Below are positions 1 through 64,000 of a DNA stretch of 64,000 nt, piece after piece (position 1 is the first letter of the stretch; each line of letters opens with the position of its first letter). The DNA is from Arenicellaceae bacterium (lineage in GTDB: Bacteria > Pseudomonadota > Gammaproteobacteria > Arenicellales > Arenicellaceae): assembly GCA_029246505.1 (NCBI GenBank), contig JAQWNC010000012.1, forward strand, positions 1 to 64,000, given 5' to 3'. Both the position numbers and the translations under genes were made by a program. Below the pieces are notes generated by a model that was not told the DNA's origin, did not search any database, and saw nothing but the letters and a program-made list of their open reading frames with translations.

Positions 1-126
1 CGACTGGCGCACGAGTTTGAAGAGTATCGACCTTACGATTCTTTAGAGCAGTTTAGCCGTGAAATGAGCAAATACGTTAGCGAAAAGGAAGTTGCATTTT
101 TAACGCGTTACGTAACATTAGATTAG
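1..126 (+). CDS. C-terminal fragment of an unidentified protein
   Basis: An open frame enters from the left edge and ends at a TAG, giving the last 41 codons of a gene whose start lies outside the window. The visible tail is acidic and aromatic (it includes EFEEYRPYDSLEQF) and has no motif I recognise. It is on the same strand as the DUF6152-type gene that starts 71 bases later, so the two might be co-transcribed. No function can be assigned. Confidence 0.55.
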   Translation, partial: RLAHEFEEYRPYDSLEQFSREMSKYVSEKEVAFLTRYVTLD

Positions 127-197
127 ACAGCAATATAAAAAGAGAGTTGATAATCAATGGGCTCAATTCAAAGTTTAGAAACACATGAGGGTATCAA

Positions 198-1307
198 ATG
201 AAAAATGAATTTTTAAAATTCCTTGTGTTTTTAGCTCTAGGTTTTAACAGTCTGATTGTTTTTGCGCATCACTCATCCACTTCAACATTCAGCGCCGATG
301 AAACTATTAGCGTTGATGGGGTGGTAACAGAGTTTCTATTTAGGAATCCTCATGTGCTTGTTTATCTAGACGTAACTAATGAAGATGGTAGTGTTACTAA
401 TTGGATGAGTGAGGGTCCATCCGCTACTGGTTGGCGGCGCGTTGGCTGGAAGCCAGATAGTCTAAAGGTAGGCGATACCATTCGCGTGTCTGGAAACTCT
501 ACCTTAGACGGCTCTCCGATGGTTTGGATTGACACAATGGCGCTACTTGATGGAAGTACCGGGAGCGTAGTCGCTGAACTTGATCCAGGTGAAGACCCAA
601 CAGTCGCATTTAGCGGTGTAAAAGTCACTAAAGATATGCCAGTTGAAACAGTAGAAATTTCGTTTTTATCACCAAACTTACCTAGCGGCGAACCAAACTT
701 TACTGGCGTCACTACGAGGCATATATCTCTTTCGGCTATAGGCGGGCCGGATGGAAATGATCCCGATATACCATATAACGAGTTAGGCCTCGCTGCGTTA
801 CAAGCGTGGGATATAGAAAATGACCCGCAGGTATTTTGTGATCCTCCGGGTGTGGTACGACAGGGTGGATATACTCCTTATGGACAAATAATCACACAAT
901 ATCCGGATCATGTGGTTATTGAATATGAAGAGTATGGAGGCCGTCGCGCGATATTTTTTGGTGATGAATTGCCAAAATCAGGGGTTCGTAGTCATTTGGG
1001 AGATTCAGTTGCTCGCTATGAAGGGGATTCACTAATCATTGAAACAGTTAATTTACTTGCGAATGCAAGCGGGCATCGCGGTAGACCGTTGAGTGATAAA
1101 ATACGGGTAACGGAGGTTTTTACTCGTATTGATGATCCCGAACTTGGAACACAGCTAAAAATAGAAATGACGGTAACGGATCCGGAATTTTTAGCCGAGC
1201 CGTGGACTATTAGTAGGACAAAACTGTACACAGCTGGCTATGAGTTTATTGAAAATGTTTGCGTGCCACCTCTTCGTCAGCGCCCCGCTAATGTTTGGCA
1301 AGAATAG
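198..1307 (+). CDS. Secreted protein: DUF6152 domain fused to a DGQPDLQGVW-type C-terminal domain
   Basis: A 369-residue exported protein of unknown function. Residues 1-23 form a signal peptide ending VFA before HHSS, the usual mature start of DUF6152 proteins. Residues 24-120 resemble DUF6152: an HHS start, a VDGVVTEF strand, a RNPH motif, then WRRVGWKPDSLKVGD. The C-terminal 150 residues (CDPPGV, a GDS/WEGDTL-like RYEGDSLIIET stretch, DPEFLAEPW, a late Cys) resemble the two larger secreted proteins at 13849-15997. Those proteins and a separate DUF6152 protein form one operon, so this gene appears to be a natural fusion of partners that are split there. There are no catalytic motifs, so a binding or enzyme role cannot be told. 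The start is the ATG at 198, the only one that gives a clean signal peptide. Confidence 0.75.
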   Translation: MKNEFLKFLVFLALGFNSLIVFAHHSSTSTFSADETISVDGVVTEFLFRNPHVLVYLDVTNEDGSVTNWMSEGPSATGWRRVGWKPDSLKVGDTIRVSGNSTLDGSPMVWIDTMALLDGSTGSVVAELDPGEDPTVAFSGVKVTKDMPVETVEISFLSPNLPSGEPNFTGVTTRHISLSAIGGPDGNDPDIPYNELGLAALQAWDIENDPQVFCDPPGVVRQGGYTPYGQIITQYPDHVVIEYEEYGGRRAIFFGDELPKSGVRSHLGDSVARYEGDSLIIETVNLLANASGHRGRPLSDKIRVTEVFTRIDDPELGTQLKIEMTVTDPEFLAEPWTISRTKLYTAGYEFIENVCVPPLRQRPANVWQE

Positions 1308-1439
1308 CGCTATTAGAGACTAGCTTTTATTGTCATTCCCTGGAGGGCGACTCATTGAATGCGCGTTTGATCAAAAACAAAAAATAAAATTATGACTAGT
1401 GTTAAATTAATGTTACGATTCCATTATCGTTAAATCAGA

Positions 1440-1453
1440 ATATATGCATATAT
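1440..1453. promoter_or_regulatory. Palindrome upstream of arsR-type gene, candidate operator
   Basis: A perfect 14-base palindrome, ATATATGCATATAT, ends 15 bases before the ATG of the ArsR-type regulator. AT-rich inverted repeats over the promoter or leader are the usual autoregulatory sites of ArsR/SmtB proteins. The assignment rests on position and symmetry only; simple AT-rich palindromes can occur by chance. Confidence 0.4.
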
Positions 1454-1468
1454 AGTCTAAGACAAATA

Positions 1469-1825
1469 ATGCCTGCACGATTACTTGTTGCCCAAGAGCT
1501 CGCAGAGACTTTTCGTGCTCTCGGTCACGAGTGCAGAATTCGTATCGTCGAGGAACTTGCTCATGGTCATCAAGGGGAACTTGATGTGCACACTCTGGTT
1601 GAAATTCTCGGAGTACCCCAACCAAAAGTTTCTCAGCATTTGAGTGTTCTTCGACATGCGAAACTCGTCAAACAGCGACGCGAAGGCCGCAGTGTTCACT
1701 ACACGCTCTCGAATCGAGTTCTGGCCAGTTGGCTCCTTAAGGCGCTACAATTTTTAGACACGCGCTCACACGATGCCGAAGAATTGAGTAAAGCCGTGGA
1801 AGATGTTCGGCTTTTATGGAGATAG
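1469..1825 (+). CDS. ArsR/SmtB-family transcriptional regulator
   Basis: A 118-residue winged-helix repressor. Residues about 16-85 carry the ArsR fold: TFRALGHECRIRIVEEL, then the recognition helix region PQPKVSQHLSVLRHAKLV (about 50-67) and the wing REGRSVHYTL. The classical metal site (ELCVCD on the recognition helix) is absent; the only cysteine is Cys22, so arsenic or zinc sensing is unlikely and the signal is unknown. The gene lies 67 bases before the SulP/DabA block on the same strand, which makes it the likely local regulator. A 14-base palindrome lies just upstream. No good ribosome site is visible before the ATG, so initiation may be weak. Confidence 0.88.
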   Translation: MPARLLVAQELAETFRALGHECRIRIVEELAHGHQGELDVHTLVEILGVPQPKVSQHLSVLRHAKLVKQRREGRSVHYTLSNRVLASWLLKALQFLDTRSHDAEELSKAVEDVRLLWR

Positions 1826-1892
1826 CTGTAATCAAGCAATTTAATTGATTTGTTGATGTTGTACTGAAAAACATAAAAAAAGGAAGAATGAT

Positions 1893-3524
1893 ATGAATAA
1901 AACAATAACCGATGTTCCATTGGGCACACTAGATGGCCTAAAACGAAACTGGCAAGCTGATATGGTATCAGGTTTCCTTGTTTTTCTAATAGCGTTACCA
2001 CTATGTCTCGCGATCTCACTAGCGTGCGGTTATCCAGCGATTGCGGGTATTTTCACGGCAATTGTTGGTGGGGTTTTGTCTGCTTTTATCAGCAACTCGG
2101 AACTGACGATCAAAGGACCTGCTGCTGGACTCATTGTGATTGCCCTTGGCTGTGTTACGGAATTTGGGTTTACCGGAGGAGCTGATCCCTCTGCGGATTT
2201 TCAGGCTTACCGTTTGGCTCTGGGCGTTGGTGTTGCTGCAGGGGTCATCCAGATTCTCTTTGGTCTCTTCAAGTCCGGGATCCTAGGTGAGTTCTTCCCG
2301 ACCTCTGCGGTTCATGGATTACTCGCGTCTATTGGCGTGATCGTTATCGCATCCCAGTTACCCATCATGCTTGGCGTCCAGGCTGAAGGTGGGCCATTGG
2401 AGAGCCTCGCTGCGATCCCAAGTTATTTTGCGCAAATGAACCCGGTTATTGCCTTAATAGGCGGCATTAGTCTGGCCATTATGGTCGGCTTCCAGTTTAT
2501 CAAGAACCCAACACTGAAAATCATTCCGGCTCCAATGCTCGCGCTACTTATCGCGGTTCCCCTAGGTATGTATTTTGAAATAGGCACTGAGCACATCATT
2601 GCTTTTGGAGGACAAGAGCATTCACTTGGTCCGCGCTTCCTCGTCGACGTACCGAACAATATGTTCAGCGCGATCGCCTTTCCTGATTTTTCGGGGGTTC
2701 TGACTTCAGTCGGCATCAAATATATAATCATGTTCGCTCTCATCGGTAGTCTCGAATCTCTGTTGAGCGCAAAGGCTGTTGATCAGATTGATCCGTGGCG
2801 TCGCAAAACAAATCTCGACAAAGACCTTCTCGCGGTTGGTGTCGGCAACACGGTAGCCGCATTCATTGGCGGTCTACCGATGATTTCCGAGATCGTGCGA
2901 AGTAAAGCAAATATCGATAACGGTGCGCGGACGCGATTTGCAAACATGTTTCACGGTTTGTTCCTGCTTGCCTTTGTAGCACTCATACCAGCCTTAATTA
3001 ATCGCATTCCGCTATCTGCGCTCGCGGCTATGCTGGTATTTACCGGGTTTCGGCTCGCAGCTCCGCAAGAATTTATCCATATGTATAAGGTGGGTCGCGA
3101 ACAGTTCATCGTTTTTGTATCGACAATTATCGGCGTGTTGGCAACCGACCTGCTAGTCGGGATCGGCATCGGAATACTGGTAAAAGCTATTATTCATATC
3201 ATCAATGGTGCACCTGTCGTCTCCTTGTTCAAGCCCAGCATTAAACTTGAAAATGATGGAAGTGGCACTGCTACGGTCAAGGTCCATAATTCTGCAGTTT
3301 TTAGCACCTGGATCGCGCTTAAAAATAAAATTGGCGGGCAAAGCGAAAATAAAGTCATCGTCGATCTGTCGAGCGCAAAACTTGTTGACCATACTGTCAT
3401 GGCTAACCTGGATTCCCTTAAGAGTGAGTTTGAAGAAAGCGATCGCGATCTGTCGATTGCAGGACTTGAGGGACATCGTAAGCTATCTGATCACCAATTA
3501 GCTGCAAGGAAGAAATTTGACTGA
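1893..3524 (+). CDS. SulP-family anion (probable bicarbonate) transporter
   Basis: A 543-residue inner-membrane SulP transporter. Residues about 20-430 are a multi-helix core beginning WQADMVSGFLVFLIALPLCLAIS with the SulP-typical CGYPAIAGIFTAIVGG segment. The last 100 residues form a short STAS-like cytoplasmic domain (VIVDLSSAKLVDHTVMANL). SulP members carry sulfate, bicarbonate or dicarboxylates; substrate cannot be read from sequence, but direct fusion to dabA by a 1-base overlap (TGATG) points to bicarbonate, as in BicA-type proteins and other SulP-DUF2309 pairs. The ribosome site AGGAAG at 1881-1886 is 6 bases before the ATG. No sulfate-assimilation genes are nearby, which weakens the sulfate reading. 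Confidence 0.9.
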   Translation: MNKTITDVPLGTLDGLKRNWQADMVSGFLVFLIALPLCLAISLACGYPAIAGIFTAIVGGVLSAFISNSELTIKGPAAGLIVIALGCVTEFGFTGGADPSADFQAYRLALGVGVAAGVIQILFGLFKSGILGEFFPTSAVHGLLASIGVIVIASQLPIMLGVQAEGGPLESLAAIPSYFAQMNPVIALIGGISLAIMVGFQFIKNPTLKIIPAPMLALLIAVPLGMYFEIGTEHIIAFGGQEHSLGPRFLVDVPNNMFSAIAFPDFSGVLTSVGIKYIIMFALIGSLESLLSAKAVDQIDPWRRKTNLDKDLLAVGVGNTVAAFIGGLPMISEIVRSKANIDNGARTRFANMFHGLFLLAFVALIPALINRIPLSALAAMLVFTGFRLAAPQEFIHMYKVGREQFIVFVSTIIGVLATDLLVGIGIGILVKAIIHIINGAPVVSLFKPSIKLENDGSGTATVKVHNSAVFSTWIALKNKIGGQSENKVIVDLSSAKLVDHTVMANLDSLKSEFEESDRDLSIAGLEGHRKLSDHQLAARKKFD

Positions 3525-6391
3525 TGGGCGCTATAAGTTCACTGCAACACGCTATCGAAGAGGCGGCAGAACCGATATCTCAGTTCTGGCCGATGAAAGG
3601 GTTTGTGCATCACAACCCGATCCATGGGTTTGAGCACCTTCCATTTGATGAAGCGATTCGACAGGCAAAAAACCTGTTTGGCGCCGAGGGCTATCTGCCA
3701 AATGGGGAATACCGCGGCTTTTACAAAACAGGGCGTATTGACGAAGCAAATGTCAATCGGGCTCTGGCCCGTCTTGGGCCAAAGTCAGATGCCTCTATCT
3801 TACTAGCATCAAAAGCTATCACCGCAGCGGAAGTTCAGCGTATTCATTTGTTGCATGGAATTGAAGCGCTTGAACCAGCAATACTGGACTGGCAATTCAC
3901 AAGTAAAGATGCGCTGCAGCGTCCCCGAGCTGATGCTGCGGCGGATGTTAATCTCGGTGTGCTTTGGCAACAAGTGCTGTCAATACTAGACCTTGCCAAT
4001 AATTCAATTGGCGATCACCAAGCGGCCACGTTAAATGATGAAGTTTATAAAGTAGAGCTACCATTTCGCCGCACTCTCAGTGACTGGCTCGACGATCTGA
4101 CAGACTCCGTCATAGTCACAACTATTGATGAGCAAATGATCAAGTGGGTATCGTCGTTTGTTGATGAAGGGATGGCCGGATGGGCAATGCCGGATAAGCG
4201 TTTAGGTTTTTATTCCGCGTGGCGAGAACTGGCCCAACTCGATGCAAGTGGCCGACTATTAGGCATCAATGACTTCTCGGCGAAAGTTGCCGCCCTCCCA
4301 GAAGACCCAAATAGCGCAATCCTCCTTTCCCTTAAAGCTCTTCAAATTCCCGAGGCCCGCTGGACAGATTATTTAACACGAGTACTTGCTCAGCTTTCAG
4401 GTTGGACAGGAGTGATTCGTTGGCGTGGATTAAATCCTGAAGATCCAATTCAAAAAGCCTGTCCGATTGATATCGTGCACTACCTTGCCGTCAGACTATT
4501 CTACGAAACCGAGCTTACGGGTATTCAAGCACGGCGTGAGTGGAACGTCGATGGCAATCTTCCAGCAATTACTCAACATCTTGAAAACCGCAGCGATGTT
4601 CCCGCTGCACTAGTCAGTCAGAATAAGCAAGCCGTGTGTCGGGATGGGTGGCGTTTGTTTCATTTGCTTCAATTTCTAGGGTTTGATATGGAATTAGCGC
4701 GTGAAATGACTAAAGAAAATGCAATGACAATGCTTGGCTGGCTTGATGGGTTTCCTGCCGAGCTGCACTCACCGGTGTGGCTCGAAGCGTACGAAGACTC
4801 TTACCGAGATAATCTTCTGTCAAAACTTGCTGAAAATCGTAGTGATGATCGGTCAGCAAGTAAGCGACCACTTGCACAGGCAGTATTTTGCATCGACGTT
4901 CGCTCCGAGCCATTTCGTAGGCATTTCGAGCAAGCGGGGTCGGTCGAAACATTTGGCTACGCCGGATTTTTTGGTATTCCAATGAACCACCGTAGTTATG
5001 ATAAAGATGAGTCGTTCGATCTTTGTCCAGTGCTCCTAAAGCCGTCAAACGCGCTCCTGGAGCTTCCGCGCGAAGGACAGCAACAAGCGCTTGAAAACTA
5101 TGCTTCAGGTTCGCGCTGGCAACAATTCGGGGACCATCTTTTTCATAAAATGAAGCACAGCCCTGTAGCTTCCTTTTTACTGGTTGACGTACTCGGAATT
5201 TTTTTCAGTGTTGGCCTTCTAGGCAAAACCATGCTTCGAAGGCCTTACAAACTTTTAATGCAGGCATTGAGTCGTTGGTTCGTACTGCCGGTAGCAACAA
5301 AGATCACCGTTGGCGTCGAAAAGGGAGAGCCGCCACAAGTTACTGGACAGCCTATCGAACTAACTCGAGGGTATAGTGTCGAGCAACAGGCCACCTTTGT
5401 CGAGAATGGGCTACGCACGATCGGCCTCACAGAGAATTTAGGTCGCTTTATTGTGCTATGCGGCCACGGCAGTACTTCTGATAATAACCCCTACTATGCG
5501 GCGCTTGATTGTGGCGCGTGTGGTGGGCGGCCTGGTGACCCAAATGCACGCACCTTTGCAGCAATGGGAAATCATCCGGATATTCGCATTGAATTAGCTA
5601 AACGCGGGCTTAATATTCCCGACGACACTTGGTTTTTACCTGCAAAACATGACACCAACTCGGACCGAATTTCACTCTACGATCTCCAGGACGTTCCGGC
5701 TAGTCATCAAGACGATCTAAATACGCTCCGCCTAGCATTTAAAGAAGGTGGGGAACAACAAGCACTCGATCGCTGCAGTCGCATTCCAGGAACCCCCAAC
5801 GGTATGACAGCGAAAGAGGCCTACGCACACGTTGAAGCAAGAGGTTTTGATTGGGCCAATCCACGTCCTGAATGGGGTTTGTCTGGCAATGCCGCATTCA
5901 TCATCGGCCGCAGAACCATGACCAAGGGGATAGATTTAGGCGGCAGATGTTTTTTGCATTCTTATGATGCTGAATCCGACCCAGAAGGAGCAATCCTAGA
6001 AAAGATCATGACGGCTCCACTGGTTGTTGGCGAGTGGATTAATATGGAACATTATTTTTCTGCGACTGACCCCTGGAATTACGGCAGTGGCAGCAAAGTC
6101 ATTCATAACGTTGTCGCGGGTGTTGGCCTAATGTATGGCGCTCAAAGTGATTTGGCAACCGGGCTTCCACTGCAGACAATGAATAACGGTGAGATTCATA
6201 ACCACGAGCCAATGCGCCTGCTAACTATTATTGAAGCAGAGCCGAATATTATTGGCGCTATCATAGGTAAGCACGATGTGCTGCAGCAGTTTTTTCACAA
6301 CGAGTGGGTGAACCTTGTAGCGTTTAATCCTGTTTCATTCGAGTTTCAGCGTTATAACAAAAACGCCACCTGGGAGTCGGTAGAGGTATGA
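3524..6391 (+). CDS. dabA: DabA-like protein (DUF2309), zinc/CO2-hydrating subunit of an inorganic carbon pump
   Basis: A 955-residue DUF2309 protein. In Halothiobacillus, DabA is a cytoplasmic beta-carbonic-anhydrase-like subunit that works with an antiporter-like DabB to turn CO2 into trapped bicarbonate. Its four essential residues are matched here: Cys456 and Asp458 in VFCIDVRSE, His648 in LCGHGSTSD and Cys663 in DCGACGG; the His-to-Cys spacing of 15 equals that of the characterised protein. The N-terminus has the family's WPMKGFVHHNP motif. The start is the ATG that overlaps the sulP stop, with the site AAGGAAG inside the end of sulP, and the end overlaps mrpE by ATGA. No carboxysome or RuBisCO genes are present, so a housekeeping bicarbonate supply is as likely as autotrophy. 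Confidence 0.92.
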   Translation: MGAISSLQHAIEEAAEPISQFWPMKGFVHHNPIHGFEHLPFDEAIRQAKNLFGAEGYLPNGEYRGFYKTGRIDEANVNRALARLGPKSDASILLASKAITAAEVQRIHLLHGIEALEPAILDWQFTSKDALQRPRADAAADVNLGVLWQQVLSILDLANNSIGDHQAATLNDEVYKVELPFRRTLSDWLDDLTDSVIVTTIDEQMIKWVSSFVDEGMAGWAMPDKRLGFYSAWRELAQLDASGRLLGINDFSAKVAALPEDPNSAILLSLKALQIPEARWTDYLTRVLAQLSGWTGVIRWRGLNPEDPIQKACPIDIVHYLAVRLFYETELTGIQARREWNVDGNLPAITQHLENRSDVPAALVSQNKQAVCRDGWRLFHLLQFLGFDMELAREMTKENAMTMLGWLDGFPAELHSPVWLEAYEDSYRDNLLSKLAENRSDDRSASKRPLAQAVFCIDVRSEPFRRHFEQAGSVETFGYAGFFGIPMNHRSYDKDESFDLCPVLLKPSNALLELPREGQQQALENYASGSRWQQFGDHLFHKMKHSPVASFLLVDVLGIFFSVGLLGKTMLRRPYKLLMQALSRWFVLPVATKITVGVEKGEPPQVTGQPIELTRGYSVEQQATFVENGLRTIGLTENLGRFIVLCGHGSTSDNNPYYAALDCGACGGRPGDPNARTFAAMGNHPDIRIELAKRGLNIPDDTWFLPAKHDTNSDRISLYDLQDVPASHQDDLNTLRLAFKEGGEQQALDRCSRIPGTPNGMTAKEAYAHVEARGFDWANPRPEWGLSGNAAFIIGRRTMTKGIDLGGRCFLHSYDAESDPEGAILEKIMTAPLVVGEWINMEHYFSATDPWNYGSGSKVIHNVVAGVGLMYGAQSDLATGLPLQTMNNGEIHNHEPMRLLTIIEAEPNIIGAIIGKHDVLQQFFHNEWVNLVAFNPVSFEFQRYNKNATWESVEV

Positions 6392-6855
6392 GAATATTCG
6401 CTGCAATTGCACTTTTTGTCCTCTGGCTCGTGTTGTCAGCATCCTATAATCTGATTCACATCACGATAGGAGCGATTATCGCCAGCATGATTTCGTGGTT
6501 TACGCCAGCCGGCCCGCTGCATGTGAGACGGATATCTTGGTTAGCGGTGCTTGGGTACGTGCCGTGGCTATTCGGCCGAATCCTGAAAAGCAGCTTTCAT
6601 GTGAGTCGACTTATTCTTCACCCCGGGCTTCCTATCGCACCTGAACTCATTCACCACAAAACGCAACTCACCAGTGATGGAGAATTAGTAGTGCTCGGTA
6701 ACTCAATTACCTTAACGCCAGGGACTATCACAGTGGAAGTTGCACCTGGTGAACTCGTGGTGCACACCATTGATAAATCTTCATGCAAAGACTTGGTTAA
6801 TGGCTTATACGACGCTAAAGTAAGCCACTTATTCTTAGCAAAGGGGGACCAATAA
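6388..6855 (+). CDS. mrpE: Mrp-type antiporter subunit E
   Basis: A 155-residue MrpE/MnhE (PF01899-type) subunit. Hydrophobic helices occupy roughly residues 3-40 and 50-75, followed by a soluble C-terminal part with the family's LGNSITLTPGTITVEVAPGELVVHTID stretch broken across about residues 103-130. In Mrp complexes MrpE is a small membrane subunit needed for assembly. It overlaps dabA by 4 bases (ATGA) and mrpF by 1 base (TAATG), so its synthesis is tied to both. The direct join of an Mrp subunit to dabA is the unusual point. Confidence 0.9.
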   Translation: MRIFAAIALFVLWLVLSASYNLIHITIGAIIASMISWFTPAGPLHVRRISWLAVLGYVPWLFGRILKSSFHVSRLILHPGLPIAPELIHHKTQLTSDGELVVLGNSITLTPGTITVEVAPGELVVHTIDKSSCKDLVNGLYDAKVSHLFLAKGDQ

Positions 6856-7127
6856 TGACCACTTTCTTTTTCTTTGTCCTCATTACATTGACCTTGTTAA
6901 TGCTCGTGTATTTTTATCGCGTTGTGCGTGGGCCCAGTGTCTTTGATCGAGTACTGGGACTGAACGGGATTTCAACTAAAGCAATCGTGCTACTTGTGGT
7001 TATCGGCACGCTATTTGAGAGGGTTGATATGTTCATCGACATTTCTACAGGATACGCACTATTGAATCTGGTTGGTGCCCTAGCCATTGCCAAATTCCTC
7101 GAAGAAAGAGGAGCATCAGAGAAATGA
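6855..7127 (+). CDS. mrpF: Mrp-type antiporter subunit F
   Basis: A 90-residue three-helix membrane protein of the MrpF/MnhF family (PF04066-type). The marker stretch RVVRGPSVFDRVLGLNGIS at about residues 22-40 and the conserved acidic segment VDMFIDISTGYALLNLVGALAIAKF (about 58-82) are both present, and length is normal. The Asp in the last helix region is the residue usually linked to ion transfer in this subunit. It overlaps mrpE by one base and mrpG by four (ATGA). Confidence 0.9.
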   Translation: MTTFFFFVLITLTLLMLVYFYRVVRGPSVFDRVLGLNGISTKAIVLLVVIGTLFERVDMFIDISTGYALLNLVGALAIAKFLEERGASEK

Positions 7128-7423
7128 CTTGGTTAGCCATTAGTCTCATCGTTATCGGGCTTGTTTTCTTAGTTATCGGTTCGATCGGAATACTGCGGTT
7201 ACCGGATGTGTTTTCACGCGCCCATGCATTATCTCTAACTGACTCACTGGGTGCCATATTCGTGCTTCTGGGTCTTGCCGTGTACGAAGGATTTACCATA
7301 AACTTTCTCAGAATTATAGTCGTACTGATCCTCGTTTATCTGCTGAACCCGGTCATCTCTCACGCTACTATTCGCGCCGCATATCGATCTGGCTTACGAC
7401 CTTCAAAAAAGGAAAACAAATGA
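7124..7423 (+). CDS. mrpG: Mrp-type antiporter subunit G
   Basis: A 99-residue MrpG/MnhG protein (PF03334-type) with three predicted helices. The family signature GSIGILRLPDVFSRAHALSLTDSLGAI lies at about residues 21-48, followed by NPVISHATIRAAY near the end. It is a scaffold-type membrane subunit of Mrp and of membrane-bound hydrogenase antiporter modules. The start overlaps mrpF (ATGA) and the stop overlaps the next gene by the same motif. Confidence 0.9.
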   Translation: MTWLAISLIVIGLVFLVIGSIGILRLPDVFSRAHALSLTDSLGAIFVLLGLAVYEGFTINFLRIIVVLILVYLLNPVISHATIRAAYRSGLRPSKKENK

Positions 7424-7941
7424 CATTCGAACTTCCACTTCTATTTTTGTTGGTGATAACAGCGGGAGGAGCAATTTTGGTGAAGGATCTCATCTCGGCA
7501 GTATTCATTCTCGGTTCTTATAGTTTTGCCTTAGCACTTGTGTGGGCTCTGCTCGGTGCTGTTGATGTAGCATTTGTAGAAGCTGTTGTCGGTGCGGGAC
7601 TAGCTACAGTGTTTTTCCTGCTCACGTTATTCCGTACAACAGAGAAGGATAATCATCTACGCCGTCCACCTATGCCTTGGCCCGCAATTATAGGTCTCCC
7701 ATTATTGGGGGTTTTACTTCTTTACGGTGCCGGCGATCTCCCCGCGTTTGGAGATGCGTATTCAGCGGCAAGTACGCACATATCACCTGTTTTTTTGCAA
7801 AATAGCCTTGCAGATACGCGGACCCCAAATGTAGTCACCGCTGTTCTCATGGACTATCGTTCCTTTGATACCTTTATCGAAACTATCGTCATTTTTACTG
7901 CAGGGATCGCCTGCGCCTTAATACTCAGGAAGGGTAATTAA
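7420..7941 (+). CDS. MrpA C-terminal-like subunit (fused MbhD/MbhE-type domains)
   Basis: A 173-residue membrane protein matching the separate C-terminal part of MrpA. Residues about 1-75 resemble the DUF4040/MbhD domain (DLISAVFILGSYSFALALVWALLGAVDVAFVEAVVG split over 23-60), including the acidic FVEAVVGAG motif. Residues about 125-173 resemble MbhE/MrpA-C (MDYRSFDTFIETIVIFTAG). In a full MrpA these follow a NuoL-like body; here that body is absent from this gene, and a NuoL-like protein is encoded downstream at 10240. In membrane-bound hydrogenases the two domains are separate genes in this same place. It overlaps mrpG by ATGA and mrpB by TAATG. Confidence 0.82.
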   Translation: MTFELPLLFLLVITAGGAILVKDLISAVFILGSYSFALALVWALLGAVDVAFVEAVVGAGLATVFFLLTLFRTTEKDNHLRRPPMPWPAIIGLPLLGVLLLYGAGDLPAFGDAYSAASTHISPVFLQNSLADTRTPNVVTAVLMDYRSFDTFIETIVIFTAGIACALILRKGN

Positions 7942-8402
7942 TGATTCGCCCACACGACAGTGCTATTGTGCGCACGCTTGGCCGTATCGTCATTCCTGTT
8001 GCGCAACTCTTCGGATTTTATGTTCTCGTCTTTGGCCAGTTTGGGCCAGGCGGTGGATTTGTAGGTGGGGTTGTCATCGCAGCCAGTATGATCCTTGCGA
8101 TCCTCATTTTCGGAATTGATTCCCCTGACAGCACTATGGCCAGGAACATTCTTCACGGTGACGGACTGGGCCTATTGATCTTTGCTGGCGTCGGTGGGCT
8201 CTGCATGATTGGTGGGGGCCAATTTCTGAATTACACATATCTACAGATCCCGAATCTTGACCAAGCATCCCAACATTTCATTGGCATAATGCTTACTCAA
8301 ATCGGCGTAGCTGTAGATGTTGCTGTCACAGGTGTATCTATCGCAATCAGTCTGTCTTTTGATGACGACGAAATTCCGCAAGACGAGGGCACTCATGGTT
8401 GA
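7941..8402 (+). CDS. mrpB: Mrp-type antiporter subunit B
   Basis: A 153-residue four-helix membrane protein of the MrpB/MnhB family (PF04039-type). The signature FGQFGPGGGFVGGVVIAASMIL lies across about residues 34-56, and the end carries the family's TQIGVAVDVAVTGVSIAISL stretch. Length is normal for MrpB. The start shares one base with the preceding stop, and the end overlaps the mrpC start by 8 bases. Confidence 0.9.
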   Translation: MIRPHDSAIVRTLGRIVIPVAQLFGFYVLVFGQFGPGGGFVGGVVIAASMILAILIFGIDSPDSTMARNILHGDGLGLLIFAGVGGLCMIGGGQFLNYTYLQIPNLDQASQHFIGIMLTQIGVAVDVAVTGVSIAISLSFDDDEIPQDEGTHG

Positions 8403-8772
8403 ACTATTACAAACCTGGCTACAACGGCCAAATTTTATTGTCTTTGTTATATTGTTTTTGTGGGGTATCTACATCATGGCAGCCCACCCAAACTTAGTAA
8501 AGAAACTCATTGGCCTTTATATTGTCCAGACCAGTGTTATATTTTTCTTGGTCGCTTTCAGCGCTAAAGAAGGTGCAACTGTACCTATCATTTTATCGGG
8601 TACGACCTCAGTAAATCCTCTGGATTATGCGAATCCGCTCCCGCACGTCTTAACAGTAACTGCGATCGTTGTTCAGATTGCAACACTGGGTGTCTCACTC
8701 GCTCTGGTATCGGCAATTCACAAAAGGTTCGGTAGCCTCGATGAAGACGAAGTGATGGAGCAGCTTGGATGA
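8395..8772 (+). CDS. mrpC: Mrp-type antiporter subunit C (NuoK-like)
   Basis: A 125-residue MrpC/MnhC protein, related to complex I NuoK. Three helices are visible: about residues 12-28, 35-55 and 90-115, with the family segments LVKKLIGLYIVQTSVIFFLVA and DYANPLPHVLTVTAIVV. I placed the start at the ATG at 8395, which overlaps the mrpB stop by 8 bases; a further in-frame ATG at 8317 would add 26 residues that only mirror mrpB coding in another frame. It overlaps mrpD by ATGA. Confidence 0.88.
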   Translation: MVELLQTWLQRPNFIVFVILFLWGIYIMAAHPNLVKKLIGLYIVQTSVIFFLVAFSAKEGATVPIILSGTTSVNPLDYANPLPHVLTVTAIVVQIATLGVSLALVSAIHKRFGSLDEDEVMEQLG

Positions 8773-10232
8773 GCAGTCACCTGCCAATTTTACTTTTTCT
8801 TGTGCCATTTGTTATGGGCGTATCGATGCCTATTCTTGCGGCGAAGCGACGATCGTGGTGCCAACATCTCACCTTAGGTACTTTCGGGCTTATGCTTATT
8901 CTTTCGATGGTCAACCTCCAGGTCGTGTTGACGGAAGGGCCGATCGAGTACGCATTTGGTGGTTGGGCAGTGCCCGTAGGTATTGGGTGGTTAGACGATC
9001 CACTTGCTGCCATCGTCATTTTAACCCTAAGTTTTGTATCGTTTATTTCGATAATCTATGGTCGCGTGGTTGTAAGCTCCAAGCTTGAAAAGAATGTCCA
9101 ATATTACACCTTGATTCTTATACTCGTATCGGGACTTGTTGGTGTTGTATTTGCTGCGGACCTTTTCAATGTCTTCGTATTTCTTGAAGTGGCCGCACTA
9201 ACCGGTTACGCGCTTGTCGGTGCTGCTGGAGGCAAATCGCTAGTTTACGCACTCCGTTACCTACTCCTCGGCTCGTTTGGTGCAACACTGTATCTTCTCG
9301 GCCTGAGTCATCTCTATGTTGCTACGGGTACATTAAACATGGCGGACATAGCACTCGTGCTTCCTGGACTCATGACCTCGACCGCAGTCGCTGCTGGACT
9401 TATTTATATATTCCTTGGCTTGTCGATTAAGATGGCACTGATACCGCTGCATAGCTGGTTACCAGATGCCTATGCAAACGCACCTTCGTCGGTTACTCCA
9501 TTGCTCGCGTCGACAGTGACGAAAGTCGCGCTTCTAGCCTGGGTGCGGATCGAGTATTCACTTATCACCCCGGGGGTCGAGGTCAGCCATGTGCCGGTCT
9601 TGGTATTGTTGGAAGAGATTGGGGTGTTCGCTGCTTTAATCGGCGGGGCTCTGGCATTAATACAAACCGACATCAAACGTATGTTTGCTTATGGCGGAAT
9701 CAGTCATATCGGTCTGATTCTCATTGGAGTAAGTCTCGGCAATGCCACTGGCTTCGTAGGCGGTATGTTTTACCTTATCAATGACGCTGTTATGCAAGCC
9801 GCTCTCTTTATGATTGCTGGCGCTGTTCTGCATTACTACCGCGCCAGCACACTCGAACAATTACGCGGTGTAGGCCGCAAGTCCCCATGGTTAACAGCGG
9901 CGCTAGTCGTAGTTGCTGTAGCGATGGTGGGACTACCTCCTACTGGCGGGTTTTTCGGCAAATGGAATATCATTCTTGGTGCACTTGAGGCACAACACTA
10001 TTTTGCGGCATTCGCTGTAATCGCATCAACTCTTTTGACTCTTGGTTATTTCCTTAGAATATTCGCATGCTGGTTCCATCAGCCAGCATCAGTAGAGTTC
10101 AAGCCCATCGAGATTTCAAAATCAATGCGTATAAGTCTTGGTACTATTTGTGTGTCCATGATTGTTCTCGGGCTCATGAGCGATTCTATCTTTCAGTTCC
10201 TACTTGCATCCGTGGCTAGTGGAGGCGCTTGA
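8769..10232 (+). CDS. mrpD: Mrp-type antiporter subunit D (proton-pumping, NuoM/N-like)
   Basis: A 487-residue polytopic membrane protein of the proton-conducting antiporter family (PF00361). The paired charges that form the proton path are present: Glu140 in FLEVAALTGYALV and Lys221 in SIKMALIPLHSWLPDAYANAP, followed by QTDIKRMFAYGGISHIGLI. The adjacent mrpC and the overall length favour MrpD over a complex I subunit. It is the first of three PF00361 proteins in the block. It overlaps mrpC by ATGA; after its stop there are 7 bases to the next ATG. Leucine codons here are mostly CTN (9 of the first 12), unlike rsmA in this window. Confidence 0.9.
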   Translation: MSSHLPILLFLVPFVMGVSMPILAAKRRSWCQHLTLGTFGLMLILSMVNLQVVLTEGPIEYAFGGWAVPVGIGWLDDPLAAIVILTLSFVSFISIIYGRVVVSSKLEKNVQYYTLILILVSGLVGVVFAADLFNVFVFLEVAALTGYALVGAAGGKSLVYALRYLLLGSFGATLYLLGLSHLYVATGTLNMADIALVLPGLMTSTAVAAGLIYIFLGLSIKMALIPLHSWLPDAYANAPSSVTPLLASTVTKVALLAWVRIEYSLITPGVEVSHVPVLVLLEEIGVFAALIGGALALIQTDIKRMFAYGGISHIGLILIGVSLGNATGFVGGMFYLINDAVMQAALFMIAGAVLHYYRASTLEQLRGVGRKSPWLTAALVVVAVAMVGLPPTGGFFGKWNIILGALEAQHYFAAFAVIASTLLTLGYFLRIFACWFHQPASVEFKPIEISKSMRISLGTICVSMIVLGLMSDSIFQFLLASVASGGA

Positions 10233-10239
10233 ATTAGCT

Positions 10240-12252
10240 ATGTCAATCTATACTCTAATTCCTCTACTTCCGCTTGCTGCAGCACTTACGCTTACTCTTT
10301 TTGGCGAGCGCCTGCAAGGCAAAGGACACCGAATTGTTATCCCAGCCGTCGCTGCATCATTCCTAGTATCTGTTCTTGCCTTTATAAACGTGTCAGCTAA
10401 CGGAGCAATTGAAGTTCAGCTCTATCGATTTCTCGATGTAGGACAATTCAAAGTAGATCTAGGTTTTTTTATTGATCAACTCACTGTATTAATTTTACTT
10501 CTGGTCACCGGCGTGAGCACAATAGTTCAGGTTTACTCATCACGCTATATGACCGGCGATCGCCGGCACAGCCGTTTCTTTGCCTTGACTGCTCTTTTTA
10601 CCGCTGCGATGACATTACTTGTGATGAGCAGCAACTTGCTTTTGACCTTTATTTTTTGGGAGGTCATGGGCATTTGCTCTTATCTGTTGATTTCACATTA
10701 TGCGGAGAGGCTTCCGGCAGCACGAGCTGCTACAAAGGTTTTTCTTGTGAACTCGGTCGCTGATGTGGGGCTCGGGATAGGAGTTATCCTCACCTATCTG
10801 ACATTTGGGACCCTCGATATACCGGAAATACTCAACCTGGCAAAGGCAGGTGGTGAATACTCGACTCAATCCATTACCTTACTCACACTTTGTCTATTTT
10901 GTGGGGCAATTGGAAAATCTGCGCAAATGCCTGCTCACGTTTGGCTGCCATTTGCTATGGAAGCGCCAACGCCTGTCTCAGCACTGATACACGCTGCAAC
11001 AATGGTTAATGCAGGGCCTTTTTTACTGGTTCGATTAAGTCCCATTATAGTACTTTCCCCAACGGCGATGATGGTGATTGCGGCAGTAGGTGCAACTACC
11101 GCAGTGTTTGCAGCGCTAGTATCGTTAACACAAACTGACGTTAAACGCACACTTGCTTACTCAACCATAAGTCAGCTTGGATTTATGACACTGCTTTGTG
11201 GTGTGGGTGCTTTCGTCGCGGCGATCTTTCATCTTATTGCTCACGGCTTTTTTAAAGCGTTTTTATTTTTATCGACCGGAGATATTCTAGCCGATACTCA
11301 TCGCCACCTTGAAGAAGAAGACAATACAAAGTTGCCGGCAACTAAAAGTCTCTTCATCGGTGCATTTATCCTGTCGGTGGTACCACCACTCATAATATTC
11401 TCTGGACCCTATCGTTATTTGTGGCTTTCTCAGGATTTTACGGAAGCGAACGTCGTTCTTTGGATTGTTAGTCTTGGCACCATTTTTGTTACAGCGATGT
11501 ATCTCTTCAGGAGTATAACAACAGTCTTTCGTCGTGGTCCTCCGGGGGCAATAGACGGCACAGCCACTGTCACGCCAAAACTATTCTCCGGACGACAGGT
11601 ATTAGGGATGATTATTTTGGCGACTGCTATGGTTGCTGTGTTAGTCGCAGTTTGGCGCTGGTTTGCAGGCTTTCTTTCACCAGCCGTGGGTGGAATTCCA
11701 TCTCGAGAAACGGTGGAATTCTCTATATGGATATTGATTCCTCTCGCTGTTGCACTTGCCGGATGGACAATCGCTTATATTCGACACACACGACCACGGT
11801 CACTCGAAACGCCCGTCTGGAAGAAGCGGCTGTACGTCTTCTTTTTGAATAAGGGCTATTTCGATGAAGTATATGACGTGTTTCTGGTAGGATCGACTAT
11901 AAATTTTGCAAACTGGATGTGGAGAAAGATAGACCAAAGTATCATCGACCGCTTTGTAGGCTCAATTGCTTCCGCCACTCTCAGCGTTGCACGTCGACTC
12001 GGGGTACTGGATTCTGCCGTTGATAGTCGTGTTATGACATTAGGTTCCGGGACTATTAGCGCTGCCCTCTGGCTTGGAAAATTTGGGGACACAGCGGGCA
12101 TATCAAAACCGGTCGAAGAATTAGGACGAGGGGTCGATGCTTCCAGGCGTGCGGCACGAAAATATGAGCCTCATACTCTACAACACAACATACTGGTGAT
12201 AGTATTCTGGCTCATTATAGCCTTGGGGTTTTTCTACTGGATCACGGTATAG
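10240..12252 (+). CDS. NuoL-like antiporter subunit with full C-terminal arm (candidate DabB equivalent)
   Basis: A 670-residue membrane protein closest to complex I NuoL. The key residues Glu141 (FWEVMGICSYLLI) and Lys226 (GAIGKSAQMPAHVWLP) have the same 85-residue spacing as the NuoL pair, and EAPTPVSALIHAATMV follows. Beyond residue 500 it keeps a NuoL-type extension with the YFDEVYD motif, ending in a last membrane helix. DabB proteins are also PF00361 members, so this could be the partner of DabA, or it could replace the missing N-terminal body of MrpA. No other complex I genes are nearby. I chose the ATG at 10240; a TTG at 10204 would give an extension overlapping mrpD. GGAGG at 10221-10225 is somewhat far upstream. 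Confidence 0.85.
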   Translation: MSIYTLIPLLPLAAALTLTLFGERLQGKGHRIVIPAVAASFLVSVLAFINVSANGAIEVQLYRFLDVGQFKVDLGFFIDQLTVLILLLVTGVSTIVQVYSSRYMTGDRRHSRFFALTALFTAAMTLLVMSSNLLLTFIFWEVMGICSYLLISHYAERLPAARAATKVFLVNSVADVGLGIGVILTYLTFGTLDIPEILNLAKAGGEYSTQSITLLTLCLFCGAIGKSAQMPAHVWLPFAMEAPTPVSALIHAATMVNAGPFLLVRLSPIIVLSPTAMMVIAAVGATTAVFAALVSLTQTDVKRTLAYSTISQLGFMTLLCGVGAFVAAIFHLIAHGFFKAFLFLSTGDILADTHRHLEEEDNTKLPATKSLFIGAFILSVVPPLIIFSGPYRYLWLSQDFTEANVVLWIVSLGTIFVTAMYLFRSITTVFRRGPPGAIDGTATVTPKLFSGRQVLGMIILATAMVAVLVAVWRWFAGFLSPAVGGIPSRETVEFSIWILIPLAVALAGWTIAYIRHTRPRSLETPVWKKRLYVFFLNKGYFDEVYDVFLVGSTINFANWMWRKIDQSIIDRFVGSIASATLSVARRLGVLDSAVDSRVMTLGSGTISAALWLGKFGDTAGISKPVEELGRGVDASRRAARKYEPHTLQHNILVIVFWLIIALGFFYWITV

Positions 12253-12260
12253 TTAATGAT

Positions 12261-13733
12261 ATGAGCTCCCTATTTGCAGACCATATACTGAGTTGGATGA
12301 TTGCTGTGCCTTTTATTGGCATGGTGGCGCTGATGTTTCTACGAGAGCGTAGCTGGGTACTCTATACGGCTCTTGGAACAACCCTCATTAATGCGGCTCT
12401 TGCCTTCTATTTATGGATGAGCTTCGATCTTATCGAAAACGGTCAGCAATTCGTCGAACGTGTTGAATGGATGCCGACCTTCGGCATTCAATATGCTGTC
12501 GGTGTGGACGGCATCAGCCTTCTGTTGGTGCTTCTGACTGCTTTTCTCCCTCCACTTTGTATTCTGAGCTCTTGGGAATCAATTACGACACGTTTGAAAG
12601 CGTTCATGATGCTGATTCTCCTTGTCGAAGGGGCAATGTTGGTTGTCTTCACTGCGCTCGATGCGTTTCTTTTCTTCATGATGTGGGAAGTCACAATGAT
12701 CCCCATGTATTTTATGATTGTGCTGTGGGGTGGTCCCAACCGAGTCGCAGCTGGCTTAAAATACGTAATCTACAGCCTGACAGGTAGTTTGCTGCTTCTT
12801 ATGGGGATTCTCGGCCTGTCACTTCAAGCTGGCACTTTTGACATTCAGGCTCTATCACAATTCAGCTACTCTCCGAATTCGGAGTTCTGGATTTTTATCG
12901 CGCTGTTTTTGGGATTTGCGATCAAACTTCCAATGCTCCCATTTCATACATGGCTTCCAGATGCGCATTCCGAAGCACCTACTGCAGGTAGCGTGCTTCT
13001 GGCAGGCGTGCTTCTTAAAATGGGTGGCTACGGCTTGATTCGCTTTTGTTTGCCGATTTTCCCTGAGATGGCGCATAGCTTTGCACCTTTTGTGCTCTGG
13101 CTGTCGGTCGCAGGAATTCTATATGGCGGCTATATGGCGTTGGCACAGACGGATCTAAAAAGGCTTGTCGCGTATTCGTCGGTATCTCACATGGGATTCG
13201 TGACCTTGGGAATTTTCTCTTTCAATAACGAAGGTGTAGAAGGTGCGATTTTGCAAATGGTGACCCATGGCCTTACAACCGGTGCAATGTTTTTGATTGT
13301 CGGACAACTCTATGACCGGACCCATAGTCGTTCGATTGCTGACTATGGTGGCCTCCAGCAACGTATGCCTCGGTTCGTCGCTATTCTGAGTCTGTTCGCC
13401 GTCGCTTCGTTCGGTCTTCCAACAACATCTAACTTTATCGGAGAATTTTTGATTCTTGTTGGTGTCTCCTACCAGAATTTTGCCTTCGTTGTCTTTGCGA
13501 TGGGTGGCATTGTATTGGGCGCAGCTTATATGTTGTGGATGTTGCAGCGAGTTGCATTTGGTGAGCCAAGAACTGAAGCTGCCAGAAAATTGACCGACCT
13601 GGATTTCAGAGAGATGCTCACAGTAACTCCTCTAGCTATCGCCATCATAGCCATTGGTGTTTATCCTGGTCCGCTACTGGAGGCGATGGATTCAAGTGTG
13701 ACGTTTGTAGTTGAGCGCCTTGCCGAGGTTTAA
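12261..13733 (+). CDS. NuoM-like antiporter subunit
   Basis: A 490-residue protein with strong NuoM features: FQLGVDGIS-like YAVGVDGISLLLVLLTAFL, Glu143 in MMWEVTMIPMYFMI, Lys222 in AIKLPMLPFHTWLPDAHSEAP, and QTDLKRLVAYSSVSHMGFV. These are the charged positions used for proton transfer. In a complex I operon nuoM would lie between nuoL and nuoN, but here it closes a dabA-Mrp block and no nuoN, nuoK or hydrophilic-arm gene follows. It starts 8 bases after the NuoL-like stop. It gives the block three full antiporter-like channels. Confidence 0.88.
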   Translation: MSSLFADHILSWMIAVPFIGMVALMFLRERSWVLYTALGTTLINAALAFYLWMSFDLIENGQQFVERVEWMPTFGIQYAVGVDGISLLLVLLTAFLPPLCILSSWESITTRLKAFMMLILLVEGAMLVVFTALDAFLFFMMWEVTMIPMYFMIVLWGGPNRVAAGLKYVIYSLTGSLLLLMGILGLSLQAGTFDIQALSQFSYSPNSEFWIFIALFLGFAIKLPMLPFHTWLPDAHSEAPTAGSVLLAGVLLKMGGYGLIRFCLPIFPEMAHSFAPFVLWLSVAGILYGGYMALAQTDLKRLVAYSSVSHMGFVTLGIFSFNNEGVEGAILQMVTHGLTTGAMFLIVGQLYDRTHSRSIADYGGLQQRMPRFVAILSLFAVASFGLPTTSNFIGEFLILVGVSYQNFAFVVFAMGGIVLGAAYMLWMLQRVAFGEPRTEAARKLTDLDFREMLTVTPLAIAIIAIGVYPGPLLEAMDSSVTFVVERLAEV

Positions 13734-13848
13734 CCTTAGAACCAGAAAGGGCGATTAAAACGTTGAGCCATTTATTCGGAAATGGTTAGCGGCATTATTT
13801 CAGCCTTGATTGCCGGTTACCGTTACTGATTTTCTTCACGGAGCTTGG

Positions 13849-14631
13849 TTAGTCTGCAGAAGTAGCTGCCTCAGCCAGTGCGTAACACTCATATTCGAGG
13901 ACCCGAACATCTGATTCTAAACGACGATACAACGGCATACTCATTTGCCACGGCTCGGTATAAACCTCAGGGTCATCAATTGTTACTTCGTATAGCATAT
14001 GATCAGGGCTAGTGCGGGTGTAACGCTCAATCACGTGTAAGCTCGGGCTGTGGAAATTTCCTGATCGATCGAGCCATGTTTCACCGGTAAAGTGCACAAC
14101 GTCCACTACCAGGGTATCACCTTCCCAATATCCGCGAGAATCGCCCATGTACCATTCGATTGGCCCAGGTAAATGCTCCCCTTTCAGATGTATGTTACGA
14201 ATTGAATGAACCCACTCGTAGGTCATTACGATTTGATCTTTAGCTTGAAAAATCTGAAATGGGTACGGCATGTATGTGATGCGCGGTACGCCGACCATCT
14301 TGCAGTTTGCTTCAGGGTCTTCGGCAAAACGGTTACGAAAATTTTCTTTTCGTTGTTCAAGTGCCCATGACCGATAGGGAATTTCATCACCGACTACAAC
14401 ACCCTGTCCAGCCGGAACGCCATACGCGGCTGAATGATCTTGAATATTCCAAACAGCGGTATTCATGGCTTGCCAAACCCCTTGTAGGTCTGGTTGTCCA
14501 TCAGATGTTTGTGGTGGGGTATATTCTTGTGCCTCTATATCTAGCCGTGGAATCAGAAATACCGATACTGCCATGAAAGTTAAAAAACCTAATCGGCTAA
14601 CAGAGAATCCGTTTTTATAAATAATCATCAT
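13849..14631 (-). CDS. Secreted protein of the DGQPDLQGVW family
   Basis: A 260-residue exported protein of unknown function. Residues about 12-35 form a signal segment ending IEA, followed by the family opening TSDGQPDLQGVWQAMNT. Other conserved blocks are ANCKMVGVPR, the central YWEGDTLVVDVVHF and a Cys-containing end (LEYECYALAE). It resembles the C-terminal half of the fusion protein at 198-1307. It is the last gene of a three-gene operon and its ATG overlaps the stop of the DUF6152 gene (TAATG). Such proteins are common in marine proteobacteria, but I know of no defined role. Confidence 0.78.
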   Translation of the reverse strand: MMIIYKNGFSVSRLGFLTFMAVSVFLIPRLDIEAQEYTPPQTSDGQPDLQGVWQAMNTAVWNIQDHSAAYGVPAGQGVVVGDEIPYRSWALEQRKENFRNRFAEDPEANCKMVGVPRITYMPYPFQIFQAKDQIVMTYEWVHSIRNIHLKGEHLPGPIEWYMGDSRGYWEGDTLVVDVVHFTGETWLDRSGNFHSPSLHVIERYTRTSPDHMLYEVTIDDPEVYTEPWQMSMPLYRRLESDVRVLEYECYALAEAATSAD

Positions 14632-15035
14632 TATCGGTCTCCTGGGGCGCTTCCATCTAACAGGGTTTTACCGTTGGATAAAGTAACTTCTTCCCCATCA
14701 ATTGTGCGTGACCCATCACGGGCAGGTAAACCGTGTACTTTAATTCCTGTGCCGACAGGTAGGTCATCAGGCCGCCAACCTCTTCGAATAAGAGAATTAG
14801 CACTCCCAAATTCGACTTGCCAAAGCTCCATTTCCCCAGCTTTATTTGGTGCTTCAACGGTTAGCCAAGCGTGTGGATTGCGCCATTCCAATCCGGTGAT
14901 AACTCCTTCGATGCTCACCGTTTTTGTCATATCAAATTGTAGTGCTATGGAGTGATGCGCAGAGGCTGGCAACGTGCTTATGAATAATGCAGAAGCTATA
15001 ATCGACGTAAACACATATATTGATTTAATGCTCAT
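14631..15035 (-). CDS. Secreted DUF6152-family protein
   Basis: A 134-residue exported DUF6152 protein: signal peptide to about residue 26 ending SASA, mature start HHS, then VSIEGVITGLEWRNPHAW, WRPDDLPVGT and DGSRTIDGEEVTL. It matches the N-terminal half of the fusion protein at 198-1307. I chose the ATG at 15035 because it overlaps the stop of the upstream gene in an ATGA and gives a normal signal peptide; an earlier in-frame start would add 15 basic residues inside the previous gene. Function unknown. Confidence 0.8.
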   Translation of the reverse strand: MSIKSIYVFTSIIASALFISTLPASAHHSIALQFDMTKTVSIEGVITGLEWRNPHAWLTVEAPNKAGEMELWQVEFGSANSLIRRGWRPDDLPVGTGIKVHGLPARDGSRTIDGEEVTLSNGKTLLDGSAPGDR

Positions 15036-15997
15036 AATCCCGATTCCTCTAATGCTAATTCTGACTCTTCTATTTCCCATGCTGCACGTAGTCTTCTGGC
15101 TTCATCACCAGACATTCCCGGGTAGACTTCGTACCCTACAGCCTTAAATTGCTTACTAGCTAGTGCGTTATTCTCATAGCAAGCTTCTTCCCATATTTCA
15201 AAACTCTCGTCGGTACTGCGTCGATAGGCTAGAGCCATAGTAAACGGTTGAGTATAAACGTTCGGGTCAGTAATAGTCGTTTGGTAGTGAATAGTGTCAG
15301 CATCAATTAGCGTAAAACGCTCTTCGACGATAGCTTCGTCTGTAAAGAAGCGCCCACGCTGGTCTAGCCATGCCAAAGCACTTTGATTTTTGGTATCTAT
15401 AATTAGCGTGTTGCTTTCCCAACGCCCGACTGAGTCGCCGTTCCAGAGGCTAATACTTGGGCCGATATGGTCGCGCGCATCGACTGGAACTACCCGGTAG
15501 GCGTGTGCCTCTTCACCCTGTATAAGAAAATGCTCCGCGTTTTGCATAAACTGCATGGTTCCGGTCATATACATCGTAAGCGGAATACCACTTAAACGAC
15601 AGATTGCATTAGGGTGCACGTACTCTGGGCGATTTTGGCGGCGTTTTGCCTCGGCCCACGGTTGTATGGGTACAAGGCCATTTGGCGGATCTACAACAAA
15701 ACTTGCTCCACCTCCATCATCAATCGTTTTTGGGTGGGCGTGTACGTTTTCATGTGCTGTTGACCTGCGTCGCCAAATACCACTCATATCTGGTTGGCCG
15801 TCTACCGTAAGCGCAGGCTTAAATGATTGCGCGGCTTCGATTGCGCAAGCGTGAAAATTTGCATGATTATCATCTGGGCAAACCGAATCAGTCACCCATG
15901 ACTGAGCCACAGAGAGCTGCGAAACCATTAGCAAGTAGACAACTGTTGCACCAGCAGTGATTGTGCGAACTGAGTTGCGTTTGGGTTTTATTAGCAT
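15032..15997 (-). CDS. Secreted protein of the DGQPDLQGVW family
   Basis: A 321-residue exported protein, first gene of the three-gene operon. After a signal segment ending VAQS it has VDGQPDMSGIWRRRS, AICRLSGIPLTMYMTG, VGRWESNTLIIDT and DPNVYTQPF, which align with the other family members here, plus a C-terminal tail with an acidic end. The start at 15997 is preferred over an ATG 105 bases upstream because it is preceded by an AGGA-type ribosome site and gives a standard signal peptide. Two paralogues in one operon with a DUF6152 protein suggest an envelope or periplasmic complex, but there is no catalytic motif to name one. Confidence 0.75.
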   Translation of the reverse strand: MLIKPKRNSVRTITAGATVVYLLMVSQLSVAQSWVTDSVCPDDNHANFHACAIEAAQSFKPALTVDGQPDMSGIWRRRSTAHENVHAHPKTIDDGGGASFVVDPPNGLVPIQPWAEAKRRQNRPEYVHPNAICRLSGIPLTMYMTGTMQFMQNAEHFLIQGEEAHAYRVVPVDARDHIGPSISLWNGDSVGRWESNTLIIDTKNQSALAWLDQRGRFFTDEAIVEERFTLIDADTIHYQTTITDPNVYTQPFTMALAYRRSTDESFEIWEEACYENNALASKQFKAVGYEVYPGMSGDEARRLRAAWEIEESELALEESGL

Positions 15998-16173
15998 TAG
16001 AAGTCCTAATCGTAAAGGCGCGCATTTATTTTTGGTCAGTTGGTAATTATCTAACCGTTTTTTAGCTAGCACGTTTTTCAGAATGTGAATAAACTTTACC
16101 ACAATCGTTAGACTTACCCAATATCCATGATATGGAATTTGAAATGGTTGTTAGTCGGGCTTTTGCTTAAGGC

Positions 16174-17199
16174 CTAATGACCCTTATACATCGACCATAA
16201 TGCGCCTAGATCTGAATCTACATCACTACGACTAGCAACGTATTTTATATATTCTCTATCGGACTTGTTCTCTGCAGGCTGTACGCTCCACATCGAATCG
16301 ACCGATAGTGGGTTTCTCGAATAACGCACATCAATAATTCGACCGGCATCATCTGGGTGTATACCAATATAGTCATTCGTGAACCAGCGAAAGCGTTGAA
16401 TATCCGTTGCTTGTTGGCTGGCACTATTTAGCCACGGAAAATGTCTATCCGCTGAATATTTTTCGACTGGCCTGCCTTCATATCGAGAAATTGAGATACC
16501 AGTTCGCACAACATCCACATAATATTTATTATCTACCTGATAAACAGTCTTCCATACGATCGTATTACCAATGCTTGGCATGGCAATTAGCCGCTCGGCT
16601 TGGTGGCCTCGCTCATTGGCTAAAGCGTAGGCGGCCTCCTCTGCGCGATCACGTTGAAGCATTCCAAAAGCTAAGTATATAAAAACCCATACGAGAGCGA
16701 TTCTAGCCATTGTTATGCTATTGCGAAAAGAAGCAGCAATGACTAGTGCCAACAACGGCAAAGTAAATAAAGGGTCAATAATAGAAACGGTGTTCCAGGC
16801 TATACGTACATTGCTAAAGGGCCAAAATAGTTGCGTACCGTAGGTTGTACAAGCATCGAGTAAGGCATGAGTTGCATAGCCAGCCGTACAGTAGAGCGTT
16901 GTGATTTGAAAGCTTAATTTCCAGCGTCGACTGAATAGATAGAACAGGATGACTGCACTAAGTAGGCCGCCAAATGGTATAAATATAAGTGAGTGGGTAA
17001 ATTGACGGTGATATTCAAATGCTAGTAGAGGATCGCTTTCTGACTTAATCAACACATCCAAATCGGCGCTCAGACCTGCTAAAAAACCGAGTATTCCGGC
17101 AAGTTTTAATTGCTTATATTTAGTAGGGGAGTTTATGGCGAGGTGGCCAAGATTTTGGGCGCCGATCGCACCTAGCGTGCCTTGTGTTAGCGGGTCCAT
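16174..17199 (-). CDS. YdjM/YbcI-like inner-membrane metal-dependent hydrolase (PF04307)
   Basis: A 341-residue membrane protein. The N-terminus has the family pattern MDPLTQGTLGAIGAQN, then AGLSADLDVL and HRQFTHSLIFIPFGG at about residues 63-80, followed by HALLDACTTYGTQLFWPFS. The His/Asp pattern is that of the YdjM family, which is annotated as a metal-dependent hydrolase and in E. coli is linked to LexA regulation. The C-terminal 130 residues appear soluble. I see no LexA box upstream. The substrate is unknown. It is followed on the same strand by nothing closely linked and preceded by the rhomboid gene with a 23-base gap. Confidence 0.8.
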   Translation of the reverse strand: MDPLTQGTLGAIGAQNLGHLAINSPTKYKQLKLAGILGFLAGLSADLDVLIKSESDPLLAFEYHRQFTHSLIFIPFGGLLSAVILFYLFSRRWKLSFQITTLYCTAGYATHALLDACTTYGTQLFWPFSNVRIAWNTVSIIDPLFTLPLLALVIAASFRNSITMARIALVWVFIYLAFGMLQRDRAEEAAYALANERGHQAERLIAMPSIGNTIVWKTVYQVDNKYYVDVVRTGISISRYEGRPVEKYSADRHFPWLNSASQQATDIQRFRWFTNDYIGIHPDDAGRIIDVRYSRNPLSVDSMWSVQPAENKSDREYIKYVASRSDVDSDLGALWSMYKGH

Positions 17200-17222
17200 A
17201 ATTATCTTCTGATGTTAACTTA

Positions 17223-18017
17223 TTAAAAAAATCGAACTTGTTTGCGCCAGGCGATCATAAACAAAAAGCCAATAAGCGCTCCACCCAAGTGCGCAAAGTG
17301 CGCAATGTTGGCACTAAATAACGTAACGCCGGTGATTCCGGCTGCAAGGTCTAAACATAACAGTACCGGTACAAAATATTTTGCTGCGACGGGTACCGGG
17401 AAAAAAATGAGTGCGAGTTTTACATTTGGGAACATTACGGCAAAGGCTACAAGTAATCCGTAGATCGCACCCGAGGCGCCTACCAGGCCACCGTGGTAGT
17501 AGCCATAAAATTTGTTCATGGTCTCGTCAGGTACGCTGACTTGTTCCGGATAGTATCGACCGCTTTCCAAAATTGTTTGCAGCTCGGGACCACTTAATCC
17601 ATTAGAGATTAACAGGGCGTAAATATCGTTAAATTGAAATTCGTTGGCCCATAGTTGTAAAACTGCGGCGCCTACACCGCAACAAAGATAAAAGATAACG
17701 AATCGGCTAGGTCCCCAGCTACGTTCCAAATATGGACCAAACATCCACAGCGCAAACATATTAAAGAATAAATGAGTAAATCCGCCATGCACAAACATAT
17801 AGGTAATGAGTTGGCTCGGCATGAACTCTGGGCTTAACCAAGAATGCAGGGTCAGATGATTACCTATACCGGTCTTTAAAAATTCGTCAGTCGCGAATAT
17901 CGCAACATTGATTGCCAGTAGTGAAACCACTACGGGAATAGATTTTATCGGATGCACCTTGCTTGTATTCCGTTTAGATAGGTTCCAGCGCCGCATCAGC
18001 ACCATAAGGGTTTTCAC
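17223..18017 (-). CDS. Rhomboid-family intramembrane serine protease
   Basis: A 264-residue membrane protease. Catalytic Ser182 is in GASGAIYG and the partner His243 in AHFAHLGG; the oxyanion-side HGGFTHLFFNM motif is at residues 77-87. The sequence between helices 2 and 4 is longer than usual and contains a polar insert (about 125-175). It cleaves membrane proteins within the bilayer; substrates cannot be predicted. The start is a GTG that overlaps the DUF805 gene by 44 bases, with AAAGG inside that gene as ribosome site, so translation is probably coupled. An ATG 12 bases later is an alternative. Confidence 0.88.
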   Translation of the reverse strand: MKTLMVLMRRWNLSKRNTSKVHPIKSIPVVVSLLAINVAIFATDEFLKTGIGNHLTLHSWLSPEFMPSQLITYMFVHGGFTHLFFNMFALWMFGPYLERSWGPSRFVIFYLCCGVGAAVLQLWANEFQFNDIYALLISNGLSGPELQTILESGRYYPEQVSVPDETMNKFYGYYHGGLVGASGAIYGLLVAFAVMFPNVKLALIFFPVPVAAKYFVPVLLCLDLAAGITGVTLFSANIAHFAHLGGALIGFLFMIAWRKQVRFF

Positions 18018-18345
18018 CGTCGGTACCTTTAAGGGTAAGCATTACTAGCAGCGCAATTAGCCCTAGGAGTGGGATGAACGCGATTAATAGCCACCATCCA
18101 CTGCGATTAGTATCATGTAATCGGCGGATCGTTACTCCGGCTACTGGCAGCATAACGGCCAGAGTATAAACACCATTTAATAAACCAACTCCAATTAAAA
18201 GGTGTGCATAACCTAACGAAAAATCAAGGACTGAAAGTAATATCGATACGAGTGTGTGAACAAGGGAAAAGTACCAATATTCAGCTCGGTTGGCACGGCC
18301 AACGAATACGGTGTATTTTTTAACAGCAGCAATGTACCAATTCAA
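17974..18345 (-). CDS. DUF805 membrane protein
   Basis: A 123-residue inner-membrane protein of the DUF805/YhaH family: FVGRANRAEYWYFSLVH at about residues 14-30, four hydrophobic helices, and TIRRLHDTNRSGWWLL at about 71-86, the family signature. The start is a TTG preceded by AGGGA at 6 bases. DUF805 proteins have no settled function. It is the first gene of a pair with the rhomboid protease and diverges from the FMN protein gene. Confidence 0.87.
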   Translation of the reverse strand: MNWYIAAVKKYTVFVGRANRAEYWYFSLVHTLVSILLSVLDFSLGYAHLLIGVGLLNGVYTLAVMLPVAGVTIRRLHDTNRSGWWLLIAFIPLLGLIALLVMLTLKGTDGENPYGADAALEPI

Positions 18346-18495
18346 AGTGTTTCCCTAGCGTTTTTGATTCCAGATAGTGTGCAATATATCGGATATTTAA
18401 CAGGTCTTCATCTTTCCATGTAAATCCGCATAAAGGCGCGAACAGAGTTACACTTGTCGCAGTAGGAAATTAGTGATCTATCAGTGGGGGTATCG

Positions 18496-20004
18496 GTGAC
18501 AAATACATTAGTTTTTTTGGCAAACGCGTTCGCATTTGCCGTGGGCATTTCGGTTTTAGTTATTATCGTTCTATTTATAATCGATGTTAGCCAAACGAAA
18601 GATGCTGTCCGAAAGAATTACCCCGTGGTTGGCCGATTTCGCAACTTGTTTAATACCCTAGGCGAGTTTTTTCGCCAGTATTTTTTCGCGATGGATCGCG
18701 AGGAGATGCCATTCAATCGGGCACAACGGGAATGGATTAATAAATCTTCTGAAGGTCACGATAACACCGTTGCGTTTGGATCAACCAAAGTACTGAACAC
18801 GACAGGATCATTTATTTTTGCTAATGCTGCGTTTCCGTCGCTTGATACGCACAGTACTGAAACCGCCAGTTTAACGATCGGTGCTGGTGCCAGGAACCCG
18901 TATCACCCAAACTCGGTGTTCAATATATCTGGTATGAGTTACGGGGCTTTATCGCGGCCTGCTATACGAGCGTTGTCAAAAGGTGCCAAGCTTGCAAATT
19001 GTTGGTACAACACCGGCGAGGGTGGCCTAAGCGAAATGCATTTAGAAGGTGGCTGTGATTTGGTGTTTCAGATCGGTACTGCGAAATATGGCGTTCGTGA
19101 TAAAGGTGGCAAACTTTCAGATGATAAGCTTCGGGAAGTCGCTGCGCATGAAAATGTACGTGTGTTTGAATTGAAACTGGCGCAGGGAGCAAAACCTGGA
19201 AACGGAGGTATGCTACCTGGGGTGAAAGTTAGTGAAGAGATCGCCAAAATTCGAGGTATTCCTGTTGGAGAAGACAGCATTTCACCCAATAGGCATCCTG
19301 AGATTGATTCGGTACAAAGCTTACTCGATATGATTGGCCATATTCGCGAAGTAACCGGCAAGCCAGTTGGTTTTAAGACTGTACTCGGTGCCAAAAAGTG
19401 GTTAGAGGAGTTATGCGAAGAAATACATAAACGTGGCATCGCCAGCGCACCTGATTTTATTACTATAGATAGTGGTGATGGAGGTACTGGTGCCGCACCA
19501 ATGCCGTTAATTGATAACGTAGGGGTATTGTTGTTTGAATCGCTGCCGATTCTCGTAGATATTCTACGAGAATATGGCTTGCAAGAGCGGGTTCGTGTGA
19601 TTAGTTCGGGTAAATTAGTGACACCGGCCGATGTGGCTTGGGCGCTTTGTGCGGGTGCTGACTATGTGGTGTCTGCACGAGGTTTTATGTTTGCATTAGG
19701 GTGTATTCAAGCCATGAAATGCAATAAAAATACTTGTCCAACCGGAATCACAACGCATAATAAACGCCTGCAAAAAGGTTTGAACCCAGCTGAGAAGTCT
19801 GTTCGGGTGAAAAATTTTGTAGAGCGTATGCGTTATGGCTTAGGTCTAATTGCCCATTCTTGCGGTGTTTCTTCCCCACGAGATCTCAAAAGGCATGATG
19901 TTCGTATAGTGCAGAGCAACGGCTTGTCAGTGCATCTGGATGAGTTTTTCCCAGATATGGATACCAAGAAAGAGTATTTAGCTGCTAATGTTCGTTCTAA
20001 ATAA
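18496..20004 (+). CDS. Stand-alone FMN-binding glutamate synthase-like protein
   Basis: About 502 residues, with an N-terminal membrane helix (residues about 4-30, VFLANAFAFAVGISVLVIIV) and then a domain like the FMN-binding part of glutamate synthase: NISGMSYGALSRPAIRALSKGA, NTGEGGLSEMH, GGDGGTGAAP-like DSGDGGTGAAPMP, and a cysteine pair CNKNTCPTGITT near residues 409-414 for the 3Fe-4S cluster. There is no glutaminase domain and no small subunit nearby, so classical glutamate synthesis is not proven; such membrane-tethered single-domain versions are of uncertain substrate. I prefer the GTG at 18496 because GGGGG lies 5 bases before it; a GTG at 18484 is also possible. Confidence 0.82.
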   Translation: MTNTLVFLANAFAFAVGISVLVIIVLFIIDVSQTKDAVRKNYPVVGRFRNLFNTLGEFFRQYFFAMDREEMPFNRAQREWINKSSEGHDNTVAFGSTKVLNTTGSFIFANAAFPSLDTHSTETASLTIGAGARNPYHPNSVFNISGMSYGALSRPAIRALSKGAKLANCWYNTGEGGLSEMHLEGGCDLVFQIGTAKYGVRDKGGKLSDDKLREVAAHENVRVFELKLAQGAKPGNGGMLPGVKVSEEIAKIRGIPVGEDSISPNRHPEIDSVQSLLDMIGHIREVTGKPVGFKTVLGAKKWLEELCEEIHKRGIASAPDFITIDSGDGGTGAAPMPLIDNVGVLLFESLPILVDILREYGLQERVRVISSGKLVTPADVAWALCAGADYVVSARGFMFALGCIQAMKCNKNTCPTGITTHNKRLQKGLNPAEKSVRVKNFVERMRYGLGLIAHSCGVSSPRDLKRHDVRIVQSNGLSVHLDEFFPDMDTKKEYLAANVRSK

Positions 20005-20027
20005 TTGTCTAAGAGGGGACTAGAGTA

Positions 20028-20165
20028 ATTACACCTTCACTTTTTAGTAACATTCGCGCTTTCAGGCGCGGCGTTCACCGCTTATATGGATTACTTGATT
20101 GGACTGCATCGACATTTGCGCAAACCCGGGAGAAACTTCTTCTTGAGCGCCCTGCTCGCGAGTAA
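20028..20165 (+). CDS. Possible 45-codon ORF lacking a standard start codon
   Basis: Between the FMN protein and the next gene a frame reads protein-like for 45 codons (ITPSLFSNIRAFRRGVHRLY, then GLLDWTASTFAQTREKLLLE, ending RPARE). It has a good ribosome-type site AGAGGGG at 20012-20018, nine bases before an ATT, but no ATG, GTG or TTG anywhere in the frame. It could be a small protein using a rare ATT start, the remnant of a decayed gene, or chance. I could not link it to a family. Confidence 0.25.
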   Translation: MTPSLFSNIRAFRRGVHRLYGLLDWTASTFAQTREKLLLERPARE

Positions 20166-20177
20166 ATAGCTTAAAAA

Positions 20178-23075
20178 TTATTTGTTTGCTGAGTATTCGG
20201 AAAATATCTGGTGCGTGGCTTGACCATCGGCATCCAGCCAAAGCGAAACTGGTTCGGGTTCATCACCAACTAAAGTAATCACAAGGGTCAGCTCACCATT
20301 GAGGTCACGACTCTGCGGTAGGTCTAGCGCCAGCCATTTGCTATCCATTACTTGCCTGCCATCGAACTGATTCAAAAAAATACTTTCTCCTGCCGGGTCT
20401 TTAATTTCTATTTTTAACTGCTGTTGTAGATGATCGCGCGCATACAATGCGGGCAGAATGCGTAGCCGCCCTATCTTGGATGCTGAAACTGCTAGTTGGA
20501 AGGTGGTTTCCTTGTTCGGTACTAGCGCGGTAGAGACTGACTCTAGGGTATGTTCTTCTTTAGCAACAATTAGTACGGGTAAGGTGTTTTTGATGGCGCT
20601 ACGCTCTAGTATCGAGTCGTTTTGTATGCCGGGTATCAGCGTTGATGTGCGAACAAAAATTATTACCGCGAACAGCATGATTAGCTGACCCGCAAATGTG
20701 TTTCGACGGCGCCATACCAAAATACAGGAAGCCAGCGCGAATAGTATCAATCCTCCATTACTGGAGATAATCAGACTGTCTCTGTGTTGCAGTTCTATCT
20801 GGTTTTGCCCGGCCCCAAGCTTTAACCCTATTGAATTACCATTTACTTGAAAGTAATTTGTCTCAATGCCGTTGACAGTAAGGTGCCAACGTTCACTATA
20901 AGGGTAAGATAATACTGCGAGCTGAGAGTCACTTGAGGTAATTGTTACTCGGTATCCGTTCAGTAATGCCTGCTGGGAGCTTACCTTACATGCGCCTGTT
21001 TTTAGATCATTAATAGCGCGGGTAGTCATGGCAGGATAGGTTGTGTAGGCTATTGCATCAGCATAGGCTGATAGAACCATTTCTTGATTCTCATAGCTGG
21101 CAATGGATTCAGCACACCATGCTCTATTCGCGACACTATTTAGTTGATAGAGGTGGTGGTTGTTGGCAAAGAACAGATATTCCAGTTCCGGTTCGTTTCT
21201 GACATGTTCGCTAATTAGGTACTTCACGTTTAGCTGGGCCAGGAGTGCAATAGGGGATTGTACCAATCGCATAATTCCATTCAAGCTAACCACGGTATTG
21301 GGGGCGGCAGAGGCCATAAATCGATCATACTGATTGGGTAATACGGTCAGGTAACCGGATACTTCCGGGATTCCGTAAAAACTCAGCACATTGGAGTGAT
21401 AGTCATTTTGTTGTGACTCGACCGCTACCCGAAAGATCGAATCATCGGCTTGAATATATCGAAGGGTACTATTCGTCGAGAAAATATATTGATTATCGAG
21501 TCGGGTATTCAGCCCTGCTCCAGCTTGATAAAGGTCAGCGATAAGAATAACGGATGCTGCCGCAGCTAAGCCATATTCTACTGCCCACGGCCCTAGCTTA
21601 TTGCGAGCTATGGAAATAAATATGACAGCGAATATGGCAAACCCTATCAACAGTGCAGCTGGGCGAAGAAGTAATGTGACCGGATATTCTTGCCCGACGA
21701 AATTACCCACAATGGGTATAAGTAATGTGACGAGAACTGCCACACAAATTGCCTTAGTGAAGCCACTGAATTTTTCGGCCTGTTGACTGAGCCAAGTTAG
21801 CCCCCAACCAGCGAACAAACATAGAAAAAATAATTCCAGCGTTATAAAGCGGGTGAAATTACCCTTACCGCCAAGTGGAATATTCAACATAAACCAGCTC
21901 ATTAGCGGTGAGCGATACATAGCGGCAATGACCACACAAAATGTTAGTAATGCAGCCAAAAACATCGGCCGTTGTTGGGGCTGGGTCAGTAGAGCAATAC
22001 TGGCGAACGCAAAAGTAACAGTCAGTACTCCGGCGTAGCCTAAATATTCAACGTTGTTTGAATGTGGATTTTTAAAATACTCAAGATTCACGCCGCCATA
22101 GAAAAATGGGTTATACAGTCTTTTTACTTCCTCAAAAGGGGGGAAAAACGCAAGCAGACTTTGTATGCCTGTATCCAGATTAGCTTCGGTTAGCTCTTCC
22201 ATACCACGCCAGTTCTGGGCGCCGCGCAGGCCTTCGTTGATCATGCTAGCTTCAACCAGCATTGATATAGCCCAAAATATTGAAGCTACCAGAATTAGCC
22301 CGTGCAGTAGGACCCATGAGTTGAGGCGTTCTCGCCAAGGAAGACTGCGCTCAAACGCTAAATATAGGCTAAAAAACAGTCCAAATGCTAAATAAGTATA
22401 TAAAACAATTTGGTGATACCCCGAAGTCGCAAAGATAAGATTAACCGTCACAAACAACAGTAAACTGAGCCTGTCTCGGGCACCTTTTAGTAGTAAAAAC
22501 CCCAGCCCAAACACTGCCGGGATCCACATTTTAGTACTCAAATGCTGCGGGAATTGTAGCCAAACGAGTTGATGTAGGTTAAATGCCCACGCGACCCCGG
22601 TAAATCCGGCAACTATCCGATTCGCCCTGAAAGCAAGAGCGCAAAGATACATCAGGAATGCCGCGCCGGTTAGACGAAGCCACAACACCCAATCGAGTGC
22701 GTTTACGGTATCGGTTAAAACTTGAGGTAATGAGGTAAGGAATGCTCCAATTCCAGCACCTTTCCACTCGGTTCCAGAAAAAATGTAAGGGTTAAATGTT
22801 GGCGTTAAGCCTTGGCGGAACGCCGACCATTCTATATTTCGGAAAGGTTGGTGAGCAGTTGGGGAGTCGATCAAACCATGATCATGGACACCGAGCCAGG
22901 GATATTCTGTATTCCAGCCTTCTTCAGCGAGAATAATATCGAAGCCGCTTAGGCTCTTATCGAGTATTAATACGTCCCATAGCCATAGGAATGCGAGCAG
23001 CGCAAATATGCTCAAGGCCGCACCATGCCTTGCTACAAATGAAGGGAAGCTAATGTGTGTTGGCGCTAGATTCAA
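20178..23075 (-). CDS. Large YfhO-like multi-pass membrane protein
   Basis: A 965-residue protein with about a dozen membrane helices in the first 500 residues, a long periplasmic region (about 520-770) and a further membrane helix pair at about 775-815, then a soluble beta-rich C-terminal domain of about 140 residues. The layout and stretches such as NTEYPWLGVHDHG and SLPQVL resemble YfhO (PF09586) proteins, thought to be lipid-linked sugar transferases that modify wall or lipid polymers. The acceptor is unknown. The start is a TTG just after an in-frame stop, with no clear ribosome site, so the exact N-terminus is uncertain. No partner glycosyltransferase is adjacent. Confidence 0.72.
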   Translation of the reverse strand: MNLAPTHISFPSFVARHGAALSIFALLAFLWLWDVLILDKSLSGFDIILAEEGWNTEYPWLGVHDHGLIDSPTAHQPFRNIEWSAFRQGLTPTFNPYIFSGTEWKGAGIGAFLTSLPQVLTDTVNALDWVLWLRLTGAAFLMYLCALAFRANRIVAGFTGVAWAFNLHQLVWLQFPQHLSTKMWIPAVFGLGFLLLKGARDRLSLLLFVTVNLIFATSGYHQIVLYTYLAFGLFFSLYLAFERSLPWRERLNSWVLLHGLILVASIFWAISMLVEASMINEGLRGAQNWRGMEELTEANLDTGIQSLLAFFPPFEEVKRLYNPFFYGGVNLEYFKNPHSNNVEYLGYAGVLTVTFAFASIALLTQPQQRPMFLAALLTFCVVIAAMYRSPLMSWFMLNIPLGGKGNFTRFITLELFFLCLFAGWGLTWLSQQAEKFSGFTKAICVAVLVTLLIPIVGNFVGQEYPVTLLLRPAALLIGFAIFAVIFISIARNKLGPWAVEYGLAAAASVILIADLYQAGAGLNTRLDNQYIFSTNSTLRYIQADDSIFRVAVESQQNDYHSNVLSFYGIPEVSGYLTVLPNQYDRFMASAAPNTVVSLNGIMRLVQSPIALLAQLNVKYLISEHVRNEPELEYLFFANNHHLYQLNSVANRAWCAESIASYENQEMVLSAYADAIAYTTYPAMTTRAINDLKTGACKVSSQQALLNGYRVTITSSDSQLAVLSYPYSERWHLTVNGIETNYFQVNGNSIGLKLGAGQNQIELQHRDSLIISSNGGLILFALASCILVWRRRNTFAGQLIMLFAVIIFVRTSTLIPGIQNDSILERSAIKNTLPVLIVAKEEHTLESVSTALVPNKETTFQLAVSASKIGRLRILPALYARDHLQQQLKIEIKDPAGESIFLNQFDGRQVMDSKWLALDLPQSRDLNGELTLVITLVGDEPEPVSLWLDADGQATHQIFSEYSANK

Positions 23076-23230
23076 ATTGTTGGTGAAAGGAGTTGACTCA
23101 GGTTTACGCTAGGATGCGTAAGTATAGCGCTAGCGCAATTATGGTGCGCAAAAAATAAAAGTGGGTATTTTAAAAGCTAACGCTAACTTGGTGACTCGAA
23201 GAAAACATATGAAGTGGAGTAGTCACTAAA

Positions 23231-23524
23231 TTAGAAGCAAACCTTTTTTTCTCCAGCATCTATATTTCCGTTTAGATTTAGGTCGATTACGCCGTAGCCG
23301 TAGCGGTAAGGTCGAGGAGAGTGGGCTTGAGTTGAAACCGTAGTAGTGAGCTTATCGATATCTAAAAATTGTTTTACTAATCTTTCGCCAGCGTAAATTT
23401 CAAGTACACCATTAGTACGAGTCCAGTTTTGTACAGCCCGGCTAAACTGATTTTGAGTTTCTTGAGTGCAGGCGCTGATTACCAGGCAAGACATAAGTGT
23501 TGTGATTACGGTAAATTTTTTCAT
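23231..23524 (-). CDS. Small lipoprotein, function unknown
   Basis: A 97-residue protein with a lipoprotein signal peptide: MKKFTVITTLMSCLVISAC, with the acylated Cys at residue 19. The mature part is short and has a DLNLNGNIDAGEKK tail that looks like an EF-hand-type D-x-N-x-N-x-D loop. A role in the outer or inner membrane cannot be told. It is flanked by spacers of more than 100 bases on both sides, so it is probably transcribed alone. Confidence 0.7.
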   Translation of the reverse strand: MKKFTVITTLMSCLVISACTQETQNQFSRAVQNWTRTNGVLEIYAGERLVKQFLDIDKLTTTVSTQAHSPRPYRYGYGVIDLNLNGNIDAGEKKVCF

Positions 23525-23647
23525 GGCATTGATCCCATCAGAACTATTAGAAATGGGTGAGCTACCTCAAAATAGATGGGGCTTCGCATTAGCCATTTAA
23601 ACGCCTATTGGTATGTATTTCACCCAATGTTAAGAGGTGACTTTGTG

Positions 23648-23851
23648 TCAAGCCGGTAGGTCAGGTATAGCGGCACTTTCTAATTTCGTGATGGTGTCTT
23701 TCAACGTTAACTTCTTTTTTTTGAGTCGACGTAACTGCAATTGGTCAAACAAAGCATCTCGTTGCAATTGTTCGATAGCGTAGTCTAGATCACGATGCTT
23801 CATACGAAGAGTGACGAGCTCTTTTTCGAGTTTTGATTGTCGTGATTCCAT
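23648..23851 (-). CDS. YdcH/DUF465-family small protein
   Basis: A 67-residue, highly charged helical protein. The pattern KHRDLDYAIEQLQ followed by LRRLKKKKLTLKDTITKLE is that of the DUF465/YdcH family of small coiled-coil proteins, of unknown function. The start is an ATG. It is alone between intergenic gaps. Confidence 0.82.
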   Translation of the reverse strand: MESRQSKLEKELVTLRMKHRDLDYAIEQLQRDALFDQLQLRRLKKKKLTLKDTITKLESAAIPDLPA

Positions 23852-24060
23852 AAAGGTAATTACAGCTATATTTCTCTAGTAATGTTATCAGATGCGCCAG
23901 CATTTTATCTTTGCAGAATTAGTGAATTGAAGAAACCACAAAACTACCAGTGCGTAAAACACTATATGGCTACTTTTCTTTGCAAAAGAATAGGCGTATG
24001 GTTTGCTTACATTTAGGGGTGTCCTGACCAAAATTTGGTTACCGTTGGCAGAAAATAGAT

Positions 24061-24711
24061 ATGTCGATACGCAGTTTTGTAGCACTGAGTTTACCGAATT
24101 CTCTAGCCGAAGCGGTCGGTGATGATATTGCACGATTATCGGTGCAGGATAAAGAGTCTAGAGTTCGCTGGATTGACGAAGATAATCTACATGTAACGCT
24201 AGCCTTTTTGGGAAATTGTGAGCAACCTCTCTTGGATGCTATGGATTGGTCTTTAGAAGAGATTACTCATTCTTGTCTACCAGTGGAGTTGAAAATAGAG
24301 ACCTTGAGTTTGTTCCCCTATGGGAAGCGGCCAAAGTTGTTGGCTGCTATTTTGCATCCGTGTGAGGCGTTGCTTGAGCTGCATCATCGCGTTGAAAGAG
24401 CGGCTAAAGACGCTGGAATTTATTTAGAAAAACGGCGATTTGTACCGCACATAACATTAGGGCGGTTACGGGGGCATAGTCGACGGGATATGAGTTTGCC
24501 GTCCGTATCTATGGGTATGTCGGATATTGCGCCTTCGATGTCATTGTTTGAAAGCACGCTGATGTCAAATGGAGCGATATACGATGAGCTATATCGATAC
24601 GATTTAGTGCCGGATATTGACGATTTTCTAATTGATGGGTTGGGACTTGAAGGCTCTGATTTAGAGCTTAATGGAGTCAATGGCGCTAGTGTAGAAACAG
24701 AAATTGCCTGA
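24061..24711 (+). CDS. thpR: RNA 2',3'-cyclic phosphodiesterase
   Basis: A 216-residue 2H-phosphoesterase. The two catalytic HxTx motifs are HVTL (His44, Thr46) and HITL (His130, Thr132), with the expected spacing for ThpR, which opens 2',3'-cyclic phosphates on RNA ends. The last 50 residues are acidic and poorly conserved, making the protein longer than E. coli ThpR. It overlaps the PHP phosphatase gene by 8 bases, which suggests linked RNA-end or nucleotide metabolism. Confidence 0.9.
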   Translation: MSIRSFVALSLPNSLAEAVGDDIARLSVQDKESRVRWIDEDNLHVTLAFLGNCEQPLLDAMDWSLEEITHSCLPVELKIETLSLFPYGKRPKLLAAILHPCEALLELHHRVERAAKDAGIYLEKRRFVPHITLGRLRGHSRRDMSLPSVSMGMSDIAPSMSLFESTLMSNGAIYDELYRYDLVPDIDDFLIDGLGLEGSDLELNGVNGASVETEIA

Positions 24712-25537
24712 TTTTATTTACGATTTTCACACGCATTCGGACGAGTCAGATGGTGTACTCTCTCCTGCAACGCTAATGCAAGCAGCCCATAAAAGGGGGG
24801 TTGACACCATCGCTTTGACCGATCACGATACAATATCCGGATTATCCGAAGCGAGGAAGACCGCAGAGTTGCTTGGAATGAATTTGATCGATGGCGTCGA
24901 AATTTCGGCTACTTGGAAAGGTCAGACTATTCATGTTGTTGGTTTGGTAGTGCAGCCGGAAGTCGAAGTGCTGCAGAGCGGTTTGCAGCAAAACCTCCGA
25001 GCACGAGAACAACGTGCATACCAAATTAATGAACGCTTATGTAGTGTTGGAATTGAAGCAATGGATTGGGCCGGGCAAGGCATAGGTATTCCAACTCGTA
25101 CGCACTTTGCGCGGCACCTAATGGCTGCCGGTCATGCTAAAGACATTCCGCAGGCGTTTAAACGGTATTTGGCTAAAGGTAAGCCCGGGTGGGTCGGGGT
25201 GGAGTGGTTGACACTGGCCGATGCTGTTCAGATTATCGTGAAAGCGGGTGGTGTAGCGGTTATTGCGCACCCTTTTCGCTATAAGTTTACCCGCACACGT
25301 TTGTGTGCTTTGGTTGAAGATTTTAAGAGTGCGGGGGGATGTGGAATTGAGGTCGTTTCCGGAAACACCAATACGAATCAATTGAGAGATATGGTTGCTA
25401 TAAGTGAGCAATATGGTTTACTCGCTTCTAAAGGTTCAGATTTTCATGACCCTGCACAGGTATGGGCTCCGCTGGGTGGTGGTCCTGAAGTTCCCGAAAA
25501 CTGTGTTCCAATCTGGACGCATTGGCAGGCTGCCTGA
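24704..25537 (+). CDS. PHP-domain phosphoesterase (TrpH/RnaseAM-like)
   Basis: A 277-residue PHP-domain protein with the metal motifs FHTHSDESDG (His9, His11), LTDHDT (Asp40, His41) and a late GSDFH motif (about 243-247). Family members (YciV/RNase AM) remove 5' nucleotides from short RNAs and dephosphorylate 3',5'-bisphosphates. The start is a TTG within the end of thpR, an 8-base overlap. Position after thpR supports an RNA-turnover role. Confidence 0.87.
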   Translation: MPDFIYDFHTHSDESDGVLSPATLMQAAHKRGVDTIALTDHDTISGLSEARKTAELLGMNLIDGVEISATWKGQTIHVVGLVVQPEVEVLQSGLQQNLRAREQRAYQINERLCSVGIEAMDWAGQGIGIPTRTHFARHLMAAGHAKDIPQAFKRYLAKGKPGWVGVEWLTLADAVQIIVKAGGVAVIAHPFRYKFTRTRLCALVEDFKSAGGCGIEVVSGNTNTNQLRDMVAISEQYGLLASKGSDFHDPAQVWAPLGGGPEVPENCVPIWTHWQAA

Positions 25538-25666
25538 GCTATCTTGGCGGTTGTCGGCTCCCGTGATCTATCTACGCCTTAGGTATGATTTTTACTTAAC
25601 ATTTGCGGCATCGATTAAAGGTAACTGTTAGTCTTTCAGCAGTTTCTTGTTTTGGTATCTATTCCT

Positions 25667-28291
25667 ATGCTTGATCAATCCGTGGCACCTTCAGCCGCAA
25701 AAAAAACTATTTACCTAAAAGATTACCGGGCACCAAGTTTTTTGGTCGATTCGGTGTCGCTGAAATTTGAACTCGGCGAAACGGTCACTACTGTGGTTAG
25801 CAAGCTCATCATTCGAAGGAATAAAGACACTAACAGTGATGCGCCATTGGTGCTTGATGGAGAGCAACTTGAATTAACTCGTTTGGAGCTAGATGCTAGG
25901 CAACTAGAGGAGTCTGAGTATCAGCTAGAGAGCGATCAACTAGTCATTACCGATGTGCCAGATAAATTTGAGTTGGTTTCTATTGTGCTTATTAAGCCAC
26001 AAGAGAATACTCAATTATCTGGTTTGTATAAATCCAGCGGAAATTTCTGTACTCAGTGTGAAGCAGAGGGTTTTCGTAGAATAACGTTTTTTCCTGATAG
26101 GCCAGATGTGTTGTCGGTATTTTCTGTTCGGATAGTGGCCGACCACAAGCTATATCCGGTTCTTTTATCTAATGGCAACCCATCTAAAAAAGGAGAGATG
26201 GATGATGGGAGGCACTGGACATTGTGGGAAGACCCTTGGCCCAAGCCTAGCTATTTGTTCGCCCTGGTAGCTGGTGATTTAGGGCATATAGAAGATAATT
26301 TCGTCACTATGGGTGGCACGGAGGTGAGGCTAAGAATATATACTGAGCATCACAATTTAAAAAAATGTGATCATGCCATGCGGTCCTTGCGTAAATCCAT
26401 GCAGTGGGACGAAGAGGTTTATGGTCGAGAGTACGATTTGGATGTCTACAACATTGTCGCCGTTGATGATTTCAATATGGGTGCTATGGAGAATAAAGGC
26501 CTAAACGTCTTTAACTCAAAATATGTATTGGCGCTGCCAGATACTGCAACTGACGTAGATTACGAAGGTATTGAGTCGGTAATTGGGCATGAGTATTTTC
26601 ACAACTGGTCCGGCAACCGGGTAACTTGTCGCGATTGGTTTCAATTAAGCCTTAAAGAAGGTTTTACGGTTTTTCGCGACCAGGAATTTAGCGCTGACAT
26701 GGGCTCGAGGGGGGTGAAGCGAATCCGTGATGTACGGGTGCTTAGAAGCGCTCAATTTGCTGAAGATGCTGGTCCGATGGCACATCCTATAAGGCCAGAC
26801 TCTTATGAGGAAATAAATAACTTTTATACCGTAACGGTTTACAACAAAGGCGCTGAAGTAGTTCGGATGCTTAGACATGTTGTAGGTAACGAACAATTCC
26901 GTGCCGGAACCAATTTGTATTTTAATAGGCACGATGGACAGGCAGTAACCACTGAAGATTTCGTGCAGGCGATCGAGGATGCAAATGGCCTACAGTTGGA
27001 GCAATTTCGGCGCTGGTACAGTCAGGCAGGCACGCCAGAAGTTCATGCGCGCGTGGCATATAATGCTACCAGCAGCACAGCTTCGATTATACTTTCGCAG
27101 ACGTGCTCTGATACGCCTGGGCAAACGGACAAGTTACCATTTCAAATACCAGTAGTGATCGAGGCTTATGATCAAAGCGGAAATCAGTTGATTGAAGAAA
27201 CAACACTTTCTTTAACTGAATCTAGTCAGGAATTTACATTCACTGATTTGGTTGCTCGTCCGACATTTTCTATTTTGCGTGGTTTTTCGGCGCCTGTAAA
27301 ACTCACATTAGATAGTGAGCAAGAAGATAACAGCGTACTAATGCGTTTTGATTCTGACCCGTTTAATCGATGGGAGTGTTTTCAGAAGCAGTTCAAAGCG
27401 TTGATGATGGACAACCTGGAAGCCCCGAGCAGGCTGACGGCTGAATTGTTACCCGCAGTACTCGTTGAGGCGCTGGCTGACGTGCTCGGTGGAGATGATA
27501 ATGCTTTAGCCGCTGAGATCATGCGCCTGCCGCCCGAGTCTTATATTGCCAGTTTTTGCACACCGATTGATCCACAGGCTATTTATGCGGTGCGTCAGGC
27601 GTTGACGATGGCACTGGTGCGCCGATTAGAGTCAGAGCTGTTGACAGCTTACCGACAGTGCACCGATGAAGAAGCCGAATACCGCGTAGAGCCTACTGAT
27701 ATTGGTAGGCGTGCATTGAGGAATATGTGCTTGCGTTATCTAGTAGAGCTGGAATATCCAGACTATTTGGCACTGACAATGGAGCAGTATGAATCAAGCG
27801 ATTGCATGACCGACACTTTGGCGGCGCTTTCATGCTTGATGGCTACGAACCACCCTGAGTTGGAGTCAATACTGGCGTCATTTTTCGAGAGTTGGCAGAA
27901 TGAACCGTTAGTGTTAGATAAGTGGCTTTCGTTACAAGCAATGGCATCGACTAACGATGTGCTTGATCGGGTTATGGCGTTGCGTCAACACAAAGCTTTT
28001 TCTATTAGTAATCCAAACAAAGTTCGCGCTTTATTTGGAGCCTTTGCCAGTGGCAATGCTACTGGATTTCATCGTACTGATGGCGCTGGGTATCAATTTG
28101 TTGCCGATGCGATTATTGAGCTTGATTCGATGAATCCGCAAACAGCTGCGCGCTTAATGAGTCCTTTTAATCAATGGCGCAAATATCGCCCAGACTTAGC
28201 AGACAAAATGAAACAGCAAATCGAGAGAATTTATGCTTCACCCAATTTATCAGCGGATGTATCTGAACTTGCCAGTAAAGCATTAGCGTAA
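25667..28291 (+). CDS. pepN: Aminopeptidase N
   Basis: An 874-residue M1 metallopeptidase that removes N-terminal residues from peptides in the cytoplasm. The exopeptidase motif GAMEN is at about 272-276 (Glu275), the zinc site HEYFHNWSGN at His308-His312, and the third ligand Glu331 is 18 residues on. Length and the C-terminal helical domain fit E. coli PepN. The ATG at 25667 is chosen over a TTG 15 bases upstream. A 129-base gap separates it from the PHP gene, so it may have its own promoter. Confidence 0.95.
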   Translation: MLDQSVAPSAAKKTIYLKDYRAPSFLVDSVSLKFELGETVTTVVSKLIIRRNKDTNSDAPLVLDGEQLELTRLELDARQLEESEYQLESDQLVITDVPDKFELVSIVLIKPQENTQLSGLYKSSGNFCTQCEAEGFRRITFFPDRPDVLSVFSVRIVADHKLYPVLLSNGNPSKKGEMDDGRHWTLWEDPWPKPSYLFALVAGDLGHIEDNFVTMGGTEVRLRIYTEHHNLKKCDHAMRSLRKSMQWDEEVYGREYDLDVYNIVAVDDFNMGAMENKGLNVFNSKYVLALPDTATDVDYEGIESVIGHEYFHNWSGNRVTCRDWFQLSLKEGFTVFRDQEFSADMGSRGVKRIRDVRVLRSAQFAEDAGPMAHPIRPDSYEEINNFYTVTVYNKGAEVVRMLRHVVGNEQFRAGTNLYFNRHDGQAVTTEDFVQAIEDANGLQLEQFRRWYSQAGTPEVHARVAYNATSSTASIILSQTCSDTPGQTDKLPFQIPVVIEAYDQSGNQLIEETTLSLTESSQEFTFTDLVARPTFSILRGFSAPVKLTLDSEQEDNSVLMRFDSDPFNRWECFQKQFKALMMDNLEAPSRLTAELLPAVLVEALADVLGGDDNALAAEIMRLPPESYIASFCTPIDPQAIYAVRQALTMALVRRLESELLTAYRQCTDEEAEYRVEPTDIGRRALRNMCLRYLVELEYPDYLALTMEQYESSDCMTDTLAALSCLMATNHPELESILASFFESWQNEPLVLDKWLSLQAMASTNDVLDRVMALRQHKAFSISNPNKVRALFGAFASGNATGFHRTDGAGYQFVADAIIELDSMNPQTAARLMSPFNQWRKYRPDLADKMKQQIERIYASPNLSADVSELASKALA

Positions 28292-28391
28292 AAATGTGAG
28301 GTTATTGTGAGATGCTACGAATATCGAAATAGCTGGGGAATAATTTACGCAAACAAGCCGATGGGTATGCGTACCAGATTGCTGGTAATTA

Positions 28392-30554
28392 TTAAACGGC
28401 GCTTAAATTGGCATAGGCCGAGACTAACCATTTACTTCCGGCACTACTAAAATTCACTTGCACTCGTGCATATTCACCTTGGCCTTCAACGTTCATGATT
28501 ACGCCTTCACCGAATTTGGGATGGGTAACCAATGTGCCAACACCAAACCCTGGTAGAGTGTCAGCCAATGCCGCGGGCGAGGAAGTAGCCGCTTGGGCTG
28601 GTCCCTCACTTTGACGAGTGGCACGAATCACATTAAGCATTGCCTCGGGGATCTCATCCAAAAAACGAGAGGGACTAGTATACTTTTCCTGGCCATAAAG
28701 TCTTCTTACTTCCGCATGCGATAAGTATAAGTGTTTCATCGCACGGGTCATTCCTACATAGCAAAGCCGTCGTTCCTCCTCCAGTCGTCCCGGCTCATCG
28801 ATAGAGCGCTGATGCGGAAATAAGCCTTCTTCAAGCCCGGTAAGGAATACCAAGTTAAACTCCAAGCCCTTCGCTGAATGAAGGCTCATAAGTTGCACAC
28901 AGTCTTCCCATTCCTCGGCCTGACCTTCACCTGCCTCCAAAGCCGCGTGCGACAAGAATGACGACAGCGGCCCTAAATCTTCATCTTCTACTGAAAAATG
29001 TCGGGCTGCCGAGACTAGTTCTTCCAGATTTTCTGTTCGAGCTTGGCCGCGCTCACTTTTATCTTTTTTGTGATGTTCCAGCAGGCTGGATATTTCCAAC
29101 ATGGCGCTAATCTGGGCAGGAAGGTCTTGATCTTCTAGTTGTAGGCCTAGTTCTTCAATTAATTCGATAAATGCGTCAAGCGCACTGTGCGCGCGCGCGG
29201 CAAATGATTTTTGCGCCAGCATTTGGCGGGTAGCGTCCCATATACTAATTTGTTGGACTTGAGCATGCGTGCGCACCTTTTCAAGCGTTGTATTTCCGAT
29301 GCCCCGAGTGGGTGTATTTACAATTCGCTCAAAAGCCACGTCATTGTCGTGACTGCTAGCTAGCCTTAGGTATGCCAAAGCATCCTTAATTTCTGCACGC
29401 TCGAAAAAACGCAGTCCACCGTACACGCGATACGGCATGCCAGCATCTAATAATATTTCTTCAAACACGCGAGATTGTGCATTAGAGCGATAAAGAATAG
29501 CGGTTTGTGCACGTTCTCCACCACCGTTGACCCAATCGTGAATCCGGTCGATTACGAATCGGGCTTCATCTGATTCGTTGTATGCGGTATAGAGCTGTAC
29601 TGGATCACCATCGTCATCCGCGGTCCACAGCTTTTTACCCAGACGACCAGAGTTTTGTTCGATAACGGCGTTAGCGGCTGCCAAAATATTACCGGTCGAT
29701 CTGTAGTTTTGCTCCAGACGTACGGTTCGAGTAGTTGGAAAGTCTTTTTCAAACTGCAAAATATTTTCAACTTTGGCGCCGCGCCAACCATAAATTGATT
29801 GGTCATCATCGCCAACTACAAATAGATTCTTATGTTTAGCGACGAGCAAGGTTAGCCATTCATATTGGATGCTATTGGTGTCTTGAAATTCGTCGACTAA
29901 AATATGCTGAAAGCGCTGTTGATAGCGTTGTTGAAGTACTTCGTTGTTGCGAATCAACTCATAGGCACGTAACAATAACTCGGAGAAATCAACCAAGCCA
30001 AATCGATGACAAAGATTCTCGTATTTCTCGTAGACTCCGAGTAGCGTCTGTTGTTGTAAGTCTTGAGTTTGTGCAATTTGTGCAGCGCGCCGACCTTCCT
30101 CTTTGTGCGAATTAATAAACCATTGAATTTGCTTGGCGGGCCAATAGGCTTCATCTAGCGCTAGTTCTTTAAGCGCCCTCTTGATTAAGCGGAGTTGGTC
30201 ATCGCTATCGAGAATCTGAAAGTCCTTTTGCAGACCGGCTTCTTCGTGATGGTGGCGCAGCAACCTGTGAGCCAAGCCGTGAAAGGTGCCCATCCACATA
30301 CCGCCGACTGGTACGCCGAGCATCTGTTCAATGCGGTTCTGCATTTCACGAGCAGCCTTGTTGGTAAAGGTGACAGCCAAAATGGATAGTGGTGAGGTGT
30401 TTAATCCTTCGACTAACCACGCAATGCGAGAAGTAAGCACACGAGTTTTACCGCTTCCTGCACCAGCGATAATGAGCGCCGGACCAGGCTCTAACGCGAC
30501 GGCATCGCGTTGGGCATCATTTAGCCCGTCAAAAATATGGGAAACATCCACCAC
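28392..30554 (-). CDS. uvrD: DNA helicase II
   Basis: A 720-residue superfamily 1A helicase. Walker A GAGSGKT is at residues 31-37, followed by LAVTFTNKAAREMQNRI, the DEFQDTN box and QNYRSTGNIL; the end has the UvrD-type VTHPKFGEGVIMNVEGQG tail. It unwinds DNA in mismatch and nucleotide excision repair. Start is GTG GTG, with the second as an alternative. It is 16 bases after glmS on the same strand, so it may be co-transcribed with glmS, though the two functions are unrelated. Confidence 0.95.
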   Translation of the reverse strand: MVDVSHIFDGLNDAQRDAVALEPGPALIIAGAGSGKTRVLTSRIAWLVEGLNTSPLSILAVTFTNKAAREMQNRIEQMLGVPVGGMWMGTFHGLAHRLLRHHHEEAGLQKDFQILDSDDQLRLIKRALKELALDEAYWPAKQIQWFINSHKEEGRRAAQIAQTQDLQQQTLLGVYEKYENLCHRFGLVDFSELLLRAYELIRNNEVLQQRYQQRFQHILVDEFQDTNSIQYEWLTLLVAKHKNLFVVGDDDQSIYGWRGAKVENILQFEKDFPTTRTVRLEQNYRSTGNILAAANAVIEQNSGRLGKKLWTADDDGDPVQLYTAYNESDEARFVIDRIHDWVNGGGERAQTAILYRSNAQSRVFEEILLDAGMPYRVYGGLRFFERAEIKDALAYLRLASSHDNDVAFERIVNTPTRGIGNTTLEKVRTHAQVQQISIWDATRQMLAQKSFAARAHSALDAFIELIEELGLQLEDQDLPAQISAMLEISSLLEHHKKDKSERGQARTENLEELVSAARHFSVEDEDLGPLSSFLSHAALEAGEGQAEEWEDCVQLMSLHSAKGLEFNLVFLTGLEEGLFPHQRSIDEPGRLEEERRLCYVGMTRAMKHLYLSHAEVRRLYGQEKYTSPSRFLDEIPEAMLNVIRATRQSEGPAQAATSSPAALADTLPGFGVGTLVTHPKFGEGVIMNVEGQGEYARVQVNFSSAGSKWLVSAYANLSAV

Positions 30555-30570
30555 GACTTATTACTAGTTT

Positions 30571-32397
30571 TTACTGAACTGTTACAGATTTTGCAAGATT
30601 GCGTGGCTTGTCAATATCAGTGCCTTTAAGCAATGCTACATGGTAGGCCAGCAATTGCAGCGGGATGGTATAAATAATTGGCGCGATACAGTTGTCCACC
30701 GGGGCGACTTTGAGTGTGGTTGTATTGTGGTCATCAATAATGCCGCTGGCGGGGTCGGCGAAGATCACCAGTTGACCGCCGCGGGCACTGACCTCCTGTA
30801 AGTTTCCTTTAAGTTTTTGGATCAGCATGTTGTTGGGTGCAACTGCAACCACTGGCATATTTTCATCAACTAGGGCTAACGGACCATGCTTTAATTCACC
30901 AGCAGCGTATGCCTCAGCGTGAATATAGGAAATTTCTTTGAGTTTTAACGCGCCTTCAAGTGCAATTGGAAATTGATCGCCGCGGCCAAGAAAAAGCGCA
31001 TGTTGTTTATTGCTAAATCGTTCTGCGATTTTGGCTATTTCAGGTTCAAGTTCCAATGCCCGTTCTATATGGGCAGGTAATTCGCGAAGCTCCCTAACTA
31101 TTGCCGCTTCATCGGCCTGAGGTTGGGTGCGTCGGCGCAAGCAAAGGCCTAGCATTAACAGTACAGCAAGTTGCGTTGTAAAAGCCTTAGTGGAGGCCAC
31201 ACCTATCTCGGGCCCGGCGTGAGTCATCATCGCCAGATCGCTCGCTCGCACCAATGAACTTTCGGGTACATTGCAAATAGATAGCGTATTGGAATAGCCA
31301 AGAGTTTTGGCAAGTTCCAACGCACTTATGGTGTCTAGCGTCTCTCCTGATTGGGAGATAGTTACAAACAATGTGCCTGCGTCGACTACATGGTTGCGAT
31401 TGATATATTCACTGGCAATTTCCACGTCGCAGCCAATACTAAAGTTTTCAAACCAGTAGCGTGCCACCATTGCAGCATGATAGCTGGTACCACACGCGAT
31501 CAGTTTCACCTTACGTGTATCGTCGAAAACCTGCCCCGCTGTGCTACTAAATGCCTGTTCCAGTACATGGTCACCTACGATGCGGCCTTCCAGGGTATCC
31601 GCAATTACGCGACCTTGCTCATGAATTTCTTTGAGCATATAATGCTCGTAGCCGTCCAGCGTGATGTCAGAATCGGATAAGGTGCTTACCAGAGTTTTGC
31701 GCTCGACTGTGTATCCCTCTGTATCGGCTATCGTCAGACCATCGGGTCTTAATATTGCGACGTCACCATCTTCCAGCACTTTATAATTTTGTACTACGGA
31801 TACTAGCGCAGACATGTCTGAAGCGACGTAGTATTCGCTCTCGCCAATGCCAATTAGTAGTGGAGAGCTTTTTCTGGCAACAACCAGGGTGTCGGGCTCA
31901 TCGCTACAAATCACACCTAGACCCCAGGCGCCTTCAAGCTGTTGTACGGTATTGCGCACTGCGCCCACAAAATCAGCGCCAGATTGCATTTCAGCATCGA
32001 TTTTATGTGCAAGTACTTCAGTGTCCGTTTCAGAGGTAAATATGTAGCCTTTATTGCGCAGGTCTTGGGCCAACTCCTGATAGTTTTCGATGATACCGTT
32101 GTGCACTAGAGCGATGCGTTGGTTGGATAAATGCGGGTGGGCATTGTGCTCAGAGGGTGCGCCATGGGTGGCCCAGCGGGTGTGTGCTATGCCTATATTC
32201 CCTCGAATATTAGTGCTTTCGACAAGTGTCTTTAGTTGCGAAACCCTACCGACGCTACGTTCACGATTTAATTTACCGTCACTATCTATAATCGCAATAC
32301 CCGCAGAATCGTAGCCTCTGTACTCGAGCTTCTGAAGCCCATTGATGAGCACGTCGACTACGTTGTTTCTCGCCAGAGCACCTACTATTCCACACAT
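30571..32397 (-). CDS. glmS: Glutamine--fructose-6-phosphate aminotransferase
   Basis: A 608-residue enzyme that makes glucosamine-6-phosphate, the first step to UDP-GlcNAc. The N-terminal glutaminase starts at Cys2 (MCGIVGALARN), with LEYRGYDSAGI and HTRWATHG. Two SIS domains follow (CGTSYHAAM, SQSGETLDT; ALFLGRGDQFPIALEGALKLKE), and the C-terminus ends in the family's LAKSVTVQ. It lies 46 bases after glmU in the same direction, so both steps of the pathway are probably co-expressed. No glmS ribozyme is expected or seen. Confidence 0.97.
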   Translation of the reverse strand: MCGIVGALARNNVVDVLINGLQKLEYRGYDSAGIAIIDSDGKLNRERSVGRVSQLKTLVESTNIRGNIGIAHTRWATHGAPSEHNAHPHLSNQRIALVHNGIIENYQELAQDLRNKGYIFTSETDTEVLAHKIDAEMQSGADFVGAVRNTVQQLEGAWGLGVICSDEPDTLVVARKSSPLLIGIGESEYYVASDMSALVSVVQNYKVLEDGDVAILRPDGLTIADTEGYTVERKTLVSTLSDSDITLDGYEHYMLKEIHEQGRVIADTLEGRIVGDHVLEQAFSSTAGQVFDDTRKVKLIACGTSYHAAMVARYWFENFSIGCDVEIASEYINRNHVVDAGTLFVTISQSGETLDTISALELAKTLGYSNTLSICNVPESSLVRASDLAMMTHAGPEIGVASTKAFTTQLAVLLMLGLCLRRRTQPQADEAAIVRELRELPAHIERALELEPEIAKIAERFSNKQHALFLGRGDQFPIALEGALKLKEISYIHAEAYAAGELKHGPLALVDENMPVVAVAPNNMLIQKLKGNLQEVSARGGQLVIFADPASGIIDDHNTTTLKVAPVDNCIAPIIYTIPLQLLAYHVALLKGTDIDKPRNLAKSVTVQ

Positions 32398-32443
32398 ACT
32401 GTCTCGCCTACTTTATTTGCTATCGGGCTTATTAATTACCGGA

Positions 32444-33829
32444 CTATTTTTTGGTCGGGCGTTTCCAGCCCTGAACGCTTTTTTGTTTGGTGCGCGATAT
32501 CGAGAGAGTGTCAGCTTCAACATCTGTGGTAACGGTAGTACCTGCACCTATGGTCGCATTGTTACCAATTGTGACTGGAGCAACCAATTGGCAGTCAGAG
32601 CCTACAAATACGTTTTCTCCAATTACCGTGCGGTGTTTGTACGCACCATCGTAATTGCATGTGATTACACCTGCGCCGATGTTAGTACTAGCCCCAATAT
32701 CGCTATCGCCAACGTAACTTAAATGGTTAGCTTTTGCGCCGGCCGCCAGCGTACTATTTTTTACTTCAACAAAGTTTCCTATTCGAACATTTTCACTGAG
32801 CTTACTGCCGGGACGAATTCGAGCGAATGGCCCTAGCACCGCAGAAGCGCCGACATGAGCATCTTCAATAACGCAATTGGGTTCTATCCTGCAGCCATCT
32901 GCCAAGACACTGCCGCGTACGATGCTGTTGGCACCAATAACTACGTTGCTGCCAATACAGGTTGGGCCTTCGATTATCGTGTTTATGTCGAGGCTGCAAT
33001 CCGGTTCGATACTTACGCTCCCACGAAACGTTACGCGAGCTGGGTCGATAATGCTTACTCCAGCATCCATGTACGTTTGCGCTCTGCGCATTTGATAATG
33101 TTTTTCACATTGCGCTAGGTCACTTCGGCTATTTACACCGAGTACTGAACTAAAATCGTTAGTGCAAATACCAGTGACAGAGTCGCCTTGAGCCTTAGCC
33201 AGCTTGATCACATCGGTTAGATAGTATTCTTGCTGATCATTGTTGTTTTCCAGCTTACTTAAGGCGCTACTTAACATGCTTACAGGCAAAGCCATGAATC
33301 CCGTATTAATTTCTCTGGTAGCTCGCTGCGAGTCATCACAATCACGATGTTCGACGATTTTGCATACGTTCCCTTCGGTATCTCGAATAATTCGCCCGTA
33401 TCCTGTGGGATCGTCGAGTTCGGTGGTGAGTAATGCCAACTGGTTCAGAGCTGCGGTTTCGATCAGCTTATTGAGTTCACCAGATTTGATTAGCGGCACG
33501 TCGCCGCAGAGTATCAACGCCGTATTTGCAGTATCTAGGTTTGGCAAAGCCTGCAGTACGGCATGGCCTGTGCCAAGTTGCTCGGCTTGCATAGCCCAAT
33601 TAACTTCGAGATCAGGGTGCGCATTCAACACATGTTTTTTAACAGCGCTGGCGTTTTGGCCAACTATGATGTGTATTTTGGTATTGGCTAGGCCCTTGGC
33701 GGCCTCAATTACATGGCTGATGAGAGCTTGCCCACCGACCGGGTGCAATACCTTGGTAAGCGCAGATTTCATGCGTGTACCCTGGCCAGCGGCAAGGATA
33801 ATTACGTCGATATTTGCAGCGGAGTTCAT
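32444..33829 (-). CDS. glmU: Bifunctional GlcNAc-1-P uridyltransferase / glucosamine-1-P acetyltransferase
   Basis: A 461-residue two-domain enzyme. The N-terminal pyrophosphorylase has LAAGQGTRMKS (about 12-23) and the C-terminal part is a left-handed beta helix (repeats such as GSNVVIGANSIVRGS, IRPGSKLSENVRIGNFVEVKN) with the acetyltransferase site. It completes UDP-GlcNAc synthesis. The ATG at 33829 fits the family start; an earlier frame start from a TTG would add a 25-residue basic extension. It is immediately upstream of glmS. Confidence 0.97.
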   Translation of the reverse strand: MNSAANIDVIILAAGQGTRMKSALTKVLHPVGGQALISHVIEAAKGLANTKIHIIVGQNASAVKKHVLNAHPDLEVNWAMQAEQLGTGHAVLQALPNLDTANTALILCGDVPLIKSGELNKLIETAALNQLALLTTELDDPTGYGRIIRDTEGNVCKIVEHRDCDDSQRATREINTGFMALPVSMLSSALSKLENNNDQQEYYLTDVIKLAKAQGDSVTGICTNDFSSVLGVNSRSDLAQCEKHYQMRRAQTYMDAGVSIIDPARVTFRGSVSIEPDCSLDINTIIEGPTCIGSNVVIGANSIVRGSVLADGCRIEPNCVIEDAHVGASAVLGPFARIRPGSKLSENVRIGNFVEVKNSTLAAGAKANHLSYVGDSDIGASTNIGAGVITCNYDGAYKHRTVIGENVFVGSDCQLVAPVTIGNNATIGAGTTVTTDVEADTLSISRTKQKSVQGWKRPTKK

Positions 33830-34048
33830 TTTGCGAACTATATCATTTTTGTGGATTGTTACGTAGGCTGCACGCGAACGTTGGGCCGGGTTGTCTGTTA
33901 ACAAATATAAATAAGTATTTGGGGTAAAGCGTTTGATTAGGTACAGTCACGCTATGGATGGCCAGTGTGTTTTGCTGAGCTATAGATTGAATATATTTAA
34001 ACGTGTTTTTATCTGTTAGAAAATCAATTAGCCAGATTTACGTTCCAG

Positions 34049-34240
34049 TTGGAGCTTATTTCATATCAACATTGGCTTATCGATCAGTTGTCCGCGCGGC
34101 TTGGTGCTGATAGTTTTAGTATTTCTATTTTGATTGACGAGCGCATGAAATCAAGTTTGTCAGGTGGGTGGCGGGACGTTCTTCAAGATTTGGAGCTAGC
34201 ATCCTCGAAGGATCATTTCAGCCTATATCGATTACGGTGA
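34049..34240 (+). CDS. Possible small ORF, unidentified
   Basis: The 519 bases between glmU and pdxA hold one plausible frame: 63 codons from a TTG, with the stretch YQHWLIDQLSARLGADSFSI and later GGWRDVLQDLELASSKDHF. It looks protein-like, but there is no ATG and no clear ribosome site, and I recognise no family. It may be a remnant of a gene once upstream of pdxA (surA is often there, but the residues visible do not look like SurA). I see nothing else in the gap. Confidence 0.25.
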   Translation: MELISYQHWLIDQLSARLGADSFSISILIDERMKSSLSGGWRDVLQDLELASSKDHFSLYRLR

Positions 34241-34348
34241 AGATCGCGAGTGACCAAGTACGTCTAACGCCTGTGGGCCGGGACTATATCTGACAGATTA
34301 TTGATGCAGATGGCTAGTTTGTTAGATTTTAATCTGTACAGTTGTACC

Positions 34349-35311
34349 ATGAATAAATTAATTGCAATAACTCCCGGGGAACCTGCGGGAGTGGGCCCAG
34401 ATTTGTTGATCCAGCTATGTCAGGAGCGGGTGATGTCTGGGTTATTAGTTGTGGCTTCAGTTGAACTATTGGATAAGCGCGCAGTTGAATTGGGGCTGCC
34501 GTTAAATTGCATAACTGGCGAAACAAGTGTGACTGCGCTTGGGCAGTTGGCGGTTCGTGATTTATCGCTTAGCAGTCTTCCGGAGGCCGGTGTGCCAAAT
34601 AACGAAAATGCGGGGCACTTGCTGGCTGCGCTTGATATTGCTATTGACGGCTGCCTTACAGGAGAATTTAGCGCTATGGTTACTGGCCCGGTCAATAAAG
34701 CAATGATTAGTAATGCTGGTTACGCATTTTTGGGGCATACCGAATATCTTGCCGAGCGAGCAGGTACGGTATTGCCAGTTATGTTGTTGGCAACGGACGA
34801 GTTACGGGTCGCGCTAGCAACAACCCATTTGGCTTTAAAGGATGTGCCAGGCGCTATTAATAAGGATTTGATTGAAAATGTAGTTCGTGTGATTGATCAG
34901 CAATTTGCTGGTAAATTTGGTATAGATTCGCCGCGCATTGGAGTGTGTGGCCTAAACCCACATGCCGGTGAAGGCGGTTATTTAGGTAGCGAAGAAATTG
35001 ATCATATTATTCCAGCATTGGATCAGTTGCGTTCGGAGGGGGTAAAGGTTGATGGACCACTGCCAGCGGACACCGCGTTTACCGAACATATGCTTGAGCA
35101 ATATGATGTGATGCTGGCGATGTATCACGATCAAGGCTTGCCGGTTCTCAAACACCATGGTTTTGGTCGAGCAGCCAATATTACCTTGGGTTTGCCGTTT
35201 GTGCGCACTTCAGTGGACCATGGCACTGCATTTGATATTGCTGGGTCTGGTACCGCCGACTTGGGTGGTATGAAAACAGCGTTAGCCTATGCTAGTGCAT
35301 TAACCACTTGA
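34349..35311 (+). CDS. pdxA: 4-hydroxythreonine-4-phosphate dehydrogenase
   Basis: A 320-residue enzyme of pyridoxal phosphate synthesis. Family marks are ITPGEPAGVGPDL at the start, GPVNKAMI and GHTEYLAE in the middle, GLNPHAGEGG, and YHDQGLPVLKHHGFG with the metal-binding histidines. The ATG at 34349 matches the family N-terminus; an upstream in-frame start would add 16 unrelated residues. Its stop TGA overlaps the TTG start of rsmA, the classical pdxA-rsmA pair, so the two are translationally coupled. Confidence 0.96.
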   Translation: MNKLIAITPGEPAGVGPDLLIQLCQERVMSGLLVVASVELLDKRAVELGLPLNCITGETSVTALGQLAVRDLSLSSLPEAGVPNNENAGHLLAALDIAIDGCLTGEFSAMVTGPVNKAMISNAGYAFLGHTEYLAERAGTVLPVMLLATDELRVALATTHLALKDVPGAINKDLIENVVRVIDQQFAGKFGIDSPRIGVCGLNPHAGEGGYLGSEEIDHIIPALDQLRSEGVKVDGPLPADTAFTEHMLEQYDVMLAMYHDQGLPVLKHHGFGRAANITLGLPFVRTSVDHGTAFDIAGSGTADLGGMKTALAYASALTT

Positions 35312-36108
35312 GGGATGAAACCTTTCTGCCCGCCCGCAAGGGTTTGGGGCAAAACTTTCTGCATGATCAAAGAGTGATCGCGGATATCGTTGCTGGATTG
35401 AATCCGAAGATCGACGATACCGTTGTAGAAATCGGACCCGGGCGGGGTGCGCTTACCAAGTTGTTGTTAGAACGTGAGTGTGATCTGCACTTGATTGAAT
35501 TTGATCGAGATTTAGCAAATTATTGGAGAGATAAAGCGGCCACGATTGCACACTTAACTTTGTATGAGATTGATGTGCTGAAGTTTGATTTCGGTGATTT
35601 CTTGGGTAATAGCCCAATAAGGGTAATTGGAAATTTACCGTACAATATTTCTAGCCCAGTATTGTTTCGATTACTCGAAGCTAGGAAGCGAATAACTGAC
35701 ATGGTATTTATGTTTCAAAAAGAGGTGGTCGACCGCATGGTTGCACAACCGGGAAGTAAACAGTTTGGGCGCTTGTCTGTCATGTTGCAGCAGGCCTGTA
35801 GATGTGAGCGAATATTACAGGTTCCTGCAGGTGCATTTTCACCACCGCCTAAGGTAAAATCAGCGGTGGTAAGAATAGTACCGCAGGAGGTCTCTGATTA
35901 CAGGCTAATAGACGAAGGAGTATTTGGTCGGTTGGTTAAACAGGCATTTTCGATGCGTCGTAAAACACTTAGGAATTCATTGAAAGAGTGGTTCGATGCG
36001 AAAGATTATGAAACACTGGAAATTGATTCCAGCAATCGGCCAGAACGTTTAGCGGTTGGGCAGTTTGTCGCACTGGCTAATTGTTTTGCGAACAAAAGTG
36101 GATTGTAA
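35308..36108 (+). CDS. rsmA: 16S rRNA dimethyladenosine methyltransferase
   Basis: A 266-residue enzyme that dimethylates two adenines near the 3' end of 16S rRNA. It shows GLGQNFLHD, the AdoMet loop VEIGPGRGALT (about 41-52), the catalytic NLPYNISSPV (about 110-120) and the C-terminal domain with FSPPPKVKSAVVRI. The start is a TTG overlapping the pdxA stop by four bases. apaG and apaH, which often follow, are absent. Confidence 0.96.
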   Translation: MRDETFLPARKGLGQNFLHDQRVIADIVAGLNPKIDDTVVEIGPGRGALTKLLLERECDLHLIEFDRDLANYWRDKAATIAHLTLYEIDVLKFDFGDFLGNSPIRVIGNLPYNISSPVLFRLLEARKRITDMVFMFQKEVVDRMVAQPGSKQFGRLSVMLQQACRCERILQVPAGAFSPPPKVKSAVVRIVPQEVSDYRLIDEGVFGRLVKQAFSMRRKTLRNSLKEWFDAKDYETLEIDSSNRPERLAVGQFVALANCFANKSGL

Positions 36109-36162
36109 GTTAGTATTTAGAATAGATACCAAAACAACTAGTAATAAAAAATAGAATTAATA

Positions 36163-37008
36163 ATGCGAATAGTTCGTCACGCTTCCCTAATACTTACAAT
36201 GCTGTTTGGTGTTTTATCCAGTGTGGCTTATGCTGCGCACGATTGCAGTGTTATTTATGATGAGTTTGAAAGTCTCATGCATAAGCAGTTTCTTGTTCAA
36301 CCCGGTGAATATTTACCTGTAGTTGAAGCTCAGTTAAGTGAATTTGATTTTGTGGCTCAACAGCAAGGTAAATTTTTGTTGTATGAGGAGCGCGGAGATG
36401 CTGGGATTCTTATTTTTCTTACCGGCGAGAATCGTTATGGAAAATTATTGTATCGTTGGAGCGATCCCCTACCGGACAACAAGCGCCATCTGTTAATTCT
36501 GGAAGGTTTGTATTATGAGGCGGTTAGTAGCGGGTTGCTGCCAACACGATTTGGGCCGATTAGAGTTAGTGCAAATATGGGAGTTGATCTGGATGCGTGG
36601 CAGTTGGTTGTAGTCGATCAAACTGTGCTTGAGCGGAGAGCCGTGGCAATGCAGGAGGCGTTAAGAGCTGCCCAAACAGGCGAGTTTGTGCCAATTGATC
36701 CTTTTGCAGGTGCATTGTCAAGTCCTCTATTAGCTAATGCTCAAGTGTCGAGTGACGTGCTGCTAGCTGAATCAGAAATCGAAGAGCAAGTTGAGATTCT
36801 AGTTGATGAGCCAAACATTACCGATCGAGAGGGTATGATCGCAACTGATTTTTCGGTATTAAAAACTGAGGCAGATTTATTAGTGTGGCAGGATGATACG
36901 GGGATTTATTATGTTGGCTCTACAGAATCAGGTCAGGCCATATTCCCGTTGATGTCGATGTGTGAGTTTGGAACTACTGATTTTCAAGTTGATTTACCCA
37001 TTCGCTGA
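36163..37008 (+). CDS. Exported protein of unknown function
   Basis: A 281-residue protein with a clear signal peptide (residues 1-24, ending AYAA). The mature part has an N-terminal mixed domain (about 25-150, with a KRHLLILEGLYYE strand), a linker rich in acidic residues (about 190-220) and a short end domain containing LVWQDDTGIYYVG. It has three or four isolated cysteines. I cannot assign a family. It starts 54 bases after rsmA, and its last 35 bases overlap the end of plsC on the other strand, so the two genes converge. Confidence 0.6.
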   Translation: MRIVRHASLILTMLFGVLSSVAYAAHDCSVIYDEFESLMHKQFLVQPGEYLPVVEAQLSEFDFVAQQQGKFLLYEERGDAGILIFLTGENRYGKLLYRWSDPLPDNKRHLLILEGLYYEAVSSGLLPTRFGPIRVSANMGVDLDAWQLVVVDQTVLERRAVAMQEALRAAQTGEFVPIDPFAGALSSPLLANAQVSSDVLLAESEIEEQVEILVDEPNITDREGMIATDFSVLKTEADLLVWQDDTGIYYVGSTESGQAIFPLMSMCEFGTTDFQVDLPIR

Positions 37009-37705
37009 TTTTGCTTTCTATCCATTGCTCTGCTTCCAGAGTTAGCTGACGCGGGTCCTTCTCATTCGTGATCATTGGCCTTCCGATGGCGACATTAATA
37101 ATTCCCGATTGTTTTAAGAATTTGCCTTTTCCCCATAAACGTCCTGCATTGTGCGCAACCGGTATTATGGGCACGCTTGCTTCAACTGCAAGCTTGGCGC
37201 CACCAACACTGTACTTTTTCTTTTGACCATAGGCCACACGCGTTCCCTCCGGGAAAATCACCACGCAACGGCCTTCCTCAAGAATATTTTTGCCTTGTGT
37301 TACGACTTGATTAAGCGCATTGAGTTTGGCACGGCGATCAATTGCTATTGGTTTGCTGGCCCATAGGCCCCAGCCAAATACGGGTATATACAGGAGCTCT
37401 TTCTTTAGGACCCATGTCTGCGGTGGGAAAATGGTTTGTAGGGCAAACGTTTCCCAGGCAGATTGATGTTTAACTAACAATACACACGGACCCGCAGGAA
37501 TATTTTCTTGTCCTTCGATTCGATGGAAAATGCCGCATGTAATCCGCAACCAAGGGATCACTAGATGTGCGCACCACCCAAGAATGCGCGATCGAGTTAC
37601 CGGGTTTATCGGAAGAGCGAGAAGGCCAAATGGAACCACCAGAATGGTAAAAGTGGCACGACCGATCTCGAATAATAGGCTCCGGATGGCTCGAATAATG
37701 ATCAA
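36974..37705 (-). CDS. plsC: 1-acyl-sn-glycerol-3-phosphate acyltransferase
   Basis: A 243-residue membrane acyltransferase that adds the second acyl chain in phosphatidic acid synthesis. The catalytic box reads KHQSAWETF, that is His-X4-Glu instead of the classical His-X4-Asp; this variant is common in proteobacterial PlsC-like proteins. The second motif FPEGTR is intact, and an N-terminal membrane anchor spans about residues 12-32. The start appears to be a TTG. It follows gmhB by 4 bases, and its end overlaps the convergent gene at 36163-37008 by 35 bases. Confidence 0.88.
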   Translation of the reverse strand: MIIIRAIRSLLFEIGRATFTILVVPFGLLALPINPVTRSRILGWCAHLVIPWLRITCGIFHRIEGQENIPAGPCVLLVKHQSAWETFALQTIFPPQTWVLKKELLYIPVFGWGLWASKPIAIDRRAKLNALNQVVTQGKNILEEGRCVVIFPEGTRVAYGQKKKYSVGGAKLAVEASVPIIPVAHNAGRLWGKGKFLKQSGIINVAIGRPMITNEKDPRQLTLEAEQWIESKISEWVNQLENQ

Positions 37706-37709
37706 GTGT

Positions 37710-38291
37710 TTAGTCGGCAGGTTTGAGGAGAAAGTCAGCGAAGGCCGCTAGATTATCGAATACAGGTAGATTTTCCACCCATCGGCTTTTGTATCCGGCT
37801 ATATCTTTATAGGTTTTTTTACCATTACCTGTTGTTACCAACACGGGTTTGGCCCCCGCAGCATGTGCGGCAATAAGATCGCGCTCTGAATCGCCGACAG
37901 CGTAAACACCATCCAGACGTACTGCCATTCGGTGAATAAGGTCTTTAAACAAGCCGGGGTTTGGCTTGCGACATTGACAGCCATCGTCGGGGCCATGTGG
38001 GCAAAACAGGATCGCTTCTATGTCGCCTCCAAGATCCTTAAGTTGCTGAAGCATCTTGATGTGTATGTCATTTAAGTCTGCGGTGGTAAACAGACGGCGA
38101 GCGATGCCTGATTGGTTGGTAATGATGACCACCGAGTAACCGGCCCGGCAGATTCGTGCGATGGCCTCCAAGCTACCTTCAATTGGAATCCACTCATCGG
38201 CGTTTTTTATAAAATTAGCAGATTCTTTATTAATAACGCCATCGCGATCGAGAATGACCAGTGGCCATTGAGTATCATCTTTTCCGCTCAT
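37710..38291 (-). CDS. gmhB: D-glycero-D-manno-heptose 1,7-bisphosphate 7-phosphatase
   Basis: A 193-residue HAD phosphatase that makes ADP-heptose precursors for LPS core. Motif I is LDRDGVINKES (about 13-23), motif III KPNPGLFKDL, and the zinc loop CPHGPDDGCQCRKP supplies the Cys/His ligands typical of GmhB. It overlaps glyS by ATGA, continuing the glyQ-glyS-gmhB-plsC order known from pseudomonads. It probably shares one transcript with them. Confidence 0.95.
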   Translation of the reverse strand: MSGKDDTQWPLVILDRDGVINKESANFIKNADEWIPIEGSLEAIARICRAGYSVVIITNQSGIARRLFTTADLNDIHIKMLQQLKDLGGDIEAILFCPHGPDDGCQCRKPNPGLFKDLIHRMAVRLDGVYAVGDSERDLIAAHAAGAKPVLVTTGNGKKTYKDIAGYKSRWVENLPVFDNLAAFADFLLKPAD

Positions 38292-40372
38292 TGCAATACG
38301 GAGATGTCGGCGGTTCTCAAAAATAATGCTTGTATGTTGGCAAGGAGCGCGAGGCGATTATTCTTAGTCAACTCGTCATCTGCATTTACCATTACTTCAT
38401 CGAAAAAAGTATCAACAGCGGGCCCTAGGCTGGCTAACATGCTTAGACCACCTTCATAGTCCGATTTATCGAATAGGGCTTCGGCATCTTTAGACGTTTT
38501 CAGCAGTGTTTTGGCCAGTGCTTTTTCGGCCGTCTCACTTAATAAAGCTTCATCTAGAACAACGTTATTGTGGTTTGATTTTTTGAGAATATTTGAGATG
38601 CGTTTATTGGCTGCTGCGAGTTGTGTTGCTTCGGGTAATTCGGCAAATGCGCGGACTGCTTTTAGACGTTGTTGAAAATCTAAAGGTGCTAGAGGCATGC
38701 AGGCCATCACCGAGTTGATTTGTTCGGTAGTAAATGATCTATCCAAATAGTATTGGCGTAGCCGTTCCATCGTGAATTTGATCATACGTGCTTGGGTTTC
38801 TTCTGAGACGAGCACATCTTGCTTTTGGTACTCGATAGTCGCGAGTGCGACCAGATATTCCAATGTACTATTAGTGTCAGTCTCAATAAGTATTCTTAGC
38901 GCACCGAGCGCAGCGCGACGTAGAGCATAAGGATCTTTCTCGCCGCTTGGTTCTTCTCCGGCAGCGAAAATTCCGACTAACGTATCTATCTTGTCAGCAA
39001 GCGCAACGGTTTGTCCGACATCATTGTTTGGTATCTCGCCACCGCCATATTTTGGTTGATAATGTTGTTCAATGGCGGTACCCACATTTTTTGGCTCGCC
39101 ATCATTTGTTGCAAAGTAGCGACCGGCAATACCTTGCAGCTCGGGAAATTCCCCAACCATGCTGGAAGTTAGATCAGCCTTGGCCAGTAGCCCAGCGCGA
39201 GCCGTCCGCTCTTTATTTGCATTGGTATCAGCGGCAAATTTTTCTGCGAGGGCTGAGATTCGTACAGATTTGGCAGCAACTGACCCAAGTTTGGCGTGGA
39301 ATAAAATACCGTCTAGCGAGGGTAATCGGTCTGCGAGTGTTGTTTTACAATCAGTCTCCCAGAAAAACCGGGCATCGGATAAACGCGCGTGTAAAACTCG
39401 CTCGTTTCCGGCACGCACAGATGTAGAATCGGAGCTGTCGATATTGCTAATCGTGGCGAAACGATTTACTAACGCTCCGTTTGCATCCACATAGTGAAAA
39501 TACTTTTGGTGGTCGCGCATGGAGTAGATAAGGCACTCGGAGGGTACCGACAAAAAGCTTTCGTCAAATTCGCCAATAATTAAGTGCGGCCATTCGACTA
39601 AGGCTGTCACTTCGTTAATTAGCAAGTCTGGGTGGTCAATAACCGCTTGTGCTGTCGGCGTATCCAGAGTATTAATCTGATCACAAATAATTTTTTTACG
39701 TACCTCAAAATCCGCTATTACATGCGCGTTCTTAAGTTCATCGATGTAGTCTTCAGCGTGTTTAAGAGGTATCGGTTTGTCACAGTGGAAGCGATGCCCC
39801 CGGGTAGTTCTATCGGTGGAGATTCCTAGCACGGTACCTTTAAGTACATCATTACCTAGCATGGCGACAACCCAATGCACTGGCCTCACAAATTCGATGT
39901 CACTATCGCCCCAGCGCATGCGTTTAGGAATAGGTAGTTGCTTAATCGATTGTTCAATCGCTTCAATCACCAATACGTCGGCATCAAGACCTTCTTGCTC
40001 AGACCGATGAACTAGCCAGCTACCGTTGTCAGTTTCAAGTTTATCCAGTTCGTTGAAATCAACGCCGCATGAGCCAGCGAAGCCCAGAGTGGCCTTACTT
40101 GGATTACCATTGTCATCGAAAGCGGCTTTCAGTGAAGGGCCACGTCGTTCAACTACTTGAGTTTGTTGTTTTGATTGAACGTTGTTTACCAGCACGGCTA
40201 ACCGTCTCGGCGTAGCAAATGTCTTATAGGGTAAATTTGATTCTGAAATCAGATCTTGCTTTAGTAAAGATTGATGAATGCCTTTACTGAAGGCTGCTGC
40301 AAGCATCAATAATGCTTTTGGTGGCAGCTCTTCAGTGCCGAGTTCGATTAACAAAGAATCCATGGAGCTCAT
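38288..40372 (-). CDS. glyS: Glycine--tRNA ligase beta subunit
   Basis: A 694-residue beta subunit of the bacterial heterotetrameric glycyl-tRNA synthetase. Typical features are the opening [26 protein letters not shown] (about 51-61), the [13 protein letters not shown] region, SMRDHQKYF (about 281-290), and a C-terminal DALR-like helical anticodon-binding part. It overlaps both neighbours by four bases (ATGA), so alpha and beta are co-translated. Confidence 0.97.
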
Positions 40373-41262
40373 GTTGAATTATCCTTTTTTGCTCTACGAG
40401 GAAACCCAAGTTTCTCACGGCTATCATGGTAAGCGGCCGCAACTCCGCGCGCTAAACTACGAATACGTCCAATATAACGCGCGCGCTCTGTTACGCTAAT
40501 TGCCTGGCGGGCATCCAGTAAATTAAATGTGTGTGAGGCTTTAAGTACGTATTCGTAGGCTGGCAGCGGGAGCGGCACTTCGAGTAGTTCCTTACATGCG
40601 GCTTCATGAGCATCAAATTGTCGAAATAGCTCTTTAGTATTCGCATACTGAAAATTAAATGTCGACATTTCAATTTCATTTTGATGGTAAAGGTCACCGT
40701 AACTGGTTCCTGGTGCCCATATCAGGTCATAAACGTTCTCTACACCTTGTAAATACATGGCGATGCGTTCCAAGCCGTAGGTGATTTCACCGGTGACTGG
40801 TTTGCAATTTAGCCCACCGACTTGCTGGAAATAAGTGAATTGAGTAACTTCCATGCCGTTAAGCCACACTTCCCAACCCAGACCCCATGCGCCAAGGGTG
40901 GGGGATTCCCAGTTGTCTTCTACAAATCGAATATCCTCTTTAAGAGGGTCTATCCCCAGCGTAGTCAGAGAATCAAGGTACAGTTGCTGAATATTGTTGG
41001 GGGATGGTTTCAGGATTACTTGAAACTGATAATAGTGTTGCAATCGGTTTGGATTTTCTCCATACCGACCATCTGTGGGTCGTCTGGACGGCTGTACGTA
41101 GGCCGCGCTAATCGGTTCCGGGCCGATCGCACCTAAAAATGTAGTAGGGTGGAATGTTCCAGCCCCCATTTCTTGATCAAACGGTTGCATTATTAGGCAT
41201 CCTTGATCTACCCAGTAGGACTGGAGTTTCAGAATAAGTTCCTGAAAACTTAATGTGCTCAT
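40369..41262 (-). CDS. glyQ: Glycine--tRNA ligase alpha subunit
   Basis: A 297-residue class II catalytic alpha subunit: [17 protein letters not shown], then the [21 protein letters not shown] loop, [20 protein letters not shown] and [21 protein letters not shown], all hallmarks of GlyQ. It is the first gene of the glyQ-glyS-gmhB-plsC run. The 394 bases upstream hold a candidate small RNA transcribed the other way. No T-box is present, as expected in a gammaproteobacterium. Confidence 0.97.
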
Positions 41263-41431
41263 GGTGTTTTTCGCGCGCTTGGCGCTGACAATAACTCTAT
41301 GTGCGCGCGATTATAACGCGTGTTTTCGGTTGCGGGGGAGGTATGGTGTTATGAATACGCAACACAGCCGCTTTATTTGTTGTATAAATGACAATAATTG
41401 TAAACTTCACAACCAATGTAACCTAAATTTT

Positions 41432-41554
41432 TGACCCTCGGAAGACCTAAGATCAGAGTTCGCTCTGGTGCCCAAGTCATCAGGAGGATGAGAGGTCCCA
41501 TCATAGCACTTCGATGAAGGAACAAAAGGGAACCTTTCTTGGTTCCCTTTTGTT
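41432..41554 (+). ncRNA. Candidate structured small RNA in the glyQ / PP-loop gene gap
   Basis: About 120 bases fold into a compact shape on paper. GACCT at 41444-41448 can pair with AGGTC at 41493-41497, enclosing a CAGAG-TTCG-CTCTG hairpin (41454-41467) and a TCATC-AGGAG-GATGA hairpin (41477-41491). It ends in a strong terminator. GGA triplets occur five times, one pair in the AGGAG loop, as in CsrA-binding RNAs. TTGTAA and TAACCT upstream could be a promoter. I could not match it to 6S, SRP or tmRNA. A leader of the downstream PP-loop gene is the alternative. Confidence 0.45.
41521..41554 (+). terminator. Strong hairpin terminator
   Basis: A perfect 14-pair stem (AACAAAAGGGAACC against GGTTCCCTTTTGTT) with a 6-base loop TTTCTT. 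The 3' arm ends in a T-rich run, and the A-rich 5' arm would also make it work on the other strand. It ends a transcript starting in the glyQ gap. It lies 103 bases before the PP-loop ATPase gene. Confidence 0.8.
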
Positions 41555-41656
41555 ATTGACCATCAGGATATATAGTCCGGTGCTTGATTCTGGCAACTAC
41601 GGGTCAAAGAGATTGCCTTATAAATCGTTCAGAACTTCGTTAACTATTGATTCTCA

Positions 41657-42703
41657 ATGTCTATTAAACGTAAAGCAGTAGCGCTCATCTCCGGAGGTTT
41701 GGATTCCATGCTCGCGGTACGAATGGTTCAGGAGCAAGATATCGAGGTTGAGGGCATAAACTTTTTCACCGGTTTTTGTGTCGAGGGCCATACGCATGCG
41801 ATCCGTAATCAGGATAAGAAAAAAAAGAAACGGAATAATGCCCTGTGGGTGGCCGAAGAGCTTGGAATAAAACTACATATTATTGATGTCATAGAGGAAT
41901 ATAAAGACGTCGTTATAAATCCGAAACATGGCTATGGAGCGCACCTTAATCCGTGCCTCGATTGCAAAGGATTTATGGTCCGTAAGGCCGAGGAGTGGCG
42001 AGTTAAAAACGGTTTCGATTTTATTATTACTGGCGAAGTGGTGGGGCAACGGCGGATGTCACAAACCGTCAAGCGTATGCCAATTGTTGTACGAGAATCA
42101 GGAGCTGGCAATCGTTTGCTAAGGCCTTTGTGTGCAAGAAAGTTGGAACCCACGCTTCCGGAGCAAGAGGGCTGGTTGGACCGTAACAAGTTAGGAAACA
42201 TCAGTGGCCGTAGTCGAAAGCAACAAATCGAGTTAACACGTCAATGGGATATTAAAGATTATGCTCAACCCGCTGGGGGCTGTTGTTTCTTAACCAACGA
42301 GCAGTATGCCGCAAAATTGAGTGATTTGTGGGCAAGTCGAGGCACGCGTGAATACGAGCTTGATGATATCATGTTGCTTAAAGTTGGACGACATATTCGG
42401 CCAAATGCCGATTTTAAACTTATTATTTGTCGGGATGATGGTGAAAATAATTTTGCTAGGGGCTACAAAAACCGTTTTGTATCTATGTGTTCAAGTAGCC
42501 ACGACGGCCCACTAGCGCTTTTTGATGGCAAGGTAAGTAGTGAGAATTTGATGCTAGCTGCGCGTATCGTTGCACGCTACGGCAAAGGCAAGCGTGCGCT
42601 GGATGTGTCAGTGGTGGTGGCGCGACCCAAACAAGACGAAAAGCAAGAGTTAAGGGTGGCTCCAATGGGCGCTGATGAGTTGCCACGTGAGTGGATTCTC
42701 TAG
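41657..42703 (+). CDS. PP-loop ATPase of the ThiI/MnmA-like group
   Basis: A 348-residue protein. The ATP-pyrophosphatase loop is SGGLDS at 12-17, as in tRNA-thiolating enzymes. Further cysteines are Cys100 and Cys103 (NPCLDC) and Cys208-Cys209 (GGCCFLTNEQ), suited to sulfur transfer or a metal or iron-sulfur site. The C-terminal third (LLKVGRHIRPNADF) resembles DUF814. It is not full ThiI, which has a THUMP domain, nor MnmA. A TusA-like sulfur carrier follows after 32 bases, which supports a sulfur-relay or nucleoside-thiolation role. Exact target unknown. Confidence 0.8.
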   Translation: MSIKRKAVALISGGLDSMLAVRMVQEQDIEVEGINFFTGFCVEGHTHAIRNQDKKKKKRNNALWVAEELGIKLHIIDVIEEYKDVVINPKHGYGAHLNPCLDCKGFMVRKAEEWRVKNGFDFIITGEVVGQRRMSQTVKRMPIVVRESGAGNRLLRPLCARKLEPTLPEQEGWLDRNKLGNISGRSRKQQIELTRQWDIKDYAQPAGGCCFLTNEQYAAKLSDLWASRGTREYELDDIMLLKVGRHIRPNADFKLIICRDDGENNFARGYKNRFVSMCSSSHDGPLALFDGKVSSENLMLAARIVARYGKGKRALDVSVVVARPKQDEKQELRVAPMGADELPREWIL

Positions 42704-42735
42704 CCTCTGACAGATTTGAAGATGATTAATTAGCG

Positions 42736-42966
42736 GTGGCGCATCAGAACTACGATCTAACTGGCACGATTTGCCCGATACCGGTAATTAGAACTCAGGA
42801 TCGAATCGCCGAATTGCTAGACGGTGATACATTGGAGGTGCTATGTTCAGACCCTGGTGCCTTGTACGATATACCGGCTTGGTGCCGTATTCATGGGCAT
42901 TCAATCACCAATGCGGTGCATGACCTTGATGGGCTCATTCGCATAACGGTGCTTGTCCGAAAGTAA
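42736..42966 (+). CDS. TusA-like sulfur carrier protein
   Basis: A 76-residue SirA/TusA-family protein. The persulfide cysteine is Cys13 in TICPIPVIRTQ (the CPxP motif), followed by the family's DGDTLEVLCSDPGALYDIPAWC pattern. It starts at a GTG and lies 32 bases after the PP-loop gene, so the pair probably passes sulfur from carrier to ATPase. It is not next to the other tus genes. The NtrC sites of glnA begin 5 bases after its stop. Confidence 0.9.
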   Translation: MAHQNYDLTGTICPIPVIRTQDRIAELLDGDTLEVLCSDPGALYDIPAWCRIHGHSITNAVHDLDGLIRITVLVRK

Positions 42967-42971
42967 TAAAT

Positions 42972-42986
42972 GCACTTATTTGGTGC
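42972..42986. promoter_or_regulatory. NtrC-binding site 1 (glnA enhancer)
   Basis: GCAC-TTATTTG-GTGC: the GCAC-N7-GTGC core of an NtrC (GlnG) dimer site. It is 82 bases upstream of the sigma54 -24 element. NtrC-phosphate bound here would activate glnA when nitrogen is short. Confidence 0.8.
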
Positions 42987-43000
42987 TAAAAAAATTAATC

Positions 43001-43015
43001 GCACCAAATAAGTGC
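43001..43015. promoter_or_regulatory. NtrC-binding site 2 (glnA enhancer)
   Basis: GCAC-CAAATAA-GTGC, the second GCAC-N7-GTGC site, centred 29 bases from site 1, close to three helical turns. It is the reverse complement of site 1, so the two form a perfect 15-base inverted repeat. Paired sites are the normal glnA enhancer in enterics. Confidence 0.8.
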
Positions 43016-43067
43016 GATACGGGGGTTTGGCATCACTGTAACTTGCTGATTATTAACTGATCGAATT

Positions 43068-43083
43068 TGGCACGCCTTTTGCT
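43068..43083 (+). promoter_or_regulatory. Sigma54 (-24/-12) promoter of glnA
   Basis: TGGCAC-GCCTT-TTGCT is an exact match to the sigma54 consensus: the -24 GG (43069-43070) and the -12 GC (43081-43082) are ten bases apart. Transcription should start about 43094, some 80 bases before the glnA ATG. Confidence 0.88.
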
Positions 43084-43172
43084 TTCTAAAGTTTGGCGCT
43101 GTCATGAAGTTATATTGGGGGCGAAACAAATTAGCGAAACAACAATTATGTTAACAACAGAGGTGATTTGCC

Positions 43173-44582
43173 ATGTCGGCTGCTGATGCACTGAAATTAA
43201 TAAAAGAAGAAGAGGCCCAGTTTGTAGATTATCGGTTTACCGATACGCGGGGTAAGGAGCAACACGTAACCGTGCCGGTTAGTGAGGTAACCAAGGATTC
43301 ATTTAAAGAAGGAAAAATGTTTGACGGCTCATCCGTTGCCGGTTGGAAGGGTATAAACGCTTCGGACATGATATTAATGCCTGACTCAGAGAGTGCCGTT
43401 GTTGATCCATTCTTTGCAGATAAGACCATTAATATTAGATGCGATATTATCGAGCCCGATGATATGCAGGGCTACGAAAAGGACCCTCGATCGATCGCGC
43501 AGCGTGCTCAAGACTATTTGAAATCCACGGGTATTGGTGATGAGGCCTACTTTGGCCCAGAAAATGAGTTCTTTGTATTCGATGATGTGCGTTGGTCGGT
43601 CGAAACTCGAGGAAGTTTCTGCGAAGTGGATTCGTATGAAGCTGCCTGGAACAGTGAGAAAGAATACGAGCATGGCAATCTTGGGCATCGTCCAAGTATG
43701 AAGGGCGGATATTTTCCTGTTCCTCCGGTGGATTCGTTACAAGATTTGCGCTCGGCTATGTGTTTGGCGTCAGAAGCTATGGGCGTGAAAACTGAGGTTC
43801 ACCATCATGAAGTTGCGTCTGGCGGCCAATGTGAAATTGGTACTTTATTTAATACGTTGGTACGTAAGGCTGACGAAGTCCAAATATTCAAATATGTAGT
43901 GCACAATGTTGCTGAGCAGTTTGGTAAAACTGCGACATTTATGCCTAAGCCAATCGTTGGTGATAACGGCAATGGTATGCATGTGCATCAGTCTATTTTT
44001 AAAGACGGTCAGAATATGTTTTCTGGTGATGAATATGCAGGATTAAGTGAAACTGCTTTACATTACATTGGTGGTATTTTTAAACATGCACGGGCGATAA
44101 ATGCATTTGCGAATCCATCGACCAATAGTTATAAGCGTTTGGTGCCAGGCTTTGAAGCGCCCTTGATTTTGGCCTATTCCGCTCGTAATAGATCGGCATC
44201 ATGTCGTATTCCTTGGGTTAGTAATCCTAAAGGTCGCCGAGTTGAAATACGATTTCCTGATTCGACCGCGAACCCTTATCTGGCGTTTACTGCTATGCTG
44301 ATGGCTGGCCTCGATGGAATTGCCAATAAGATTGATCCAGGTGCTCCATCTACTGAAGATTTGTACGATCTCTCGCCAGAAGAAGAAGCGAACATGCCGA
44401 CGGTTGCGCATAGTTTGGATATGGCTTTGGAAGCATTAGATGCAGACCGTGAGTTCTTAACGGCCGGCGGTGTGATGTCCAATAATATGATTGACTCTTA
44501 CATTGATTTAAAAATGGAAGAAGTAACTGCCTTTCGTATGACAACTCATCCAATTGAATTTCAAATGTATTACAGTCTGTAG
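43173..44582 (+). CDS. glnA: Glutamine synthetase (type I)
   Basis: A 469-residue enzyme joining ammonia to glutamate. Type I features include [44 protein letters not shown] and [17 protein letters not shown] with the glutamate/metal-binding residues. The end region has DLYDLSPEE, with the tyrosine that is adenylylated in enteric GlnA. The ribosome site AGAGGTG is 8 bases before the ATG. Expression should be under sigma54 and NtrC; a terminator follows. Sequence length fits the GSI-beta class. Confidence 0.97.
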
Positions 44583-44592
44583 TAAGTACACG

Positions 44593-44624
44593 ACGCTTCC
44601 TCTTAGCGGAGGAAGCGTTTTTTT
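44593..44624 (+). terminator. Rho-independent terminator after glnA
   Basis: ACGCTTCCTC pairs with GAGGAAGCGT around a 6-base loop, followed by seven T. It lies 11 bases after the glnA stop and would separate most glnA transcription from glnL-glnG. Confidence 0.9.
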
Positions 44625-44634
44625 GAAATCATTC

Positions 44635-44649
44635 GCACTAAATTGGTGC
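44635..44649. promoter_or_regulatory. NtrC-binding site before glnL
   Basis: GCAC-TAAATTG-GTGC, a third NtrC core, ends 7 bases before the glnL GTG. At this place it would cover the glnL promoter or ribosome site and most likely represses glnL-glnG, as the enteric glnLp site does. Confidence 0.72.
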
Positions 44650-44656
44650 GTAAAAT

Positions 44657-45739
44657 GTGAATATACCCGTTCTAAATCAAATCACGCATTTTTTCAATAC
44701 GCTTTCAGTGGCTGTGATTGCCTGCGATCGTGACTTAAAAGTCCAGTACTTGAATTCTTCTGCAGAAGATCTACTTGGCGTTAGCCGGGGCTCCGCTGCT
44801 GGAAAGGTGCTGTTTGATATTATTGGGAAGGGTGATTCTCGAATGGCATCCGGCATTCGTAATGCGTTTAAAAATGAGCGGCCCTATACCTTGAGGGAAT
44901 ACGAATATGAAACCTTGGGTAAGAGGGTGATGTTTGATATTTCGATGACTCCAACAGAAGAGAGTTTTGGTAGCTATCTTATACTGGAAGTGCACCGCAC
45001 TGATAGATTGCAACGGCTGGCACGAGAAACTGAACTTTTGGAACGCCAAAAACACTATCGAGAGATTATTCGCAGTGTCGCACATGAAATAAAAAATCCA
45101 CTCGGTGGTATTCGGGGTGCAGCTCAGCTACTTGATTCTGAGCTTGTGGACCCAGCACAACGTGAATGTACCGCGATTTTAATTCATGAGGCTGATAGAT
45201 TGACTTCCATGTTAGATCGTTTTATGGGCGCGCGTAGAGCACCTAAGCAGGAGATTTTGAACATTCACCGTGTATTGGAGCATGTGGCTAAATTAATACT
45301 CACTGCGGGCGGTAAAACCGTTACGGTGATTCGCGATTATGATCCGAGTTTGCCGACAATACTTGGTGATGATGAACAATTAACCCAAGTGGTGCTTAAT
45401 ATTGCAAAAAACGCGGTTGAGGCTCAGGAGGGCGCTGGTACGATTGGTTTTCGAACTCGTGCAGAATCCTCGTTTACCATTGAGAGGACCCTGCATCGTC
45501 AAGTGCTACTAATCCAGATTTGGGATCATGGGCCGGGAGTACCTGAGAATATTGCAGAGCGAATTTTTGATCCTATGGTGGGTGCTAATCCTGCTGGCAG
45601 TGGTCTGGGATTATCGATTGCGCAAGAGTTAGTTCAGCGGCAAGGTGGGTTGATCGATTTGGGTGAGTATATGGGACATACCTGCTTTAGAATTTATTTA
45701 CCCTTCCCTAATAGCAGTGCGGCGGAAGAGATAAATTAA
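44657..45739 (+). CDS. glnL: Nitrogen regulation sensor histidine kinase NtrB
   Basis: A 360-residue cytoplasmic histidine kinase. A PAS domain covers about residues 8-110 (VQYLNSSAEDLLGVSRG), the phosphorylated His143 is in SVAHEIKNPLGGIRGAAQLL, and the ATPase domain shows NIAKNAVEAQ, WDHGPGVPENIAERIFDPM and AGSGLGLSIAQELV. It phosphorylates NtrC when nitrogen is limiting, under PII control. The start is a GTG. The NtrC site at 44635-44649 overlaps its promoter region; glnG starts 12 bases on. Confidence 0.95.
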   Translation: MNIPVLNQITHFFNTLSVAVIACDRDLKVQYLNSSAEDLLGVSRGSAAGKVLFDIIGKGDSRMASGIRNAFKNERPYTLREYEYETLGKRVMFDISMTPTEESFGSYLILEVHRTDRLQRLARETELLERQKHYREIIRSVAHEIKNPLGGIRGAAQLLDSELVDPAQRECTAILIHEADRLTSMLDRFMGARRAPKQEILNIHRVLEHVAKLILTAGGKTVTVIRDYDPSLPTILGDDEQLTQVVLNIAKNAVEAQEGAGTIGFRTRAESSFTIERTLHRQVLLIQIWDHGPGVPENIAERIFDPMVGANPAGSGLGLSIAQELVQRQGGLIDLGEYMGHTCFRIYLPFPNSSAAEEIN

Positions 45740-45750
45740 GGTGGTTGAGT

Positions 45751-47148
45751 ATGAATAATGTATGGGTGGTGGATGACGATGACTCAATTCGTTGGGTACT
45801 TAGTCGGGCATTGGAGAAAACCGGTGTAGATGTTCGGCAGTTTAGTGACGCTGAAAGCGTGTTAGGTGCCCTTAAGGTCTCTACGCCGCGTGTACTAATG
45901 ACCGATATTCGAATGGGTAAGATGTCCGGTTTGGACTTGGCCGATCATTTAGCCGAATGTTATCCTGATATGCCGGTAATTATTATGACCGCACATACCG
46001 ATCTTGATAGTGCGTTGGCGTCCTACCAGACCGGTGCGTTTGAATACTTACCAAAACCTTTTGACCTGCAAGATGCGACAGATTTAGTTGCTCGCGCTAT
46101 GGAGCAAATCGTGACGAGTCCAGTGCCGGTTAAATTGGGTAGCGCCTTAGAACAAAACTTTATTGGCGAAGCCAAGGCTATGCAAGAAGTATTCAGAGCA
46201 ATTGGTCGGCTAGCTAAATCAAATATCAATGTATTAATTCGGGGGCAGTCCGGCACCGGAAAAGAGCTAGTTGCTAGTATTTTGCATAGTAGTGGCCCAA
46301 GAGCTGATAAGCCGTTTGTTGCAATTAATACGGCGGCGATACCCGCTGAGTTGCTTGAGTCTGAACTATTCGGCCACGAGAAAGGAGCCTTTACTGGAGC
46401 TATTGAGCGACGTATGGGGCGGTTCGAGCAAGCCGACGGAGGTACACTCTTTTTGGATGAAATTGGTGATATGCCAGCAGAATTACAGACTCGATTGCTA
46501 CGGGTATTGTCTGATAAGCGTTTCTATAGGGTTGGTGGTAGAGATTTGATTTCAGTCGATGTTCGAGTTCTTGCGGCGACAAATCAAGACTTGGAGACAC
46601 GAGTCAAAGATGGGCGATTCCGCGAGGATCTTTACCATCGACTGAATGTAATACGTATAGATATTCCAAACTTGTACCAACGTACCGAAGATATACCGAT
46701 ACTTGCGGCTCGGTTTTTGAAGGCTTCAGCGGCTGAACTGGAAGTTGATGAAAAGGCCTTATCCAACGGTTCGATCGAAGTTATGAAAGGTTACTCGTGG
46801 CCCGGAAATGTACGTCAACTTGAGAATGTATGCCGATGGATAACAGTGATGGCCCCGGGTTCCATAGTAGATGTAGATGATCTTCCTCCAGAAGTTCTTG
46901 AGTTAGACGATAAAATGAAGCCGAATATAAGTGATTGGGAAGTGGCCCTAAGCGAGTTAGCACGCCAGAAGCTGAATTTAGGTGAAGAAAATATACTTGC
47001 TGAACTGACGCCCAGGTTTGAGGGTTTAATGTTGAAAGCCGCATTAAAATACACTGGAGGGCGTCGACAAGATGCGGCCAGACGTTTGGGTTGGGGCAGA
47101 AATACGTTGACTCGCAAACTTAAAGAATTGAGAGTTGACGTGGACTAA
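45751..47148 (+). CDS. glnG: Nitrogen regulation response regulator NtrC
   Basis: A 465-residue sigma54 activator. The receiver domain has Asp52 in MTDIRMG; the AAA+ domain has GQSGTGKELVASILH (Walker A), the sigma54-contact GAFTGA motif in GHEKGAFTGAIERRMG, and the DEIGDMPAELQTRLLRVL region; the C-terminal DNA-binding helix-turn-helix ends RRLGWGRNTLTRKLKEL. The ATG at 45751 is preceded by AAGGTGG. It activates glnA through the sites upstream and may repress its own operon. A hairpin overlaps the stop. Confidence 0.96.
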   Translation: MNNVWVVDDDDSIRWVLSRALEKTGVDVRQFSDAESVLGALKVSTPRVLMTDIRMGKMSGLDLADHLAECYPDMPVIIMTAHTDLDSALASYQTGAFEYLPKPFDLQDATDLVARAMEQIVTSPVPVKLGSALEQNFIGEAKAMQEVFRAIGRLAKSNINVLIRGQSGTGKELVASILHSSGPRADKPFVAINTAAIPAELLESELFGHEKGAFTGAIERRMGRFEQADGGTLFLDEIGDMPAELQTRLLRVLSDKRFYRVGGRDLISVDVRVLAATNQDLETRVKDGRFREDLYHRLNVIRIDIPNLYQRTEDIPILAARFLKASAAELEVDEKALSNGSIEVMKGYSWPGNVRQLENVCRWITVMAPGSIVDVDDLPPEVLELDDKMKPNISDWEVALSELARQKLNLGEENILAELTPRFEGLMLKAALKYTGGRRQDAARRLGWGRNTLTRKLKELRVDVD

Positions 47149-47178
47149 CTATCCGAGTTAACTCTCAGGTGTATTTTT
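47129..47178 (+). terminator. Possible terminator overlapping the glnG stop codon
   Basis: TGAGAGTTGAC pairs with GTTAACTCTCA (one G-T pair) across a 17-base loop that contains the glnG TAA, followed by GGTGTATTTTT. The T-run is short and the loop is long, so activity is uncertain. Confidence 0.4.
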
Positions 47179-47217
47179 AGTTCTTTAAGTCTATTTAAAT
47201 CTGGAGATTTTCCTACC

Positions 47218-47865
47218 ATGCCAAGAGCGTTTGCAGTATTTATAATCAGTTTTTTAGTTAGCGTTCAGGTATTTTCTGAAACAGTGTATGTGTCGGATGT
47301 TCTTAGAATTACCGTAAGAACCGGCCCTACCACAGATAATGAGATTCTCGAAACGGTTTCTAGTGGCACGCTGTTAGAGTCTACCGGTGAGGAAGCAGAC
47401 GGATGGCTTCCGGTGCGTACGGCCAAAGGAATAAATGGTTACGCAATGTCACGTTTTTTAGTGAGCGAGCCTATTGCACGGGATCAACTCGCTGATATGA
47501 AAGCCCAGCTTGATAGTTTGCAAGCCGATCCCGATTCACTTAGAGCAACTATGCTGCGAGTTCAGAGCGAAAATAAAAGTTTGTCTACTCAGAATGATGA
47601 GCTATCGCTCGAAGTTCAAAAAATGGCTGAGAGCCTATCATCGATTACTGATCTGGCAGTAACTTCTGAACGTGACGAGTTACGGGAAGAACGCGATAAG
47701 CTGATGTTAGGGTTGGATGAGGCTCGAATTGAGCAATCAATACTGAAAGATCAGTCTGATAAAAAATGGGTGATGGTGGGTGCAGGCGTGTTATTTGTTG
47801 GCATAGTACTGGGGTTAATATTGCCAGGGTTAAAATCCAGACGTCATTCCAGTTGGTCTTCGTGA
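47218..47865 (+). CDS. SH3-domain envelope protein (TIGR04211-like, YgiM-type)
   Basis: A 215-residue exported protein: signal peptide to about residue 20, an SH3b domain (YVSDVLRITVRTGPTTDNEIL, about 23-90), a long coiled coil (about 95-180) and a C-terminal membrane helix (about 182-203) with a basic tail. This layout matches the TIGR04211/YgiM group of inner-membrane SH3 proteins, of unsettled envelope role. It is preceded by glnG's hairpin, so it is probably transcribed on its own. Confidence 0.85.
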   Translation: MPRAFAVFIISFLVSVQVFSETVYVSDVLRITVRTGPTTDNEILETVSSGTLLESTGEEADGWLPVRTAKGINGYAMSRFLVSEPIARDQLADMKAQLDSLQADPDSLRATMLRVQSENKSLSTQNDELSLEVQKMAESLSSITDLAVTSERDELREERDKLMLGLDEARIEQSILKDQSDKKWVMVGAGVLFVGIVLGLILPGLKSRRHSSWSS

Positions 47866-47959
47866 TAGTTTTGATTTTTTGGCGGACGGCGTTCTCAATG
47901 AAAGGTGTCTGACTTTTTTAAAAATTGTGATTTTCGCTTTATGGCACCGACTTATCGAT

Positions 47960-48961
47960 TTAGCAGTTGTCTTCAATAAGTTCGCAAATAAGTTTAGCGT
48001 GTGCATCGCTGTCGTTCAGACAAGGAATGTAGGTATAGTCGTTTCCACCGCTACTAATAAAATACTGCCGATTTTCCTGATCTATTTCTTCTAACGTTTC
48101 CAGGCAGTCGATCGAAAATCCCGGGCAAACTATATCTACACTTGCGATTCCTCTCGCCGGAAGGGCTTTAAGTGTTTTGTCGCAGTATGGTTGCAGCCAT
48201 GCCTCCCGTCCAAAGCGAGATTGATATACCAGTTTCCACTCATACTTCTCTAGCGCTAAAGCTTTGGCGATTAAGCGACTGCTGGTTTCACAATGTTGCG
48301 CATAAGGATCTCCGTTATCAATATATCGTTGTGGTATGCCATGGAACGAAAATAAAAGTAACTCAGATTTCGAGCTTTTCTTCCAGTGCTCTCGAATAGA
48401 ATTCGCAACCGCTTTTATGTATGTCGGGTGAAGGTGATATTCGCTAATGAATCTAAACGAAGGGATCCAACGTTGTTTGCTATAAGTTTGAGCAATAGCA
48501 TCAAAAGTCGAGGCGGATGTGCTTGCAGAATATTGCGGGTAGAGAGGGAGTACGATAAGTTTTCTATAACCTTCGTCATGAATAGTCTTTAGCGTCTTTT
48601 CGATTGAAGGGTTGCCATATCGCATCGCAAGAAATGCTTGATGGTCGTCGCCAATATGGCGGTTTACATTCTCGGTAAGCTGTTCGCTAGAGACCAACAG
48701 GGGCGAGCCCTGATCTGTCCATACCTTTCGATAAGCAGCAGCGCTTTTTGGGGAGCGAAAATTTATAATTATTACGTTTAGAATTATTTTCCAAAGTATC
48801 CGCGGGAATTCAACGACTCTGGGGTCAGATAAAAACTCAGCCAAATATTTTCTCAACCCCGGACATACTGGCCGATCAGGTGTGCCAAGGTTAGTCAGCA
48901 GTATGGCGGTGCGATTATGTGCGGTAGAGAAATCCTTATTACTACCATAATAGTTATTCAT
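47960..48961 (-). CDS. hemH: Ferrochelatase
   Basis: A 333-residue enzyme that inserts iron into protoporphyrin to make haem. Family features include ILLTNLGTPDRPVCPGLRKYLAEFLSDPRV, GSPLLVSSEQL, YPQYSASTSASTFD, SFHGIPQRYI and the late CPGFSIDCLETLEE. It converges on the SH3-domain gene across a 94-base gap. nadA, upstream on the same strand, is 39 bases away; the two may be co-transcribed, though the pathways differ. Confidence 0.96.
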   Translation of the reverse strand: MNNYYGSNKDFSTAHNRTAILLTNLGTPDRPVCPGLRKYLAEFLSDPRVVEFPRILWKIILNVIIINFRSPKSAAAYRKVWTDQGSPLLVSSEQLTENVNRHIGDDHQAFLAMRYGNPSIEKTLKTIHDEGYRKLIVLPLYPQYSASTSASTFDAIAQTYSKQRWIPSFRFISEYHLHPTYIKAVANSIREHWKKSSKSELLLFSFHGIPQRYIDNGDPYAQHCETSSRLIAKALALEKYEWKLVYQSRFGREAWLQPYCDKTLKALPARGIASVDIVCPGFSIDCLETLEEIDQENRQYFISSGGNDYTYIPCLNDSDAHAKLICELIEDNC

Positions 48962-49000
48962 TATTTTTGATTCTTAAATTCTGCGGAGAGGGTTGGGGAG

Positions 49001-50092
49001 CTAGGCATTACCGGTAACTTTGACTGTTGGGTGAATATGCTCGCGGGCAAAATCTACCATGCGTTTTAGCGAAACTTCTGCTTGAACTCGAATTTTTTCA
49101 TCTATGGTGATCTCGTTTTGTCCTGTTTTAAGCACATTATATAGGCGCTGTAGATCGTTCATTTTCATCCATGGGCATTGCGCACAACTAATACAAGTTG
49201 CGCCGTCACCTGCGGTAGGTGCTGCGAAGAATTCCTTTTCAGGCGATGCCTGTTTCATTTTATGAAAAATGCCTTCTTCGGTCGCTACGATAAATCGCTT
49301 GTTTGGTAGTTCGGCGCTGGCAGCAAGGAGCTGGCTGGTTGAACCTACAACGTCGGCAAGGTGAACAACGCTGGCAGCAGACTCTGGATGCACCAATACC
49401 GCTGCATCCGGAAACTCCTTTTTCATTTGTTCGAGTGCTTGTGCCTTAAATTCTTCGTGCACTATGCAAGAGCCATGCCACATCAGCATGTCAGCGCCAG
49501 TTTCTCGTTGGATATAGCTGCCTAAAAAACGGTCCGGCGCCCAAAGTATTTTTTTACCCTTTTCTTTTAGAAAGGTACAAACTTCCAAGGCAATGGATGA
49601 AGTAACAACCCAGTCGGCCCGAGCTTTTACTGCAGCACTAGTGTTAGCGTAGACTACAACGGTTCGATCAGGATGTTGATCGCAAAAAGTGGAAAACTCG
49701 TCAATAGGGCAACCAATATCTAGTGAACACTCAGCTTCGTTTTCGATTAATAGAACTCGCTTTTTCGGGCTTAAAATTTTAGCGGTCTCACCCATAAATT
49801 TAACCCCCGCGACTATCACTGTTGCGGCTTCCTGCTCAAAGCTAAAACGGGCCATTTCCAAAGAGTCTGCTACCGTACCCCCCGTTGCATCTGCTAAATC
49901 CTGTAGTTCGTCGTTGACATAGTAGTGAGCGACTAGTACCGCATTTTGGGTGGTAAGTAATTTTTTAATTTTTAAGAGGAGCACCTTTTTTTCAGTCTCG
50001 TCGATGACCGAATGACTAATTTCACGAGCACCTTGGGCGGTTTCATCGATTAAAGCTTCTAATCTTTTGGGCGTGTCTATTGATTGGTTCAT
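49001..50092 (-). CDS. nadA: Quinolinate synthase A
   Basis: A 363-residue iron-sulfur enzyme that makes quinolinate for NAD. It shows [18 protein letters not shown], the [21 protein letters not shown] region, [20 protein letters not shown] and the late cluster region [16 protein letters not shown]. The cysteines needed for the 4Fe-4S cluster are present. It precedes hemH by 39 bases. A perfect AGCATT-TTT-AATGCT palindrome at about 50221-50235 lies in its upstream gap and could be an operator, but its protein is unknown. Confidence 0.96.
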
Positions 50093-50346
50093 CGAGCCGT
50101 CTCCTGAAACAAATAAACCGTATTTTAAGGTGTTCTATGCCGAATTAGGTGATATTTGGAAATTTTCAATATATACAGCTTTAATGATATCTGGCTATAC
50201 AAAAACAAGCATGTAAAATTAGCATTTTTAATGCTTATATTGTGAAATATGAGTTAAATAGTGCCAAAGAATGAATGTGTAACTAACCGCAGTCTGTGCC
50301 AGGGTATAATTCAGATTCAATTACAGGTGGTAAGGTTACGCGCAAA

Positions 50347-51033
50347 ATGTTTGATCCCATAGACGTTATTTGTTTTGATCTAGACGATACACTGTGGCCG
50401 TGTAAGCCCGTATTGGAGAGGGCCGAGCAGGTAGTATATAAGTGGATAGCGATACATTGTCCGGCGGTAGTTGCTAGGTATTCAGATTCTGGCCTGGTAA
50501 GCCGTAGAATGGAGTACATGTCGAAGCAAGCACACCTACATCACGATATGACGAGTATGCGATATAAATTTTTTGTAGAGCTATTCGAAGAGTGTGGAGT
50601 ACGCGACCCGGGTTTAGCACAGCAAGCTTTGGCTATATTTAGATCAGCTCGCAATGAAGTTCAGCCGTTTGCTGATGTCGTGCCTGCCCTTAATATTTTA
50701 CAGAATAGATACGTGCTAGCGAGCTATTCCAATGGTAACGCCCAACTTGAAGCGACGCAGTTAATGCCATTTTTCGATGGCATGCACTTGGCGGAACAAA
50801 CTGGCTTTGCAAAGCCCCGACGGCAGGCGTTTGACTGGCTAGTGTCACACTATAAGACAGCGGCACAAAGAATCTTGTTTGTTGGGGATGACCCTGGCAA
50901 TGATATTGATGGCCCCCGTGAGGCAGGCTTGCAAGTATGCTGGATCAATCGTACATCCAGTTCATGGGAAAGCTCAAGCGCGGCACCCTTTGCGGTCCGA
51001 AATCTGTTAGAGTTAGCCGCATTTTTGGCCTGA
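50347..51033 (+). CDS. HAD-superfamily hydrolase
   Basis: A 228-residue haloacid-dehalogenase-type phosphatase. Motif I is CFDLDDTLWPC (the DxD nucleophile pair), motif II SYSNGN, motif III K in TGFAKPRRQAFDWL, and motif IV FVGDDPGNDIDGPREAGL. The order fits HAD phosphatases of small metabolites; the substrate is unknown. The ATG at 50347 is preferred; a GTG 51 bases upstream would give a longer N-terminus. It is followed after 22 bases by sohB on the same strand. Confidence 0.88.
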   Translation: MFDPIDVICFDLDDTLWPCKPVLERAEQVVYKWIAIHCPAVVARYSDSGLVSRRMEYMSKQAHLHHDMTSMRYKFFVELFEECGVRDPGLAQQALAIFRSARNEVQPFADVVPALNILQNRYVLASYSNGNAQLEATQLMPFFDGMHLAEQTGFAKPRRQAFDWLVSHYKTAAQRILFVGDDPGNDIDGPREAGLQVCWINRTSSSWESSSAAPFAVRNLLELAAFLA

Positions 51034-51055
51034 AATTTTTAGAGCGAGTTCCATT

Positions 51056-52033
51056 ATGGAGTTTTTATTTGAGTACGGCTTATTTGCGGCCAAGGTAGTA
51101 ACTGTTTTGATTGGCGTTGGGCTATTGGCTGGTTTAATTGCATCGTCAAAACAGCAACAAGAACAGCCGATGCTGGAGATTAAAGATTTGAACGAGCGTC
51201 GGGCTCATATGCGCGATGCGATGGCGGGTGCAGTGCTATCAAAAAAAGCTAATAAAGCTTTGGTTAAAAGTCAAAAAAAAGCGGCTAAAGTCGATGATAA
51301 GCAAGATCGATCGAAGGTCTATGTGGTTGACTTTGACGGTGATATTAAGGCTAGTGGGGTGGAGACCTTACGCGATGAAATCACAGCGATTCTTACCTTG
51401 GCAGAAGCTGAAGATGAAGTTGTTGTGCGGCTTGATAACAGCGGTGGGATTGTTCATGAGCATGGTTTGGCAGCTAGTCAACTGAATCGTTTCAGATTAG
51501 CGAATATCAATTTGACAGTTTGTGTCGACAAGGTGGCTGCAAGCGGCGGTTATATGATGGCCTGTGTAGCAGATAAAATTATAGCGGCGCCATTTGCAGT
51601 TATAGGGTCGATTGGCGTTTTAGCGCAGCTACCCAATTTTAACAGGTTGCTGGATAAAGCAGGTATTGACTACGAAGAGCACACAGCCGGCGAGTTTAAG
51701 CGGACAGTAACGATCTTTGGAGAGAACACTGATGAAAAACGCGCCAAGTTAAACGAACAGCTGGAAGATACGCATGTGCTTTTTAAGCAGTTTGTTGCAG
51801 ATAATCGTCCAGAACTAGATTTAGTTAAGGTGGCTACAGGTGAGCACTGGTACGGCCAACAAGCTATTGATTTAGGTTTGGTTGATGCCTTGGGGACGAG
51901 CGATGATTATCTCGCCGAGGCTTGCGATGCTGGCGCTGTTTTTGAGATTGATATGAAAATTAAAGAAAAGCTCGCTGATCGTCTTATGTCAGGATTTGGT
52001 TCAAGGCTCGATGCCTTGATGCAACGTTTCTAG
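51056..52033 (+). CDS. sohB: Protease SohB (S49 family)
   Basis: A 325-residue inner-membrane signal-peptide-peptidase-like serine protease: an N-terminal membrane helix (about 8-28), a lysine-rich linker (about 60-80), VYVVDFDGDIKASGVE, and the catalytic serine region VDKVAASGGYMMACVADKI, then GSIGVLAQLPNFNRLL. It degrades membrane or periplasmic proteins. The HAD gene lies 22 bases upstream; the two are likely co-transcribed. Confidence 0.93.
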   Translation: MEFLFEYGLFAAKVVTVLIGVGLLAGLIASSKQQQEQPMLEIKDLNERRAHMRDAMAGAVLSKKANKALVKSQKKAAKVDDKQDRSKVYVVDFDGDIKASGVETLRDEITAILTLAEAEDEVVVRLDNSGGIVHEHGLAASQLNRFRLANINLTVCVDKVAASGGYMMACVADKIIAAPFAVIGSIGVLAQLPNFNRLLDKAGIDYEEHTAGEFKRTVTIFGENTDEKRAKLNEQLEDTHVLFKQFVADNRPELDLVKVATGEHWYGQQAIDLGLVDALGTSDDYLAEACDAGAVFEIDMKIKEKLADRLMSGFGSRLDALMQRF

Positions 52034-52066
52034 TTTCGAATAGCTATTGCTATACCAAACCCAGCG

Positions 52067-54232
52067 TTAGTTGTTCGCGTTTTGGCTGATTCCGGCGGTG
52101 CGACCGGAGATGTCGTCAGGCATGGTGTTGGTAGTATTGTCGACCGTTAGCTTACCAAACAGAAGGCTGTCCATTAGAATTTTAGAGGCTTCCTTGTGAA
52201 TGACCGTGTTCCAGTGTTCGTCGCCATTTGGAAGTTCGTTTTCGTCGTCGTCTATATTTTCTAGCGTTACGGTTTCGAGACTTAGTGATTGGCGGTAGTT
52301 GTTTAAACGAGACAGGCTATCGCGCTCATTATTTTTCCGTTCCAGCACTCGTGTACTTTCCACTAGTGATAGTGTTTTTAATTTGCGTGTTTTCTGCGAT
52401 GCCATATTAGCTTCTCGTAAATACAGGAAAGCGGGATCTTTTTGGGTGCGAGCGGTGTGTTTTTGCTTTAATTGCTCGTTGTTGGAATTAATTACAGGAT
52501 TACTATTGTATTTGGCGGGTTTTATTAGTGCCCAAGGTAAGGCATTTTCCAAGGCTTGCTCGCCATAGGCTTCATTACTTTCACCTAAGTCCAACATGAT
52601 ATCGGGCTCAACTCCGCGATTTTGCGTACTGTTACCCGAAATTCGAAAAAACTGGGCTGTGGTAAATTTAAACTGACCTAGTTCCTCGTCTTCTCTTAGA
52701 ACCTGGCCAAGATCTATTAGTTGTTGTACGGTACCTTTGCCATAGGTGCGTTCTCCAATCAGCAATCCTCGTCCGTAATCTTGAATAGCGCCGGCAAAAA
52801 TTTCAGATGCTGAAGCGCTGTAACGATTAATAAGTACAGCTAATGGGCCATCATAAACAATCTCTTTATCTGGATCCTGTTTAACGGCTATTTTCTTATT
52901 TGAAGAACGTATTTGAACGATTGGGCCTGATTTAATAAATAAGCCTGTAAGGCTAGTGGCTTCTTCCAGAGAACCACCACCATTATTGCGTAAATCGATA
53001 ATTAACCCGTCAATACTTCCCGGTTCAATCGCCTCAAGTAGGCGTTGTACGTCGCGAGTGCTACTACGGAAATCTTTTTCGTTTGCAGCACGTGCGTCAA
53101 AATCTGAATAGAATGAAGGGATTGATATTACCGCAAGTTTTCGGGTACCGGATTCATCCTGAACCTCGATATCAGTTCGCTTCGCGGCTTGCTCTTCCAG
53201 CTTAATTTTATCTCTGACCAGTTCAAGCAGTTCTGGTGCTGATCCAGGCGGGGCAGCTTTAGGTAGCACTTCAAGTCGGACCGTCGACCCTTTCGAGCCC
53301 CGAATCATGTCGACTACATCCATTAAGCGCCAACCGATGACATTAATCATGTCTTCGGCATCATCGCTGTTAAGCGATCCTTGACCGACCCCAACTATAC
53401 GGTCTTCTGCGTGCAGGCTATTGCTTTCATCCGCGGGCCCACCAGCAATAACCCGGTTGACAACAACGTAGTCCAGGTCAGTCTCAAGTGCGGCGCCGAT
53501 GCCTTCCAACGACAAGGATAGCCGAATACGAAAATTTTCAGCGGTGCGTTTGGAAAAGTAACTTGTATGAGGTTCGACTTCGAGTGAATAAGCGTTCATG
53601 AATATTTCGAACACATCATCGGCGACCATTTGATGTATTCGGTCCGCCTGGCGTTGGTAGCGCCCGGAAAGTAAGCCTGTTATCTCTTCAGCTTCTGCAT
53701 CGCTTAGTTTTAGGTTTAATATGTCGTTCTTGACGCGTTGCCGCCAATAATTATCCAGTTCTGATGTTGTATTAAACCAAATGGATTCATCACTGCGAAT
53801 AGGCAGCCCTTCTTGTTTAGTGAAATCAAATTCCAAGCTTAACGTGTTGCTTGCATGTTCTACACGTTGAGCCACTCTTGAGCGAAAGGCTTTAAAAATC
53901 TCAAATGCTGGTGAAACGTCAGAGTCCTTGAGGCTGTCGTCAAGGCGTGTGCTGTAGCGCATAAACGATGCGATATCTTCCGCTGTAAAATACACCTTCG
54001 TCGGGTCTAGACTTTCAAGATAGCGATTTAGCAATCGACCAGACAGTGTGTCGTTAAGTGCGACTGGTCGGTAATGGTACTGATCAGTTATGCCTAACAC
54101 GCCCTCAATTGTTTTGCTCATGTCAGGCGTTGCCATCAGATCTTTTTCATCAACGCGCGCTACTTTTGTGTACGCAGTTGAGCCTATGGTGTGGCTGGCA
54201 AGCAGCACAATTACAAATATTATTTTTTTCAT
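52067..54232 (-). CDS. prc: Tail-specific periplasmic protease (Prc/Tsp)
   Basis: A 721-residue exported C-terminal-processing protease. A signal peptide covers about residues 1-20, a helical N-terminal domain runs to about 210, a PDZ domain follows (EGIGAALETDLDYVVVNRVIAGGPADE), and the S41 catalytic part has NRYSASASEIFAGAIQDYGRG with the serine and GERTYGKGTVQ with the lysine; a Tsp-specific C-terminal helical domain ends it. It trims PBP3 and degrades tagged proteins in E. coli. The ATG at 54232 is chosen over an upstream TTG because it gives a clean signal peptide. Confidence 0.95.
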   Translation of the reverse strand: MKKIIFVIVLLASHTIGSTAYTKVARVDEKDLMATPDMSKTIEGVLGITDQYHYRPVALNDTLSGRLLNRYLESLDPTKVYFTAEDIASFMRYSTRLDDSLKDSDVSPAFEIFKAFRSRVAQRVEHASNTLSLEFDFTKQEGLPIRSDESIWFNTTSELDNYWRQRVKNDILNLKLSDAEAEEITGLLSGRYQRQADRIHQMVADDVFEIFMNAYSLEVEPHTSYFSKRTAENFRIRLSLSLEGIGAALETDLDYVVVNRVIAGGPADESNSLHAEDRIVGVGQGSLNSDDAEDMINVIGWRLMDVVDMIRGSKGSTVRLEVLPKAAPPGSAPELLELVRDKIKLEEQAAKRTDIEVQDESGTRKLAVISIPSFYSDFDARAANEKDFRSSTRDVQRLLEAIEPGSIDGLIIDLRNNGGGSLEEATSLTGLFIKSGPIVQIRSSNKKIAVKQDPDKEIVYDGPLAVLINRYSASASEIFAGAIQDYGRGLLIGERTYGKGTVQQLIDLGQVLREDEELGQFKFTTAQFFRISGNSTQNRGVEPDIMLDLGESNEAYGEQALENALPWALIKPAKYNSNPVINSNNEQLKQKHTARTQKDPAFLYLREANMASQKTRKLKTLSLVESTRVLERKNNERDSLSRLNNYRQSLSLETVTLENIDDDENELPNGDEHWNTVIHKEASKILMDSLLFGKLTVDNTTNTMPDDISGRTAGISQNANN

Positions 54233-54515
54233 GATACTGAGTTTGTGTTTCCTTACGGGGATTGTCAATTAACGGTAAAGTAATACTGCTTTATTATGCA
54301 GAGTCCTATTTGATTGAAGTTAACTATCGTTGGTGTCGGAGGCGCTCGGTGTTTCATCCAACTCTTTGGGGCGAAAACTACTAAAAATTGAAGCTACTTT
54401 CATAGAAGATAAACCATATGAGCTGATTCCCTAGGTATAACGTTGGGGCATTAAGACTAGCGCTACGCTCTCTGAGTTGATCTCGTTTGTCGATAACCGA
54501 ATCAGCTAATTCACG

Positions 54516-54665
54516 TTACTTAAGAACTTGCGATTCGTCCGGTGGCGGTGAATCTTGATAAGTGATATTTCCATCTGCGTCGACCCATTTATATAGCGTG
54601 GCGGTAGTACCCACTGACGAAATCAGTATCGTTATGAGTAGTAAAGCTAATCTATTAAATAACAT
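54516..54665 (-). CDS. Short DUF4124 domain protein, possibly truncated
   Basis: A 49-residue exported protein: signal segment (residues 1-22) then LYKWVDADGNITYQDSPPP, the DUF4124 signature. The frame has a TAA after residue 49, but beyond it continues without stop for another 44 codons (RELADSVIDKRDQLRERSAS and more, to a TAG at 54381), which suggests a longer protein cut by a stop mutation or a small pseudogene. The rest of the 490-base gap between prc and prlC shows no other gene; prlC lies upstream of this ORF's 5' end region on the same strand. Confidence 0.6.
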   Translation of the reverse strand: MLFNRLALLLITILISSVGTTATLYKWVDADGNITYQDSPPPDESQVLK

Positions 54666-54722
54666 AATCTGTCGACCTCGTTTGCTAAATCACATGCTAG
54701 TAGAAATTATGCATAGCCTGTA

Positions 54723-56786
54723 TTAATTCTGTGCCGCGATAGGATTACTTGTTAAGCCAGTGTGACGAAGAAGTGCAGTGATGTCGGGAAGCCTACCTCG
54801 AAAGCGTTTAAATAAATCGCTGGCATCCTCGGAGCCACCCCGTGCGAGGATGGTTTGGCGAAAATCAGCCCCCGTGGCTTGATTGAAAATGCCTTCTTCT
54901 TCAAAGCGACTAAATGCATCACTGGATAAAACTTCTGCCCATTTGTAGCTATAGTAGCCTGCGGCGTAGCCGCCCGCAAAAATATGTGAAAAACTATTTT
55001 GAAAGCGATTAAAACTAGGTGTTTGGATTACGGCAACTTTACTACGGACATGGTCCAATATGCTTTGTACAGTATCATCACCAAAGGCGTCGTAGGACGT
55101 ATGTATTTGCATGTCGAATAACGCAAACTCAACTTGTCTGAGGGTCTGCATCCCTGATTGAAATGTTTTAGCCGCGCGCATTTTTGCTACCAATTCGTCA
55201 GGTATGGGGTGCTTGGTTTGGTGATGTTTAGCAATCAAATTTAACGCTTCACGCTCCCAACACCAATGCTCAAGAAATTGACTAGGCAACTCAACAGCAT
55301 CCCAAGCTACACCATTTATGCCGCCCACATCGGGCTCTAATACTTGTGTTAGTAAGTGATGCAAGCAGTGTCCAAATTCGTGAAATAGGGTTTCTACTTC
55401 ATCATGAGTCAACAGAGCCGGGTTATCCTCAAGTGGTGGCGTGAAATTGCAGGTCAGATAAGCCACTGGTAATTCGAGTGTTTTTTTTTGCATTCTGCGC
55501 GAAAGACAAGTGTCCATCCAGGCACCACTGCGCTTACCCGAGCGGGTATACAAGTCAGTATAGAAGCCACCAATCACTTGTTGGTTCTCATCCAACAGCT
55601 CATAGAATTTAACGTTAGCAATGTTCCAGACGCTCGGTGCACGAGCGATTCGTGCGGAAATCCCGAATAGCCTGTGCACGACTTCAAACAAGCCGTTAAT
55701 GACCGTGTCCGCGGCAAAAAACTCTCGCACTTTCTCTACTGAAAATAAAAAGTTCTGTTCGCGCAATTTTTCACTGTAATAAGCCATATCCCATGCTTGG
55801 AGTTTATTGGGGCCGCCGATATTGGCTACAAACTCTATTAGATCTGCGACTTCCTGCTCTGCGACGGGTTTTGCTGCTGCGTTCAGGTCATTAAGAAAAG
55901 AAATAACTTCGTTAGCGCTTTCAGCCATTTTAGTTGTCAAAGCGTAGTCGGCAAAATGTGGGCGATTGTGCAACTGGGCCAATGTCTGCCTTGCTTGTAG
56001 AATTTCGCGCATAACTGATGCGTTGTCGTATTGACCTTGATTTTGTAGCTCGCTAGCTCTGGTTGAATAGGCGGTATAAAACTGTTTTCGTAATTCACGA
56101 TTGTCCGCATATCGAATAATTGGCAAGTAAGCGGGCATTTGTAACCCAAACCGCCACCCATCGACGTTTGCTGTTTGCGCTGCTTGCCGGCCTAAATCAA
56201 TAGCGCTTTGTGGCAGTCCAGCAAGTAATTGATTATCTGTTATGTCCAGGTGCCAACTTTCAGTGGAATCAAGTAAATTACGTTCAAATTGATTCCCTAG
56301 ATCGGATAATTTTGCTTGCAGTACTCTAAACTCATCTCGCGCTTTGTCATTTAGGTCGACACCGGCGAGCTGAAAATTTCGTATGGCATTGGTAATAACC
56401 CGTTTTCGTTCAATATCCAGAGTATCGAAACCTGGATGTTCTCGTAACGCGACGTATCGTTCAAATAGTTTACGATTTTGGCCAAGTTCAGTATAAAAAT
56501 CTGATACTTTTGCCAGGCAGTCAGGGAATATCTCACGTAATTCAGGAGTATCCGCTACGCCGTTGAGATGAGTTATCGGTGACCAAAGGTGGTCGATAGT
56601 TTCCTCGATATCATTCATCTTACCCAGTAAAGATGGATCAAATTCCTGTTCAGGCTGATCTAGAAGATTATTTATCTCATTTCGAGCTTTTTCAAGGCAA
56701 GCATCAAGCTTGGTCGGGATTTTCGATAGCACAATATCGTTAAATCGGGGTAAGCGTTGGTATAGGCGACTTTCTAGATTGTTCAT
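54723..56786 (-). CDS. prlC: Oligopeptidase A
   Basis: A 687-residue M3 metallopeptidase that breaks down short peptides, such as cleaved signal peptides, in the cytoplasm. The zinc motif HEFGHCLHHLLTQ is at about residues 470, with the third-ligand region GVAWDAVELPSQFLEHW about 25 residues on, as in PrlC/thimet oligopeptidases. aroE starts 26 bases before it on the same strand, so co-transcription is possible. Confidence 0.94.
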   Translation of the reverse strand: MNNLESRLYQRLPRFNDIVLSKIPTKLDACLEKARNEINNLLDQPEQEFDPSLLGKMNDIEETIDHLWSPITHLNGVADTPELREIFPDCLAKVSDFYTELGQNRKLFERYVALREHPGFDTLDIERKRVITNAIRNFQLAGVDLNDKARDEFRVLQAKLSDLGNQFERNLLDSTESWHLDITDNQLLAGLPQSAIDLGRQAAQTANVDGWRFGLQMPAYLPIIRYADNRELRKQFYTAYSTRASELQNQGQYDNASVMREILQARQTLAQLHNRPHFADYALTTKMAESANEVISFLNDLNAAAKPVAEQEVADLIEFVANIGGPNKLQAWDMAYYSEKLREQNFLFSVEKVREFFAADTVINGLFEVVHRLFGISARIARAPSVWNIANVKFYELLDENQQVIGGFYTDLYTRSGKRSGAWMDTCLSRRMQKKTLELPVAYLTCNFTPPLEDNPALLTHDEVETLFHEFGHCLHHLLTQVLEPDVGGINGVAWDAVELPSQFLEHWCWEREALNLIAKHHQTKHPIPDELVAKMRAAKTFQSGMQTLRQVEFALFDMQIHTSYDAFGDDTVQSILDHVRSKVAVIQTPSFNRFQNSFSHIFAGGYAAGYYSYKWAEVLSSDAFSRFEEEGIFNQATGADFRQTILARGGSEDASDLFKRFRGRLPDITALLRHTGLTSNPIAAQN

Positions 56787-56812
56787 ATAAATAGGCTTTG
56801 TATATTGGTCGT

Positions 56813-57619
56813 TTATTGACGTAAACAGGCGATAACAGTCTTAGTTTCTGGCTGGTAACCATTCCAAATAGCAAATGCTTCAGCGGCCTGTTCAACCAGC
56901 ATTCCAAGCCCATCGGCTTGTTGCTTGCAACCTGCTTGCGCCGCGAAACTCATGAAAGTCGTGGCAGAATCTGCATACATTAGGTCGTAGGCGAGTTGGC
57001 CACTAGCCAGGCACTTCTCCGGTACTGCGGGAAGGTCCTGTTGGAGCGAGCTTGAGCTAGCATTAATTATAATATCGTAATCGGAGAGAAGTTCATCAAA
57101 TGACAAGGCGCGTATATTACCGAGTTTTTTGAATATCTTTGCTAGTTTAGCGGCCTTTGAAAATGTTCTATTTACTATATCTATCGAGCGGGGTGATTCC
57201 GCTAGCAGTGGTTCGATAATGCCCCGGCTAGCACCACCAGCACCAATAATGAGCATTTTTGCCTTTTGACACGAGATTTCTAAATTGTCTGTTATGTCTT
57301 TAACCAAGCCAACTCCATCTGTATTTTCACCAATTAGCTGGCCTTCATTCATGTAGAGCGTGTTAACCGAACCGGCAAGCTTTGCTCTAGGGCTAAGGTC
57401 ATCACATAGAGCGTATGCCGCTTGTTTGTGCGGAACGGTCACGTTTAAGCCGCTTCCTCCATTTGTGAAAAATCTTGTGATTTCGTCCGATAGCTCCCCT
57501 GATTGAACCTTCTGCTTACGGTAATCAAGTTTAATACCCACCTGCTCAGCAAATAGCTTGTGTATGCGGGGCGACAGGCTGTGATCTATCGGGTTACCAA
57601 TGACAGCGAAACATTTCAT
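56813..57619 (-). CDS. aroE: Shikimate dehydrogenase
   Basis: A 268-residue NADPH-dependent enzyme of aromatic amino-acid synthesis. It has NPIDHSLSPRIHKLFAEQ, the catalytic lysine in LNVTVPHKQAAY, NTDGVGLVKD with the Asp, and the Rossmann loop IGAGGASRGIIEPL. It lies between lysA (38 bases upstream) and prlC (26 bases downstream) on the same strand. Confidence 0.95.
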   Translation of the reverse strand: MKCFAVIGNPIDHSLSPRIHKLFAEQVGIKLDYRKQKVQSGELSDEITRFFTNGGSGLNVTVPHKQAAYALCDDLSPRAKLAGSVNTLYMNEGQLIGENTDGVGLVKDITDNLEISCQKAKMLIIGAGGASRGIIEPLLAESPRSIDIVNRTFSKAAKLAKIFKKLGNIRALSFDELLSDYDIIINASSSSLQQDLPAVPEKCLASGQLAYDLMYADSATTFMSFAAQAGCKQQADGLGMLVEQAAEAFAIWNGYQPETKTVIACLRQ

Positions 57620-57657
57620 TGAATTGTAAGTGTACTTTGAAGAGCCAGGGTTGCGCT

Positions 57658-58914
57658 CTAGTCAGGAAGCAAACTTTCTCCGGCAACCATATCGTTGATA
57701 GTTTCGTGTTGTCTGGTAACAATCCATTGATCATCATCAACAATAACTTCGGCTGCGCGACCGAGGGTATTGTAGTTTGAGCTCATCACTGCGCTATATG
57801 CACCGGCAGATCGAATCGCTATCAAGTCATCTGCGGCAATTGCTAGCTTTCTATCTGAGCCCAGCACATCACCGGTTTCGCAAATTGGGCCCACCACATC
57901 GTATAACGCAGCAGGCCTAGTCTCGGCTGTCTGTAACGGCAGTATTTCGTGCCAGGCCTGATATAACGCCGGGCGTAGCAAAGTGTTCATGCCGGCATCA
58001 ACAATAGCGAAGTTCTTTTCGCGGTTATGCTTTAAGTATTCAACGTTGCTTAACAATATCCCGGCATTACCGGAAATCGCGCGTCCCGGTTCAATATTGA
58101 TTTGAACTTCCCATTTATGGCGTTTTAGAATTTTGCAGATTGCGGCTGCATATTCCGCGGGTGAGGGTGGTTGTTCATCTTGGTAGCGAATTCCTAAGCC
58201 ACCACCCAAATCCAATTCATGAATTTGAATACCTTGCGTTGACAAATCGTCCAGTAGAGTTAGAACTTTCTCCAACGCATCAACGAAGGGGCCTATTTCT
58301 GTAATCTGCGAGCCGATGTGGCAAGCAATGCCTTCTGAGCTCACATGTTGTAAGGATTGGATCAGTTGATAAGTTTCAAGCGCCTCATCGAATTGAATAC
58401 CAAATTTTGCTTGATTGAGGCCCGTGGCAATGTATGGGTGAGTTTTGGCATCTACGTCCGGGTTTACTCTTACCGATACAGGTGCAACGCAGTTAAGTCT
58501 GGTTGCAACTTTGTTTACACGTTCCAGTTCAGCAGTGGATTCAATGTTTATACAGCGTATACCAACTTCTAGGGCGCGGGCGATTTCGTGTTCTTTTTTG
58601 GCTACACCTGAATAGATTGTTTTTTCCGGATCGCCACCAGCGAGTATTACTCGTTCCAGTTCGCCGACAGAGACAATATCGAAACCTGACCCTAACCTTG
58701 CGAGCAAGTTTAATACGCCAAGGTTGGCATTAGATTTAACGGCATAGCATACCAAGTGGCGCATCTCTGAAAAGGCTGAGTCAAATGCGTGCCAATGACG
58801 CTCAAGTGTCGCCCGCGAATAAACGTAGCATGGTGTACCAACTTGGCGAGCCAGATCAGCTAGCTTAACGTTTTCAGCGTATAGCTGGCCGTCTCGGTAT
58901 TCGAAATGGTCCAT
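57658..58914 (-). CDS. lysA: Diaminopimelate decarboxylase
   Basis: A 418-residue PLP enzyme making lysine from meso-diaminopimelate. The PLP lysine is in CYAVKSNANLGVLNLLARLGSG (Lys about 60), with HIGSQITEIGPF, DLGGGLGIRYQDE, and EPGRAISGNAG. The C-terminal domain ends in CETGDVLGSDRKLA and related blocks. The lptM-like lipoprotein gene precedes it by 37 bases, the same order as in other gammaproteobacteria (lptM-lysA), although dapF is not next here. Confidence 0.96.
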   Translation of the reverse strand: MDHFEYRDGQLYAENVKLADLARQVGTPCYVYSRATLERHWHAFDSAFSEMRHLVCYAVKSNANLGVLNLLARLGSGFDIVSVGELERVILAGGDPEKTIYSGVAKKEHEIARALEVGIRCINIESTAELERVNKVATRLNCVAPVSVRVNPDVDAKTHPYIATGLNQAKFGIQFDEALETYQLIQSLQHVSSEGIACHIGSQITEIGPFVDALEKVLTLLDDLSTQGIQIHELDLGGGLGIRYQDEQPPSPAEYAAAICKILKRHKWEVQINIEPGRAISGNAGILLSNVEYLKHNREKNFAIVDAGMNTLLRPALYQAWHEILPLQTAETRPAALYDVVGPICETGDVLGSDRKLAIAADDLIAIRSAGAYSAVMSSNYNTLGRAAEVIVDDDQWIVTRQHETINDMVAGESLLPD

Positions 58915-58951
58915 AGAGACTAGTGTAACGTCAGGGCTCTTGGCTTAATTC

Positions 58952-59818
58952 CTAGTTCGCAGCTTCCGGAGGTGAATCTTGAGCTGTAGCTGCTTCTTCC
59001 GCAGCTACGGAACAAGCCTCCAGAAAAGCCTTAGCTGCTGTTTCGGTAGCTTCAGGTACTTCAGACGCTTCTTCCGCAGCTGTTTCGGTAGCTTCAGACG
59101 CTTCTTCCGCAGCTGCGGAACAAGCCTCCAGAAAAGCCTTAGCTGCTGTTTCGGTAGCTTCAGACGCTGTTTTCGCTGCAGCTAATGCTTTTTTAGACGC
59201 TTCTGCCGCAGCTGCGGCTTCTTCTGCCGCAATAAACACCTCAAAGGTTGTAGTGGCGGCATCTGCTGCCGCTGCTGCATTTCTGGCGATCTCAGCAGCC
59301 GCTGCTACTTTGTTCGCCTCAGCAAGCGTGGCCTTAGCTTCGGCTGCATCAGCTTCGTGAACATAAGCGGCTGCTTTAACGGCATTTTCAGCTGCTACTT
59401 GTGAAGCTCGAGCGGCATCTACAATAGCGCGTTGTGCGGCTTCAATAGAGCCAGACGCTTCTCTAGCTTCGTCAGCTGCATCTTCGGCTTCTCGAGAGGC
59501 ATTTCTAGCTTCATTAGCAGCCAGATTAGCATCTGGGAAGGTCTTGGCTGCGTTTGCACGATCTGCTGCAGCACTCGAAGTGACAGCAGCAGCTAAGGCC
59601 CTATCAGCTGCCTCTTGTGTGACGGCAGCTTCGTTCTCATCTGCCGTTAACACATAAGCTTTAGCAAGTTTAGCGGAGGCAACAGCGGAGACAGCTGCAT
59701 CTCGAGCCTCAATTTTTGCTACCTTAATTGGGGCCAAAAATATGGGTCCCTTCTGACCACAGGCTGCTAGGCCTAGCGTAAGTGAGCCAACTAAGGCGTA
59801 GATGAGCAAGTTTTTCAT
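58952..59818 (-). CDS. LptM-like lipoprotein with a long alanine-rich tail
   Basis: A 288-residue lipoprotein. The signal peptide ends at the lipobox LAAC (Cys20), and the mature start GQKGPIFLAP is that of LptM/YifL, a small lipoprotein that helps the LPS translocon LptD mature. LptM is usually only 50-70 residues, but here about 250 residues follow, almost all Ala with Glu, Asp, Lys and Ser, predicted as a long helix or coiled coil. A 36-residue duplicated segment occurs near the end, with cysteines in LEACS. The ATG at 59818 is chosen because it gives the lipobox; an upstream start adds 15 residues. The tail's role is unknown. Confidence 0.78.
   Translation of the reverse strand: MKNLLIYALVGSLTLGLAACGQKGPIFLAPIKVAKIEARDAAVSAVASAKLAKAYVLTADENEAAVTQEAADRALAAAVTSSAAADRANAAKTFPDANLAANEARNASREAEDAADEAREASGSIEAAQRAIVDAARASQVAAENAVKAAAYVHEADAAEAKATLAEANKVAAAAEIARNAAAAADAATTTFEVFIAAEEAAAAAEASKKALAAAKTASEATETAAKAFLEACSAAAEEASEATETAAEEASEVPEATETAAKAFLEACSVAAEEAATAQDSPPEAAN
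58992..59167. repeat. Tandem duplication inside the LptM-like tail
   Basis: A stretch of about 68 bases starting at 58992 recurs at 59100, a shift of exactly 108 bases (36 codons), with only a few differences. It is an in-frame duplication in the coding sequence, encoding two copies of ATETAAKAFLEACS(A/V)AAEEA. Further weaker alanine repeats fill the tail. Confidence 0.85.
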
Positions 59819-59862
59819 AAGTTCTACTCTACTAAAAAATATACGTCGTATGGTGTCATACA

Positions 59863-61251
59863 TTAGGCCGGTTCGGCGATCATTTTTTCAGCCTCAACTA
59901 GGGCATCTAGTACACGTTTTGGTGCAGTTCCGCCGATGTGCGATCGTGCGTTTACAGATCCTTCCAACGTCATCGAGTCAAACACGTCTTGCTCAATAAC
60001 CGGTGAGAACTTCTGTAGCTGAGTTAATGAAAGCTCTGTTAAATCACAAGATTGTTCCATCGCACTGGTGACGGCTTTGCCAACGACTTCGTGTGCATCG
60101 CGGAACGGTACATGTTTACGAACCAGGTAATCAGCGAGATCAGTTGCCGTAGCGTAGCCTTTGGCAGCAGCCTCGCGTGTACGTTCTTGATCAAATTTTA
60201 TTTCAGGTACCATTACCGCAAATACTGCCAGCGATTGAGTGATTGTGTCGGTAATAGAGAAAACCGGAATTTTATCTTCCTGATTATCTCGATTATAAGC
60301 AAGCGGCTGGCCTTTCATTAGCACAAGTAATGAAACAAGGTGCCCAATAACACTGCCACTTTTGCCGCGAACCAGCTCTGCAATGTCTGGATTTTTCTTT
60401 TGTGGCATTATGCTCGACCCTGTACAAAATGCGTCGCCAATTTCAATAAACTTGTAACTTTCGGACGCCCAAAGCACCAGTTCTTCACTAAAACGTGACA
60501 GATGCATAGCGATCAAGCTACATGCATTCGCATATTCGATCACAAAGTCGCGATCAGATACTGAATCAATAGAGTTTCGAGTTGGTCGAGTAAAGCCAAG
60601 CCGTTTCGCACAAAATTCACGATCAATTGGGAAACTTGTACCTGCTAGTGCTGCAGCGCCTAGCGGCATAATATTGATTCTTTTGCGCGCATCAGAAAGC
60701 CGCTCCCGATCACGTTGCAACATTTCGACCCAAGCTAACAAGTGATGCCCTATGGTTATCGGTTGTGCAACTTGCAGGTGGGTGTAGCCCGGCATAACAT
60801 CGGCCGCATGTTGTTTGGCCAATTTTATAATTGTAGCTTGCAAGTCGGTAAGCAGTTTGTCGGTCTTATCGCATACATCGCGTAGATACAAACGTAAATC
60901 GGTAGCGACTTGATCGTTGCGCGATCGCCCAGTATGTAATTTTTTCCCAGCTTCACCTATGCGTTTTGTTAGCTCGGCTTCGATGTTCATATGAACGTCT
61001 TCTAATTGTGAAGACCATTCGAATTCGCCGGCAGCAATTTCTTGATCAATTTCACGCAGCCCATGCTCGATGGAGTTTGCCTCTTCATTGGTGAGCACCG
61101 CGACCTTTTCCAGCATGCGAGCGTGTGCTATGGAACCCTGGATATCGTAGTGACTCAATCGGTGGTCAAAACTGATTGATTCGGTAAAAGCCTCGACCAA
61201 CGTATTGGTATCTTGAAGAAAGCGGCCACCCCATGGTTTTTTAAAAGTCAT
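59863..61251 (-). CDS. argH: Argininosuccinate lyase
   Basis: A 462-residue enzyme of the fumarase superfamily, the last step of arginine synthesis. It has the signature [45 protein letters not shown] and LDSVSDRDF-like [15 protein letters not shown]. The ATG start is certain from length. In many gammaproteobacteria hemC lies close to argH; here the amidase gene at 61536 separates them. Confidence 0.96.
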
Positions 61252-61535
61252 GACAGATTATTTACTGCACTGTTGTGGTTAAAGGTGATTAGTTTTAATC
61301 CAGTTGGTGTGATTATAGATGATTACACGCAAGGTGAATAACAACTCTGTAGGCATATTTCACTATTTAAGTGAATGACCGCTATATTCTTATTGAAAAC
61401 ATTTACCCTTCTGCGTGCGAAACTTACTTACGAGAGTTTGGCGGAGAGATTGAGCACTTTTATATTTAGTCCCAATTCCTCATAGGGTGTAAGATTATCT
61501 GCTTAAACTAATGATACGGAACAGGGAGTTTAAGA

Positions 61536-63086
61536 ATGAGAGACTACACACGTAGGCAGTTTCTGGCAGATGCCACAGCCATGGGTGCCTTAGTTACGGT
61601 CCCGAAGGTATTCGCGCAGGGCAGTAGGGTGTCGGACGCACCGGCATTCAAATCGGCTACTGAACTCGCTCGCATGATACAGGAGGAGGAAATCAGTTCG
61701 GTTGAATTGACTCAGTACTTTATAGGACGTATCGAGAAATATGATTACACACTGAATGCTATTGTTATACGAGATTTCGACCGAGCACTAGAGGCGGCGA
61801 AGGCCGCGGATAATTCTCTGTCGCGTGGCGAGATTAGTGGCCCATTACACGGTCTCCCGATGACGATAAAGGAGGCATACAACATTGAAGGATTACCTAC
61901 TAGTTGGGGCATTCCTGAATTGGCAGAGAATATCGCTCTTACAGATTCCGCAATGGTATCGAGTTATAAGGCAGCAGGCGCACACTTTATGGGAAAGACC
62001 AACGTACCACTAGCTCTCGCTGATTTGCAGAGTTACAACGAAATATACGGTACCACCAACAATCCCTGGGATATCAGCCGCACACCTGGAGGATCTTCGG
62101 GTGGATCTGCCGCCGCGCTGGCAGCCGGCATGACCGTGCTGGATAGTGGGTCCGATATCGGCGGCTCGATACGAAACCCGGCACATTTCTGTGGGGTATA
62201 TGGCCACAAACCCACCTGGGGCATCGTCCCCTCTCAAGGCCATGCGCTACCCGGTTCGATCGCCGTTCCTGATCTTGCGGTGCTAGGTCCTCTAGCGCGT
62301 AGCGCTGAGGATTTGGTGTTAGCAATGGAGGTGGTAGCTGGTGCCGATGTACTCAATAAGCCAGGTTGGCAGCTGAAATTACCAAGGCCACGTGCAAGCT
62401 CATTGGGTGACTTACGCGTGGCAGTCTGGCCCACTGAAGACATATCGCCGGCCGATCGGGTGATTGTCGATCGGGTGCAAGAAATCACGGACATGCTAGC
62501 CAACGCTGGAGCAAAGGTATCTGATACTGTACGGCCAGGTTTTTCTCCGAGAGACGCGCACTATGCTTACACCAACCTTCTGTTCTCACCTATCTCATCG
62601 GGTCTAACAGACGAAACGTTTGAGCGGAATAAGAAAGAAGCAGCAGGATTCCGTGCAGATGATATGTCTGCCGAAACTATCAAGGCTCGGGCTGCTACAA
62701 TGGATCATCGAACCTGGTTAAAACATGAAGAGATTCGCACGCAAATTCGAATGCAATGGCAGCGTTTCTTCCAAGACTGGGACATCTTGATTTGTCCAAT
62801 AATGGTTACGACAGCTTTTTCTCACGACCACAGCATCAAGGCTGAACGAACCTTGATTGTCAATGGAATAGAAACGCCTTACCTGGACCAGTTATTCTGG
62901 GCCGGTCTCGCCACCTTGGGATCCCTGCCAAGTACAGTATTCCCCACTGGTCTTTCCGAAGATGGCCTGCCAATTGGTTTACAGTGTATTGGTGCGGAAT
63001 TTAACGATTATACTACGATTGAATTTGCCCGACTGGTGAGCAAAGAGATCGGGGGCTTCGTGCCGCCAATGGGGTACGGGGGTTGA
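61536..63086 (+). CDS. Tat-exported amidase-signature enzyme
   Basis: A 516-residue serine amidase. The N-terminus is a twin-arginine signal (TRRQFLADATAMGAL...VFAQG), so the folded protein is exported to the periplasm. The catalytic triad is Lys112 (MTIKEAY), cis-Ser187 (PGGSSGGS) and nucleophile Ser211 (DIGGSIRNPA); the 24-residue spacing of the serines equals that of fatty acid amide hydrolase. The ribosome site GGGAG precedes the ATG. The substrate is unknown. The 284 bases between argH and this gene show nothing else. It sits alone between argH and hemC and may be an insertion. Confidence 0.9.
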   Translation: MRDYTRRQFLADATAMGALVTVPKVFAQGSRVSDAPAFKSATELARMIQEEEISSVELTQYFIGRIEKYDYTLNAIVIRDFDRALEAAKAADNSLSRGEISGPLHGLPMTIKEAYNIEGLPTSWGIPELAENIALTDSAMVSSYKAAGAHFMGKTNVPLALADLQSYNEIYGTTNNPWDISRTPGGSSGGSAAALAAGMTVLDSGSDIGGSIRNPAHFCGVYGHKPTWGIVPSQGHALPGSIAVPDLAVLGPLARSAEDLVLAMEVVAGADVLNKPGWQLKLPRPRASSLGDLRVAVWPTEDISPADRVIVDRVQEITDMLANAGAKVSDTVRPGFSPRDAHYAYTNLLFSPISSGLTDETFERNKKEAAGFRADDMSAETIKARAATMDHRTWLKHEEIRTQIRMQWQRFFQDWDILICPIMVTTAFSHDHSIKAERTLIVNGIETPYLDQLFWAGLATLGSLPSTVFPTGLSEDGLPIGLQCIGAEFNDYTTIEFARLVSKEIGGFVPPMGYGG

Positions 63087-63310
63087 ACCCAAGCTTTTCA
63101 ATGACCGCTTTGGGCAATTAGCAGTCATTCAATGAAACGGATTTGATTGCCATGTACCTAAAAAGGGAATCGTTATTCAGAGGCGCGATAGCTAGCTCTA
63201 AACTAAGCGTCGCCTGTCAATAAAACCGGAGACTTTCGGTTTGCTATTCCTGCTAGAATTTACAGTTAGATTGTCCCGAATCGAAAATGTGCGTCTAATA
63301 CTAAAACCCC

Positions 63311-64000
63311 ATGAACGTTCGAATCGCAACTAGAAACAGTCCATTGGCACTTTGGCAGGCTGAGTACGTAAAACGTCGTTTGTTAGAAGAGACAGACTGC
63401 AGCAACGTGATTCTTGTGCCTATGACAACGGAAGGTGATCGGTTACTAGGATCATCACTTGTAAAGCTAGGAGGAAAAGGGCTGTTTTTAAAAGAGCTGG
63501 AAAATGCATTACTTGATGGTCGTGCGGACATAGCGGTCCACTCGATGAAGGATGTGCCAGTCGATATCCCGGGCGGCTTGTCAATTGATACAGTGTGTGC
63601 CCGTGAGGTGCCAGAAGACGCATTTGTAAGTAATTTATATTCTAGTCTTGCAGAGTTGCCCGATTGGGCGATTGTGGGAACATCGAGTTTGCGAAGATCA
63701 ACTCAGCTTAAATATTGGTACCCTACGCTTGAAATTAAACCCCTGCGCGGCAATGTAAACACACGCCTCGCTAAATTAGACGAAGGACAGTTTGACGCTA
63801 TTATCTTGGCCGCTGCGGGATTGATTCGTCTTAACATGCCAGAGCGAATCGGCGAGGTGATTGATCAAAGTGTATCTGTTCCGGCGATTGGACAGGGCAT
63901 TGTTGGTATAGAGACACGCGAGGGTGACACTAAGATGATAAACATGTTGCATCCATTGCATGATGAGTCTGCCTGGAACTCTTTAAGTCTGGAGCGGGCT
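63311..64000 (+). CDS. hemC: Hydroxymethylbilane synthase (porphobilinogen deaminase), 5' part
   Basis: The first 230 codons of HemC, running off the right edge. It condenses four porphobilinogens in haem synthesis. The start MNVRIATRNSPLALWQAE, GGKGLFLKELE, the HSMKDVP motif, TSSLRRSTQLK and PAIGQGIVGIE are typical. The cofactor cysteine (about residue 240) lies beyond the window. A 224-base gap precedes it. The start codon is the ATG at 63311. Confidence 0.95.
   Translation, partial: MNVRIATRNSPLALWQAEYVKRRLLEETDCSNVILVPMTTEGDRLLGSSLVKLGGKGLFLKELENALLDGRADIAVHSMKDVPVDIPGGLSIDTVCAREVPEDAFVSNLYSSLAELPDWAIVGTSSLRRSTQLKYWYPTLEIKPLRGNVNTRLAKLDEGQFDAIILAAAGLIRLNMPERIGEVIDQSVSVPAIGQGIVGIETREGDTKMINMLHPLHDESAWNSLSLERA

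Follow-up and report, generated by a model that had tools for sequence, protein, structure and literature searches.

In Escherichia coli, the lipoprotein LptM (YifL) promotes the disulfide maturation of LptD (PMC10567701). Its first ten mature residues lie at the lateral gate of LptD; the LptDEM structures described or cited in PMC12644819 resolve only residues 20-29 and not the C-terminal part, which is regarded as dynamic, and truncation after residue 43 does not abolish co-purification with the translocon (PMC12644819). Because the resolved part spans only residues 20-29 and the residues up to 43 suffice, a large C-terminal addition is tolerable. Among members of the family, the sequence following PF13627 is generally shorter than 70 residues, and the C-termini are poorly conserved outside Enterobacteriaceae (PMC10567701). 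The literature on alanine-rich periplasmic lipoproteins and on long LptM tails yielded nothing relevant besides these two papers.

The window, the whole 64,000-nt stretch of Arenicellaceae DNA that was analysed, contains an lptM gene with a much longer product. It lies in the order argH-lptM-lysA, with all three genes on the same strand:

59863..61251, minus strand: argH, upstream neighbour of lptM, identified from its own sequence
58952..59818, minus strand: lptM, encoding a 288-aa lipoprotein with an extended tail (translation; NCBIfam NF047847 match)
59729..59761, minus strand: lipid-anchored Cys20 and the conserved LptM head CGQKGPIFLAP, residues 20-30, the portion of LptM that docks into LptD (equivalent residues are resolved in the LptDEM structures, PMC12644819)
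58955..59722, minus strand: Ala/Glu-rich tail, residues 33-288, restricted to one genus
57658..58914, minus strand: lysA, downstream neighbour of lptM, separated from it by a 37-nt gap

The product carries a signal peptide with the lipobox LAAC, and cleavage before the lipid-anchored cysteine leaves a mature chain of 269 residues starting with CGQKGPIFLAP. The tail consists of 40% Ala and 14% Glu, with a net charge of -25. The NCBIfam LptM equivalog NF047847 (cut-off 27.7 bits) scores 32.0 bits for the protein and 35.2 bits in the genome search, while the match to PF13627 is borderline, at 25.8 as protein and 28.4 in the genome search against a gathering score of 27.3. Profile searches with PF13627 and NF047847 revealed no second LptM above either cut-off elsewhere in the 2.64-Mb genome. 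The weaker matches all fell below the cut-offs, and those that were read proved to be an amidohydrolase-like protein, other lipoproteins and the lipobox of LptE. Both species of the genus encode LptD and LptE, and in the window genome the LptD cysteines, at positions 46/53/55, 202 and 752-753 of the open frame, follow the layout of C31, C173, C724 and C725 of E. coli LptD (PMC12644819). With an equivalog score over the cut-off, a position before lysA and a single copy accompanied by LptD and LptE, the gene is, as judged from its sequence, the LptM of its genome. The preliminary description had given the reading frame, the mature start and an LptM-like identity at the usual site before lysA. 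The reading frame and the mature start are confirmed by the translation, and the identity and position are supported by the equivalog score, the single copy, the neighbouring genes and the position of lptM in relatives. It had also envisaged that a short LptM might be encoded elsewhere, leaving this gene an unrelated lipoprotein; such a gene was looked for in the genome and not found over the cut-offs, and since relatives carry their short LptM at the same site before lysA, this objection falls away. The protein thus shares with E. coli LptM the lipobox, the CGxKGPxxxxP head and the partner genes lptD and lptE, and with the lptM of relatives the position next to lysA. It differs from E. coli LptM and from PF13627/NF047847 in its mature tail of about 250 residues, where the E. 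coli protein has a short end, and in the Ala/Glu-rich composition of this tail and its confinement to one genus.

The extent of this difference was assessed among relatives. At 147 lysA-adjacent loci, which are not all independent since many belong to Halomonadaceae, the mature LptM has a median length of 34 residues and a 95th percentile of 55, and reaches 159 once (L126). LptM was found at E 1e-5 or better in 94 of the 109 genomes of the order, and the tail in two of the 109, both of the same genus. The tail sequence had no other match in the window genome or in the remaining genomes of the order, and its origin as a copy of another gene was rejected on this basis; a search of the named genomes with the protein itself returned no relatives. 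The wording of the family description, in which lengths below 70 residues hold "generally", together with two long-tailed proteins (L126 and L194) indicates that long tails are unusual but not unique. Therefore, the approximately 258 residues past the head mark an unusual member of the family without excluding LptM membership, and the window protein is an LptM with a lineage-specific extension.

The first of these long-tailed proteins, from an order-level relative (L126, G067:C206), is a lysA-adjacent LptM with a 159-residue mature chain and a PF13627 score of 29.4 bits; its tail is Glu/Lys-rich and helical, contains repeated xGELTPEELEAVNAEL-like units and has no sequence match to the window tail. 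The second, at class level (L194, G363:C1, near 352260), is an LptM-like lipoprotein of 238 aa in its mature form with SAQ tandem repeats, likely a variable-number run, and no lysA lies beside it in the stretch read. Both tails are apparently expansions separate from that of the window, and their scattered occurrence suggests that the C-terminal site of LptM tolerates additions.

The tail was compared with that of the sister genome G001 (lysA coordinates as in contig JABJKL010000101, SI074_bin90), the only other species of the genus examined. In this genome lptM is split over two contigs, residues 1-162 running to the end of C172 and the remainder opening C79. Where they meet (L020 end and L041 start), the contigs share a 42-nt overlap containing a single mismatch, TAA on C79 instead of GAA; this difference is provisionally attributed either to an error of assembly or to a variant in the population whose tail is truncated. 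The joined sister protein comprises 246 aa against 288 aa in the window and ends with ...SPEASD, the window protein ending with ...PPEAAN. Alignment of the two proteins is gap-free over the following segment; beyond it they diverge, where the window protein has a duplication:

59141..59818, minus strand: residues 1-226, gap-free alignment to the sister species (two-species alignment)

The break between contigs within the sister gene, and the stop codon at one of the contig ends, might point to an artefact of assembly or gene calling. Such an origin of the tail is highly improbable, because the frame is otherwise open through the tails of both genomes and is conserved at the protein level.

The duplication, described previously as an exact one of 36 codons, is real and has a period of 108 nt, but it is near-exact only in a 64-nt core, in which 63 of the 64 positions are identical:

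59100..59163, minus strand: near-exact repeat core, copy 1 (period 108 nt; repeat comparison)
58992..59055, minus strand: near-exact repeat core, copy 2 (repeat comparison)

Identity drops to 85% over 99 nt and to 81% over 108 nt. Exact repetition extends over at most 48 nt, whereas none of 2000 codon-shuffled versions of the tail exceeded 23 nt, which places the duplication far beyond chance. It sits where the lengths of the two species differ, and the change of length through duplication that had been anticipated is thus supported between species.

Between the two species the synonymous sites are saturated (pS 0.70-0.77), while the tail retains 53% identity against 22% in shuffled sequence (maximum 30% of 1000 shuffles). 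Of the 130 tail columns other than Ala/Ala, 39 are identical, and conserved non-Ala motifs include ADENEAAV, RAAAYVxEAD and GxIEAA. Nonsynonymous divergence (pN) reaches 0.295 for the tail, compared with 0.132 for the head and 0.119 for LysA, so that the tail changes about 2.5 times as much as LysA. The gap-free alignment and the identity kept in the tail while synonymous sites are saturated show that the tail is under purifying selection, though more loosely than LysA. This selection could concern composition only and need not reflect a particular partner. The tail could be a tolerated, weakly constrained low-complexity appendage, in which only solubility and a helix-forming composition are selected and where repeats accumulate because LptM ends free in the lumen or periplasm. 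The poor conservation of LptM C-termini outside Enterobacteriaceae (PMC10567701), the unrelated long tails of L126 and L194 and the recent duplication at the C-terminus in the window all agree with such an appendage. However, it would hardly be expected to remain free of indels over 226 residues between species with saturated synonymous sites, or to keep its non-Ala motifs, and we consider this explanation possible but doubtful.

Structure prediction by AlphaFold2 gave mostly helical models for both proteins, run separately. The helices of the window protein are located as follows:

59258..59728, minus strand: predicted helices 31-58, 61-90, 94-120 and 126-187, forming a helical bundle (AlphaFold2; helical pattern in the sequence)

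The window model has a pLDDT of 67.9 and a pTM of 0.51; that of the sister protein, with helices 28-56, 61-90, 94-122 and 126-161, has a pLDDT of 69.2 and a pTM of 0.64. The helix breaks coincide in both, near residues 57-61, 91-94 and 121-125, with Pro94 and Gly123 located at breaks in the window protein. Structural alignment of the sister model found four-helix bundles over residues 22-162 with Z up to 11.8, namely copper-storage, PilJ and pectin methylesterase inhibitor proteins, a likeness that may reflect only the common helical-bundle arrangement. Foldseek returned nothing at E 0.001 or lower for the model of either species, and the tail had no sequence match in Pfam, NCBIfam or PDB that would identify it as a known domain. 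The models are informed by two sequences only, and Ala-rich helices are easily over-predicted; packing of the tail as a four-helix bundle, the same in both species, is thus a prediction of moderate confidence, and the shape past residue 190 is uncertain.

The preliminary description regarded the tail as a rod that could cross the periplasm or bind peptidoglycan. A single long rod that extends to the inner membrane or to peptidoglycan would accord with a prediction of nearly all helix, and at 1.5 A per residue 250 residues in one straight helix would span about 37 nm, but both models interrupt the helix at the same places and pack a bundle, making the rod the less likely shape. Nor did binding to peptidoglycan find support, as the tail contains no Pfam domain, including any known for such binding, and the C-terminal residue is Asn or Asp rather than Lys. 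A rod of this kind is therefore quite improbable.

Lpp and OprI, the alanine-zipper lipoproteins of the outer membrane, resemble the window protein in being Ala-rich and helical, and Lpp attaches to peptidoglycan via its C-terminal Lys. The window protein is several times longer, has no C-terminal Lys and is predicted to form its bundle within one chain. It might nevertheless act now mainly as a structural envelope lipoprotein of this type, with the LptM head serving only as an anchor and sorting signal. Matches of the tail to itself peak at offsets 7 and 14, an Ala-rich heptad-like spacing that would suit such a role, and no match to Lpp (PF04728) was found in any of the 21 genomes of the family, including that of the window. 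However, relatives with a short LptM are also without Lpp, so there is nothing being replaced, and the tail as a substitute for Lpp is rejected because none of the family genomes has Lpp. The missing Lys, the conservation of the head at a rate like that of LysA and the retention of the LptD cysteines likewise argue against a mainly structural function, which is unlikely.

Since the head is conserved, a role in LptD maturation is the likeliest. By analogy with E. coli, the lipid-anchored head would insert at the lateral gate of LptD and favour correct disulfide formation. The tail would be too big for the partly plugged lumen of LptD and would leave the barrel, folding on the periplasmic side as an acidic, Ala-packed helical module beside the LptD beta-taco. 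There it could serve the translocon as a fused accessory that steadies the beta-taco or keeps other proteins away, and its C-terminal end, as the least constrained part, would grow via tandem duplication. We favour this arrangement, in which a functional LptM head sits at the LptD gate above a lineage-specific periplasmic helical module, and judge its chances to be about even. The tail might work in a manner comparable to LptY (YedD), an accessory of the LPS translocon at the beta-taco (PMC12644819). LptY is an eight-stranded beta-barrel resembling lipocalins, and no homology to the tail is claimed. A more far-reaching and tentative proposal is that the tail, as an Ala-rich helical bundle anchored at the LptD gate through LptM, has been fused to the LPS translocon as a new accessory domain that in this genus holds or regulates the beta-taco or the LptA bridge, and that comparable fusions arose separately in other Gammaproteobacteria. 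A genus with a large, conserved and possibly folded C-terminal part of LptM offers a natural way to learn in which direction this C-terminus extends and which partners it contacts.

Among the long open frames of the class survey, most reflected upstream read-through and were rejected as long tails. Two loci of genus g29 (L127 and L129, in G084 and G083) encode an LptM-like head joined to a conserved domain of about 100 residues that contains Cys; in place of lysA, they are convergent with a gene for an S41-type protease, as identified by eye. Two proteins from metagenome-assembled genomes, one of them labelled Deltaproteobacteria (L109 and L110), comprise 315 aa in the mature form, carry the LptM-like head CGKKGNPVPV and are encoded 4 nt before lysA; the remainder of the chain is long and beta-rich-looking (fibronectin-like by eye). 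Contigs G000:C5 and G000:C12 (L004 and L005) terminate in an identical 141-nt sequence that lies within the gene of a small lipoprotein (MLSKAIFISS...LAACGNESTT), and this common end probably marks a junction of the assembly graph at a repeat.
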